Shown here: piece by piece, positions 1 through 47,140 of the stretch
Layout: each line of letters opens with the position of its first letter
Numbering within the stretch: position 1 is the stretch's first letter
DNA from: an uncultured Bacilli bacterium
GTDB lineage: Bacteria > Bacillota_I > Bacilli_A > RF39 > UBA660
Assembly (NCBI GenBank): GCA_947625575.1
Contig: CANQOV010000005.1
Span: forward strand, 1 to 47,140
Direction of reading: 5' to 3'
DNA length: 47,140 nucleotides
Notes under the pieces: model-generated
What the model was told of the DNA's origin: nothing
Seen by the model: only the letters and a program-made list of their open reading frames with translations
The model's database searches: none
Made by a program: the position numbers and the translations under genes

Positions 1-128
1 TTCTCAAATAAAGCTTGCCTTTATTTGTTATTAGTCTAATACTTAAAAAAGTATCATTTTAAAAAAATCTTAACAACTATGCGTAAATTATAAGCAAAAT
101 AAAAAGACCTCTACTAGCGTCTTAGTTT

Positions 129-926
129 TTATACTGCAACTTTTTTAAATTCTAATCGCAATTTATCAGCGATTGTAACAATGAACTCAGAATTAGTAGG
201 TTTTGCTTTATCAATATCAACACTATGACCAAATATTTCTTCCATTAAATCCCAATTGCCACGATTCCAACTTACTTCAATGGCATGTCTTATAGCACGT
301 TCTACCCTTGATACCGTTGTCGTGTACTTTTTAGCAATTTCTGGATATAACTCTTTGGTTATGCCACCAATTATATCAGGATTTTCATATATTAAGGATA
401 TTCCTTCTCGTATGTACTGATAACCTTTAATGTGTGATGGAACTCCTAGTTCATGAAGAATATTGGTTATGGATATTTGAAGATTATTGTGGTAAATATC
501 AATTGATTTGTTTTCATAATTGTCATATTTTACTAAATCTTCTACTCTTTTTTCTAATTCTTTTAGTTCAAATGGTTTTAAGATGAAGTAATCTACACCC
601 ATTTCTGATACTTTTCTTATCATGTCTTGGGTATTATATGATGTTAAGATTATTGTCTTTTTATCAATACCATGCTTTTTCATGTCTTCTAAAACAGCAA
701 TACCATCTTTTTTAGGCATTATTAAGTCTAGAATCATGACATCAAAGTCTTGACTATTCTGTTTAATATAGTTAAATCCCTCTTCTCCATCATAGAACTC
801 TTTTACTACTTCAATATTTGTGCGACTGCTAAAATACTCTTTAATCATTTTGACAAGTTCTATATTGTCATCGATTAAGAGAACTCTTGTTTTTTTCATA
901 TGTCTCCTTTCAATACTGCCTCGCAT
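129..926 (-). CDS. spo0A: Sporulation response regulator Spo0A
   Basis: N-terminal receiver domain (LLIDDN...[14 protein letters not shown]...ILTSY...LKPF) plus C-terminal Spo0A DNA-binding domain ([19 protein letters not shown]...[18 protein letters not shown]). Confidence 0.96.
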
Positions 927-1054
927 TTTCCATTTTACTACAAAAAAAGAAAATATTCTAGAGTAAATTTTGTCTTTTTTTGTCTTTTAATCTATTATTT
1001 TCTTTTTTTATTAACTTTTAAGATAGTAATTTTCTTATTTATATTGATTTTTAG

Positions 1055-2230
1055 TTATATTTCTTTATTTTCTATATTAGTTAAACCCGGTTGATTTGGG
1101 TTTTCTAGATAAGATAAAGTTGCTCCTCCACCAGTAGAGGAAAAAGAAACTTTATTTTGATAGCCTAATATATTGCAAGCGCTTACAATATCACCACCAC
1201 CTAAAATAGTTGTTTTAGGATATTTAGTGATGTATTTTAATATTTGTTTAGTTCCCTTTTGATAGATTTGTTCTTCATATTTACCTAATGGACCGTTCCA
1301 AAAAATAGTGTTTACATTTTTTAAGACCTGTTCATATTTTTTAATTGTTTTAGGTCCTATATCAAAAATGGTAAAATCTTTATCGATAGTTTTGATATTT
1401 TTGGTTTTTACTTTGTTATTGGTTAATCCTTTAAAATCTATGGGAAGAATTATTTTGTTTTGATATTTAGTCATTAATTTTTGGCAATAATCCAACATTG
1501 ATTCTTCATATAGAGAGTTACCTATTTCTATTTTGCTAGCTTTTAGGAAAGTGTTGGACATGGCACCTCCAATTAAAAGATAGTCTACTTTTTCTATCAA
1601 GCTATTTATTAAATTTAGTTTATCACTTATTTTAGATCCACCCATGATGATTGCGTATGGTCTTTTAGGGTTATTTAATATATCTAAATTTTGTAATTCT
1701 TTTTCAATTAAAAAACCTATTGCAGAAGGTAGATATTTAGAAATACCATAATTAGAAGCATGACGTCTATGAATTGTAGCAAAAGCATCATTTATGAAAA
1801 CATCCGCTAAAGAAGCATAGTTTTGGGATAAGTTTTCATCGCAATTGCTCTCTTTTTGATTGTCAAGGTCATAAAAACGAGTATTTTCTAATAATAATAT
1901 TTTGCCTTGAGGTAATGATTTAATACGCTTTTTTATTTGGTTAAAATCTAGGCTTGTCTCTAATTCTACTTTGTTATCTAAATATTTATTTAATTGATTT
2001 TTTACTATTTCTAAAGAATAAGTTTTTTTATCGGCAGCAGTTTTTACTTTACCAAGATGAGATATTAAAATTATTTTTGAGTTTTGTTCTTCTAAATATT
2101 TTATGGTTTTTAAACTTTCTTTTATTCTTGTATCATCTATTATTTTGTTATCTTTAATACTAACATTAAAATCACAACGCACTATTACAGTTTTGTTTTG
2201 AACATTTATATCTTTTATGGTTATTTTCAT
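1055..2230 (-). CDS. pgk: Phosphoglycerate kinase
   Basis: VIVRCDFNV, ILISHLGK, LLLENTRF, GGSKISDK, FWNGPLGKYE, STGGGATLSYLE motifs. Confidence 0.96.
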   Translation of the reverse strand: MKITIKDINVQNKTVIVRCDFNVSIKDNKIIDDTRIKESLKTIKYLEEQNSKIILISHLGKVKTAADKKTYSLEIVKNQLNKYLDNKVELETSLDFNQIKKRIKSLPQGKILLLENTRFYDLDNQKESNCDENLSQNYASLADVFINDAFATIHRRHASNYGISKYLPSAIGFLIEKELQNLDILNNPKRPYAIIMGGSKISDKLNLINSLIEKVDYLLIGGAMSNTFLKASKIEIGNSLYEESMLDYCQKLMTKYQNKIILPIDFKGLTNNKVKTKNIKTIDKDFTIFDIGPKTIKKYEQVLKNVNTIFWNGPLGKYEEQIYQKGTKQILKYITKYPKTTILGGGDIVSACNILGYQNKVSFSSTGGGATLSYLENPNQPGLTNIENKEI

Positions 2231-2281
2231 ATTATCACCAATTTTATTTTAACATAGCTTGAAAATAAAAAGAAGACCTAG

Positions 2282-2827
2282 TTAGATCTCCATTAAATCT
2301 TTTTCTTTTTCTTTAAACATTTCTTCAATATCTTTGTTATATTTGTTTACAAGATCTTGAAGTTGTTCGATTACCTTATCTTCTTCATCTTCTGGTAGTT
2401 TGTCTTTTTTAATATCTTCGATTAGATCACGTCTTATATTTCTTATTACTACTCTTGCTTCTTCAATATATTCTTTTGACTGTTTTACTAAATCTTTTCT
2501 TCGTTCTTCAGTAAGAGGAGGAATTGTTATAAATATTGATTCTCCATTGTTATTTGGTGTTACTCCTAAATTCGCGTCATAAATAGCTTTTTCGATTGCA
2601 CTTAAGATACTGCGATCAAAAGGTTTAATACTTATTTGTCTTGCTTCGGGAACAAAGATTGTTGCTAGTTGATTTATTTTGGTTGGTGTGCCATAATATG
2701 ATACCATTACTTTATCTAACATACTTGGGTTAGCTCTTCCTGTACGAATTGTTGATAATCTATCTTCTAGATTTAGTAAAGCTTTAGTCATTTTTTCTTC
2801 TGCTTCATTTAAATAATTATTATTCAT
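2282..2827 (-). CDS. frr: Ribosome recycling factor
   Basis: Full-length RRF (LSTIRTGRANPSMLD...YYGTPTKINQLA...PLTEERRKDLVK). Confidence 0.96.
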   Translation of the reverse strand: MNNNYLNEAEEKMTKALLNLEDRLSTIRTGRANPSMLDKVMVSYYGTPTKINQLATIFVPEARQISIKPFDRSILSAIEKAIYDANLGVTPNNNGESIFITIPPLTEERRKDLVKQSKEYIEEARVVIRNIRRDLIEDIKKDKLPEDEEDKVIEQLQDLVNKYNKDIEEMFKEKEKDLMEI

Positions 2828-2903
2828 ATATTTTTTCCTTTCAATGTCTATTATACTATATATTTAGTTAATTTAATAAAAAAAATTAGATTGCTCTAAT
2901 TTC

Positions 2904-3596
2904 TTATTCTATTATAGCTGTTATAGAATCTTTTAATTTTTGATAATCTTCTTCAGTTAAAGATGTAAAATCATCTTGTTCTTTTTGATCAAATTTATCA
3001 TAGTATTTGATAATTTTACCATCCTTTATTAAGATGACTACTGGTACAATAACGGTTTTTTCTTCTGGGGTGTATATTTTATCCTTATATAGGATTTGTT
3101 GAGATTTAAAATAGGAACTTATATAAGTTGATAATTTTTCAAAAGATGTAGTTTTTTCTTTTTCTTTTACTATTTCTATTTTCTCATTATTCTGTTCATC
3201 TTGAGTTTCGTTTATTGTATAGATAGTACGATTATCTAATATGTTGTAATAATAAATGTTTTCTAGATTTAATTCTTTACTTATTTTTATTAATTGTTCT
3301 ACAACTGCTCTTGTGACATCAGATGTTGGATAACCTAATATTATGATGTTGGTTGTCTTAAAAACTTCATCCATGTTATCCACGGTTAAGTATTTAAATG
3401 GATTCTCTTTTTCTATTACAAGATGATATCTTTCATTAGGAACGTTTTCAAATTCGGTTTTGAAACTTATTCCGTCTAGAACTTCTTCTTCTTTTTCTAT
3501 TTTTGGTTTATTATAATTACAACCTATTATTGTTATTAAAATAGCAATTATTAATAAACTACCTAAAAGATACTTCTTCATAGACAATTTATCCAT
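2904..3596 (-). CDS. Putative lipoprotein, possibly thioredoxin-like fold
   Basis: N-terminal signal with lipobox-like IIGC; short overlap with tsf. Confidence 0.5.
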   Translation of the reverse strand: MDKLSMKKYLLGSLLIIAILITIIGCNYNKPKIEKEEEVLDGISFKTEFENVPNERYHLVIEKENPFKYLTVDNMDEVFKTTNIIILGYPTSDVTRAVVEQLIKISKELNLENIYYYNILDNRTIYTINETQDEQNNEKIEIVKEKEKTTSFEKLSTYISSYFKSQQILYKDKIYTPEEKTVIVPVVILIKDGKIIKYYDKFDQKEQDDFTSLTEEDYQKLKDSITAIIE

Positions 3597-4461
3597 TTAT
3601 TTGATTTTGTACTTCTTCTGCAAAGTTTTCGTTTCTTTTTTCTAAACCTTCTCCAACTTCAAAACGAATCATGTTTAAGATTTCGCCTTGATGAGATTTT
3701 ACATAATCAGATACTGAAACATTTTGGTCTTTGATAAATGGTTGATCTTTTAAACATACTTCTTTGTAGTATTTAGAGATTCTTCCTTGGACCATTTTTT
3801 CAGCGATTTCTTGTGATTTTCCTTCATTTATTGCTTGTTCTTTGAAAATTGTCTTTTCTTGTTCTAGAACATCTTCAGGAACATCAGATTTATCAATGTA
3901 GGTTGGACGCATTGCACAAGCGTGCATAGCAACGTCTTTGGCAACTTCATTATCAGCACCTTCTACCAAGGCTAAAACAGCAATTTTACCACCCATGTGT
4001 GTGTAATCTCCAAAATGTTGAGTGGCAGTTTTGTCAAGACTTGCAAATCTTCTGAAGCTTATTTTTTCACCAATTTTTGAAGTGATAGCTGTTATTGCAT
4101 CAGCTACAGATTGACCGTTCATATCTACTTGTAATGCTTCTTCCATAGTTTTAGCATTTGACTTTAATAAAGCTTGAGATAATGACTCTACAAAGTTTTT
4201 AAATTCATCGTTTTTAGCGACGAAATCTGTTTCAGAATTTACTTCTAAAATAACGGCTTTGTCGCCCTCAACAGAAATTTTAGATAAACCTTCTGCAGCG
4301 ATTCTTTCACTTTTTTTAGCAGCTTTGGCAATTCCTTTTTCTCTTAACCATACTACTGCATTATCCATATTGCCATTTGATGATTCTAAAGCTTTTTTGC
4401 AATCAAGCATTCCTGCTCCTGTTTTTTCTCTTAATGTTTTTACATCTTGAGCACTAAACAT
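3589..4461 (-). CDS. tsf: Elongation factor Ts
   Basis: VKTLREKTGAGMLDCKKAL, VNSETDFVAKN; downstream of rpsB as usual. Confidence 0.96.
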   Translation of the reverse strand: MFSAQDVKTLREKTGAGMLDCKKALESSNGNMDNAVVWLREKGIAKAAKKSERIAAEGLSKISVEGDKAVILEVNSETDFVAKNDEFKNFVESLSQALLKSNAKTMEEALQVDMNGQSVADAITAITSKIGEKISFRRFASLDKTATQHFGDYTHMGGKIAVLALVEGADNEVAKDVAMHACAMRPTYIDKSDVPEDVLEQEKTIFKEQAINEGKSQEIAEKMVQGRISKYYKEVCLKDQPFIKDQNVSVSDYVKSHQGEILNMIRFEVGEGLEKRNENFAEEVQNQING

Positions 4462-4474
4462 ATAATCCTCCTTA

Positions 4475-5494
4475 TTATTTACTTAATTCATCTATTAATT
4501 CTTGTTTTTTCATAGTGCTATAACCTTTAATTTCTTTTTCTTTAGCCATAGCTTTTAATTGTTGTAAAGTTAGTTCAGTTAATTCTGGTTGTTTTTTAGC
4601 TGTTGGACGTTTTTCTTTAGCTGGTGTTTCTTCTTTTTTTTCTTCTTTAGCAACACTTTTTTTAACTTCTTTTTTTGGTTTTACTTCTTTTTCTTGATTT
4701 TCTTCAGTGTCATCTTTTTCAACTTTTACAAATTGTTTACTTTCAAGTTCTTCAAAAGTTGGCTCTTTGTCTTGTTTTTTACTATCTTCTTGACCAACAC
4801 AGTTAATTATTTCATTACCATTTACTGTAGCGATAGCATTAGTTAAAGCATTTATTACTAATTTTACTGCTCTTACTGCATCATCGTTAGCAGGTATTAC
4901 ATAATCAACCATATCTGGATCACAGTTTGTATCCACGATACCAAATACTGGAATTTTTAGCTTTCTTGCTTCTTTGATTGCTGTTTCTTCTACTCTTGGA
5001 TCAACAATTATCATAGCATTTGGTAATTTTTTCATTTCTCTTATACCACATAAATTGGCATTTAGTTTATCATATTCTTTCTTTAATTTAATTACTTCTT
5101 TTTTAGGAAGTAGTTGCATTGTACCTTCACTTTCCATTTTTTCAATGTCTTCAAGGTATTTAATTCTACTTCTTATTGTTTTGAAGTTAGTTAAAGTACC
5201 ACCAAGCCATCTGTTGGTAACGTAGTACATATTTGTTCTTTTTGCTGCTTCTTCCATTGCTTCTTGGGCTTGTTTTTTAGTTCCTACGAATAGAAATGTT
5301 CCACCATTTTCAGCGATTTTTTTAATTTCTTCATAGGCTTCTTCAATTAATTTTAATGTTTTTTGTAAATCTATAATATAGATATCCTCTCTTGAAGTGT
5401 AGATATATTCCTGCATTTTAGGATTCCATCTTCTTTTTTGGTGTCCAAAGTGTACACCTGCTTCTAATAAATAATTCATTGACACTACTGTCAT
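4475..5494 (-). CDS. rpsB: 30S ribosomal protein S2 with long C-terminal extension ending in a Rho_N/SAP-like motif
   Basis: [19 protein letters not shown]...[10 protein letters not shown]; Lys/Glu-rich linker then [32 protein letters not shown]. Confidence 0.95.
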
Positions 5495-5580
5495 AATAAT
5501 TTCCTCTCTTTCGTTAATCTTCTACAAAATTCAAAATAATATCACCAATTGGCACTCGATATTAAAATTCTTTTGTATGT

Positions 5581-6102
5581 CTATTTTAATGCATCTATTA
5601 ATTCTTGTTTTTTCATAGATGTATAGCCTTCGATTTTTTTACTCTTTGCTAATTGTTTTAATTCTGTAACTGTAAGAGCTGTTAAATCTTGACTAGTTGT
5701 TTTTTCTTGTTTTTCTTTATTTTCTTTTACTACTGGTTTTTGTTCTACTTTTGTTTGCCCTTTAGCAATTTTAACTAAATTAGCAAATGCTTCTTTATCT
5801 GATATTGCAAGTTCTGATAACATTTTTCTATTGATTTCAATACCATTTTTTGATAAACCATTAATAAATTTTGAATAACTAATGTCATTTACACGACACT
5901 CAGCATTTATTCTAGTTATCCACAATTTTCTAAATTCTCTTTTCTTTTGTCTTCTGTCACGAAATGCGTATCTTTCTGAATGCATTACTTGTTCTTGAGC
6001 AGTTTTGAATAGTCTATGTTTACTTCCAAAGTAACCTTCTGCTTTTTCTAGAACTTTTTTTCTTCTTGCACGTGTTACTACGCTATTTTTTACTCTTGCC
6101 AT
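5581..6102 (-). CDS. rplT: 50S ribosomal protein L20 with C-terminal Rho_N/SAP-like extension
   Basis: [19 protein letters not shown]...[15 protein letters not shown] followed by [31 protein letters not shown]. Confidence 0.95.
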
Positions 6103-6114
6103 AAATTATCCTCC

Positions 6115-6318
6115 TTATAGTACGTTTTTCAATCTCTTTAAATCAGATTTACTTAATTCTGACTTTTCATTTTTTCTTCTTGTTACTCTTGATGAATCTT
6201 TTCCTGTTTGATGGTTTACTCCACCATGGGTTTTAGTTATTGAACCACTTTGTCTAATATTTAAAACTTTTTTGGTTCCTTTATGTGTTTTTGTTTTAAC
6301 TTTTTTGGTCTTTGCCAT
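6115..6318 (-). CDS. rpmI: 50S ribosomal protein L35
   Basis: KTHKGTKKVLNIRQSGSI...; located between infC and rplT. Confidence 0.92.
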   Translation of the reverse strand: MAKTKKVKTKTHKGTKKVLNIRQSGSITKTHGGVNHQTGKDSSRVTRRKNEKSELSKSDLKRLKNVL

Positions 6319-6329
6319 ATGTTTTCCTC

Positions 6330-6860
6330 CTATTTTTCTTTCTTTGGTGTAAGCAACATTGTCATATTTTTTCCTTCTAAACGGGCTGGTTGTTCAATAT
6401 CAGCGATTGTTTCTACTTTGGTTGCGAAACGATTCATTACTTCTTCTCCAATTTCTGGATGAGTTGATTGTCTACCTTTAAAACGAATACTCAATTTTAT
6501 TTTGTGTCCTTTTTCTAGGTATTTTGAAGCATTTCTTACTTTGGTATCAAAATCTCCAACATCTATAACTGGCGATAGACGATATTCTTTTAATTCTGCA
6601 ATACTGGCCTGTTGTTTTTTTCTTGCTTCTTTTTGTTTTTTAGCTTTTTCATATTTGAATTTGTTGTAATCAATTATCTTGCAGACAGCAGGATTAGCGT
6701 TGCCGTTCATTAAGACTAAATCTAAACCAGCATATTGGGCGATAGTTTTCGCATCTTCAATCTTTTTTACACCCATTTGTTCCCCGTTAGGTCCGATTAC
6801 TAAAACATGACTTATTTTGATTTGATCATTGCATAACAAATCTGTATTGTTGTTTGCTAT
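6330..6860 (-). CDS. infC: Translation initiation factor IF-3, probably starting at a non-canonical ATA codon
   Basis: LCNDQIKISHVLVIGPNGEQMGVKKIEDAKTIA...; SD GGAGGTG (6867-6873) lies 6 nt before ATA at 6858-6860; the longer ORF call to 6962 runs through the leader. Confidence 0.85.
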   Translation of the reverse strand: MANNNTDLLCNDQIKISHVLVIGPNGEQMGVKKIEDAKTIAQYAGLDLVLMNGNANPAVCKIIDYNKFKYEKAKKQKEARKKQQASIAELKEYRLSPVIDVGDFDTKVRNASKYLEKGHKIKLSIRFKGRQSTHPEIGEEVMNRFATKVETIADIEQPARLEGKNMTMLLTPKKEK

Positions 6861-6962
6861 ATAAAACACCTCCATAATATAAAAGAGTACGAAATGTACT
6901 CTATCCAAACATACCAAAAACATTAATTTTTTTCTTGGCTTTTTACCTATTGCTACTGGCAA
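6861..6962 (-). promoter_or_regulatory. infC-rpmI-rplT leader with attenuator-like hairpin (possible L20 leader)
   Basis: Perfect 7-bp stem AGAGTAC-atttc-GTACTCT (6884-6902) followed by TTTTATATT on the minus strand, just before the infC SD. Confidence 0.5.
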
Positions 6963-7181
6963 TCAGGTGGATATAGACATCTCTTTCCTTTTTTACAAGT
7001 ATGATTATATAATACTTGATTGTTTTTGTCAATTATTTTCTTATTTATTATATGTTATTTCTTATTGAGTAGAATAAAAAGTTAAATTCTCGATTTTGAA
7101 GACTAGGATTTTTTAAGTTTGCAATACTTTTTATGAAAAAATGCTCATTTTCACGAGCATTTAATTTTAAAATCGCACTTT

Positions 7182-7643
7182 TTATTCTTCACAAGTAGCA
7201 CCTAAAGCAACGTATATTGATTTAAGGCCTTTTAAAGTTAATTCATTTTTACTGTTTAGGGCATTTTTCATAGTTGGCTCATCTGTTACTAATTTACTAA
7301 AATCTAGTTTTGTGTAATCTATTTTAGTGCGTGATGTTAATTTGTTATCTTGTATTTCAATGTTGTTAGTGTAACCACCGTATTTTTCGTTCATAGTTTG
7401 ATATGTTTCTTTTAAAGTTTTTTCAAATATTTGTAATACTTCTTTTTGGTCACTTGTTACTGTTTCTATGGTGTTAACAGATGTTACAATATCGCCATTA
7501 GTGGTGATTTCATAAACTGATTGTATGTCATAGGTATCACTGCTGTTTAAAGTACATTTTACTACCCTTTCCTCTTTAGAATTACATCCAACTAAAAATA
7601 ATCCTAAAACAATGACTAAACTGCTCATTAATATTTTTTTCAT
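7182..7643 (-). CDS. Lipoprotein, DUF1307/YehR-like
   Basis: Lipobox FLVGC; short secreted domain ending GATCEE. Confidence 0.5.
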   Translation of the reverse strand: MKKILMSSLVIVLGLFLVGCNSKEERVVKCTLNSSDTYDIQSVYEITTNGDIVTSVNTIETVTSDQKEVLQIFEKTLKETYQTMNEKYGGYTNNIEIQDNKLTSRTKIDYTKLDFSKLVTDEPTMKNALNSKNELTLKGLKSIYVALGATCEE

Positions 7644-7728
7644 ATTTTCACTCCTTTTAAATTATAGTAGCACTTTTTTGTTATTTATTCTACAATTTTA
7701 AAAAAATTCAAAAAAAAGTTCATTTAAA

Positions 7729-7971
7729 ATGAACTTAATTTCTTTATTGGGAGATAGCCCGCTAAATAAAATAAACGGTGTTCAAGTAAGACAAGGTTTA
7801 TTTGGAAAAATATTTAATTATGGTACTGTTTCAATAACAACAGCTTCAACAGTATTTAATTTCGACTATATTGATAAACCAAACGATTTTAAAACTATTT
7901 TAAATAATCAAATTGAAAAATATGATGATGATAGAATAGAAAAACAAGCAAAAAAATGGCAGAAGCAATGA
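7729..7971 (+). pseudogene. Truncated bacterial PH-domain (bPH_2/DUF304-like) remnant
   Basis: LNKINGVQVRQGLFGKIFNYGTVSITTAS resembles the C-terminal half of bPH proteins; membrane half missing. Confidence 0.5.
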
Positions 7972-7985
7972 AATAATCAATTAAA

Positions 7986-8015
7986 CCTGACTAAATAAAT
8001 AGTCAGGATTTTTAA
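7986..8015 (+). terminator. Intrinsic terminator
   Basis: CCTGACTA-aataaa-TAGTCAGG followed by ATTTTTA. Confidence 0.7.
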
Positions 8016-8030
8016 TATATTTATATAAAG

Positions 8031-8059
8031 CAAAAGGAAGAGTTAAACTCTTCCTTTTG
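8031..8059. repeat. Perfect inverted repeat, 14-bp arms with 1-nt centre
   Basis: CAAAAGGAAGAGTT-A-AACTCTTCCTTTTG. Confidence 0.75.
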
Positions 8060-8334
8060 AAAAACTTCTACCAAGTGTATAAATACACCTGCAACAATCT
8101 AAAGTACTTTAATTATACCATTTCAAATATTTAAGTCAATGTCTTTTCTCGTTTTCTTTAGATTTATTATAAATAGTATTTTGCTTTATTATAAATTTTT
8201 TATGTATATATTTTATCATGTGCCTCTATTTATCTATAATACCTCTTTCATTAGTCATTTATAATATCACTTTTTTATAATTTGTCAATTTCTTATTTAG
8301 GAAATAAGAACTTTTAGATAATTTTTAATAACAA

Positions 8335-8361
8335 AAAACTAATCCATTTCTGAATTAGTCA
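8335..8361 (-). terminator. Putative terminator downstream of tRNA-His
   Basis: Minus strand ACTAAT-tcagaaatgg-ATTAGT followed by a T run. Confidence 0.5.
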
Positions 8362-8399
8362 TTTATCATAACTCGAAAAAGTTCGAGCAAGTTTCACAA

Positions 8400-8476
8400 T
8401 GGGGTGCGATAAGGGGATCGAACCCTTGCATACCGGAGCCACAATCCGGCGTGTTAACCACTTCACCAATCACACC
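8400..8476 (-). tRNA. tRNA-His (anticodon GTG)
   Basis: Cloverleaf GGTGTGAT..CCGGATTGTGGCTCCGG..GGGTTCGATCCC..ATCGCACCCCA; 7-bp acceptor, G-1:C73 pair, encoded CCA. Confidence 0.95.
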
Positions 8477-8560
8477 ATAAATGTTTCATGTATTATATTA
8501 ACATCGTTTTTAAGTTTTGACAAGGTTTTTCATTACTTTTATGGTGTTTTGGTAATTATT

Positions 8561-8914
8561 TTACTTTTCAGTAGTCAATTTTTTTTGATTTACGTAACCT
8601 ACAAATCCTAGGATAATCATTGGGATACATAGTACAGCATATAGCATAAATACCAATGCTCCAACAGAATATAGAATTGCTCCTACTAAAGCTGCCCATG
8701 ATTTTCTTAAGAAGAATCCTAGCCATGAGAATATTGCTCCTAGTCCCATAATAACCATGTGTGGTGTTACTAATGCTGTGGCAATAGCTCCTCCTACTAC
8801 CTCGGCAGAATCCTCACTCATCATTGAGCCTAGGAAGTTATACATTAAATATATAATGTATGCAGTGGCAAATATTGCACAAACAAATAATACTTTACTT
8901 CTATTTTTAAACAT
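8561..8914 (-). CDS. Small integral membrane protein
   Basis: Several hydrophobic helices; complete ORF. Confidence 0.6.
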   Translation of the reverse strand: MFKNRSKVLFVCAIFATAYIIYLMYNFLGSMMSEDSAEVVGGAIATALVTPHMVIMGLGAIFSWLGFFLRKSWAALVGAILYSVGALVFMLYAVLCIPMIILGFVGYVNQKKLTTEK

Positions 8915-8923
8915 ATTTCACTC

Positions 8924-9454
8924 CTATTTTATATCAGTTTTATTTATTTTAAATTTAATGTTATCGTCAAATAAACTATCTTGATAATATAAGTTATAAT
9001 ATTCTTTATCTTTTACATCAAAGGCTATTTGTCCTTTTAAGGTGTCATTAGCCATGATAGAGCCATCTAAACTACTTTTTATAGCTTCTAACATATATTC
9101 TTGGCTTTGCTTTTCGCCGTCTGGATCTTTTAATTCAAACTGCAATATTGATGAGATACTCTGTTCTTCATCACCAGTGTTTTCGATTGTTATATCTATT
9201 ATTATGAAGTAATCATTTTCTGGCTCGTTATAACTATAACATTTGCCGTCATATTCATAGGCACACTCTTTTGTTAATTTTTTAATGGAATTAATTTTTA
9301 GTTTTGTTTTATTTACAATAGCAGTTTCGTTTACAGTAAAACTTGTTTTTGTATTTCCTTTTTGATCTGTTGACTTGGTTGTTGTACAGCCTGTAACACT
9401 AACAATTAGTAGGATTGCTACTAAAGACATAATTAATTTTTTCATAATACACAC
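8924..9454 (-). CDS. Lipoprotein with DUF4352-like domain
   Basis: Lipobox VTGC and Ig-like NDYFIIIDITIENTGDEEQSISS...FELKDPDG. Confidence 0.6.
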   Translation of the reverse strand: MCIMKKLIMSLVAILLIVSVTGCTTTKSTDQKGNTKTSFTVNETAIVNKTKLKINSIKKLTKECAYEYDGKCYSYNEPENDYFIIIDITIENTGDEEQSISSILQFELKDPDGEKQSQEYMLEAIKSSLDGSIMANDTLKGQIAFDVKDKEYYNLYYQDSLFDDNIKFKINKTDIK

Positions 9455-9552
9455 CTCCTTTTTTATATTGTAACATATAAACTTCTCGTAGGCGACATAT
9501 TTTTTTTATTTTTTGTGGAATAATTGTTTTAAAGAGGAGGTGTATAACTTCT

Positions 9553-9810
9553 ATGAGAAGATATTCTAAAGATATTTTATCTATTCAAGTTAGAAAAAAT
9601 ATTAGAAAATATAGGCTAATTCGTGGTTATACACTTCAAGAGTTAGCGGATTTAACTGATTTGACGCATGGTTATGTTCGTGATTTAGAGTGTTTGAGCA
9701 TAGATAAAACACCAACTTTGGAAACTATTGGAAAATTTGCTGATGCTTTAGAAATAGACATCAGACAGTTATTTGATGATGTGGATATCGATTCTTCAAA
9801 TAAAAAATGA
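9553..9810 (+). CDS. HTH_3/XRE-family small DNA-binding protein
   Basis: VRKNIRKYRLIRGYTLQELADLTDLTHGYVRDLE...TPTLETIGKFADALEIDIRQLF. Confidence 0.8.
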   Translation: MRRYSKDILSIQVRKNIRKYRLIRGYTLQELADLTDLTHGYVRDLECLSIDKTPTLETIGKFADALEIDIRQLFDDVDIDSSNKK

Positions 9811-9832
9811 CCAAACTATTGTTGGTCATAAC
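9809..9832 (-). terminator. Intrinsic terminator overlapping the 3' end of cotJC
   Basis: Minus strand GACCAA-caatag-TTTGGTC followed by ATTTTTTATTT; the stem encodes the last codons of CotJC. Confidence 0.65.
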
Positions 9833-10190
9833 CTTTACTTACGTACTCATCATATAATTCTTTAAATCTATTAAAATGGACTACTTCTCTTTGTCTTAAC
9901 CATAATAATGGTTCAATTACATCTTTATCAGTTGCTAAATCTATTAAATTTTCATAAACTGCACGGGCTTTCTGTTCAGCAGCCATGTCTTCAGATAAGT
10001 CTGCGACTGGATCTCCAGTTGATGAAAAGTATGTTACTGTAAATGGTACTCCATTGGCATCAGTTGGATATTGTCCAATGCCATGTTCAGCATAAACTCC
10101 TTCTAGACCTGCTTCTTTTATTTCTTTGATAGTTGCATTTTGCATTAGTTGAAAAATCATGGTATTAATCATTTCGACATGGCCTAATTC
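9816..10190 (-). CDS. cotJC: 3' (C-terminal) part of prophage-interrupted cotJC (Mn-catalase-like spore coat protein)
   Basis: Frame open upstream of the ATG at 10172 back to the junction: DELGHVEMINTMIFQLMQNAT...GVYAEHGIGQYPTDANGVPFTVTYFSSTGDPVADLSEDMAAEQKARA...RQREVVHFNRFKE. Confidence 0.93.
   Translation of the reverse strand, partial: ELGHVEMINTMIFQLMQNATIKEIKEAGLEGVYAEHGIGQYPTDANGVPFTVTYFSSTGDPVADLSEDMAAEQKARAVYENLIDLATDKDVIEPLLWLRQREVVHFNRFKELYDEYVSKGYDQQ
10186..10190. other. Attachment-site core (junction with cotJC 3' part)
   Basis: AATTC identical to 43160-43164; homology to CotJC begins here. Confidence 0.85.
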
Positions 10191-10227
10191 ATCATAACAT
10201 TAAGGTTATCAGTGATAATTAAATAAA

Positions 10228-10259
10228 AAAAGAGCCTAGCAAAAAAACTAGACTCTTTT
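10228..10259 (-). terminator. Terminator after the prophage lysis module
   Basis: Minus strand AGAGTCTAG-tttttttg-CTAGGCTCT followed by TTTTTT. Confidence 0.75.
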
Positions 10260-11219
10260 ATATATCTTTTCATTTTTGTTTAATTTAATATAATATTTGT
10301 CATTTTCTTTTGCCTCGAAAACTAAATATTTGTTGTCTTCTGTTTTACTATTTAAGTCTTCGATTTCATTTTTTAATTGTAATATTTCTTTATCTTTTTC
10401 TGCAATAGAACTTTTTAATGTTTCTATTTCTTTTTTTAAAGTCTCTTCATTATTTGTTGGTTGTACAACAACTTCTTCTTTTTTTGGATAAACTTTTGTG
10501 TCTTCTTTAGTACCTGCTATCCAACCGAAGCCCACATTATACCAAGTATAACCATTTGCTGTTTTTGTTTCTGTATAATTATAAATACCAAAATCGCAAT
10601 ATCCTAAAATAGCTTGATTAATTCCTGCACTCTTACGAACTCTTAATTTATAGCCAACTACTTCTATTTGGTTTTTAGATGTATCCTTTTTTGCCACTTT
10701 AGAAGCCCCTAGAAGCTTCATTATTTCTTTACTCAATGAAGAACTACCTATCGTTTGTTTTTCGTCTGCAAACGTATAATCTAGAGGGTTAACAATGTAT
10801 TTCAATCTGTCGTTCCAATTGAATTTATAATTTTTAGGTACTTTCCATAATTCATAATGCAAGTGTGTTGCATAACCAAAAGTATTACCCATACTTGCTA
10901 TTTGCTGTCCTCTTGATACTTTATCCCCTTTTTTAACCTTAATTGAGTCAGTTTTTAAATGACAATATCTACTTATTAATTCACTTGTATTATCAAAACT
11001 ATGTCTTATCCATATATAGTTACCTGCATTACCACTACCAGTTGACTTGCCAACATCTAAAACAGTACCGTCATTAACAGCATATACTGACTCTCCCTCA
11101 TATTTATGCCAACCAAAGTCTACACCTTTATGATAATTACTCTTTGAATAAGGACTTGAAGTATCTTTAAATTTACAAGTTACACCATTGAATTCTAGAG
11201 GCAATCTATTATATTTCAT
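10248..11219 (-). CDS. Endolysin: M23 peptidase plus SH3-like domain
   Basis: SNYHKGVDFGW...GNTFGYATHLHYELW (M23); YKLRVRKSAGINQAILGYC (SH3_3). Confidence 0.88.
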   Translation of the reverse strand: MKYNRLPLEFNGVTCKFKDTSSPYSKSNYHKGVDFGWHKYEGESVYAVNDGTVLDVGKSTGSGNAGNYIWIRHSFDNTSELISRYCHLKTDSIKVKKGDKVSRGQQIASMGNTFGYATHLHYELWKVPKNYKFNWNDRLKYIVNPLDYTFADEKQTIGSSSLSKEIMKLLGASKVAKKDTSKNQIEVVGYKLRVRKSAGINQAILGYCDFGIYNYTETKTANGYTWYNVGFGWIAGTKEDTKVYPKKEEVVVQPTNNEETLKKEIETLKSSIAEKDKEILQLKNEIEDLNSKTEDNKYLVFEAKENDKYYIKLNKNEKIYKRV

Positions 11220-11565
11220 CTTTGCTATCCTCGAAAGTTATCTCATTTTCTATTGGTACAGATACATTTTTGTTCATGCTTCCAAAACTCTTAAATATCT
11301 TATCTTCAAAAGCTTTATAAATAGCGTCTGCTCCAATATAAGTTATAACACCTACCCAAATAGAACTTTGCCAACTTAAATCACTAAAACTAATTGAAAA
11401 CACAAACCCTACTATCAAAGAAACCACTATTGATATTATTGATAATGCTTTCTTATTGTTTATCATTTCTTTTATTTTTTGTATCAATGCTGTACTTATT
11501 ATTGAACTTGCTATTGCTACTACTAATATAACTTTTATTAAATCTAAATCTAACATTTCTATCAC
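11209..11565 (-). CDS. Putative holin
   Basis: Small membrane protein directly upstream of the endolysin. Confidence 0.65.
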   Translation of the reverse strand: MIEMLDLDLIKVILVVAIASSIISTALIQKIKEMINNKKALSIISIVVSLIVGFVFSISFSDLSWQSSIWVGVITYIGADAIYKAFEDKIFKSFGSMNKNVSVPIENEITFEDSKDEI

Positions 11566-11569
11566 TCCT

Positions 11570-11887
11570 TTAATTTAATTCTTGATACTTTTTTTCAATA
11601 AATGCTATTTCATTGTTAATGTAATTGTTTTCAACATTTAACTTTTTGACTAATTTTTTATATCTATCAATTAATTCAAAAATTGCTTGATATTCCCCTC
11701 GTATCTTTGGTATGCCATTTCTTAAATCTCCTGCAAAATCACAAATTTCATATCTCAATTGAAGTCTATCGTTGTCATATAATCCTTTCAATTTTTTATC
11801 TAATAGTTTACTAATTGCTGCTATCACTGTTGTTGAAGATGTAATTATACCCGCTAACAATCCTAGCCAATTACTTATATCACTCAT
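11570..11887 (-). CDS. Phage membrane-anchored coiled-coil protein (holin-associated?)
   Basis: N-terminal TM segment, charged helical tail, lysis cassette position. Confidence 0.45.
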   Translation of the reverse strand: MSDISNWLGLLAGIITSSTTVIAAISKLLDKKLKGLYDNDRLQLRYEICDFAGDLRNGIPKIRGEYQAIFELIDRYKKLVKKLNVENNYINNEIAFIEKKYQELN

Positions 11888-11902
11888 TATTTATCACTCC
11901 TT

Positions 11903-12544
11903 TTAATTACTAATTTTTTTCCAATAAAATTTATTACAATAACTATCAAGCATTTGTGAATATGATAATGTTATAGTTGTATCACATCGAAACTCGTTTC
12001 CAGAGGCGATTGAGCCACCAGAAGTTTTACACACAACATCAATACTTCTAATTGCTCCAGTATTATCAATTTCAATCATTATAATACCGTTTCCACCATC
12101 TGCTGTTGCTATAAATCCTTTGTAACTTATACTTGGTTTAGAAAACCCTATTCTTTCCCAGTCAATTTTTCCATATTCAATAGTTGAGTCTGCAACAGTA
12201 ACAGATGGATTAATATGTATGGCAATATTTGCTGTGTGTCCAGCTAATGATGCCCAAACTTTAAATGTTGAACAATTACTCTTTGTTACATAGTCTTTAT
12301 CACTAGTAGTTATATATTGTGATTTGAACTCTTTATCAATTAATTCCCATGTTCCCCCATACTTTGATTGGGGATTTTCATTTGTTGATGTACATATAAT
12401 CATGTTGGGCTGTGTGATAAACTTATCTAATGTATTTCCACTTTTTGAACTTATATTGCAAGCTATATCTTTCCATGATATTTTGCTATTGTTTCCAAAT
12501 AAATTACTAAATATTTTCATTATTTTTCGTATCATAATTAACAT
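11903..12544 (-). CDS. Tail fibre/receptor-binding-type protein, paralog 3
   Basis: FSNLFGNNSKISWKDIA head and YGGTWELIDKEF motif shared with 12563 ORF. Confidence 0.65.
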   Translation of the reverse strand: MLIMIRKIMKIFSNLFGNNSKISWKDIACNISSKSGNTLDKFITQPNMIICTSTNENPQSKYGGTWELIDKEFKSQYITTSDKDYVTKSNCSTFKVWASLAGHTANIAIHINPSVTVADSTIEYGKIDWERIGFSKPSISYKGFIATADGGNGIIMIEIDNTGAIRSIDVVCKTSGGSIASGNEFRCDTTITLSYSQMLDSYCNKFYWKKISN

Positions 12545-12562
12545 CGTAAAAATTTTTTAAAT

Positions 12563-13183
12563 CTAATTGCTAACTTTTTTCCAGTAAAATTTGTCGCAAT
12601 ATTCATCTAACATATTATCCATTGCTGTTGCAAAATCATAATTAATATATGCATTAGCTCCTGAAGCTATAGATGTTGCACTACCTCTTCCAATAATATC
12701 AACACAGTTAGCAATACCAGTATTCCAAGCTATATTTACCATGATAATACCATTATTTACATCTGTTCCTGCAAGCAAATTTGTTGGGCTAAAATGCATC
12801 GTACTTATACCAAGTTTTTTAAAATCAATTGTAAATAATTCTGCGGTAGTGTCTGTTAATGCCTTGGCGGTAACAAAATTTATTCTTAATGAATTAGTAT
12901 GCCCTGTACGAGCATAATAGATTGTGCATGATGAAATATTACTTGTTATAGAAGAGCCAGTCAAATCAAAATGTCCTGCCTCATTTCTAAACTCTTTGTC
13001 TATTAATTCCCAAGTACCACCATATTTTAATTGTGGGTTTTCGTTTTTTGAAGTACAGATGATCATATCTGGTTGTGTGATATATTTATCTAATGTTTTA
13101 GATTTATTACTACCACCTTTACAAGCTATTTCTTCCCATGAGATTTTTGAGTTATTACCGAAAAAATTCTTAAAAACTTTCAC
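12563..13183 (-). CDS. Tail fibre/receptor-binding-type protein, paralog 2; probable GTG start at 13183
   Basis: KVFKNFFGNNSKISWEEIA head, YGGTWELIDKEF, KFYWKKVSN end; SD GAGGTG 6 nt before GTG. Confidence 0.65.
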   Translation of the reverse strand: MKVFKNFFGNNSKISWEEIACKGGSNKSKTLDKYITQPDMIICTSKNENPQLKYGGTWELIDKEFRNEAGHFDLTGSSITSNISSCTIYYARTGHTNSLRINFVTAKALTDTTAELFTIDFKKLGISTMHFSPTNLLAGTDVNNGIIMVNIAWNTGIANCVDIIGRGSATSIASGANAYINYDFATAMDNMLDEYCDKFYWKKVSN

Positions 13184-13209
13184 GATTAACACCTCGACTA
13201 GAGGTTATA

Positions 13210-13260
13210 TTAATTACTAATACAACCCCCCCCCCAAGTCTTAAATTTTTTGTCTTTCAT
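13210..13260 (-). CDS. Candidate 16-aa small ORF containing a G10 tract (MKDKKFKTWGGGCISN)
   Basis: Manual translation; same K-rich/[FW]GGGC pattern as 13721-13792. Confidence 0.4.
   Translation of the reverse strand: MKDKKFKTWGGGCISN
13226..13235. repeat. Homopolymer tract C10 (G10 on coding strand)
   Basis: Direct read; exceptional in this AT-rich sequence. Confidence 0.95.
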
Positions 13261-13286
13261 ATTATTAGTTATTAACTAATTGCACT

Positions 13287-13724
13287 TTATGTCTTTACTT
13301 TGCCTATGGCTAACCATGAAATCGTTGGCTCTACACCTCCAGTTGAAGCATTAACTGATTGTATTGTAAAACCTGTGGAAGTCATTGAAACTGGCTTATT
13401 TACTACATCTTTATAATTTTTGTTTGTCGTACTATTACTCATTTGCAAGAATACAAAGGCATTGCTTCCAAACTCTTCTTTATATGTTACTTGAGTATCT
13501 GTATTTGCTCCTGCACTTATTTTTATTGGCTCTCTTCCTAATGTAATTTGTAAATCGCCAATTTTGATAACAGATTGTGTATTACTTGCAACGTTTGTAA
13601 AATATGTTTCAATTTTAGGTATTAACTTATCAAGTGTTTTTGCTTTATTACTGGTGTCCTTACCTGCTATTTCCTCCCACGATATTTTGGAATTATTTCC
13701 AAATAAATTTTTGAACACTTTCAT
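13287..13724 (-). CDS. Tail fibre-type protein, paralog 1; probable start at 13724
   Basis: MKVFKNLFGNNSKISWEEIA head shared with the other two paralogs. Confidence 0.6.
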   Translation of the reverse strand: MKVFKNLFGNNSKISWEEIAGKDTSNKAKTLDKLIPKIETYFTNVASNTQSVIKIGDLQITLGREPIKISAGANTDTQVTYKEEFGSNAFVFLQMSNSTTNKNYKDVVNKPVSMTSTGFTIQSVNASTGGVEPTISWLAIGKVKT

Positions 13725-13792
13725 AGGCATACAGAGTGCAATTTAATTAAATAACTGCACCCCCCCCCGAACAAATGTTTGTTTTTACTCAT
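13721..13792 (-). CDS. Candidate 23-aa small ORF containing a G9 tract (MSKNKHLFGGGCSYLIKLHSVCL)
   Basis: ATG overlaps the upstream gene stop (ATGAGTAA); its TGA overlaps the downstream ATG (ATGA). Confidence 0.5.
   Translation of the reverse strand: MSKNKHLFGGGCSYLIKLHSVCL
13760..13768. repeat. Homopolymer tract C9 (G9 on coding strand)
   Basis: Direct read. Confidence 0.95.
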
Positions 13793-15398
13793 TACTATCT
13801 TCCTCACTTTCTATAAATTCTTCTATACTAGGGCTTTCAACAGTGTTTGTATCATCAAAAATGCTTGGTTGTTCTACCATGCTTTCATCTGCTGTCGCCT
13901 CTTCCCAGTCTTCACTTTCTGCAAAAAACGGAACTAGATATCTATTTGAATATACATCTCCCCAAAATTGAGTGCCTCCAAGATTTTCATCATACTCTCC
14001 ACCTAAAGCAACTTTATTTAGGTGTCCGTCAATTGCTGGAGAGCCAGCCATTAAGGTTATATTATCAAAAGTTATTTTATCTAGTGAATCTTCTATTTCT
14101 ACAATTATGTTATAAGATTTATCAAGTATAAAGCCATTGTCTGGACTATCTCCTTTAACATAATCATCAAAAGAAAATTTGTTTTGGCTTTCTGTTAAAA
14201 CAATTGCTGTTGTTCCATCTACAAAACTTGTATCAGTTACTTTTTTATATCTATATTTTACTTTTAATGTATTTTCAACTGCTCCAAAATTTCCTTGCCA
14301 AAATGTTCCAGAAAAGCTTAACTTTGTTTGTGTTGATGAGCCACCGTCTCTTAATGCTGTTGCATTTCCTTTACCTAGTTTTTGATAATTTATGAATTTA
14401 CTTACTTTTTTTGATAAACTTGTTGAATTGCCTCTTGTATCCACTGCATAAACATTTATTGTATCTCCAACCATGCCAATAATTGTATAAGGCAAGTTAG
14501 ATGGAGAAACCAAAGTATTATTAATTAAATAATGATCAATTGTAGCCCCTTTAGTTCCTGTTGCGGGTGTTACTGAGACTTTAATATTACTAAAGCCACT
14601 TACACTGGTTTTACTATCTTGTGTTAACTGTATTGTTTTGGTATTAATATCCTCATAATCAAAACTTGAAAATTGAGGGTTTGCATTTGTAATAATTGCT
14701 GTAGAGTTTAAAGAACTTGTTCCTAAATTTGTGGTATCACTTAAAGTCTCCAAATCCCATTTAATACTTAAACTATTACTATTAGGGGACAAGCCATATA
14801 TTGTATTTATCTGTTGTTGAGATAGCGATATACTATCTCCGTCAGAAACATCATTAAATTTTGCAATTTGTGTTTGCCCACTAGAGCCTACAAAATACAA
14901 TGTTAAATTGTTTATATATGAATCATCATGCCTAGTTATTGACAAAACTAGTGATTGTTCTAAATTTAATGAGTTATTATTTTGAAATTCATTTAATACA
15001 CTTATAAGTTTTGAAAGCGATAAAGAAGCTGTTCCAGACATTTTATCACTTGTGGCATCACTATAATAACAAGTAAATTTTACTTTTACACTTGTAGTTG
15101 TTGACGGAATATTTACTTCAAAAGTATCATTTGTGGTGTGAACACTTGTATTGTTCCATGAGTCATTTCTACCTTTTAGGGTTAATCTTTTTGTTTGGGT
15201 TGTTATTCCAGTACCACTTATTTCAACTTCTCCATACAAATATATACCTGTTCCGACATAACCAGATGAAGTAACTAAATTTGTTTTTGCTGTTAATTTG
15301 AAGTTTGTTTTAGTGCTAGTTCTTGATGATTCTGTTATTGTTAATACACTTTTTGTTGTTGTTCCTGAAATCATCTTTTGTAAAGTTATTGTTGCCAT
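13785..15398 (-). CDS. Phage minor structural / baseplate-type protein
   Basis: Large beta-rich protein between the tail endopeptidase-like protein and the fibre genes. Confidence 0.65.
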   Translation of the reverse strand: MATITLQKMISGTTTKSVLTITESSRTSTKTNFKLTAKTNLVTSSGYVGTGIYLYGEVEISGTGITTQTKRLTLKGRNDSWNNTSVHTTNDTFEVNIPSTTTSVKVKFTCYYSDATSDKMSGTASLSLSKLISVLNEFQNNNSLNLEQSLVLSITRHDDSYINNLTLYFVGSSGQTQIAKFNDVSDGDSISLSQQQINTIYGLSPNSNSLSIKWDLETLSDTTNLGTSSLNSTAIITNANPQFSSFDYEDINTKTIQLTQDSKTSVSGFSNIKVSVTPATGTKGATIDHYLINNTLVSPSNLPYTIIGMVGDTINVYAVDTRGNSTSLSKKVSKFINYQKLGKGNATALRDGGSSTQTKLSFSGTFWQGNFGAVENTLKVKYRYKKVTDTSFVDGTTAIVLTESQNKFSFDDYVKGDSPDNGFILDKSYNIIVEIEDSLDKITFDNITLMAGSPAIDGHLNKVALGGEYDENLGGTQFWGDVYSNRYLVPFFAESEDWEEATADESMVEQPSIFDDTNTVESPSIEEFIESEEDSNE

Positions 15399-17578
15399 TA
15401 TTCTTTACCTCCGAAAGTTATCCATATATGATCTTTCTTAATTTCTTTTACAAACATACCCACTATATTAGCTTCTTCATGCACTGTTAATGTTTTTGTA
15501 TCTGTTCCTTGGTCTGTATTTCTATTAACAACTTCATCAGTGGTTAGGTTGATAGTTCTTTGTCCGTCTGCGTCAATTCTTGTTTTAGCATTTATATTAG
15601 AGTTGATTACTTCTATTCCTTTAGAAATATTTACAGTAGATGTAGTTGTTTCATTTTGGTTTTGCGAATACACAGCTTTAGTCTCGCCCGCATTAACCAT
15701 TAATTCATAAACAGCATATCCAGAGTTTGTATCGCAAGAAAACTTTACTTCAATATTTTTGGCTGTTACAGTTATTGGCAATTCAAACAATGTTTCATCT
15801 GCTGTCTGTTCTAAATCATATACTTTGTTATTTATAGTAACTGTGGCTATGGCTAAACTAATCAATCTTTTATATTTAAATGAAATATAGTAATTTCCGT
15901 TTAACACTTCTTGGTTTTGCATACAAGAGCCATTTTTTAACAATATACACGTTCTTGTTGCAGAGTTTTCTTCTGTTCCTCTATCCAATGTTCCTTGCCA
16001 AAATTCAAATCCGTCTCCCTCTGCAAATGCAAGCGATGTATTTCTAAAGATATTTAAACCACCAGTTGTTGAATAAATATTAGTTAAACCACTTTTGGCA
16101 TTTTCTATCAACTCATTTATTTGCTCTTTACCATAAAAATCATCTGTTATTTGAGATGTTATTAAATTAATATTTTGCTGATTGATTTCAATCGAATTAT
16201 TTATACCTGATAATTCATCAAGTAGCCCTTGTATGCGTTCTACTGACATAGTACCTGTAGTAATAAAATTTGCTACTATTTTTCCATCACTAGTTATGGC
16301 AGTTTCATAAGGACCATTTATACCATTTTTAGAAAAACCTAAACCTGCAATGTTCCATCTCCAAACATTTTTTGCTTGTTGAGGATCCTCATTATCAACG
16401 ATAAATAATTCTTCCCTAGTTTTTATAACATAGCCACCAAGAGCAGAAGTTAAAAGTCTTGAAGCATTGTTTTGAGCTTCAATTAAAATTGATTCTGGAT
16501 TAATATCTAAATTTTCCATTTGTTTTTGAATCATATTATTTTGTTCGTTTACTAATGATGCTTTCTCGCTTCCTAATTCAAAATTAACTATTTTTTCTTT
16601 CAAGACATCATAAATAATTTTTATAACTCTTGTTTTTATTTCCATGCCCCAAACTTTTGTTGTAATTGTATCTCCTAAATTAATGCTTTCAAGGTGTTGA
16701 AAGTTTTGATATTCAATTGTTTTAGATAAATCTTGATAATCAATTTTAATATTTACAGAAGGTAAATCTGCTCCATTTTTATATAGATCATTTACATAAT
16801 TTCTCATAATTTCATATGCTTGTTCTTCTGGTGTTTCTTCATCAATTGATACATCAACTTCAACTGTTTTTATTAATGGGAAAGGATAATTGTTAATAAG
16901 TGGACTATCAATAAATTTTTCTGGTAGCATTAATTCATTATTGCCGATTGGCATTATTCTTGTAGCTGTTTCTGTTATATCTGTTAGCATTTCAATGCTT
17001 TTTAAATTTTTCCCAAATTCTACAAAAACCCCATTATCATTACCTATTTGATTTTTATAATCTATTGTAAAATTATCTAAATCTATCTCTCCACCCCAGA
17101 CATTTATTAATGAATTGTCCGCAGTTAAAATCGCTTCTATAGGATTTTTTCTTACGTAATAAGCTGTATTTTCAGAAATAACATTACCTGTTACCTCAAA
17201 AGAATTTTCGTATGAAGTATGACTTAAAATATATCTTAAAGCATTTGTACCAGATTGATTAGTTGGTCTAACATCTAATAAAAAATTGTTATACAAATCA
17301 AAAAATATATGCAACGCATATATTTTTATAGTCTTATTTTTAGTAATTTGAAATATTCTAAATAGCTGATATTTCCCATTGTATTTACATTTTATAATAT
17401 TTAATTTTTCTAAATATTCACTGTTTAATCCATCAAGAGCATATTCAAATTCTAATTTATATGTTCCATTTAGTTCTCTAGTAATTTGAGGATTAGTTTT
17501 AAAATCTTTAAGATATCCTAGACCGTTTGTATCAAAACTTTTAAGTTTTAATTCAGTAAATTTATCATATATTAACAT
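15398..17578 (-). CDS. Prophage tail protein (tail endopeptidase / gp18-like)
   Basis: Position after Dit; TRELNGTYKLEFEYALDG...and long C-terminal fibre region. Confidence 0.75.
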   Translation of the reverse strand: MLIYDKFTELKLKSFDTNGLGYLKDFKTNPQITRELNGTYKLEFEYALDGLNSEYLEKLNIIKCKYNGKYQLFRIFQITKNKTIKIYALHIFFDLYNNFLLDVRPTNQSGTNALRYILSHTSYENSFEVTGNVISENTAYYVRKNPIEAILTADNSLINVWGGEIDLDNFTIDYKNQIGNDNGVFVEFGKNLKSIEMLTDITETATRIMPIGNNELMLPEKFIDSPLINNYPFPLIKTVEVDVSIDEETPEEQAYEIMRNYVNDLYKNGADLPSVNIKIDYQDLSKTIEYQNFQHLESINLGDTITTKVWGMEIKTRVIKIIYDVLKEKIVNFELGSEKASLVNEQNNMIQKQMENLDINPESILIEAQNNASRLLTSALGGYVIKTREELFIVDNEDPQQAKNVWRWNIAGLGFSKNGINGPYETAITSDGKIVANFITTGTMSVERIQGLLDELSGINNSIEINQQNINLITSQITDDFYGKEQINELIENAKSGLTNIYSTTGGLNIFRNTSLAFAEGDGFEFWQGTLDRGTEENSATRTCILLKNGSCMQNQEVLNGNYYISFKYKRLISLAIATVTINNKVYDLEQTADETLFELPITVTAKNIEVKFSCDTNSGYAVYELMVNAGETKAVYSQNQNETTTSTVNISKGIEVINSNINAKTRIDADGQRTINLTTDEVVNRNTDQGTDTKTLTVHEEANIVGMFVKEIKKDHIWITFGGKE

Positions 17579-18267
17579 AAATTAGCCTCTCGATACTTGA
17601 TTTTAAAGCTTTCATAAGGATTGTTAATTGTGATATTATTATTTACTAAATTTAATTTTATTTGACTTAAGTCATCTCCACCGATTTTGTTTGATGCATT
17701 AACATTATCTATGGTTGCTATCATCATTTTAGTGTCAATTACTATTGTACCTTCAAGATTATATATATAAATATTTTTATTATTTATTTGTATTTGATAA
17801 TCTCCTTCTCCAGTTAATTCTAAAATTGGTGATGCTTCTATAGTTCCTTTGATATCAAATTCATTTTCGATATTCGTTATTTCGTATTCTTGATAACTTT
17901 CGTTAATTGGCTGAACTTCAAATTTTAGAATAAAATTATACCAATATTCAGCCACAGAAGTTAAGTCAATATTGTTATTAATAGTAACATCAAAAACTTT
18001 ATTAAGGTTGTTAGATAACCTTAATTTTCCACTTCCTTGAAGCCATTTAGCAATTAATGGTATGTTTTCACTTTTACTAAAATAACACTCAATAGAACGA
18101 TCATATGAATCATAACAATTATCTGTTTCATGAAGTGTTCCGTTTCTTCCTTCAATTGTAATTGTATCAATTCTTTTTTTTGGAAATGTAAAATTATCAA
18201 AAGTACCACATTTTATTCCAAAATCTCTTGAATCAATATCATTATAAATAAAATAATTCTCAATCAT
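17572..18267 (-). CDS. Distal tail protein (Dit-like)
   Basis: YNDIDSRDFGIKCG...IDTITIEGRNGTLHE typical of siphovirus Dit N-termini. Confidence 0.8.
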   Translation of the reverse strand: MIENYFIYNDIDSRDFGIKCGTFDNFTFPKKRIDTITIEGRNGTLHETDNCYDSYDRSIECYFSKSENIPLIAKWLQGSGKLRLSNNLNKVFDVTINNNIDLTSVAEYWYNFILKFEVQPINESYQEYEITNIENEFDIKGTIEASPILELTGEGDYQIQINNKNIYIYNLEGTIVIDTKMMIATIDNVNASNKIGGDDLSQIKLNLVNNNITINNPYESFKIKYREANLC

Positions 18268-20489
18268 CCCGTTACCTCCTTCTGTTTTAAATAAAATGCT
18301 AATTCTTCGGCAAGACTTTCAATATCCTTATCACTATTATTATTAAAAGTATCAATATTTAAATAAATTGGTCTTATTTCTGCTGGTGTTATATTTTCTT
18401 GAGTTACTCTAGACATAGACAATTCTGGATCTACTGCAGTTGTAACTTCATCTGATAATTCACTCATTGCATTTTGAACGTGTGGAATTGAATCAAGTAT
18501 ACCTTCAGCAGTTCCTAAACCGATATTTAAACCTATCTCATCTTCGAATAATTTTGATGGTGAGTGGATGCCAAATAAATTTTTTATAAAGTCAAATACA
18601 TTACCTACCCACTCTTTAATTTTATCTTTAATCCATTTAAAAGAATCCTTTATACCTTGCCAAAGACCTTTAATTAAATCCAATCCAACTTCTCCCATTT
18701 TAGAAATACCATCTTTCAATCCATTTACTAAAGATGTTATTATCTCGGGAATTTTTGCCACAAGTTTTGGGATTGCTTTTATAAGACCAACTCCCAATTT
18801 TACAGTTAATTCAATTCCTAAAGTTACAAGTTTTGGGAGATTATTGGTAACCGCAGAGATTAATTTTTCTATTATTATTGGAATCTGATCTATTAAAGTA
18901 GGAAGTGCAGATATCAATCCATCACAAAGCCCTAAAATTATTTGGATGCCTGAATCAATGATTAAATCTATATTATCTAAAATCGTGTTAACAACAGTTA
19001 ATAGAGAACTTATAATTATTGGTATCAAACTTGGTATTGCAGATATTAAGCCATTACAAAGTTCTAAAATTATTTGGATGCCTGATGACAAAATTGTTGG
19101 CAAATTTAAAATGATAGCCTGACTCAATGAGTTGATGACCTGTATAATCGCAGGCAATATAACATTTAAATTACTTGTCATCCCATTTATCAGAGTTGTT
19201 ATTAATTGAATACCACTTTGCAGAATAGTTGGCAAATTAGAAGATATAACATTAATTAGGGATGTGATTAAATTGTTCCCAATTTCCATCATTTTTGGAA
19301 TTTGAATAGAAAGATTATTTATAAAATCATTTATATATGTAATAAATTGATTGGTTGCTTCTTCAATTGTACCTTCATCACCGCCCAAAATTGAAGCAAT
19401 TAAATTATTAAATGATCCGCCAATTTCATTAACATCGCCTAAAAGTGATGATAATGCAGGAGCAAAAGCAGAAGCTATTATATTCCCAGTTGATGAAGTA
19501 ATTGTTGAGAATTTCTGCATTTCATCGTCTAATGAGCCTAAAGCTTTTAAACCTTCTGAATTTAAAACAGCACCCATTTTGGATGCTTCTGCTGTTAACT
19601 CATTTATACCTTGACTTCCTAATGCAATTAAAGGATTTAAATCTTGAGCAGATTTACCAAAAATGCTCATAGCTATTGAATTTCTTTCTGTTTCGTTAGA
19701 AATGTTCCCTAAAGCATCAATACACTCCCAATAAACCTCTTCGCTATCTCTTAAATTCCCGTTTGCGTCAGTAACAGAAACACCTAAAGTTTTATAAGCA
19801 TCATTTCCAGCAGCCATTTGCTTAATATTTTTAGCCATTGATGAGGTCAAAGTATCAGTTGAAACATCAACTAATTCACTAACAGCTTGATATTTTTGTA
19901 ATGCTTCTGTACTTAAACCTGTTTGTGTAGACATAGTTAAAATTTCATCAGCATATTTTGCCCCTGATGAAATTGCTCCAGTAAATGCAGAGCCAATTTT
20001 TTCAATACCTGAAACTAAAGATTTTAAACCGTTTGTTAATGCATCACTAATCAAATTTGCTTTTAATACATCTCCAAAAATACTTGTTTTTTCTGATGTT
20101 TTCTCTTCTTCTTCACCAAATTTATTCATTTCTGAAGTCGTACTATCAATCTGATTATTTACTTTTTGGAGTGCTGTTTGATTATCGATTAATGTATTTT
20201 GCCATTTTTGGGCTTCTTTAGAGTCTTCACCATATACTTCAACTGCTTTTTTATGCATTTCATACGAAAGACTAACTTTTTCAGCAAGTTGAGCCTGTTG
20301 TTTTTCTAATATTGACAATTTTGATTGATAAGTCTCTATTGAAGCATTATTACTGTCTAATTGCACGTTTGTTAAATTTAATTGTTTATTCATCGTATTT
20401 ATATTACTTGTAATATCTCTAATCGCAGATAAAGCCTCACTCTGGTCAACACTAAATTGTAAATCTACTCCATCTTTCTTCTTCGCCAT
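18264..20489 (-). CDS. Tail tape measure protein
   Basis: Long coiled-coil N-terminus, repeated hydrophobic segments, ...FIKNLFGIHSPSKLF. Confidence 0.9.
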   Translation of the reverse strand: MAKKKDGVDLQFSVDQSEALSAIRDITSNINTMNKQLNLTNVQLDSNNASIETYQSKLSILEKQQAQLAEKVSLSYEMHKKAVEVYGEDSKEAQKWQNTLIDNQTALQKVNNQIDSTTSEMNKFGEEEEKTSEKTSIFGDVLKANLISDALTNGLKSLVSGIEKIGSAFTGAISSGAKYADEILTMSTQTGLSTEALQKYQAVSELVDVSTDTLTSSMAKNIKQMAAGNDAYKTLGVSVTDANGNLRDSEEVYWECIDALGNISNETERNSIAMSIFGKSAQDLNPLIALGSQGINELTAEASKMGAVLNSEGLKALGSLDDEMQKFSTITSSTGNIIASAFAPALSSLLGDVNEIGGSFNNLIASILGGDEGTIEEATNQFITYINDFINNLSIQIPKMMEIGNNLITSLINVISSNLPTILQSGIQLITTLINGMTSNLNVILPAIIQVINSLSQAIILNLPTILSSGIQIILELCNGLISAIPSLIPIIISSLLTVVNTILDNIDLIIDSGIQIILGLCDGLISALPTLIDQIPIIIEKLISAVTNNLPKLVTLGIELTVKLGVGLIKAIPKLVAKIPEIITSLVNGLKDGISKMGEVGLDLIKGLWQGIKDSFKWIKDKIKEWVGNVFDFIKNLFGIHSPSKLFEDEIGLNIGLGTAEGILDSIPHVQNAMSELSDEVTTAVDPELSMSRVTQENITPAEIRPIYLNIDTFNNNSDKDIESLAEELAFYLKQKEVTG

Positions 20490-20493
20490 ATAA

Positions 20494-21023
20494 TCACCTC
20501 TCTTTAGGATTTTTAATGTAAGAATCCCAACTCATTTTGTTTATATAAACTAAATCCAAAAATCGAATATCAAAATTCCAAAAAGTGTTTTCAGGTATGC
20601 CTGCAATTAATACATAAAGTGTATAAATGTCGGCTAAAGTATTAATTTTTAAATCAGGTATCATATACCTTTTCTTTCCTTTTTTAGATTTTGAAGTTGC
20701 TAATTTTATCGATTTTTGGAAGGCTAGTTTTTTTCGTCGTTATTGTTTCCTATAATATTTGAAAAAATTTCTAAATCACGTTTAAAGTCAAATGTAGAGC
20801 TATCTAAAAATTCTTCATAAGAAAGTGGATTTTCATCATTATTACCACCAAGATATCCAACATACAAAATTTGCATTACTGTTTCGTGATCAATAGTGTG
20901 TTTTGTAGATACAGCAGCAATTAAATCTTTTGCATTAGGATTATTTGATTGAAACTTAAATAAATTTTTATAATTTAATTCAAAATTAATTTCTTTACCA
21001 TTTTTTAAAATATATTTTTTCAT
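20494..21023 (-). CDS. Tail assembly chaperone G-T fusion via -1 frameshift
   Basis: GAA AAA AAC TAG: canonical A_AAA_AAC heptamer at the end of the 99-aa ORF; -1 frame open to 20494 (LAFQKSIKLATSKSKKGKKRYMIPDLKINTLADIYTLYVLIAGIPENTFWNFDIRFLDLVYINKMSWDSYIKNPKER). Confidence 0.85.
20724..21023 (-). CDS. Tail assembly chaperone (gpG-like)
   Basis: 99 aa, between major tail protein and tape measure. Confidence 0.85.
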   Translation of the reverse strand: MKKYILKNGKEINFELNYKNLFKFQSNNPNAKDLIAAVSTKHTIDHETVMQILYVGYLGGNNDENPLSYEEFLDSSTFDFKRDLEIFSNIIGNNNDEKN

Positions 21024-21083
21024 TTTTTCCTCCTTGAAATAAAAAAAATAAGAGGAATAGTAAATATACTATCCCTCAAAAAT

Positions 21084-21662
21084 TTAAGCAGCAGGTGAGG
21101 CTTTCACCAAATCAGGTGAAAAGCTTGTCAACCATTGCTTTTTTACGTCTTCATCTGTAACATCTTTTTCATAAGCCTCATAATAACATTTGTTATTTTT
21201 GTCATATACGGCATTAAACTCTAAACTCAAATATGCTAATTCAGTTTGAGAATTGTCTATGTCCTTAATAAAGCCAGATACATTAGTTAATTTTGGAAAT
21301 GCTATATATTTTTTGTCTGTTCTATCCAAATTATAAACAAGAGCAGCAAATATAAAATTTTTTGAAACTGAATTTTTATCTAATGCGTAAACACCATCTT
21401 TTAAACCTTTATTTGTCAAACCAAAAAGATTTCTTGCTACTATTTTACTAATATGTGCTTCAATAGAAACAGTTAAATAAGATGTTTTTGTTACTGCTTT
21501 TAATTGTTCAATTCCACAGTTTTTAACAACTTTTTGTAATTCTGGCTCAATACTTAATGTACCAACGCAGCCAAATGGCTCGCTTTCTTCTGGCTCATCA
21601 GTTTCACTTAAAAATTGTGCTGATGCTTCTTCGATTAAATATTCTTCATATTCATTGTTCAT
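21084..21662 (-). CDS. Major tail protein
   Basis: Phi13-type tail protein position and composition (GCVGTLSIEPELQ...). Confidence 0.8.
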   Translation of the reverse strand: MNNEYEEYLIEEASAQFLSETDEPEESEPFGCVGTLSIEPELQKVVKNCGIEQLKAVTKTSYLTVSIEAHISKIVARNLFGLTNKGLKDGVYALDKNSVSKNFIFAALVYNLDRTDKKYIAFPKLTNVSGFIKDIDNSQTELAYLSLEFNAVYDKNNKCYYEAYEKDVTDEDVKKQWLTSFSPDLVKASPAA

Positions 21663-22087
21663 TTTAATTTATCCTCCATTTCTTTTTTTAAATTTTCTTG
21701 TAAATCTTGAGCAATTTTTGGAATTGCTTTATTAATACCACGATTCATAAAATCATTAGGTGTTTTGTCAACTGAATTACCTACACCTAAAGCAGGAAAA
21801 ACTAAATAATAAAAAGGATTTGTTGTCATAACAATAAATCCTAAATTTGTATTTTTAGTTTGTAAACTATCGCTTTCTTTGGCGTAAGTTTTAGGCTGAC
21901 CCTTATAATTTTTTTTTCGTGGTTTTGAAGTTGGCATTTCTTGTTTTATTAAATTCATGGTATATTCTGTTGCAACATTATGTAAATACTCATTAATTAC
22001 TTTTTCAGCAACATTTGGTAATGCTTTTATTGAATCTTGTAATTTACTTAACTGTTCAAAATTTTTTAACTCAAATACTGCTTTCAT
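21659..22087 (-). CDS. HK97 gp10-like tail component
   Basis: FEQLSKLQDSIKALPNVAEKVINEYLHNVA; synteny. Confidence 0.75.
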   Translation of the reverse strand: MKAVFELKNFEQLSKLQDSIKALPNVAEKVINEYLHNVATEYTMNLIKQEMPTSKPRKKNYKGQPKTYAKESDSLQTKNTNLGFIVMTTNPFYYLVFPALGVGNSVDKTPNDFMNRGINKAIPKIAQDLQENLKKEMEDKLK

Positions 22088-22422
22088 TTTTTTATAACTC
22101 TCGTAAAAGTTAATTCTAAAGTGTCTACATATTGATTAGTGTTAGGCTTTTGAAAATGACTATAAACACCATCGCCATTTAAAACTAATCCTAATTTTTC
22201 AATGGTGTTTATAATATCTATTTCTAAATAATTATCATTTGAATAATTTTCTGATACCCAAACAAGAGAAATATCTTGATAAAATTTACAATTACTTTTT
22301 CTTATTTTGCTTTCAGTGTAGAAAAAATAATTATAATCTGTTATTTGTTCTTCATAAACAATATCTTTATAAATAGGCAATTTAAATTTTTTTAATGCTT
22401 CAACTATTTCTTCGTTTGTCAT
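22084..22422 (-). CDS. Tail terminator-like protein
   Basis: Synteny. Confidence 0.6.
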   Translation of the reverse strand: MTNEEIVEALKKFKLPIYKDIVYEEQITDYNYFFYTESKIRKSNCKFYQDISLVWVSENYSNDNYLEIDIINTIEKLGLVLNGDGVYSHFQKPNTNQYVDTLELTFTRVIKK

Positions 22423-22753
22423 TTATTATCACCAACTTCAAATACAAATAAGTACTTAACTTATCTGAATCAATTTTGTATATATCATAAATTTCATCTT
22501 CGATTTTAACTTTTGCATTTGGGCTTATTTTCCTAATTGGAATTTTAACTTTTTTGTCTAATGAATAACCTAAAGAATTTGCTAATTCTAAATCTTCGTT
22601 TCTTTTTGATAATTCTGCAAAACAATATAAACTATTAGTTGTAAACGTTTCTCCAATTTTTTTATTTGATTTATCATAAATTGGAGACATAAAACCATAT
22701 TCTAAAACACCATCGTTATAAACCTCGTGATTAAGTTGATTCTTCGTTATCAT
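22400..22753 (-). CDS. Head closure/head-tail adaptor
   Basis: Synteny and size. Confidence 0.6.
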   Translation of the reverse strand: MITKNQLNHEVYNDGVLEYGFMSPIYDKSNKKIGETFTTNSLYCFAELSKRNEDLELANSLGYSLDKKVKIPIRKISPNAKVKIEDEIYDIYKIDSDKLSTYLYLKLVIINDKRRNS

Positions 22754-23009
22754 AAATGGCGTATTTTAACTGTAATTCGAGTATATTTGATTTAAAATTT
22801 TGATCAAAGTATTCTAAAGTATAGTTTCTAACATATCTACAATAATCTTTTAATAATGCTCTTGCTTTTAAATCCTTATCAAAATCAAGAGACACACCTA
22901 CTTTTTCATTTAAGTGTGCCTCTCCTTCTTTTATAATTTGTTCTAAATTATCATTAGTTATTGGCTCATCCCACGTAATCGCTAGATAGCGTTTAACTTC
23001 TTCTAGCAT
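22731..23009 (-). CDS. Head-tail connector (gp6-like)
   Basis: EEVKRYLAITWDEPITNDNLEQIIKEGEAHLNEKVG. Confidence 0.75.
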   Translation of the reverse strand: MLEEVKRYLAITWDEPITNDNLEQIIKEGEAHLNEKVGVSLDFDKDLKARALLKDYCRYVRNYTLEYFDQNFKSNILELQLKYAIYDNEEST

Positions 23010-23022
23010 ATTATCACCTCAA

Positions 23023-24189
23023 TTATGCTGCAGCAACTTCTTTAGTTTTTACTGGATTTTCATCAGTGTTTGTAACAACTACTTTTACTTCACTATCTGC
23101 TTTTAAACCGCTGATATCAAATAAAATAAATGAATCGTTATCAACTGGACGTCCATTTGCAAGCATTTTTGTTACATAAACTCTTTCATCTTCTAAAAAG
23201 TGAACTTCATCTGAATATTCAATTTTTTGATTAGAAGCAACACCTAAAAAATATTTTTGGCTTAATCCCATGATTGCTTTTCCAGTATCAACAACTGATG
23301 ATTCAATAAATTTAATTGGATATGGTAATGTTTGAACGTAAACACCTGCAGAATTTAAAACTAATGTTGATGGTAATATTTTTGTTAGATAATCAAACGG
23401 ATTAACAATAAATATTACATTTGATATTTTTCTTTTACCATCTTTAGTTAATTTTGCAATTTCATTTAAAATTGTTGTAGGCTTAAAATCATTTAATTTT
23501 ACTGCATCTTTTTGTGGATATACTCCTTCTTGAACAGATCCTTTTAAGTTTCTATCCATACCGATTGGCTGTTCTTTACCAGTACCAGTTATAATACCTT
23601 TTTCAAGACCTAATGATAATGCTTCAAACAAGATTGCTCTTATGAAACTTTCAAGCCAAACTGGTCCAAGTTCTAGATAAGATTTACAAATTGGTAAAAA
23701 TGCAGATAATTTATAAACATTTACACTTTCTTTTGAGAAACCACTTGCAATTTCTTTTGTAATTTCTGCACATAATGGACCCCAAACTGCTAAATCAACA
23801 TCGCCATTTCTAATCATCAATTCTGTAATACCAGTTACATTTTGGAATTGAATTTCTGATAATAAAGGATGATTGTCTGCTAAATCTTCAAAAACTCTTT
23901 CAATTGTAGTTGTAGGTAATGTTAAATCTGCCCCAGTTAAAGAGCCATTTACTTTAATTGTTGAAATTAATTTTTCATAATATGCTTTTTCTTTTGAAGT
24001 TAATTGAGCAAAACCTCTTTTACTTAAAATTTCTGCATCATTACTTTCTTTAATCTCCTCATACTTTTCTGCTAAATTTTTTGCAACACTTTCCATGTAC
24101 TCCATAACGGCTTGTGCTTGCTCATCAGGATTATCACTTTTTAATGCTTCCATCATTTTTGCTTTTAAATCTTCTTCAATATTTTTCAT
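23023..24189 (-). CDS. Major capsid protein, HK97 fold
   Basis: Helical delta domain then capsid domain (LTLPTTTIERVFEDLADNHPLLSEIQFQNVTG...GTGKEQPIGM). Confidence 0.92.
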   Translation of the reverse strand: MKNIEEDLKAKMMEALKSDNPDEQAQAVMEYMESVAKNLAEKYEEIKESNDAEILSKRGFAQLTSKEKAYYEKLISTIKVNGSLTGADLTLPTTTIERVFEDLADNHPLLSEIQFQNVTGITELMIRNGDVDLAVWGPLCAEITKEIASGFSKESVNVYKLSAFLPICKSYLELGPVWLESFIRAILFEALSLGLEKGIITGTGKEQPIGMDRNLKGSVQEGVYPQKDAVKLNDFKPTTILNEIAKLTKDGKRKISNVIFIVNPFDYLTKILPSTLVLNSAGVYVQTLPYPIKFIESSVVDTGKAIMGLSQKYFLGVASNQKIEYSDEVHFLEDERVYVTKMLANGRPVDNDSFILFDISGLKADSEVKVVVTNTDENPVKTKEVAAA

Positions 24190-24191
24190 TT

Positions 24192-24896
24192 TTATTTTCC
24201 TCCTATCATTTTCTCTAAAAATATTGTTTTAAATTGCTTCTTTTCTTCTTTTTCTTGCTCTTCTGGTTGTTTAATTGGCATCGCTAATTCCATTTTTTTT
24301 AATTTTTGTAATAATTTTGAAATTGCTAAAGACTGTTGAGCAACATTTTTATTATTTAACTCAATAACTTCATCGGCAAAACCAAGTTGAACACACTCTT
24401 CAGCAGTAAGCCAAGTTTCTTCATCCAAAAGTTTTATTAATTCTTCTTTAGTAATTTTAATTTTGGATAAATAACTTTCAATTGAGGCTGTCATTATTTT
24501 GTCTAAATCATCTGCTTGCTTTCTTAATTCTTTTGAATTGCCCTCTGCATATGTCCAACAATTATGAATCATCATAAATGTGTTTTTTGGCATATAAATT
24601 TTGTCTCCAGCCATGGCAATTACGCTTGCAATAGAACAAGCACAAGAATCAACATAAACATTTACTTTTGCTGGATGATTTTTTAACAAATTATAAATTG
24701 CTATACCAGTAAAAACATCGCCACCATAAGAATTTAAATGAACATTGATTTCTTTTACATTTAAATTTTCAATTGTACTTTTAATTGTTTGTGCTGATAC
24801 ATCACCTTCCCACCAAGCATAAGGAACAATGTCTCCATAAATGTAAATGTCTACGCTTTCATCTGTTTGATTTGCAAGCTGAATAAATTTACTCAT
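24192..24896 (-). CDS. ClpP-like prohead protease
   Basis: VHLNSYGGDVFTGIAIYNLL...CACSIASVIAMAGD...MIHNCW. Confidence 0.92.
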   Translation of the reverse strand: MSKFIQLANQTDESVDIYIYGDIVPYAWWEGDVSAQTIKSTIENLNVKEINVHLNSYGGDVFTGIAIYNLLKNHPAKVNVYVDSCACSIASVIAMAGDKIYMPKNTFMMIHNCWTYAEGNSKELRKQADDLDKIMTASIESYLSKIKITKEELIKLLDEETWLTAEECVQLGFADEVIELNNKNVAQQSLAISKLLQKLKKMELAMPIKQPEEQEKEEKKQFKTIFLEKMIGGK

Positions 24897-26031
24897 CTGT
24901 TTTTTCTCCTTTCATATCCTGATAATTTTTTGTAATATAATGTGCTTTTGCCCAAGCCTCGTTAGTTTCTGGTTGATCAATCAACTTTCTAACTTCATCT
25001 GGGCTGTAACCAATTCTTGTTAAAACATCCATAGAACTAGCAACATCAAAAATATTGATATGTTCAACTCTAGATGTATCTGTTCTTAAATAAGTACCTT
25101 TCAAAAAATTTTCTTTTTTGAAATATTTTCTATTAAATTCTCTATCAATCATTTTTGCTATTGGGTCAACACAAAAAGTTAAAAAGTTGTTCATTTGTAA
25201 TTTGATTTCTGCTAAATCGCCTTTCATTATCCCTTTTGGGATGTTCAAAGCCATAGAGACATAATCAAATGCACCTTCAATACCTTTTTGTACTTCGCTA
25301 ATGCTTATAGGACTTTTAGAAGAATTAGTTTCGTTAAAATCAAGACCTTCCTCAAGAGGTAAAACTGCATTTATTGATTCAAAATAATTTTTAAATTTAT
25401 TTTTTATATAAGTTTGCATTTTTTCTTGGTCTTCAAAACGTTGTGAAAACATACCACTAATTTTTAATTTTCCTCTTATGCCGTTTTGATTTTTATAATC
25501 ATTAATTCCTACGGAAATTAATTGTCCATAAGATAAAAATAATTTATCAATATAAGATTTAATGTCTTGATTGTTTAGTCTTGTGTATATAACTTCATCT
25601 GATGAAAATCTTTTATTAAGTAATATAATTTCATCATGAATTTTTAATGAAACATTATAAAAGACACTTTTTTTAAGTGCCTTACCTTGAACATCAAACG
25701 AATCTGCGACAAATAGTTGGTCATTACTTTGAATAATTAAAGCCTCGTTATCATTAATTAAATGATAAACAAAATCGTTCCAAAATTCTGAAGCATTTTG
25801 ATTAGAATTTGGTTCGATATTAAATAAGTAATAATTACTATTTTTATGTTCTTTATTGTTTTCATACGTTTTAAACTCTGAATTTGAAATTGCTTTTGCT
25901 ATTAAATTTATTGCCGTATTTAAAGCAATCTCTTTATAAATTATTTCGGAAGCAATTGTTCCAAAACACTCTGAATTTATTTCTAGTGTTGTGCCTGAAA
26001 AAATATTTTTTAACCACTGTGATACTTTCAT
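24889..26031 (-). CDS. Portal protein
   Basis: HK97-type portal; NTAINLIAKAISNSEFKTY; synteny. Confidence 0.9.
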   Translation of the reverse strand: MKVSQWLKNIFSGTTLEINSECFGTIASEIIYKEIALNTAINLIAKAISNSEFKTYENNKEHKNSNYYLFNIEPNSNQNASEFWNDFVYHLINDNEALIIQSNDQLFVADSFDVQGKALKKSVFYNVSLKIHDEIILLNKRFSSDEVIYTRLNNQDIKSYIDKLFLSYGQLISVGINDYKNQNGIRGKLKISGMFSQRFEDQEKMQTYIKNKFKNYFESINAVLPLEEGLDFNETNSSKSPISISEVQKGIEGAFDYVSMALNIPKGIMKGDLAEIKLQMNNFLTFCVDPIAKMIDREFNRKYFKKENFLKGTYLRTDTSRVEHINIFDVASSMDVLTRIGYSPDEVRKLIDQPETNEAWAKAHYITKNYQDMKGEKTDE

Positions 26032-26049
26032 TTTTTTCTCATCTCCTTT

Positions 26050-27705
26050 TTAAAAACCAAATGAGTCAAAATTCATATTTTTAATTTCATCATTTGGCAA
26101 TTCATTTTCAATTGTTAATGCGTGAATTAAAGCCATAAAACCATCATTTTTTCTTGACTGATATTCAATTTTGAAATATGTTTTATTGCCTTTGCCATCA
26201 GTTTTCACACCTGTATTGTTTGTATACCATCTCATCATCGGGTCATCTCCATAAACTATTCTATGATTTGCAAAAAGTTCATCAACTAATGGGGCTATTT
26301 GATTATGAGTTATTGGACCACTTCGTACCAAAACCAATCTTCCATCTGGATTTTCTTTAGATACTGCGTAAAAGCCATATTTCTCAAATTCTTCTTTTAA
26401 AATTCTATATCTAAAAACATCTAAAGCAATTTTTTTTATTGAATAATTATTTGCTTGTTCAACAAACCAATTAACAACAATTGAACTTTCAATTGTTGGT
26501 GTATCAAGCATTGTAATTAAACCTTTTTCTTTTGCTAGTGCTAAATCAAATTTTATTAATTGTAAATGTGGACTTTTTGAACATATAAATGTATGATGCT
26601 TTACATATAACTTTCCATTTTTTTTAAACAGTAAAACACAACCACAAAAGTCTTGAACATCAGCATAGTCTAAACCTCCAACGCACACTTCTCCATCTAA
26701 ATTTGGAAAAGTTTGATTTGTCGCTGCAATATTCTCCCAATTTGTAACTATTTGAGCCTCATTTTTTTCTGGTATGTTCATCCTCTTTGTTAAAAATTCA
26801 TACTTTCTACTTGGGATTTTTTTCTGTTCAATGTATTGTTTATTTATTTCATCTTTTAAAACTGGAAAGAAATCAATTGCTGGATTTGATTTAATCCATA
26901 ATTTTGGATTATCTATTTCTTTAACATCATCAAGTTCACACAAAAAAGGAAAGTAACCTAATTCATTACTTTCTCCTTGTAAAATTTGACTACATATTTC
27001 TAATAATTCATCTAAAGGTCCATCACGAACTATTCCTTGAGTTGTAATAATTATTGTTCTTGGATGTGGTATTTTTCCTAAACAACTATTGAAAACATTT
27101 ACTTGTTTTAAATCTTGATAAGCATGATATTCATTAAAAAGTATAAGCCCTGATTTTTTACCATCTTTTGTTTTAGAATTTGATGTGTTGTACCTCAAAA
27201 CTGAATTAGTTTCATAATTAACAATTTTCTCTTGACTAACATAAAATTTATCTTTGAATCTATCTTTATTTGATGATAACATTTCATAAACAATATCAAA
27301 TGTTCCTTGTGCTTGCTCCTCACTGGTTGCGACTATGTCTATATTATAATTTTTTATTCCATAAAGTGGCGTTTGAAGAAAATTTAAAAGTGGGGCTATC
27401 ATACCATCTTTACCATTACCTCTTCCCATCATTATTACAAAAGTTCTAAAAATTGGAACATCATCTTTATACATAAAAATGAAAGCGTATATGAATTTTT
27501 GAAATGGGAATAATTCATAATACCACTTCTTGCAATAATCTAAACACTTTTTATATGTTTTCTTATCAAAATAGATATCTTCTCTTTTTAAAGTTGGTTC
27601 AACAATGTTTTGAATTAGTAGCCATCTTTTTTTATTAATTTTATCTGGATTAGAATAACACCATCTTAAATAATCATTTATTTCTTTACAAATAATCTTC
27701 ATCAA
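26050..27705 (-). CDS. Terminase large subunit
   Basis: FVIMMGRGNGKDGMIAP Walker-type motif, LILFNEYHAY, nuclease domain. Confidence 0.93.
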   Translation of the reverse strand: MMKIICKEINDYLRWCYSNPDKINKKRWLLIQNIVEPTLKREDIYFDKKTYKKCLDYCKKWYYELFPFQKFIYAFIFMYKDDVPIFRTFVIMMGRGNGKDGMIAPLLNFLQTPLYGIKNYNIDIVATSEEQAQGTFDIVYEMLSSNKDRFKDKFYVSQEKIVNYETNSVLRYNTSNSKTKDGKKSGLILFNEYHAYQDLKQVNVFNSCLGKIPHPRTIIITTQGIVRDGPLDELLEICSQILQGESNELGYFPFLCELDDVKEIDNPKLWIKSNPAIDFFPVLKDEINKQYIEQKKIPSRKYEFLTKRMNIPEKNEAQIVTNWENIAATNQTFPNLDGEVCVGGLDYADVQDFCGCVLLFKKNGKLYVKHHTFICSKSPHLQLIKFDLALAKEKGLITMLDTPTIESSIVVNWFVEQANNYSIKKIALDVFRYRILKEEFEKYGFYAVSKENPDGRLVLVRSGPITHNQIAPLVDELFANHRIVYGDDPMMRWYTNNTGVKTDGKGNKTYFKIEYQSRKNDGFMALIHALTIENELPNDEIKNMNFDSFGF

Positions 27706-28051
27706 TTGATTTCTTCTTTGGTTTTTTCAATTGCGGCATTTCTTTTTGTGGTGTTAAATTCAATGCAAATAAAAGTTTTAACATTTGCTGATTAACTTTC
27801 ACCAATTCAGAAACACTATCATTTTTCTTTTTTCCTTTTTGTCCTCCGCCGTTGTCATAAACCACAACAACTCCTCTTGATTTTATATCATTTGACAAGC
27901 CTTCTTTTGTCAGCCACAAATTCATATAATCATCGATTAAATCTTCAAAATATTTTCCTATACATCCAGAATTTTCTAATTTTTGATTTAAATCTTCTTT
28001 TATCTTATTAAATTTTTCAATATCGTATTTTATTTTAATTGTTTTAGCCAT
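27686..28051 (-). CDS. Terminase small subunit (P27-like)
   Basis: Small protein directly upstream of TerL; DDYMNLWLTKEGLSNDIKSRGVVV. Confidence 0.8.
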   Translation of the reverse strand: MAKTIKIKYDIEKFNKIKEDLNQKLENSGCIGKYFEDLIDDYMNLWLTKEGLSNDIKSRGVVVVYDNGGGQKGKKKNDSVSELVKVNQQMLKLLFALNLTPQKEMPQLKKPKKKSIDEDYL

Positions 28052-28099
28052 ATTATCATCACCCCAATCACATATTTCAATACCATATATCGGAAAATA

Positions 28100-28162
28100 T
28101 TACCCCGCCCCCGTTGTAACCCCTCCCAAAAAAACTTTAAATTTTTTTTAAGGGGGGCTATA
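28100..28162. promoter_or_regulatory. Candidate cos/packaging site
   Basis: GC-rich island ACCCCGCCCCCGTTGTAACCCCTCCC plus A/T palindrome and GGGGGG, non-coding, adjacent to terminase genes. Confidence 0.45.
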
Positions 28163-28192
28163 TATTTGTAACACTTCTGTATAAAAATATAT

Positions 28193-28429
28193 TTACTTTA
28201 TTTTTCTATACTCATCTAATATATAATCAATTGTTTCATTATCAGTTTGTAAAACTCTAGATATTCTTCTATAGCTAATTGCATTTGGTATTTCATGTGT
28301 TAAATACTTTGATCCACATGTTTCACAAATTGATAATTTAATTATTTTGTGAGCTAACATTGTTATTTCATCGAAGTATTTTTCTTTGTCTTCTTCTTTT
28401 AATTTTTTTAAATTATCTATTGTATACAA
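28193..28429 (-). CDS. Phage hypothetical protein
   Basis: Complete ORF between HNH and TerS. Confidence 0.5.
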   Translation of the reverse strand: MYTIDNLKKLKEEDKEKYFDEITMLAHKIIKLSICETCGSKYLTHEIPNAISYRRISRVLQTDNETIDYILDEYRKIK

Positions 28430-28435
28430 AATGAA

Positions 28436-28762
28436 CTACCACCTTTCTTCATTAATGAATTTTTGATTACTTATATGCACTTTGTTATCTAAAATATTAT
28501 GATGTCTAATACATACTGTTTCTAGATTATCATTATCAAGTGCAAGTTCTGGAAATTTTTTAAGTTCCTTTTTGTGATGAACATCAAGTTTCTTATTATC
28601 TAATTTTGTAGTAACTAAACCTTCTCGCTTGCACTCTTGACACTCAAAGTTATCTCTTTGTAATATTTCATTAACTTTATTTTTCCAAATTCTGCTGTGA
28701 TAAAATTTATCTATGTTCCCTGAATTAATTAGTCCTTTAATCCAAGAAGTTAAATTATTCAT
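28436..28762 (-). CDS. HNH endonuclease
   Basis: CQECKREG...LDVHHKKELKKFPELALDNDNLETVCIRHHNI; start at 28762 gives ATGA overlap with the upstream small ORF. Confidence 0.88.
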   Translation of the reverse strand: MNNLTSWIKGLINSGNIDKFYHSRIWKNKVNEILQRDNFECQECKREGLVTTKLDNKKLDVHHKKELKKFPELALDNDNLETVCIRHHNILDNKVHISNQKFINEERW

Positions 28763-28934
28763 CTTTCTTTTGTTCGGTAGATTCTTCAACTACTTCTACA
28801 AAATCTAATTTTTCTAAATATTTTGCTCTTTTTACATCTACTTCAAAGATTTCTCCAATGCTTCTCATAATTGTTTTGTTTTGTTTTTTTGTTTCGACTA
28901 AATCTTTAAATTCTATTTTTGCTTTTACTTTCAT
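28755..28934 (-). CDS. Phage small protein (59 aa), not in ORF track
   Basis: Manual translation MKVKAKIEFKDLVETKKQNKTIMRSIGEIFEVDVKRAKYLEKLDFVEVVEESTEQKKDE. Confidence 0.65.
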   Translation of the reverse strand: MKVKAKIEFKDLVETKKQNKTIMRSIGEIFEVDVKRAKYLEKLDFVEVVEESTEQKKDE

Positions 28935-29071
28935 ATCTAATACCTCCTAAAAATAAAAAAGAGATATCAACGGATATTGTTAATAACTCTTTTTTAAATT
29001 AAATTCATTGTATCAAGTATATAATGTATTTTTTGCTATGTAAATAGCGGCTTTTTTGCGTGGTTTTTGCA

Positions 29072-29621
29072 TTAACAATATCCTAAAATCTCACTCAAAA
29101 AGTCGTTAGGTAATAGCAAAACCTTGATTTCATTTATTAAACGATTTTTGTTTCTGCTAATTGTAGAAGATGCTGTTGGAGATTCTTTTCTTAAATTTTT
29201 ACTATCATAATATTCTGCTATTTGCTCATAAGATTTATTTTCAAAATAGTAAAGTCTTATAATTTCATAATAAGGATCATCTTTAAATTTTTCTAATGTT
29301 CTATCTATATGTTTTAAAATTATTTTTGTTCTATCTATATGTTTACTTATAGATTTTATTGAATCTTCTAAAACTTCTGATGTATCTTTATTTTGAAAAT
29401 TGCCTGATATCATATTAGTGATTGATTTAGATTTTTTGGGAAGACCAACTTCTTTTAAATCTTTTATTTGTTCTTTTCTATCGTTAATAGATTCTTTTAA
29501 TTTATTATAACTGAATAAAAGTCTTTCTGTATTTTTAAATGATGTGTTTTCTTTTTTTATATATCCTCTTGCTTCTAGTTCACTAATTATAATCTTTATT
29601 AATTCTTTTTTTTCCTCCATC
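29072..29621 (-). CDS. Phage late transcription regulator (ArpU/sigma70 region 4-like)
   Basis: IIRLYYFENKSYEQIAEYY...SPTASSTISRNKNRLI; internal start MEEKKEL more likely. Confidence 0.6.
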
Positions 29622-29709
29622 TTATTTTCCCCTTTCCAATAAAACAATAGCTATTACTGTAAAACATATTATTAGTGTTATTGCAATTCCTGAACTCATT
29701 TCACACCTC

Positions 29710-30024
29710 CTAAAAAAATAAATAGATTGCTGAATAAACAAATCTTCTAAATAAACTTTCGTTTTCTTCTAAATCTGTATCTTCAGTATGTGAAGCTAAA
29801 ATTTTTTTTCTATATAAAAATACATGTGCATATAATTCATTGATAAAACTTTTTTCGTTTCTTTTTGTTTTTAAATCATTTTCTTTCATATATTTTTTTA
29901 AATTTGAAACATAATCTATAATTTGTTTTTTGCTTTTAAAATTATCTTTTGATGAAACTTTAATGTTATTTGTCTTGAAAATTGTTGGAACATCATTAAT
30001 CAAAACTAATCTTTCTTTTGTCAT
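29710..30024 (-). CDS. Phage hypothetical protein
   Basis: Complete ORF in packed operon. Confidence 0.5.
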   Translation of the reverse strand: MTKERLVLINDVPTIFKTNNIKVSSKDNFKSKKQIIDYVSNLKKYMKENDLKTKRNEKSFINELYAHVFLYRKKILASHTEDTDLEENESLFRRFVYSAIYLFF

Positions 30025-30305
30025 TTTTTTACCTCATATAATGATAATGAATAGCCATTTTCAATTAACCATTTTTTTGACCTTTCTTGTAATTCTTTTG
30101 GAATACTAGGTACTTGTAATCGCATTTTATGTAATTCTATTCTTGCAATTTCAGGAGTTTCAGGTACAATACCCAAATTCAAACCAATAATATCTTCCAA
30201 GAGTTCCAAATCGCTTAATTCTTCAAAATTAAATAATAATTCATTTCTTCTTTTTATATATTCATCTACTGTTATGCTTGGATATATTGCTGTTTCTAAT
30301 TTCAT
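30021..30305 (-). CDS. Phage hypothetical protein
   Basis: Complete ORF overlapping neighbour. Confidence 0.5.
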   Translation of the reverse strand: MKLETAIYPSITVDEYIKRRNELLFNFEELSDLELLEDIIGLNLGIVPETPEIARIELHKMRLQVPSIPKELQERSKKWLIENGYSLSLYEVKK

Positions 30306-30515
30306 TTTATTTCACCTCTTTCTTGTCTGTAAGAGTTTTACATAATGACATAATTCTGTAAAACTCATTTTTTTATAATTAAAATATTAAATAGCCCTTG
30401 TTTTTATAAATGTTTTCCTGTTATCAGGAAACCGATATTTTTTATTTGGGTTTACTATTTTTCATTTTGTAAAACTACTATGCTTTAATTTAAATAGCAT
30501 ATAATTTTGTACTAC

Positions 30516-30734
30516 TTATTTAATTCTTTCTAAAAAATTATTTCTATCTACCTTTTTTTGATTTTCAAACCACTTATTTAATTCTTCTAATTCTTTTTTG
30601 TATGTTTTCTTTACTTTTAATCTTCGGAATAAACCTTTATCTAATGTATCTAGCATAAATCTATATTGTCTTTTATAATAATAAACTTGCATTGCCAATT
30701 CTTGTTGTTTTTTCATTAAATCAGTTATTTTCAT
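30516..30734 (-). CDS. Phage hypothetical protein
   Basis: Complete ORF in packed operon. Confidence 0.45.
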   Translation of the reverse strand: MKITDLMKKQQELAMQVYYYKRQYRFMLDTLDKGLFRRLKVKKTYKKELEELNKWFENQKKVDRNNFLERIK

Positions 30735-30742
30735 ATTATATC

Positions 30743-31372
30743 TTAACTTCCTAAATAAAAACTTTTTCTTCTTTCATTTTTTACTTCATTATCCCAACAT
30801 ATGTAAAGTAATGTTACTCTTTCACTTGAGTGATTCAACATTTCTTTTAAACCAATAATATCTCCAGTTTTCTCATAATAACATCTTGCAAAATATTTTC
30901 TTAAAGAGTGGCATCCAATTGGATAGTTTACTTTTACTTCTTCCGCTAAACTTTTAATAATCTGCCATGCTCTTTGTCTTGTGATTGGTAAATTTACACC
31001 TTGCCTACTTTTAAATAAATATTCGCCTTCAATTATTTTATTTCTATTAATATAATTTTCAATGTCTTTTACAAGTGATGGATGTAATTCAAATGATTGC
31101 TCTTTTTTAGTTTTAAATTCTCTCGTATATACAGAGCCATTTTTAAAATTATCTACTTTAAGTTGTAGTATGTCTTCAATTCTAAATGCTAAATTTATTC
31201 CTAAAACTAAAAGCATATAGTTTCTGTCCCATAAAAATTTTTCTTCAAAATCTTTATTGTCTTCTGACTGTTGTCTTCTCTTTTTACATAATAAAATCAT
31301 ATTGTTTATGTCATTTTCTTTAAATGGTTGAACTGTTTTTCTGCCATATCTAATTTTAAAAACTCTATTCAC
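30743..31372 (-). CDS. Tyrosine recombinase/phage integrase-like
   Basis: LAFRIEDILQLKVDN (Arg I), CHSLRKYFA (HxxR), LNHSSERVTLLYI (His and Tyr). Confidence 0.88.
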   Translation of the reverse strand: MNRVFKIRYGRKTVQPFKENDINNMILLCKKRRQQSEDNKDFEEKFLWDRNYMLLVLGINLAFRIEDILQLKVDNFKNGSVYTREFKTKKEQSFELHPSLVKDIENYINRNKIIEGEYLFKSRQGVNLPITRQRAWQIIKSLAEEVKVNYPIGCHSLRKYFARCYYEKTGDIIGLKEMLNHSSERVTLLYICWDNEVKNERRKSFYLGS

Positions 31373-31375
31373 ATC

Positions 31376-31726
31376 TTAATCTCCTTCTTTTGACAATCTT
31401 GTTAAATTGTCGATAAACTTAACTATTTCTTTTTTGTTTTTTAGTTCAAGCCAACCTGTTCTGGGGCTTGTTCCATAACCTCCATACATTAATACTAATA
31501 GCATCCAAAATATTTCAAATTGACTGTCATTAAATTCTTCGTGATTGTATACAAAAAATCCTTTTTCTTTTGTTTCATTAAAGCTATAAGATAAATAATT
31601 TCCACTGTCTTTCGCTTTTAACAAATCTTCCTTTAATTTAAATAATCCTTCATCAATTCCGTTATACCAAATAATTGCGTTAAAATTTTCTATTAAATTA
31701 TTATATAATTCTTCATTATTTTTCAT
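31376..31726 (-). CDS. Phage hypothetical protein
   Basis: Complete ORF. Confidence 0.45.
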   Translation of the reverse strand: MKNNEELYNNLIENFNAIIWYNGIDEGLFKLKEDLLKAKDSGNYLSYSFNETKEKGFFVYNHEEFNDSQFEIFWMLLVLMYGGYGTSPRTGWLELKNKKEIVKFIDNLTRLSKEGD

Positions 31727-31740
31727 TTTGTTTTACTTCT

Positions 31741-31932
31741 TCAATTTTCTTGTTTTTTTTCATATAATTCTTTAAATTTATAAAAATCAATATCATCTAA
31801 ATAATCAAATACACCTTCCAACACATCTTTAAAATGATTATATACAAGTGAATATAAATAGTTATATTTTGCCTCTGTTTGGATAAGTTCTTCAAATCTT
31901 TTAACTGATATAGTTATATTACCATTAAACAT
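31741..31932 (-). CDS. Phage hypothetical protein
   Basis: Complete ORF. Confidence 0.45.
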   Translation of the reverse strand: MFNGNITISVKRFEELIQTEAKYNYLYSLVYNHFKDVLEGVFDYLDDIDFYKFKELYEKKQEN

Positions 31933-31947
31933 TATCTTTCACTTCCT

Positions 31948-32133
31948 CTACCATTTATTAAATTTATTATCTATATTCTTTTTTGCTTTAATAATACTTT
32001 TGAGATTAATAACGAATATCGTAATTACTAAAGCAAATATAATTATAAAAATTATCACAAATCCTATACCAAAGCTTTTTATAATATCGCTATTTTTTAA
32101 ATATTCTAATACCTTAATTATTTCTTCTCCCAT
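31948..32133 (-). CDS. Phage small membrane protein
   Basis: Single strong TM segment. Confidence 0.45.
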   Translation of the reverse strand: MGEEIIKVLEYLKNSDIIKSFGIGFVIIFIIIFALVITIFVINLKSIIKAKKNIDNKFNKW

Positions 32134-32136
32134 ACT

Positions 32137-32499
32137 CTAATCTCCATCAAATATTCCAAATGTTTTTAATAATTCTTTTCTGTTTTCTTCAAGCTTTTTG
32201 TTAGACTTTATTTTTTCTTCAAGTTTTATTCCATATTCTTTTCTAATTTTAAATAACTCTATTAATGCATCAATAGTTTTAACCTTATATTCTTCATCTA
32301 AAGTGTCTTGTTTTATTCCAAATGCCGTTGTAAGAGTTACAGCACTTTCTTTAAACATTTTATTTGCTAATAATGATTTTTTGGCTCTTCTTAAAAGGTC
32401 ATAATCTTCCTCTTCTAAATTTTTTGTGAAACTATCTGTAATTATTAAAAATGATTGTAATTGATCAGCTAATATTTGTATCCTTTTTTCTTCTTTCAT
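32137..32499 (-). CDS. Phage hypothetical protein
   Basis: Complete ORF. Confidence 0.45.
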   Translation of the reverse strand: MKEEKRIQILADQLQSFLIITDSFTKNLEEEDYDLLRRAKKSLLANKMFKESAVTLTTAFGIKQDTLDEEYKVKTIDALIELFKIRKEYGIKLEEKIKSNKKLEENRKELLKTFGIFDGD

Positions 32500-32530
32500 T
32501 TTTTACCTCTTTCTAATATTTCTAATAAAT

Positions 32531-32737
32531 TTATTCCAAATTTATATCATCACATGATCCTAATTTTAAATAAGTATTAATTTGTTGTTTAAAATTTAAA
32601 TTATGCTCTTTACAGACATCGTTTAATGTTTCTAATAATGCAATAACTAATAAATTACAATCTATACTATTATTAATTTCATTACAAAAATGATTTTTAT
32701 CTTTTTTATCAAATTTAATTATTATTCCTTTTTTCAT
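32531..32737 (-). CDS. Phage hypothetical protein
   Basis: Complete ORF. Confidence 0.4.
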   Translation of the reverse strand: MKKGIIIKFDKKDKNHFCNEINNSIDCNLLVIALLETLNDVCKEHNLNFKQQINTYLKLGSCDDINLE

Positions 32738-33135
32738 AATCCAAGCTCCTCTAATGTATATTTTTTATTTAATTCCATACCTTTGTACATTGTGCCTTCC
32801 CAAAAACTCGGTAATTTAATTTCTTCTGAATTGATTCCAGTAATTGAGTTTGTTAATATTTCAATATGACGTATATTACTAAAGATTTTTTCCTTTGTTA
32901 TATAAATTATCCTATCTCTAAAAGGTCTAATAACACCACTTAAATATTTTCTTTCGGTATCATCAAGTATTGGTTCTTCTACTTCTAAAGTTAGTTTTAT
33001 TTTTTTGCTTTTTAAAATTTCATTAAAAGCAATAAATTCAACATCATTGAATTGTGAAAGTGTTTCCAATTCTATAACTGTATTATTTTGCCCTAAACCA
33101 TAATCAATAATCTTAATTTCTTTTTCTAATTTCAT
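32734..33135 (-). CDS. Phage hypothetical protein
   Basis: Complete ORF. Confidence 0.45.
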   Translation of the reverse strand: MKLEKEIKIIDYGLGQNNTVIELETLSQFNDVEFIAFNEILKSKKIKLTLEVEEPILDDTERKYLSGVIRPFRDRIIYITKEKIFSNIRHIEILTNSITGINSEEIKLPSFWEGTMYKGMELNKKYTLEELGL

Positions 33136-33155
33136 TTTATTTCACTCCTAATAAA

Positions 33156-33461
33156 TTAATTTTGATAATAATCTTTTACTGTTCCACTTAAATTATTAAA
33201 TATAATCATTATTTCAGTTTCCCATCTTGAATTACTGGGAATAAAGTATCGGTTTAATATATCAGCAAGTTCCTCCCATCTTAAATAAGTAATTTCAGGA
33301 TCAGAATAACTATAATTTTTCTTAACTTTTTCTATTTGGTTTATTATCATATCTGCTCGTTCTTTTTTTAAATTACTATGCGAACTTATTACTTCTATTA
33401 TTTTGTCTGCAATTTCAATTAAATTTCTTGGTTTATAATCTTTATTTTCCATTTTTACCAC
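33156..33461 (-). CDS. Phage hypothetical protein
   Basis: Complete ORF. Confidence 0.4.
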   Translation of the reverse strand: MVKMENKDYKPRNLIEIADKIIEVISSHSNLKKERADMIINQIEKVKKNYSYSDPEITYLRWEELADILNRYFIPSNSRWETEIMIIFNNLSGTVKDYYQN

Positions 33462-33654
33462 TTTCCCAAAATATAAACTTTGTATATCTTTTCAAATAAT
33501 GTATTTCTACTTGTATTACTCTATTGTCTACCATTTCAAAAGCTGTATGTTCTATCTTTCCATAATAGAAAGTATCGTCTAAACTCATTTCCAGAAAATC
33601 TATTATGCTACCTAAACATCGATATGATAAATCTGTTTTATTTACTATTAACAT
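33442..33654 (-). CDS. Phage hypothetical protein
   Basis: Complete ORF. Confidence 0.4.
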   Translation of the reverse strand: MLIVNKTDLSYRCLGSIIDFLEMSLDDTFYYGKIEHTAFEMVDNRVIQVEIHYLKRYTKFIFWESGKNGK

Positions 33655-34138
33655 TTTTACCTCTTTCTAATATTTTATTTTTAAAATATTTTAACCAACA
33701 TTTTTTATAATCATCTATGCAATTATCACAATCACATATATCTTCAACATTATCGTCATTAATTTCAGATAAAGGACAATATCCTGAAAAACAATCATGA
33801 TTTAATATTTCATCAATAACCTTGTTTTTTTCTGCTAATTTCATTTCTAAAATATTAATTTGTGTATAATCTTGTTTTTGAATTTTTAATTCATCAAATG
33901 CTTCACTCATAATGTTTAGCTGTTCTTCTTTTTCTTCTAATTGTTCTCTTAACATTTTATTTTCTTTAAATAATTCATCAAATGTAGGTACTTTTTTAAA
34001 TTGTCTTATGCTATCCATTAAATCATCTAAATCAATACTTCCAAAAGTGGTAATAGGAATTGGAAGTTCTATTTTAGGCAATTCGTTTCTTAAATAATCT
34101 TCTAAATTATCTATTTCTTCTTTATTCATTTTTATCAC
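33638..34138 (-). CDS. Phage coiled-coil protein with Cys-rich tail
   Basis: Coiled-coil plus CDCDNCIDDYKKC. Confidence 0.45.
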   Translation of the reverse strand: MIKMNKEEIDNLEDYLRNELPKIELPIPITTFGSIDLDDLMDSIRQFKKVPTFDELFKENKMLREQLEEKEEQLNIMSEAFDELKIQKQDYTQINILEMKLAEKNKVIDEILNHDCFSGYCPLSEINDDNVEDICDCDNCIDDYKKCWLKYFKNKILERGKNVNSK

Positions 34139-34238
34139 TCCCCAATGCTAGAAATGATAAAATAACTATTAAAGCAGGTTCAAAGCCAAATAAACCATAC
34201 AATAATACAAAGCAAACAAACAATATAATTTTACCCAT
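34122..34238 (-). CDS. Phage 38-aa membrane microprotein, not in ORF track
   Basis: MGKIILFVCFVLLYGLFGFEPALIVILSFLALGSDKNE; ATGAATAA overlap with next gene. Confidence 0.5.
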   Translation of the reverse strand: MGKIILFVCFVLLYGLFGFEPALIVILSFLALGSDKNE

Positions 34239-34624
34239 TATTTCTTAACTCCTTTCAATTCTTGTAATTTATCTAAACAATATTTATATGTTAATATTTG
34301 AACTCTGTAATTTTCGTAGCTTTCTTTGTTTCTATTTAAATAATTTATAGTTTTTTCAAGCCACTTTTCAAATTCAGTTAAAATATTATTTTGTTGTTTT
34401 AATTCTTTAATTTCTTCTCTAACATCTTTATATGTTTTTTGATATTCTTTTCTTTGTTTCTCTAATTTATCTTTTAATTTCATGTTTTCAACAAATAATC
34501 CTTTATTTTCTTGTTGTAATTGTTCAATTTGCTTTATAATAAATAAGCAATATACAGGGTTTATATCAGAATTACCTAATATTCTTTTTATTTTTTTTAA
34601 TTTTTCTTCACTCATCTTTACCAC
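34238..34624 (-). CDS. Phage coiled-coil protein
   Basis: Heptad-rich ORF. Confidence 0.45.
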   Translation of the reverse strand: MVKMSEEKLKKIKRILGNSDINPVYCLFIIKQIEQLQQENKGLFVENMKLKDKLEKQRKEYQKTYKDVREEIKELKQQNNILTEFEKWLEKTINYLNRNKESYENYRVQILTYKYCLDKLQELKGVKK

Positions 34625-34958
34625 CTTTATTAAAAATTTTATTTAAAATATTTGAAAATGTATTTTGTATTGTATTATTTAATAACAAATCATCGATAAT
34701 AATCAAAAACTCTGTTGCAGCAAACATCAATGTAATATATAAAATTATCAATAATATAAATGTTAAAATATCCATTTATTTATCACCTTTATTAGCAAAA
34801 TCTATAATTTGTTTTATGTCGCTTGTTAATAACATATATAAATCAATAACTTCATTAAAAGGCATATTGTATTTAATAAAATTATGTAAATCTTTTCCTT
34901 TAGTTTCTTCGCTAACTTCAAATTTTAAATCTTCCATTTTATTTTTCCTCCAACTTTT

Positions 34959-35356
34959 CTATTTGATAATAAATTCATTGCCATTTAGGTTAGTTTTAAG
35001 ATATAGATTTTTCTTTTTGATTTCGTTTTTTATAAATTCATAAACAACATTTTCTACTTCGTCCCAACCATATCCAAAATTTCCTCTTTTTATAGTAATT
35101 CTTCCATCTTTTTTATTTATATAAAGATTTATATTTGTTTGTGGTATTCTATATTGATAACCAAACCTATATATATAATTTTTTTCATCTTCTTCATCTT
35201 GTTTAGGCAATAAATCAATATTTTTAATTTTTAAATATTCTACTTGTTCATCATTTGTTTCATATAAAGCATTTATAATAAGACATTTTCTAGCCCACTT
35301 TTTTGGCTACCAGTTGCACACGCATATTCTAATCCATCCCATAAACTACTTTTCAT
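34959..35356 (-). pseudogene. Phage ORF split by an apparent 1-nt frameshift at an A6 run
   Basis: MKSSLWDGLEYACATGSQK continues in another frame as KWARKCLIINALYETNDEQVEYLKIKNIDLLPKQDEEDEK... Confidence 0.5.
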
Positions 35357-35759
35357 TTTTATCTAACCTTTCTTTTAAGTATTTTTGATTTTTAATAAGT
35401 TGGTTAATGGTTTCTCCTAATGTTTTAAAATTGCTATCTAATAATCTTCTATCTTCTTGTGTCATACCATTTTGTCTATTCATAAAATGATGTTCTTCAG
35501 TATCATTTAAAGTATAAATATCTTCCCACTCATCATTTTCTTTTGGTAGGATTTCAACTGTACAATTTAAATCATTTCTTACCATTACATAACATAATAA
35601 ATTTTCTTGATTTTTAATATCAAAATATGTTTCATAATTTTTATCATATTCATATGTTCTATCTTGAAGTTTTATTTTTTTTGGTGCTTTTCTATCTTTA
35701 ATAAGCCCCATTAATTCATATATTGTTATTTCTTTATTTTTCATATTTTCACTCTCCAA
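35346..35759 (-). CDS. Phage hypothetical protein
   Basis: Complete ORF. Confidence 0.45.
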   Translation of the reverse strand: MESENMKNKEITIYELMGLIKDRKAPKKIKLQDRTYEYDKNYETYFDIKNQENLLCYVMVRNDLNCTVEILPKENDEWEDIYTLNDTEEHHFMNRQNGMTQEDRRLLDSNFKTLGETINQLIKNQKYLKERLDKNEK

Positions 35760-35873
35760 TAAACTAAAATTTAAAAAAGTAGCAAGAAACTATCAAAACT
35801 TGCTTTGTATTTGTAAAGATGACGAAAGGAAGGGATAACACTTCTTTTGATAGTTTTTTCATTTATGATGTAC

Positions 35874-36368
35874 CTAATTATTAATTTTAGTTTTGTGATA
35901 ATTTTCATTATTTTCACAATTTGCAAATCTTTTAATATTTAATTTATTATTTATTTTTTTTAATTGTTGATCTTTAGAATTGATAATTTCATTTAAATCA
36001 TTTATTTTATTATTTAATAGATTTATTTGTTTTATGAGACCGCCTTTTGCACCATTAGATTTTTTAAGTTTTGTTTGTAATTTATTTGTTCTATTTTTAA
36101 AATAATCATGCATTTGTCGATAATCATCTTTTAGTTTCGTATAGTCTGTTTCTTGAATTTTTTCATATATTTTAAAAGATTCTATTTTATTTTTAAGTTT
36201 TTCATTTTCTTTATTCAAACTCTCTATTTCTGTTTTGTATTTACGTTTTTGTTGGGACATATATGCTGTCATTTTTTCAATTTCTCTTTCGTTTTTTTCA
36301 AAATCTTTTCTATAATTATGAAAAGTCACTTTAAAGCAATCTATCATTTTTTGAATCATTTTTATCAT
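35874..36368 (-). CDS. Phage coiled-coil protein
   Basis: Long heptad-rich region. Confidence 0.45.
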   Translation of the reverse strand: MIKMIQKMIDCFKVTFHNYRKDFEKNEREIEKMTAYMSQQKRKYKTEIESLNKENEKLKNKIESFKIYEKIQETDYTKLKDDYRQMHDYFKNRTNKLQTKLKKSNGAKGGLIKQINLLNNKINDLNEIINSKDQQLKKINNKLNIKRFANCENNENYHKTKINN

Positions 36369-36573
36369 CTCCTATCAAACTTAATAAAATTTCTAAAGCT
36401 ATAGACTGCTCATATGACAAATCACGCAAGTCAACAATGTTTAAAAGTCTAAATAAAACTTCATCTATTGTTTTATATTTTGCATTTTTTAAATGTTCAT
36501 CAATATATTCTTTTTTATCAATTAAAATTTTTCTTATAATTTCTAATCTTTCTCTTGAAATCATATTTTTCAA
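36331..36573 (-). CDS. Phage hypothetical protein
   Basis: Complete ORF next to helicase. Confidence 0.4.
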   Translation of the reverse strand: MKNMISRERLEIIRKILIDKKEYIDEHLKNAKYKTIDEVLFRLLNIVDLRDLSYEQSIALEILLSLIGDDKNDSKNDRLL

Positions 36574-37775
36574 CTCCTTCTTTCTCCGAAAACTTGTGTA
36601 TTTTTAAAATAATTAAATAATATTTTCCCTCTTTTACCATTTCTGTTTTTTCCTATTGCAACAGTAATAATTGAGTGATTTTCATCTACTTTAGAATTTA
36701 AATCTTCATATAATAAGATTACTGTAGATGATGATTGTTCGAGTTCTCCACTACCTTTTAAATCACTAATCGTAGGATTCTTCATATTAGTTTCTCTATT
36801 AAGTTGTGAAGCAAGAAAAATTGTACAATCATAATCAAGTGTTAATTTTCTTAATTCTTTCATCACAAAAGTTAATCTTTCATATTCGTTTTCCTTTGAT
36901 TCAGTAAAAATTAACCCTACATAATCTATAAATACAATAACGTGTTTGTCTCTACTTTCATTTATAATTTTGTTCCTAATTGAACTAATTGTTTGTGTCC
37001 CAGTAAAAACTTTAAATTTTTTTTCTGCAATAGCATTACATGAAGCCAAGATTTTTGTTTTTCTTTCTAAATCATCTGTCATAAAATCTTGCATAGCTAC
37101 ATATGAATTTATTGAGACTAATCTTGAATAAACTTGTTTATCTGTCATTTCCATGTTAAAAAATAAACAATTAAATTTTGAAGATAAGTCTTCTAATAGA
37201 TTTAACAGAAAACCAGTCTTACCAACACCCGGTCTTGCTGCAATAGTGACTAAATCATGTTCTTGTACATTTGCGTATCTTGAAAGAATCTGAAATTTTA
37301 AATTTATTTGCTTGTTTTTACTCGTTATCAAATTATATATTTCATCTGCGTTTAATGAATCTTCTTTGATAACTAAACTTAAGTTATTTAGATAAATAAT
37401 TTTATTTATCATTGTGTCTTGATCAATTTCTTTTTTTAAATAACTTGTAATTACTTTATTAATTTCATTATTTATATATTTTTTATGCAATTGTTCTTGC
37501 AATTTGATAAATGTTTCTGTTGTTGGTGGAATAACATCAGAAACATATTCTGTTAATGTTTCTATAATTAATTTGCAATCTTTATCTTCTTTTAACTGAC
37601 TAGAAATTAAAGCAAAATTGAAAGTTCCTGTTTCAGCAAAAAGTTTTTTTAAAGATGTAAGAATTTTTTTGTCAATTGGAATAATAAAATGTTTTTCTTC
37701 AACAATTAAATTTTTGATAAGTTCAGGTTTTAGACATAAACTACCTAGAATTTCTTTTTCTAAATCAACGTTCAT
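36570..37775 (-). CDS. Replicative DNA helicase, DnaB-like
   Basis: EKEILGSLCLKPELIKNL, LVTIAARPGVGKTGFLLNL (Walker A), VFIDYVGLI, ASQLNRE, KGSGELEQSSSTVILLY. Confidence 0.92.
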   Translation of the reverse strand: MNVDLEKEILGSLCLKPELIKNLIVEEKHFIIPIDKKILTSLKKLFAETGTFNFALISSQLKEDKDCKLIIETLTEYVSDVIPPTTETFIKLQEQLHKKYINNEINKVITSYLKKEIDQDTMINKIIYLNNLSLVIKEDSLNADEIYNLITSKNKQINLKFQILSRYANVQEHDLVTIAARPGVGKTGFLLNLLEDLSSKFNCLFFNMEMTDKQVYSRLVSINSYVAMQDFMTDDLERKTKILASCNAIAEKKFKVFTGTQTISSIRNKIINESRDKHVIVFIDYVGLIFTESKENEYERLTFVMKELRKLTLDYDCTIFLASQLNRETNMKNPTISDLKGSGELEQSSSTVILLYEDLNSKVDENHSIITVAIGKNRNGKRGKILFNYFKNTQVFGERRS

Positions 37776-38515
37776 GTCAAAAAGTCCAATTCATCATCAT
37801 TGTTTTGTTTTTTTGAATTAAATTTTTTGATATACTCATCTACTTCTTCAATTGTTTTTAAGTTTTCTTTTTTCCAATTATTTAAAATTTTATTTATATA
37901 AACTAAAGAATAGGCTTTCCTCGACACTGCTTCGCTCAATGCCTTTTCTACAAACTCTAAAGAATACTCGCTTACCATCTTCGCTATGGTCTCATATTCT
38001 AGAGGAGAAATTGTTCTTCCAAATTTTTCTTCAAATTTACTATATATATTATTACTATTATTATTTATATTATTATTAGTAGTATTATATTTATTATTAT
38101 TAAAATAAATTAAATTAAAAGAGGTATCTATACCGTATATATACCGTATCATATCGTTAATTTTTTTACGTAAAATTTCGCTTTTTACATCTTCAAAATT
38201 TTTTATGATATAGGTTTTTATTGTTTCAGATCGTGTCCAATTATATTTATACCAATTCAATATAAGAATTTCAGTGGTTGTATCATCATATTCAGCAAAA
38301 TTTAATTGCCTCATACGATTAAGTAATTTATCTATTGTATCTAAATTATAGCCTGTTTCATAAGACATAAGTCTTTTAGAAACTTTATAACATCCTAATT
38401 GATTAGTATGTGGATTTGTTAATAAATAGAGCATAAAGTATTTGTCTTCAGGGGTTGCGTTTGACTGAACTTTGTCATCTTCCCAAAAGTCAGTACGCAC
38501 ATAACGATGAGTCAT
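37772..38515 (-). CDS. Phage replication initiator / DnaD-like
   Basis: N-terminal winged-helix region, Asn-rich linker, DnaD-type C-terminus (FGRTISPLEYETIAKMV...VYINKILNNWKKENLKT). Confidence 0.8.
   Translation of the reverse strand: MTHRYVRTDFWEDDKVQSNATPEDKYFMLYLLTNPHTNQLGCYKVSKRLMSYETGYNLDTIDKLLNRMRQLNFAEYDDTTTEILILNWYKYNWTRSETIKTYIIKNFEDVKSEILRKKINDMIRYIYGIDTSFNLIYFNNNKYNTTNNNINNNSNNIYSKFEEKFGRTISPLEYETIAKMVSEYSLEFVEKALSEAVSRKAYSLVYINKILNNWKKENLKTIEEVDEYIKKFNSKKQNNDDELDFLT
38030..38155. promoter_or_regulatory. Candidate prophage replication origin inside the initiator gene
   Basis: Very AT-rich TAT/ATT repeats plus tandem TATACCGTAT motifs. Confidence 0.4.
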
Positions 38516-38518
38516 AAT

Positions 38519-38782
38519 TTATTCTCCAATACTTTTATAAAATTTTGATAAAATAGTATCTTCAAAATACTTTCTGCACTCAAGATTTAATGGATGACAT
38601 GTATCTGTAAATTTACCTTCCTTATTTTTAATTGTTGGAAATTGTAAAAATACTCTTTCCTTTCCTTTAACTATTTTTAAATTTTTAATTACAAAACAAT
38701 TATTTAATGTTATATTGGCGATTGCTAACAAATTACTTTTTTCTTCAATTTTTTTTAATTTTACATCCGTTATTTCAAACAT
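38519..38782 (-). CDS. SpoVG-family protein
   Basis: EITDVKLKKI...LLAIANITLNNCFVIKNLKIVKG...FLQFPT...FTDTCHPLNLECRKYFEDTIL matches SpoVG pattern. Confidence 0.8.
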   Translation of the reverse strand: MFEITDVKLKKIEEKSNLLAIANITLNNCFVIKNLKIVKGKERVFLQFPTIKNKEGKFTDTCHPLNLECRKYFEDTILSKFYKSIGE

Positions 38783-38956
38783 ATTTATTTTTCCCTTTCA
38801 CTAATTTTTGACAATTCTTTTATTTCTTGATATACTATAGATGAATTTTTTATTAAATTCTGGATTTGATGTGCCTACATATCAAACCCATATTTTTTTG
38901 TAATAATAATTTCACATGATTTACGATTTTTAATTGTGTTTGATTCGTAAGTCTTT

Positions 38957-39181
38957 TTATTTGTCTTTAAGATATTCATAACTAGCACCTCCTATCAAAA
39001 ATGCTAATATAAATGTTATTAATCCATACCATGTGAAACTATATATTTTCCCAGTTATAAAACTATAAAGTGTTAAATAGTAAGTATCATGCAATATTAC
39101 TAATAAACTACTTATCAGCATTATCAGTACTATTAAATTTTTCCATTTTATCCTTTTCATATTAAGCTCCTTAACATACAT
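38957..39181 (-). CDS. Phage membrane protein
   Basis: Two TM segments. Confidence 0.45.
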   Translation of the reverse strand: MYVKELNMKRIKWKNLIVLIMLISSLLVILHDTYYLTLYSFITGKIYSFTWYGLITFILAFLIGGASYEYLKDK

Positions 39182-39204
39182 AATTTTTTATCTTTTTATT
39201 TTCC

Positions 39205-39396
39205 TTATATAAATTTATAATTTTTATTCTTTTTAACTTCTTTCCACTCTTTTTCAGTGAAAAAACAATCACTTATATCTATGCCTTTTGATTGAAGTTC
39301 TTTGGCAATTTCGTTTGCCACATTATATATACTTTGTAAAGTCTCTTTAGTCGCTTCACTTCGATGAACAATAATATTTTCTTTTTTTTCTTTCAT
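39205..39396 (-). CDS. Phage hypothetical early protein
   Basis: Complete ORF. Confidence 0.4.
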   Translation of the reverse strand: MKEKKENIIVHRSEATKETLQSIYNVANEIAKELQSKGIDISDCFFTEKEWKEVKKNKNYKFI

Positions 39397-39470
39397 TAAC
39401 TAGACCTCCTATAAAATTTTATGTTTTCTTTTGTCGTGGTATTTTTAGTTTTTATTTTAATACTATATTT

Positions 39471-39713
39471 TTATTGCGATTTCTCGTGAATATATTCGCA
39501 TATATTTTTAAAAAAAATATCTGGGTCAACATTATACTTTTCTAAAATTTCAAATAATTTTCCTAGTTTTAAATATTCTGTATGATTTTCATAAGTCGAC
39601 AATGTATTCATGTGAATATTCATTAATTCTGATGCTTGTTCTAAAGTTAATCCTTGTCTTTTTCTAATGCTTGATAACTCATTTCCAAATTGCTGTAAAA
39701 ATTTTTCGTTCAT
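39471..39713 (-). CDS. Cro-like HTH regulator
   Basis: LSSIRKRQGLTLEQASELMNIHMNTLSTYE; divergent from repressor. Confidence 0.85.
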   Translation of the reverse strand: MNEKFLQQFGNELSSIRKRQGLTLEQASELMNIHMNTLSTYENHTEYLKLGKLFEILEKYNVDPDIFFKNICEYIHEKSQ

Positions 39714-39740
39714 TTTCTACCTCCTATGTTTTAAGTATAT

Positions 39741-39805
39741 GCGAATATATTCACGTTGTCAATAGTTTTTGTGAATTTTTTCGCTTTTTTTGTGAATTTT
39801 CATTG
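39741..39805. promoter_or_regulatory. Lysis-lysogeny operator cluster
   Basis: GCGAATATATTCAC (39741-39754), GTGAATTTTTTCGC (39771-39784), partial GTGAATTTTCATTG (39792-39805). Confidence 0.75.
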
Positions 39806-39831
39806 CAATTTTATTTTTTTAAATATATAAT
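39803..39831 (+). promoter_or_regulatory. Repressor promoter
   Basis: TTGCAA, 17-nt spacer, TATAAT upstream of repressor ATG 39853. Confidence 0.75.
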
Positions 39832-39852
39832 GTTGATGAAAGGAGGATTTTA

Positions 39853-40500
39853 ATGGAAAATAATTTCTCAAAAAATTTAAAATTTTTGAGAGAATATCGT
39901 AAATTGTCACAACAAGAAATTGCTAATAAAGTTGGTGTTGATAGGTCAACGATTGGTTATTGGGAAACTGGAAAAGCAGACCCAACAATGTTAAATGTTT
40001 GTAAATTAGCAGATGCTTTAAACATTGATTTAATCACATTAATTGGAAGCGATTTAAAATTTGATAATAGCGAAATAATTGATATAGATACTGATATCAT
40101 AAAAATACCTGTTTACGGCACAATAAAAGCAGGCATACCTATTGAAAGTCAAAATGATATTATTGATTATGTAGAAATACCTAAAGATTGGACAAAAGGC
40201 GGAAAAAGGTTTTTTGCTCTAAAAGTTAGTGGAGATAGTATGTTCCCTAAATATAATGATGAAGATATCGTAATTTTTGAACAAAACAATGATAAAGAAT
40301 TATATAATAATAAAGATTGTGCTGTTATGATAAACGGCACGGAAAGTACATTTAAAAAAGTTTTAATAAATGATCAAGGGATTGTACTGCAGCCATACAA
40401 TTTAGGAGCATATGACATGATGATGTTTAGCAAAGAGCAAGTAGAAAGTCTTCCGATAAGGGTTGTTGGTATTGCTGTCGAAAAAAGAACAAAATTGTAA
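39853..40500 (+). CDS. LexA/CI-like repressor (HTH plus S24 peptidase-like domain)
   Basis: LREYRKLSQQEIANKVGVDRSTIGYWETGK; VSGDSMFPKYNDEDIVIFEQ; CAVMINGTESTFKKV. Confidence 0.92.
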   Translation: MENNFSKNLKFLREYRKLSQQEIANKVGVDRSTIGYWETGKADPTMLNVCKLADALNIDLITLIGSDLKFDNSEIIDIDTDIIKIPVYGTIKAGIPIESQNDIIDYVEIPKDWTKGGKRFFALKVSGDSMFPKYNDEDIVIFEQNNDKELYNNKDCAVMINGTESTFKKVLINDQGIVLQPYNLGAYDMMMFSKEQVESLPIRVVGIAVEKRTKL

Positions 40501-40518
40501 TATAGGAGGTAATAAAAA

Positions 40519-41424
40519 ATGAAAAATAAAAATGTTATGTTAATTTGTTGCGTTTTAGGTGGTTGGTTTGGGTTGCATTGTTTTTTAGAAAATAAAATAG
40601 GTAAAGGAATCTTATATCTTTGTACTGGTGGTTTGTTTTGTATTGGTTGGATTGTAGACATTATTAAAATTGCTACATCTCCAAATTTAGATAATAAAAA
40701 AACTTCATCTTTTAATTATGATTATACGACTCAAAATAATGATAAAAAAATTTGTTGGAATTGTGGAACATATGCTGACAAAAATTCAAGTTTTTGTCCA
40801 AATTGTGGAAAAGACTTATATAATCGTGATTATAGTTTAGATTATTATGATAGATATTATTTAGATCATAAAGATGATGATGAGCAAGACTTATATATGC
40901 AGAATAGAACAATTAATTTTTGTGATGATTATGTTGTATTCGATTTTGAAACTACTGGACTTAGTGCAAAAAGAAATAAAATCATTGAAATTGGTGCTTT
41001 AAAATATAAAAATAATCAATTGGTAGATGAATTTAATGTTTTGGTTAATCCAAGGACACATATTCCTGATGAAGTTACAGATATAAACGGAATAACTGAT
41101 AAAATGGTTGCTGATTGTGATCCAATTACAAAAGTTTTACCAAAATTTATAGAATTTATTGAAGATTACACATTGATAGCATATAATGCTTCTTTTGACG
41201 CAAGTTTTTTAGAAAGTAATATAGATAAACTTGATTTAGAAATGATAGAAAATAAAATATTTGATGCACTTCCTGCTGCACAAAAATATATTGAATCAAA
41301 AAATTATAAATTAGCCACATTAAAAAGATTGTTTAATTTAGATTTTGGCTCTCATAGATCTTTAGAAGATTGTAAAACTACAAATTATATTTATCAATAT
41401 TGTAAAAGTAAAGCTGAAAAATAA
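40519..41424 (+). CDS. TM2 domain - zinc ribbon - DnaQ-like 3'-5' exonuclease fusion
   Basis: Hydrophobic TM2-like N-terminus; CWNCG..CPNCG ribbon; VVFDFETTGL...YNASFDASFL...HRSLEDCKTT exonuclease motifs. Confidence 0.85.
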   Translation: MKNKNVMLICCVLGGWFGLHCFLENKIGKGILYLCTGGLFCIGWIVDIIKIATSPNLDNKKTSSFNYDYTTQNNDKKICWNCGTYADKNSSFCPNCGKDLYNRDYSLDYYDRYYLDHKDDDEQDLYMQNRTINFCDDYVVFDFETTGLSAKRNKIIEIGALKYKNNQLVDEFNVLVNPRTHIPDEVTDINGITDKMVADCDPITKVLPKFIEFIEDYTLIAYNASFDASFLESNIDKLDLEMIENKIFDALPAAQKYIESKNYKLATLKRLFNLDFGSHRSLEDCKTTNYIYQYCKSKAEK

Positions 41425-41490
41425 AAAAAGAGAGTGTTGGAGCACCCTCATAACACAGGAAAATCTAGTCTACCACGACAAAAGATTTTT

Positions 41491-41532
41491 TATACCTATG
41501 CGATTTTATTATAACATTTTTGCATAGGTATA
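41491..41532 (+). promoter_or_regulatory. Inverted repeat in the integrase promoter region
   Basis: TATACCTATGC (41491-41501) and GCATAGGTATA (41522-41532), 20-nt spacer containing TATAAC. Confidence 0.65.
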
Positions 41533-41557
41533 TCAACAAAAAAATAATATTTAAGGA

Positions 41558-43141
41558 GTGATAACTATGCAAGAAAATAATTATAAATATGAAAATATCA
41601 AAGATTATGATGCTTATATAAGAAAAAGTAGAAAAGATGATGAATACAGTAAAGATGAAAGTCTAGAAAAGACACTTCAAAGACATGAAAAAATCTTACA
41701 AGATTTTGCTATGAGTTTGTTTGGGCAAAGGATACCTGAAGAAAATATTTTTAAAGAAGTAGTTTCAGGCGACACAATTGCAGACAGACCACAAATGCAA
41801 GCTTTACTTGAGCGTGTTCAATCAGGCACGAGAAAGGGTGTTTTTGTGGTCGAAATTGAACGTTTGGCACGTGGTAATACAATTGACCAAGGTATAATTG
41901 CACAAGCCTTTAAATTGACTGATACTAAAATATTAACACCGCAAAAAATATTTGATTTAGAAAATGAATTTGATTCTTCATTTTTCGAGGATGGTTTATA
42001 TCAAGCAAGGAAATATTTAATGTATACAAAAAAGATTTTGAAACGTGGTCGTGAACAAAGTGTTAAAGAAGGTAAATTTATTGCTTCAACAACACCGTTT
42101 GGTTATAATAAAGAAAAATTAAAAAATGAAAAAGGCTTTAAATTAGTGATAAACGAAGAAGAGGCTAAAACAGTTAAAATAATTTTTGATTTATGTTGCG
42201 AAAACAAAGGTTGTCAAGAAATTGCTAATTATTTAAATAATATTAGTGCTAAAGCAAAAAAGAATAATATATGGACACCTGCAATGATTAGAAATATATT
42301 AAAAAATATTGTTTATAAAGGTTATATATCATATAATAAGCGAAAAACTGAAACTAAATTTGTTGATGGGGTTGTAGTTAAATATAGACCTCTTCACAAA
42401 GTTTTTTGGCAAATAAAAGGATTACATGATTCGATAATTAGTGAAGATCAATTTGACTATGCTCAAAAAATGTTAGTTAATCGTTCTATCAAAACTGTTC
42501 CTGATAATAAAGTTATGAGGAATCCTCTTTCTGGACTGGTTAAATGTTATTTTTGTGGCAGAAACATGGTAAGAAGACCATATGATAATGCTAGGCAAGA
42601 AACTTTAATGTGTCCTCTTTCAAAATGTAAAAATGTTGCTTCTAATTTAAATATTGTTGAAGACAAAATTTTAAGCACATTAAAAAATGAACTTGACTCT
42701 TACAAAAAATATCTTATAGACTATAAAGTTATTGAAAAAGAAACATTAGAAAAAAAAAATATAGTTAAAAATTTAGAAAGTGAAATAAATAAATTAAATA
42801 AGCAACTTGATAAAATTTGTGAATTGTTTGAGACAGGTGTTTACGAATATAGTCTTTTTAGTGATCGTAAAAACCAAATAAATGATAAAATAAAAAGTAA
42901 AGAAAAACAAATTAAAGGCATAGAAGATGAATTAAAAAATGATAAAATTGTTAAATATAAAGAGGCTATTCCAAAAATAGAAAAAGTTTTAGATTTGTAT
43001 AATAAGACGGATTCAGTCGAAAACAAAAACAAATTATTGCATACAGTTATTGAAAAAGTAATTTATAAAAAGACATCTAGTGGTCGCTGGGACAAAGAAG
43101 CAAGATACAATTTTTCTTTAGAATTATACCTAAAATTTTAG
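41558..43141 (+). CDS. Large serine recombinase (integrase)
   Basis: DAYIRKSRKD catalytic Ser, VEIERLARG, recombinase domain, CYFCGRNM..MCPLSKC zinc ribbon, C-terminal coiled coil. Confidence 0.95.
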   Translation: MITMQENNYKYENIKDYDAYIRKSRKDDEYSKDESLEKTLQRHEKILQDFAMSLFGQRIPEENIFKEVVSGDTIADRPQMQALLERVQSGTRKGVFVVEIERLARGNTIDQGIIAQAFKLTDTKILTPQKIFDLENEFDSSFFEDGLYQARKYLMYTKKILKRGREQSVKEGKFIASTTPFGYNKEKLKNEKGFKLVINEEEAKTVKIIFDLCCENKGCQEIANYLNNISAKAKKNNIWTPAMIRNILKNIVYKGYISYNKRKTETKFVDGVVVKYRPLHKVFWQIKGLHDSIISEDQFDYAQKMLVNRSIKTVPDNKVMRNPLSGLVKCYFCGRNMVRRPYDNARQETLMCPLSKCKNVASNLNIVEDKILSTLKNELDSYKKYLIDYKVIEKETLEKKNIVKNLESEINKLNKQLDKICELFETGVYEYSLFSDRKNQINDKIKSKEKQIKGIEDELKNDKIVKYKEAIPKIEKVLDLYNKTDSVENKNKLLHTVIEKVIYKKTSSGRWDKEARYNFSLELYLKF

Positions 43142-43356
43142 ATACAACATTCGTGTTCAAATTCTTCTGTACCAATATCTGTCAATAAAGCTTTACCTTT
43201 ATCATCAGGCATGGTATATCTTTGAGTTAAATATCTTAAGGCTGCTGCTAACTCACTATTAGCACCACCAAATTGAGTTAACATAACTTTAGCCATTTTT
43301 AAATCTTTCTTTTTAATGTTTACTGGGTATTGTAATTTTTTTTCATATTTCCACAT
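43138..43356 (-). CDS. cotJC: 5' (N-terminal) part of prophage-interrupted cotJC; last 7 residues prophage-encoded
   Basis: MWKYEKKLQYPVNIKKKDLKMAKVMLTQFGGANSELAAALRYLTQRYTMPDDKGKALLTDIGTEE then FEHECCI. Confidence 0.93.
   Translation of the reverse strand: MWKYEKKLQYPVNIKKKDLKMAKVMLTQFGGANSELAAALRYLTQRYTMPDDKGKALLTDIGTEEFEHECCI
43160..43164. other. Attachment-site core (junction with cotJC 5' part)
   Basis: AATTC identical to 10186-10190. Confidence 0.85.
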
Positions 43357-43357
43357 T

Positions 43358-43774
43358 TTACATTACCTCCCATGGAAAACTAGTTGTTCCCCATTGCCAT
43401 GGGCTAGCTTTTAGGCTGTCACTCGCTAAAGTTAAGGCACCATATTTCATTTCATAATTTTGCATAGCTTCTTTGGCTAAGTTTACGTATTCCATACGCT
43501 TTTTAATAGCAGTTTGATCTTGTGGATGAGTATCTAAATAAAGGGTAAGTTCATGTGCTGCAAAGTCATATATTTGTAGCAATAACAACATATATTCTTT
43601 TTCGTCTTTAGGATCTAATTGTTGTGGCTCATAGTTTTTATATGGTTTGTAGGTATTAGGGAAACCATTACCCAACAAATATTGTTCATATGGACTACTT
43701 TCTTTTTGATAAGTTGGTTGATTGTTGTAGTCTATCATATTTATTTGATCCCAATAATTATAATCATTATACAT
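43358..43774 (-). CDS. cotJB: Spore coat protein CotJB with N-terminal CotJA-like segment
   Basis: LLLQIYDFAAHELTLYLDTHPQDQTAI...YEMKYGALTLASDSLKASPWQWGTTSFPWEVM; N-terminal LLGNGFPNTYKPYKNY. Confidence 0.85.
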   Translation of the reverse strand: MYNDYNYWDQINMIDYNNQPTYQKESSPYEQYLLGNGFPNTYKPYKNYEPQQLDPKDEKEYMLLLLQIYDFAAHELTLYLDTHPQDQTAIKKRMEYVNLAKEAMQNYEMKYGALTLASDSLKASPWQWGTTSFPWEVM

Positions 43775-43780
43775 ATTTGT

Positions 43781-43816
43781 CCCTCCAATGTATGGTATGA
43801 CATTTGTCTTGGAGGG
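43781..43816 (-). promoter_or_regulatory. Inverted repeat including the cotJB Shine-Dalgarno
   Basis: CCCTCCAA (43781-43788) / TTGGAGGG (43809-43816); on the mRNA GGAGGG is 6 nt before ATG. Confidence 0.65.
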
Positions 43817-43848
43817 TTTGGGTTTATGTCTTAAAAAAAAATATAATT

Positions 43849-44229
43849 TTATTTTTTGTTTTTTAATAAAATTATATTATTAATAATAATTATAGTTGTT
43901 AAAGCAGTCATTATCATATAGTTTATTTTAAAATATGTAATATTTAATTCATAACTTGAGGTGTTTATTGCGACGGTGTAGCGATTAATTAATATAGCAG
44001 TGTAGATATAAAGCATTATGGATAAAATGTTGTTTTTGGCTGAATAAATTAAATCAGCTTTTTTGATGATGAAAGATAATAATTCTAAAAGTATGTAGCT
44101 ACTACAAATTATTAAAACGATAATACCTATTGGTTTTAGTTCATAAAAATTAGGAATTAGTTGTAATAGACCTATTATATAAAATATGAAGAAGATTTGT
44201 TTTACTATGTATAGTATTTTTCTACTCAT
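43849..44229 (-). CDS. Membrane protein
   Basis: Four hydrophobic segments. Confidence 0.5.
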   Translation of the reverse strand: MSRKILYIVKQIFFIFYIIGLLQLIPNFYELKPIGIIVLIICSSYILLELLSFIIKKADLIYSAKNNILSIMLYIYTAILINRYTVAINTSSYELNITYFKINYMIMTALTTIIIINNIILLKNKK

Positions 44230-45154
44230 TATCTTTGTATAAAAAATCCTTTCTTAGTTCTTTTTCTTGTTCTATTAAGTCTTTAAATGTTTCTTCGAAG
44301 ATAGGTATTTGTTTTTTTATAACATCTGGGTAGATCGCTTTAGAATTTTTGATTGCTTTTTCAATATGTTCTACAGTTACTATTTTTTGATTGTCAAATA
44401 TTGCTTCTGAGAAAGCTTGAGATAACATTGTTAGAGCTACATCTGGATATCTTCCGGCAGTTTCATAGACTCTATTGAATTCTTTATTTACTTGGGTTAT
44501 GAAAGTCATTAATTTTCTTTGAATAAATGGGGTGTATGCTAGTTGGGCACCTGTTTGATGTTCTATTTTTTTTATTGTTCCCATTAATATATCTATGGTT
44601 TGTTCTTCAGTTGGCTCTTTAACATCTATTCTTTGAAAACGTCTTGTGAAAGCTTTATCTTTTAATATATATCTTTCATATTCATCAGTTGTTGTTGCTC
44701 CGATTACTTTGATATCTCCACGACCTAGTCCTGTTTTAAACATATTGGCTAAGTCTAGGGAACTATCTTGATTAGAGTTTATAAGGGTATGAATTTCATC
44801 AATAAAAAGAATAAATTTATTTCTTTGTTTTATTTCATTTATTAAGGTTTGGATTCTAGTATCACCAGTTTGCGTTACTGTACCAATAAGACTTTGGACA
44901 TCTATTTTTACTATGGTGTAACCTTTTAGGGCGTCTGGGACTTCATTTCTTTGAATTAAGTAAGCAAGGCCTTCGACAATAGCAGTTTTACCTATACCTG
45001 GTTTACCTGTTAAAATTGCAGATTTGTCAGGAGTTAATAATATTAGTGATAGTTGTCTTATTTCTTCTTCTCTTCCTATGGCAGGGTTAGTGATGTATTC
45101 TTTGGCAGTGAAATTATCTCCATATCTTTCGATTATGCTAAATTCTTCGTTCAT
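44222..45154 (-). CDS. Single-domain ClpA/ClpB-type AAA+ ATPase
   Basis: AILTGKPGIGKTAIVEGLA (Walker A), FILFIDEIHTLI (Walker B), VIGATTTDEYERYI, RRFQ; no second AAA domain or Clp_N. Confidence 0.85.
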   Translation of the reverse strand: MNEEFSIIERYGDNFTAKEYITNPAIGREEEIRQLSLILLTPDKSAILTGKPGIGKTAIVEGLAYLIQRNEVPDALKGYTIVKIDVQSLIGTVTQTGDTRIQTLINEIKQRNKFILFIDEIHTLINSNQDSSLDLANMFKTGLGRGDIKVIGATTTDEYERYILKDKAFTRRFQRIDVKEPTEEQTIDILMGTIKKIEHQTGAQLAYTPFIQRKLMTFITQVNKEFNRVYETAGRYPDVALTMLSQAFSEAIFDNQKIVTVEHIEKAIKNSKAIYPDVIKKQIPIFEETFKDLIEQEKELRKDFLYKDNE

Positions 45155-45252
45155 GTATTATCATCTTCCTTCTAATATTAGTATATAAAATATTTGTTTT
45201 TTATACAAGAATTATGTTATAATTATTTCGATAATAAGGGTGTTGATTAGAG

Positions 45253-45741
45253 ATGATTTTATTTTTTAGTGTTTTTGGTTTTATTTTTATTTCTTGTTTT
45301 GCAATAGTGACAGAATATATTTATGAAATTTTTCCTGTAAATAAAATCACTAACTTTTTTAAACCTATTAGTAAGGGTGTTTGGGGAAAAGTTAATTCTA
45401 CTGTTTTACCAATAATTATCTGGGGATTTATTGAACTTCCTATAATGGCTTCCAATACACATTTTTTGATGTCTGTTATTTTAAATATTTTTGTTAGTTG
45501 TGCTTTTTTATATGTTATTAAGTTTAGTGCAATGCTGTTTAACAAAGAAAATAAATTTATTGATATTGTCTCTATTTTAATTACTACGATACTGGGACAA
45601 ACTTTGAGTTATTTAGTGTTGTATACAGGGTCTAACGTTTTAGAATTTTATTATTCTGTGATTGGTATTGTTATATTATTTATAATGTATATTATTGTTA
45701 GTTTGTATCCACCAAAAAGTGCATTTTTTAATGGACAATAA
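45253..45741 (+). CDS. Membrane protein
   Basis: Four to five TM helices. Confidence 0.6.
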   Translation: MILFFSVFGFIFISCFAIVTEYIYEIFPVNKITNFFKPISKGVWGKVNSTVLPIIIWGFIELPIMASNTHFLMSVILNIFVSCAFLYVIKFSAMLFNKENKFIDIVSILITTILGQTLSYLVLYTGSNVLEFYYSVIGIVILFIMYIIVSLYPPKSAFFNGQ

Positions 45742-45770
45742 AAAAATAAGCTTCGGCTTATTTTTTTATG
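45740..45770. terminator. Bidirectional intrinsic terminator
   Basis: AAAAAAATAAGC-ttcg-GCTTATTTTTTT between convergent genes. Confidence 0.85.
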
Positions 45771-46978
45771 ACATAATATTTTTTCTTTCCTCTTCTTATG
45801 ATGTTGTATTTTTTTGTTTTATCTAGGATATAGTTTTCATCGTCAATTATTTTACCGTTTACACTGATAGCATTGGAATTTAAAAGTTCTCTTACTTGGC
45901 GTCTTGATTCAATTATTTGGTTATTTACTAATATATCAATAATTGGTGTATCAATTTGTAAAGGGTAAGAAGGCATACCTGTTATGGCTTGTTCTAATTC
46001 ATCATCTGTTAGATTTGCTAAATCTCCTTCAAATAAAGCTTTGGATATTCTTTTGGCTTCTTCGTATGATTCTTGGCCATGGATATCGGTGATTATTTCT
46101 TTAGCTAGTGTTTCTTGGGCTAGACGTTTATATCTTGCTTCATTATGTTCTTTTTCTATTTGTTCTATTTCTTCTTTGGTTAAAAATGTGAATACTTTTA
46201 AATATTCTATTGCCTTGTCATCATCTGTGTTTATTAAATATTGGTATAATTCATATGGCGAGGTTTTATTTTTATCTAACCATAAAGCATTGCCGGTACT
46301 TTTACCAAATTTGTTTCCGTCTTTATCTAAAATTAATGGCATTGTAAAGCCGTATGCTTCTTTATTTAATTTCTTTTTGATTAATTCTATTCCGGTTGTT
46401 ATGTTGCCCCATTGGTCAGAGCCCGCAACTTGCATGGTACAATTTTTGCTTTCAAATAAGTGTAAGAAATCATAACCTTGCATTAGAGTATAAGAAAATT
46501 CAGCGTAAGTTATCCCTGTTTCTAATCTTCTTTTGATGATATCTTTATCAAGCATATAGTTAACATTTATGTATTTTCCTATGTCTCTTAAAAATTCTAG
46601 GTATGAGATATCTTTAGTCCACTCATAGTTATCTACTACTGTGGCAGAAGGCAAAAGCTTTTCTACTTGTTTTTTTATGCCTTTAAAGTTTTCTACCATT
46701 TTTTCTTTGGCTAGTAGTTCTCTTTCCCCATTTGGTCTTGGATCTCCAATTAAAGAAGTTGCTCCTCCCACTAAAAGGATAGGGTGGTGACCATAGTTAG
46801 CTAATCTTTTGGCTGTGACAATTGATGAGTAATGACCAAGGTGCAAGCTATCGGCAGTTGGATCTGTTCCCCAGTAAAATGTTAGCTTTTCATCATTTAA
46901 TTTCTGTTCTAAGTTATCTGTTGCAACGTCTTTTATTAATCCACGCCACATTAAATCTTCATATAGTTTCATAAGCAC
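45758..46978 (-). CDS. tyrS: Tyrosyl-tRNA synthetase
   Basis: GTDPTADSLHLGHYSSI, GSDQWGNITTGIELI, KFGKSTGNALWLD. Confidence 0.95.
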   Translation of the reverse strand: MLMKLYEDLMWRGLIKDVATDNLEQKLNDEKLTFYWGTDPTADSLHLGHYSSIVTAKRLANYGHHPILLVGGATSLIGDPRPNGERELLAKEKMVENFKGIKKQVEKLLPSATVVDNYEWTKDISYLEFLRDIGKYINVNYMLDKDIIKRRLETGITYAEFSYTLMQGYDFLHLFESKNCTMQVAGSDQWGNITTGIELIKKKLNKEAYGFTMPLILDKDGNKFGKSTGNALWLDKNKTSPYELYQYLINTDDDKAIEYLKVFTFLTKEEIEQIEKEHNEARYKRLAQETLAKEIITDIHGQESYEEAKRISKALFEGDLANLTDDELEQAITGMPSYPLQIDTPIIDILVNNQIIESRRQVRELLNSNAISVNGKIIDDENYILDKTKKYNIIRRGKKKYYVIKK

Positions 46979-47140
46979 TCCTTTATTAAAATTATGATTT
47001 TATTCGTTAATACATTGCTAATATATCATAAGAATTATTTTGTGTCAAACGACATATTCCTAATGTTAATCCTTTTTAGAAATGATACCAAGAAATTTTT
47101 TAGAAATGATACCTTTAATATATAATATACATCCGAAAGG

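Follow-up and report, generated by a model that had tools for sequence, protein, structure and literature searches.

The receptor-binding proteins (RBPs) of the Campylobacter Fletchervirus phages are phase variable through hypermutable poly-G tracts (Sorensen et al. 2021 Cell Rep 35:109214, as cited in PMC8713573, PMC10877375, PMC10579305). The likeness to the locus analysed here is that poly-G tracts of the phage switch (in our phages, would switch) some of several RBPs while the host surface is itself poly-G phase variable; the difference is that Fletchervirus phages are lytic phages of Campylobacter, whereas those studied here are unrelated temperate siphophages of small-genome Bacilli. In the Campylobacter phages the tracts lie within the RBP genes, whereas at the present locus they lie outside the RBP reading frame, in a separate leader ORF, and control is proposed to run through coupling and hairpin opening.

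Phase variation by poly-G tracts has further precedents in the promoter tract of Neisseria porA (PMC3639595) and in the Campylobacter phasome (PMC6321876). The likeness is that slippage in a G run switches surface genes, of which the present host has both promoter-spacer and in-ORF versions, but the prophage tract lies in neither a promoter nor the regulated ORF. Tail fibres are also diversified by the invertible segments of Mu and P1 and by the Bordetella phage DGR (PMC10579305). These share with the proposed switch a pre-programmed variation in phage host recognition; unlike them, the locus has no invertase or reverse transcriptase, and its tandem alternatives would be turned ON or OFF.

In attenuation and erm-type leaders, a structure masking a downstream SD is opened when a short ORF ahead of it is translated, and stop-start overlaps of the ATGA type are known. 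The leader ORF, the hairpin that may mask an SD and the ATGA overlap described below resemble such leaders, the difference being that the input would be a heritable tract length and not a drug or an amino acid. A search of the open full-text literature, with few subscription journals covered, found no paper on a phage RBP switch that works through a poly-G leader ORF and translational coupling, which is weak evidence of novelty; poly-G switching of RBPs is known from the Campylobacter phages, and a tract in a coupled leader ORF, in phages of gut Bacilli, appears to be new.

The prophage and its fibre genes

The window, meaning the whole stretch of DNA analysed (47,140 nt), is an entire 47 kb contig (C5) from a genome totalling 1.15 Mb, whose owner is a member of a small-genome Bacilli family. 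It holds a prophage of siphophage type, whose genes include those for integrase, terminase, portal, capsid, tail and endolysin, and the tyrosyl-tRNA synthetase gene adjoining the prophage is probably a host gene. Three fibre genes, all with a common N-terminal segment (MKVFKNLFGNNSKISWEEIA...), lie in tandem on the minus strand, with a DUF859 tail protein on one side and the lysis genes on the other:

13785 to 15398, minus strand: DUF859-type siphovirus tail protein, its 3' end overlapping leader ORF 1
13287 to 13730, minus strand: fibre gene 1, start likely ATG 13724 (MKVFKNLFGNN), no SD
12563 to 13183, minus strand: fibre gene 2, GTG start, with an attachment-like N-terminal domain and a C-terminal beta domain
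11903 to 12520, minus strand: fibre gene 3, a paralogue of fibre gene 2, without a poly-G leader

Profile matches of fibre gene 1, which were weak and C-terminal, were to tail fibre and Gp53-like proteins. The AlphaFold model of the fibre 2 protein, built from an eight-sequence alignment (mean pLDDT 81), has a predicted fold resembling that of RBPs: the TP901-1 receptor-binding protein ORF49 and gp15 of Listeria phage PSA were among its best solved-structure matches in Foldseek, with probability near 1 and E values of about 1e-3 to 1e-2 against these RBP heads and with low TM-scores (0.3–0.4 by query). Taken together, the weak profile matches of gene 1, the RBP-head fold modelled for gene 2 and the position between tail and lysis genes mark the presumably regulated genes as encoding receptor-binding or tail-fibre proteins. 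No direct relatives of the window leaders or the window fibres were found among IMG/VR and annotated phages.

Two poly-G leaders and their reading frames

The only runs of at least eight G in the window are one G9 and one G10 tract (five G8 matches against 0.05 expected from shuffles), and both sit in short leader ORFs directly ahead of two of the three tandem fibre genes. The leader of fibre gene 1 comprises:

13721 to 13792, minus strand: leader ORF 1, encoding MSKNKHLFGGGCSYLIKLHSVCL and a stop at G9; its TGA (13723-13721) overlaps the fibre gene 1 ATG (13724) as ATGA
13760 to 13768, minus strand: G9 tract of leader 1, in the presumed ON, coupled state
13737 to 13759, minus strand: stem-loop TGCAGTT...AATTGCA, directly after the G9 tract, holding off-frame stop codons

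Leader 1 comes with an SD-like sequence and shares bases with the 3' end of the DUF859 gene. Its stop forms the ATGA overlap with the fibre start only at G9; at G8 and G10 the leader ends 25 and 21 nt, respectively, before that start. Fibre gene 1, in which no SD is recognisable, should depend on the leader stop at its start codon.

The leader of fibre gene 2 was the subject of the initial annotation, and the minus-strand sequence confirms its account of the leader sequence, the G10 run, the hairpin, the GAGGTG SD and the GTG at 13183:

13210 to 13260, minus strand: leader ORF 2, encoding MKDKKFKTWGGGCISN and a stop at the assembled G10 (ATG 13260-13258, TAA 13212-13210)
13226 to 13235, minus strand: G10 tract of leader 2, presumably OFF; coupling to fibre gene 2 would need G9
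13191 to 13205 (read 13205-13191), minus strand: hairpin ACCTC-TAGTC-GAGGT, whose 3' arm carries most of the fibre gene 2 SD
13190 to 13195, minus strand: fibre gene 2 SD (GAGGTG), 6 nt ahead of GTG 13183

At G10 the leader stops 29 nt before GTG 13183 and 4 nt before the hairpin; at G9 it encodes MKDKKFKTWGGVVLVINITSSRGVNRESF, passes the ACCTC/GAGGT hairpin and stops 11 nt past the first base of that GTG (+11); and at G11 it encodes MKDKKFKTWGGGLY and stops earlier than at G10. Our recomputation thus returned exactly the outcomes claimed for the three lengths, and the suspicion that the unit is duplicated was correct, the companion leader (MSKNKHLFGGGCSYLIKLHSVCL, G9 at 13760-13768) preceding fibre gene 1. 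In-frame fusion of leader and fibre was considered separately and rejected, as no tract length joins leader 1 or leader 2 to its fibre. A terminator at the hairpin was likewise rejected; the sole terminator-like site lies on the plus strand and is at chance level.

Leader 2 begins 26 nt past the stop of fibre gene 1 and has no recognisable SD of its own, which leaves its own translation uncertain. RNA folding pairs the fibre 2 SD inside the hairpin (mean p_unpaired 0.17, z-score -1.9), and this occlusion is modest: it was equalled in 7.5% of shuffles (P 0.075), which is not significant for the locus alone and only suggestive. In the assembly fibre gene 1 is presumably ON (G9) and fibre gene 2 OFF (G10; ON at G9), these tract lengths being known from one assembly and the genus consisting of one genome, the window's own.

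Recurrence in related phages and in host genes

The relatives came from three sources: fibre homology, matches to the DNA patterns SD-ATG-polyG and polyG-GTTATTTA in the family genomes, and pattern scans of IMG/VR; the scan of viral contigs for ATGAAA...G9 gave mostly unrelated sequences among the matches listed, and contributed L113 and L124. This yielded 14 leader instances, with the near-identical L223 and L230 counted once. Family genomes supplied the window (two), L097 in G090, L254 (two) in G404, L255 in G314 and L037 (two) in G189, and IMG/VR phage contigs supplied L113, L124, L223/L230, L225 (two) and L231. Their shared architecture, looser in L037, is a leader sORF with a poly-G tract, a stem-loop and a leader stop at the fibre start, ahead of tandem fibre genes.

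In 12 of the 14 instances exactly one tract-length class puts the leader stop between -5 and +11 nt from the fibre start, and in the remaining two the stop lies 17 nt or more upstream of that start. A strict cut-off was satisfied by 11 of 14 against 2.2 expected from dinucleotide shuffles of the spacer (P 1.5e-7), and a slightly looser one, with the searched-for GTTATTTA element held fixed, by 12 of 14 against 3.0 (P 2e-7), values that are only indicative because the cut-offs were set after the data had been seen and because some leaders are homologous, so that the instances are not fully independent. Five of them have the ATGA overlap (+1), namely leader 1 of the window (W1), L124, L113, L225b and L254a. 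Both exceptions come from the G189 prophage, where the pattern is loose in L037a (stops at -12 and -16) and absent in L037b (-56).

As assembled, six tracts among all the instances fall in the coupled class and the others are uncoupled, about half ON and half OFF, as expected for a randomly sampled switch. The near-identical pair is 99.5% identical over 1012 nt and encodes the same 202-aa fibre behind homologous leaders, yet the L223 tract is CGC-G9 (coupled, ON) and that of L230 is T-G13 (uncoupled, OFF). Several other assemblies carry poly-G tracts at the same place independently. A homologous fibre array without a poly-G run was seen in G050 (L038:1-100), on a contig that starts at a G-rich GGGAGGTTGTTTACTAAC; this resembles the sequence 3' of the tract in other leaders and is perhaps a decayed or assembly-broken tract. 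A tandem repeat of the pentanucleotide GAACA lies downstream of the fibre gene of L124 (14250-14306), at the end of the examined stretch.

Folding from leader to fibre start gave z-scores averaging -2.8, and at most loci the fibre SD lay within a stem. Compared with shuffled leaders that kept the SD in place, the native leaders left the fibre SD less accessible (10 loci, combined P 1.5e-4), strongly so at L113, L223, L225b, L254a and L255 and at chance level at L225a, L231, L254b and L097. Occlusion thus varies by locus and is only suggestive for fibre 2 of the window, which makes the stop-start geometry the firmer shared feature. The initial annotation had proposed that tract length sets SD access and had called for a comparison of homologous loci for a conserved small ORF plus hairpin. 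Tract control over the next start is well supported by those loci, where the small ORF and the stop-start pattern recur, but the SD hairpin, common and not universal, is not by itself the common feature; what the loci share is a leader stop that falls at or against the fibre start codon. The direction of the effect, which that annotation had left uncertain, may be read from the same comparison: it suggests that the hairpin-passing class (G9) is coupled and presumably ON and that G10 is OFF, although opening of the hairpin at the TAA may still leak.

First leaders have an SD. Second leaders are mostly without one and start 26–42 nt past the preceding fibre stop (window leader 2 at 13260, L225b near 3838 of L225, L254b and L255b); L037b is a second leader with an SD. 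For this reason a relay may exist, with the first fibre that is ON gating the leader behind it.

The host genome (G000) carries dozens of further tracts of at least eight G. Eleven are TTGACA-polyG-TATAAT promoters with total spacers of 15–20 nt, around the optimal 17, and the genes behind them are of surface type and glycosyltransferase-like; poly-G promoter loci include L002, L007, L010, L012, L015, L053, L055 and L056, a large promoter phasome. Many other host tracts fall within the first codons of genes for secreted or membrane proteins (e.g. MKDKKIVWGGATRKNIILIGGLVL...), among them a secreted or membrane family (L022, L025, L028, L054, L057, L059 and L060) with poly-G in codons 8-11 (M-[EK]-[ND]-K-K-x-V-W-G-G-ATRKNIILI...), in which ON and OFF lengths coexist in one genome. 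Across 193 family genomes, 17 have TTGACA-polyG-TATAAT promoters and 28 have SD-ATG-polyG starts. The leader module, which recurs in other phages, appears to be part of a host poly-G phase-variation system that extends across the genome.

Other poly-G forms were noted in passing. Three tandem genes before the lysis region of the G072 prophage (L096:8735-10061) each have poly-G within their own opening codons, and of these genes just the third is in frame; the tail region of the same prophage (L096:2834-3907 and 5315-8316) has, by eye, a reverse-transcriptase-like ORF with an adjoining, very Cys/Gly-rich repeat protein and then a radical-SAM-like protein. In L049, whose contig bears the title Methanobrevibacter and has the look of a mis-binned Bacilli phage, a DUF859-like tail protein is frame-broken at a G8 run (3998-4005) in a conserved GGTWxLIDKEF motif. 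In G071 (L089:1524-1532) poly-G lies in the first codons of an ORF resembling, by eye, a type I restriction specificity subunit and frame-broken at the assembled G9. With tracts in the genes' own codons (L096), in a tail-protein motif (L049) and in leaders, poly-G control of fibre genes would take more than one form in these phages.

A proposed translational switch and its alternatives

We consider it likely that the poly-G leaders are phase-variable translational switches for the tandem receptor-binding genes of a temperate siphophage, acting by slipped-strand mispairing and translational coupling. The length of the G run would shift by slipped-strand mispairing in replication. One of the three length classes would let the ribosome translate the leader through the stem-loop, opening it, and terminate at or beside the fibre start codon, and the same or the next ribosome could initiate there; in the other two classes an early stop would leave the stem-loop closed over the fibre SD, where an SD exists, and the fibre would be poorly made. 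At leader 2 termination would take place at TAA 13212, 4 nt short of the hairpin, and the ribosome could briefly open the hairpin from there, so the OFF state may be leaky. Coupling would set the level of expression, and switching would change host binding.

The same runs of G9–G13 are plausible slip sites for RNA polymerase or the ribosome, and in many instances a stem-loop directly follows the tract, as programmed recoding would have it; a fixed fraction of events would then enter the coupled frame, giving a constant fibre ratio and no heritable switch. That reading we regard as unlikely, in view of near-identical phages that differ in tract length, of ON and OFF lengths in about equal numbers where one conserved length would be expected, and of host poly-G in promoter spacers, whose effect depends on DNA length alone. 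Homopolymers are also error-prone in sequencing, and the tracts could be neutral or assembly noise in ordinary intergenic sequence, with the fibres always expressed; their confinement to the front of fibre genes in this prophage, and their presence at the same place in other phages and several independent assemblies, make this quite improbable.

It is very improbable, too, that the poly-G is incidental and the leader acts as an attenuator or as a short peptide, regulatory or otherwise functional. The leaders do have a K-rich start in common and, in many cases, GGG[CS]YL, but the residues after GGG vary between phages while frame and stop position are conserved, and on the minus strand no intrinsic terminator was found at the hairpin. 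The eleven poly-G promoters of the same genome lend some colour to a DNA-level role, with the tract spacing promoter elements as it does at host promoters; neither window tract, however, is flanked by -35/-10 hexamers, a promoter scan stayed at shuffle level and the tracts lie inside leader ORFs, and we give this explanation almost no credence. More speculatively, the poly-G leader may be a portable switch, shared with or taken from the surface-gene switches of the hosts and set ahead of tandem receptor-binding genes, by which a phage population carries ON/OFF combinations of binding proteins; we put this forward tentatively, as a possibility rather less likely than its opposite.

If the proposed switch is real, slippage-driven heritable switching of host-binding genes recurs outside the Campylobacter phages, in temperate phages of little-studied gut Bacilli. 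The surface genes of the host being poly-G phase variable as well, both sides of the arms race would then rely on one mutational device. A coupled leader would allow ON/OFF control with the regulated protein unaltered, and a phage population could vary what it binds.

Follow-up and report, generated by a model that had tools for sequence, protein, structure and literature searches.

Why does a prophage carry a run of nine guanines inside a tiny open reading frame (ORF) wedged between two tail genes, and could the length of that run decide whether the downstream gene is expressed? The locus lies in a 47,140-nucleotide stretch of DNA from an uncultured Bacilli bacterium (the window below), within a prophage that encodes a serine recombinase, an S24-type repressor, a DnaB-type helicase, terminase, portal and capsid. 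A preliminary description had put it forward as a candidate switch for a tail or receptor-binding gene. This proposal gains support from a second tract, from two further prophages, from the receptor-binding type of the genes concerned and from the poly-G tracts of the host, with slippage and the ON and OFF states themselves remaining unmeasured. We consider slipped-strand phase variation of receptor-binding cassettes via leader ORFs, turned ON by translational coupling, to be the probable answer; the tracts, the leader frames, the predicted folds, their recurrence, a fold resembling that of receptor-binding proteins (RBPs) and the host poly-G context are documented in what follows.

Around the first run the minus strand reads ...GATAGTAATGAGTAAAAACAAACATTTGTTC-G9-TGCAGTTATTTAATTAAATTGCACTCTGTATGCCTATGAAAGTG, and the elements of the locus are arranged as follows:

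13785 to 15398, minus strand: 537-aa tail gene (DUF859 / phrog_372), which precedes the switch
13721 to 13792, minus strand: leader ORF 1, MSKNKHLFGGGCSYLIKLHSVCL, 23 codons, with the SD GAGGA
13760 to 13768, minus strand: G9 tract 1, in the coupling phase, predicted ON
13733 to 13763, minus strand: predicted hairpin 1, the 3' Gs of tract 1 forming its 5' arm, with a stem of the GGGUGCAGUU / AAUUGCACUC type
13287 to 13730, minus strand: gene A, tail cassette of 147 aa without an SD, start ATG 13730 or 13724

The G9 had been placed in a tiny ORF joined to both neighbouring tail genes, and it is indeed found at 13768–13760 within a 23-codon leader that begins before the 537-aa gene has ended and runs into the gene A ATG. 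With nine Gs the leader encodes 23 aa and its TGA overlaps the gene A start, as had been claimed, and reaches 4 nt beyond the start of ATG 13724. With G8 the product would shrink to 14 aa, the stop ending 22 nt upstream of the gene A ATG, and with G10 to 16 aa with the stop ending 18 nt upstream. The early stop foreseen for both altered lengths thus stands, while its distance has to be corrected from about 35 nt to 18–22 nt. The statement that gene A lacks a clear SD is borne out by its anti-SD pairing of +0.8/+1.3 kcal/mol, the median of 29 other genes of the window being −9.0; the SD of leader 1 is normal to strong (−8.1 kcal/mol). Runs of eight Gs are expected 0.05 times in the window, and five overlapping matches were observed, in two tracts, a count reached by none of 100 shuffles.

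The second tract, which the preliminary description did not mention, is a G10 in a leader of its own before gene B, about 530 nt beyond tract 1:

13210 to 13260, minus strand: leader ORF 2 as assembled, MKDKKFKTWGGGCISN, without an SD
13226 to 13235, minus strand: G10 tract 2, in a non-coupling phase, predicted OFF
13200 to 13230, minus strand: predicted hairpin 2 of 13 bp, with tract 2 as its 5' arm, competing for ACCUC with the SD hairpin
13191 to 13205, minus strand: alternative small hairpin ACCTC/GAGGT, a palindrome that covers the gene B SD
12563 to 13192, minus strand: gene B, tail cassette, likely start GTG 13183, C-terminal part with a modelled RBP-head-like fold
11903 to 12544, minus strand: gene C, tail cassette and paralogue of gene B, without a G tract and without an SD

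As assembled, leader 2 stops 26 nt short of the gene B start, and with G11 it would stop 33 nt short of it; with G9 it would reach approximately position 13170, which is 14 nt past the gene B GTG. This leader lacks an SD, and it may depend on the translation of gene A. The SD of gene B, GAGGTG, is able to pair with the ACCTC immediately upstream.

The array formed by these cassettes sits between the tail genes and the holin/endolysin genes, a position of the RBP type. An anchor-like N-terminus, MK(V/I)F(K/S)N(L/F)FGNNSKISW, is common to the three genes A, B and C, and it is here that gene B is paralogous to gene A; behind it, gene A is unlike B and C. The evidence that gene A encodes an RBP consists of a family match only, to the tail-fibre family phrog_14469 (E 8e-6); a match to Gp53-like_C is weak, and the structure model is too poor for use. 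The model of gene B (mean pLDDT 81) resembles the TP901-1 receptor-binding protein, structures of which are its first PDB matches, with a Foldseek probability of 1.0 but an E value of about 1e-3. Annotated phage records contained no DNA match to 11900–15400 and no protein match to gene B. A fragment of a Mn-catalase gene lies at 9816–10172, beside the lysis end of the prophage, and a serine recombinase is encoded close to the opposite end, at 41558–43141; a Mn-catalase gene may have been the integration site of the prophage.

Homologs of the 537-aa tail gene flag the equivalent position in other prophages. When 341 genomes of the family were searched with the 537-aa protein, homologs turned up in 19 other genomes, and a scan of genome contigs yielded locus L076, in the uncultured Bacilli MAG BRZ_FH__bin48. 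There, a tail gene of 489 aa from the same PHROG comes first, then a leader that starts with GTG, has a strong SD and crosses G11, and finally tandem tail genes. The leader with G11 overlaps the next start by 11 nt, and with G10 and G12 it would stop 21 and 71 nt upstream. One of the 19 genomes with a homolog, G803 of another genus, carries locus L178, where a leader with a strong SD crosses G9. Three tandem cassettes follow, and the leader stop ends 8 nt beyond the start of the first; in the remaining phases it would lie 38 and 66 nt upstream. These cassettes carry a different common N-terminus, NVLK(D/N)K(L/A)G(N/E)ILNPxIPRYE. Both loci belong to genera other than that of the window prophage. 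The window genome is of the same family as G073 (a MAG labelled Erysipelotrichaceae) and G664, and the tract and cassette coordinates of G664 equal those of the L076 genome. No tract was seen at the remaining loci of 537-aa homologs or in the related arrays of G073 and G759, although several of all these contigs end nearby. Tract-free homologs also occur in tract-carrying hosts (G082, G205 and G022), so that a strict limitation of tract-bearing phages to poly-G hosts had to be rejected.

Two observations on related arrays stand apart. Genome G759, which has no G8 run at all, carries one prophage tail region twice on a single contig (L097 and L098), the copies being separated by about 28.7 kb, with the cassette array present and the G tract absent; the duplication could reflect a double lysogen or an assembly artefact. 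On a viral contig (L004, 6043–6051) a G9 lies inside a tail gene, at the GGTWELIDKEF motif common to genes B and C, and could be an in-gene switch or a coincidence.

All four leader loci follow one rule: a single phase runs over the gene start, and the remaining two stop upstream of it. The coupling-phase stop ends 4 (gene A), 14 (gene B), 11 (L076) and 8 (L178) nt past the start. When the tract-to-start spacers were shuffled with dinucleotides kept, this layout arose with probabilities of 0.13, 0.34, 0.21 and 0.17 at the four loci, and the joint probability is about 0.0016. As the criterion was written after the loci had been seen, the statistic is post hoc and supportive rather than decisive. 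At each of the four loci the first predicted hairpin has the tract as its 5' arm, and the tract-to-start RNA is predicted to be more stable than spacer-shuffled controls in which the tract was kept (z −2.9, −4.1, −3.8 and −6.5). The four tracts, which are different loci and not copies of one phage tract, count 9, 10, 11 and 9 Gs. Leader and tail gene cannot be fused in frame, since the phase that would join them ends upstream of the gene at each of the four loci. An Rfam search returned only a tRNA and no known RNA element, and no intrinsic (U-run) terminator was found on the coding strand of the window or at L076.

From these features the following course of events may be proposed. Hypermutable G tracts would be placed in short leader ORFs upstream of tandem cassettes, and not within the tail genes themselves. 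Replication slippage would alter the number of Gs and with it the phase of the ribosomes as they come off the tract. One phase out of three would carry the ribosome through the hairpin formed by the tract to a stop located a few nucleotides beyond the tail gene start; this would melt the structure and hand the ribosome over to the downstream gene, which is the predicted ON phase by translational coupling. The other two phases would stop upstream and leave the gene OFF or low. The assembled state would accordingly correspond to gene A being ON (G9) and gene B being OFF (G10). Slippage in this phage, the direction and strength of the coupling, and any effect on host range are inferred. OFF may be leaky rather than absolute, since the OFF stops in the window lie only 18–33 nt upstream and reinitiation is possible. 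Also to be weighed against this course of events are the missing SD of leader 2 and the lack of a tract at most of the homologous tail loci. Most cassette genes in four phages are SD-poor, which is the pattern expected if they are coupled. Gene B and the tail genes of L076 and L178 have SDs of their own, near predicted structure, so strict coupling is not required there, and unmasking of the SD may matter more at these genes.

Poly-G tracts are also widespread in the host. Its genome (1.15 Mb, with 26% GC over the 127 kb sampled) contains 34 distinct tracts of at least eight Gs, two of them within this prophage, and most lie at promoters or at the 5' ends of surface-type genes. A perfect TTGACA precedes eighteen of them, and in most of these cases the tract is in turn followed by a hexamer resembling TATAAT. 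That such tracts change length in this lineage is supported by direct evidence from copies within one genome. Ten near-identical in-gene elements read ATGGAAAATAAAAAA or ATGAAAGATAAAAAA, then AGTCT-Gn-CAACTAGAAAAA; the tract stands at the 5' end of the gene and opens a long membrane-anchored protein only at G9. The tract is G9 in two copies, G10 in seven and G11 in one, and the copies are mostly OFF as assembled:

G000, L045–L047, L051, L054–L057 and L060: ten-copy in-gene element

In the same genome, poly-G separates TTGACA from TATAAT-like hexamers at L050, L041, L043, L044, L052 and L053, as well as at L058, L059, L061 and L062, and several adjacent genes on contig C25 (L050) have promoter-spacer poly-G switches. 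Host leaders at L048 (1683) and L049 (1614) cross G10/G11 before surface-type genes without a coupling overlap; with G9 they would terminate within a small hairpin that precedes the gene SD, and they are possibly translational attenuators.

Nine-G tracts were present in 63 of the 118 sampled genomes of the family, and most of the tracts inspected in other genera lie at promoters or in short leaders before surface-type proteins. The toolkit of the host family also includes promoter-spacer, in-gene and leader-attenuator versions of poly-G. The L076 host has four leader ORFs, MNRYLTKLTVCKLGGG and variants of it, that run across G9/G10 before an intrinsic terminator and surface-type genes:

L082 1787, L083 1855, L084 1767 (minus strand) and L085 1935: leader ORFs with terminator in the L076 host

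Exactly one phase reaches the terminator arm at each of them, and in L085 shifted flanks make G10, not G9, that phase. They look like a poly-G version of the Streptococcus gallolyticus pil1 attenuator. Loss of mismatch repair was discarded as a cause of poly-G, mutS1 being intact in all four genomes tested, with and without phage tracts.

The same observations can be read in other ways. Phase variation could be genuine and yet be read out differently: translation of the leader could pick between alternative hairpins in an RNA switch of the attenuation type, in which exposure of the SD, and not the hand-over of ribosomes, decides. At leader 2 the choice would lie between pairing of the tract with ACCUC and pairing of ACCUC with the SD, and the ON phase of gene B could then be an early-stopping one. 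The good SDs near hairpins at gene B, L076 and L178 fit such a scheme, and leader-terminator switches of similar logic occur in the L076 host and were demonstrated experimentally in S. gallolyticus (PMC3894217). Gene A, however, has no SD to expose, one phase crosses the start codon at four of four loci, and a U-run terminator is absent from the coding strand in the window and from L076; we regard attenuation as the governing principle here as unlikely, without dismissing it. Could the tracts instead lie in promoter spacers, their length tuning the transcription of the tail genes? This is the commonest use of poly-G in the host genome, but the phage tracts reach only 8, 8 and 6 of 12 hexamer matches, like coding-type tracts, whereas 17 of the 18 host TTGACA tracts score 10–12. 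These hexamer scores exclude the promoter-spacer reading for the phage tracts as far as we can judge, and we leave it only a very slim chance.

Homopolymer runs are potentially slippery for RNA polymerase and for the ribosome. Slippage at either level could generate a fixed mixture of leader phases that sets a low dose of the tail gene, with no heritable switch involved. Against this speak the host copies, which vary in G number at the DNA level, and the differing lengths of the four phage tracts, and we judge a fixed mixture very unlikely. It could also be argued that leaders and tracts are merely recombination modules that swap tail cassettes without controlling expression, given that the cassettes are alike at their N-termini and unlike behind them, with leaders at the cassette borders. 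Yet the leaders share little sequence beyond the tract when compared by eye, and most cassettes, including gene C, have no tract, which leaves this explanation with next to no credence.

Slipped-strand variation of the cassettes through coupled leader ORFs hence remains the reading that we prefer, and the leader-switch model is directly testable. A broader proposal, which we put forward tentatively and with slightly more doubt than conviction, is that poly-G leader-ORF valves with tract-formed hairpins, arranged serially along arrays of RBP cassettes, represent a recurrent phage device in the style of the host toolkit, giving a population with a stochastic mixture of RBPs. If true, this would be a second, unrelated case of a phage slippage switch, found in temperate Bacilli phages and with the switch moved into a leader ORF. 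It would further suggest that phages of phase-varying hosts repeatedly take up the switching habit of their host to vary receptor binding.

An article by Sorensen et al. (2021, Cell Rep 35:109214) reportedly describes Campylobacter Fletchervirus phages with hypermutable polyG tracts. In later papers, such tracts in Fletchervirus phages are tied to receptor-binding proteins (PMC11868660, PMC11959909, PMC10877375), and a 2025 review treats phage slippage switches as exceptional and cites only these phages. Both systems have phage-borne poly-G linked to RBPs and a host with poly-G phase variation of its own. By contrast, the phages described here are temperate prophages of Bacilli with tandem cassettes, and their tract lies in a separate leader ORF unable to fuse in frame with the tail gene; the tract position in Fletchervirus was not compared. 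Our literature search found no paper joining phage, leader ORF and coupling, and none pairing 'phase variation' with 'RF39', both weak negatives because most subscription papers were outside the search.

The closest parallel to the leader logic is the pil1/pil3 switch of S. gallolyticus (Danne et al. 2014, PMC3894217), in which a leader peptide with GCAGA repeats works together with a transcription terminator. There, as here, a change in repeat number within a leader ORF shifts the ribosome stop relative to a downstream RNA structure; the present phages differ in using poly-G, in having no terminator that we could find and in a long phase that runs into the start codon of the following gene. 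The leaders L082–L085 of the L076 host are nearer to pil1 than the phage leaders are. With respect to the products, solved RBP structures of the TP901-1 and Listeria phage PSA type are among the best PDB matches of the gene B model. The present array differs from these in its common short N-terminal motif and its switch leaders, and the sequences are too dissimilar to assign a family. Poly-G phase variation of RBPs and repeat switches in leader peptides are thus both known, and it is their combination that appears to be new.
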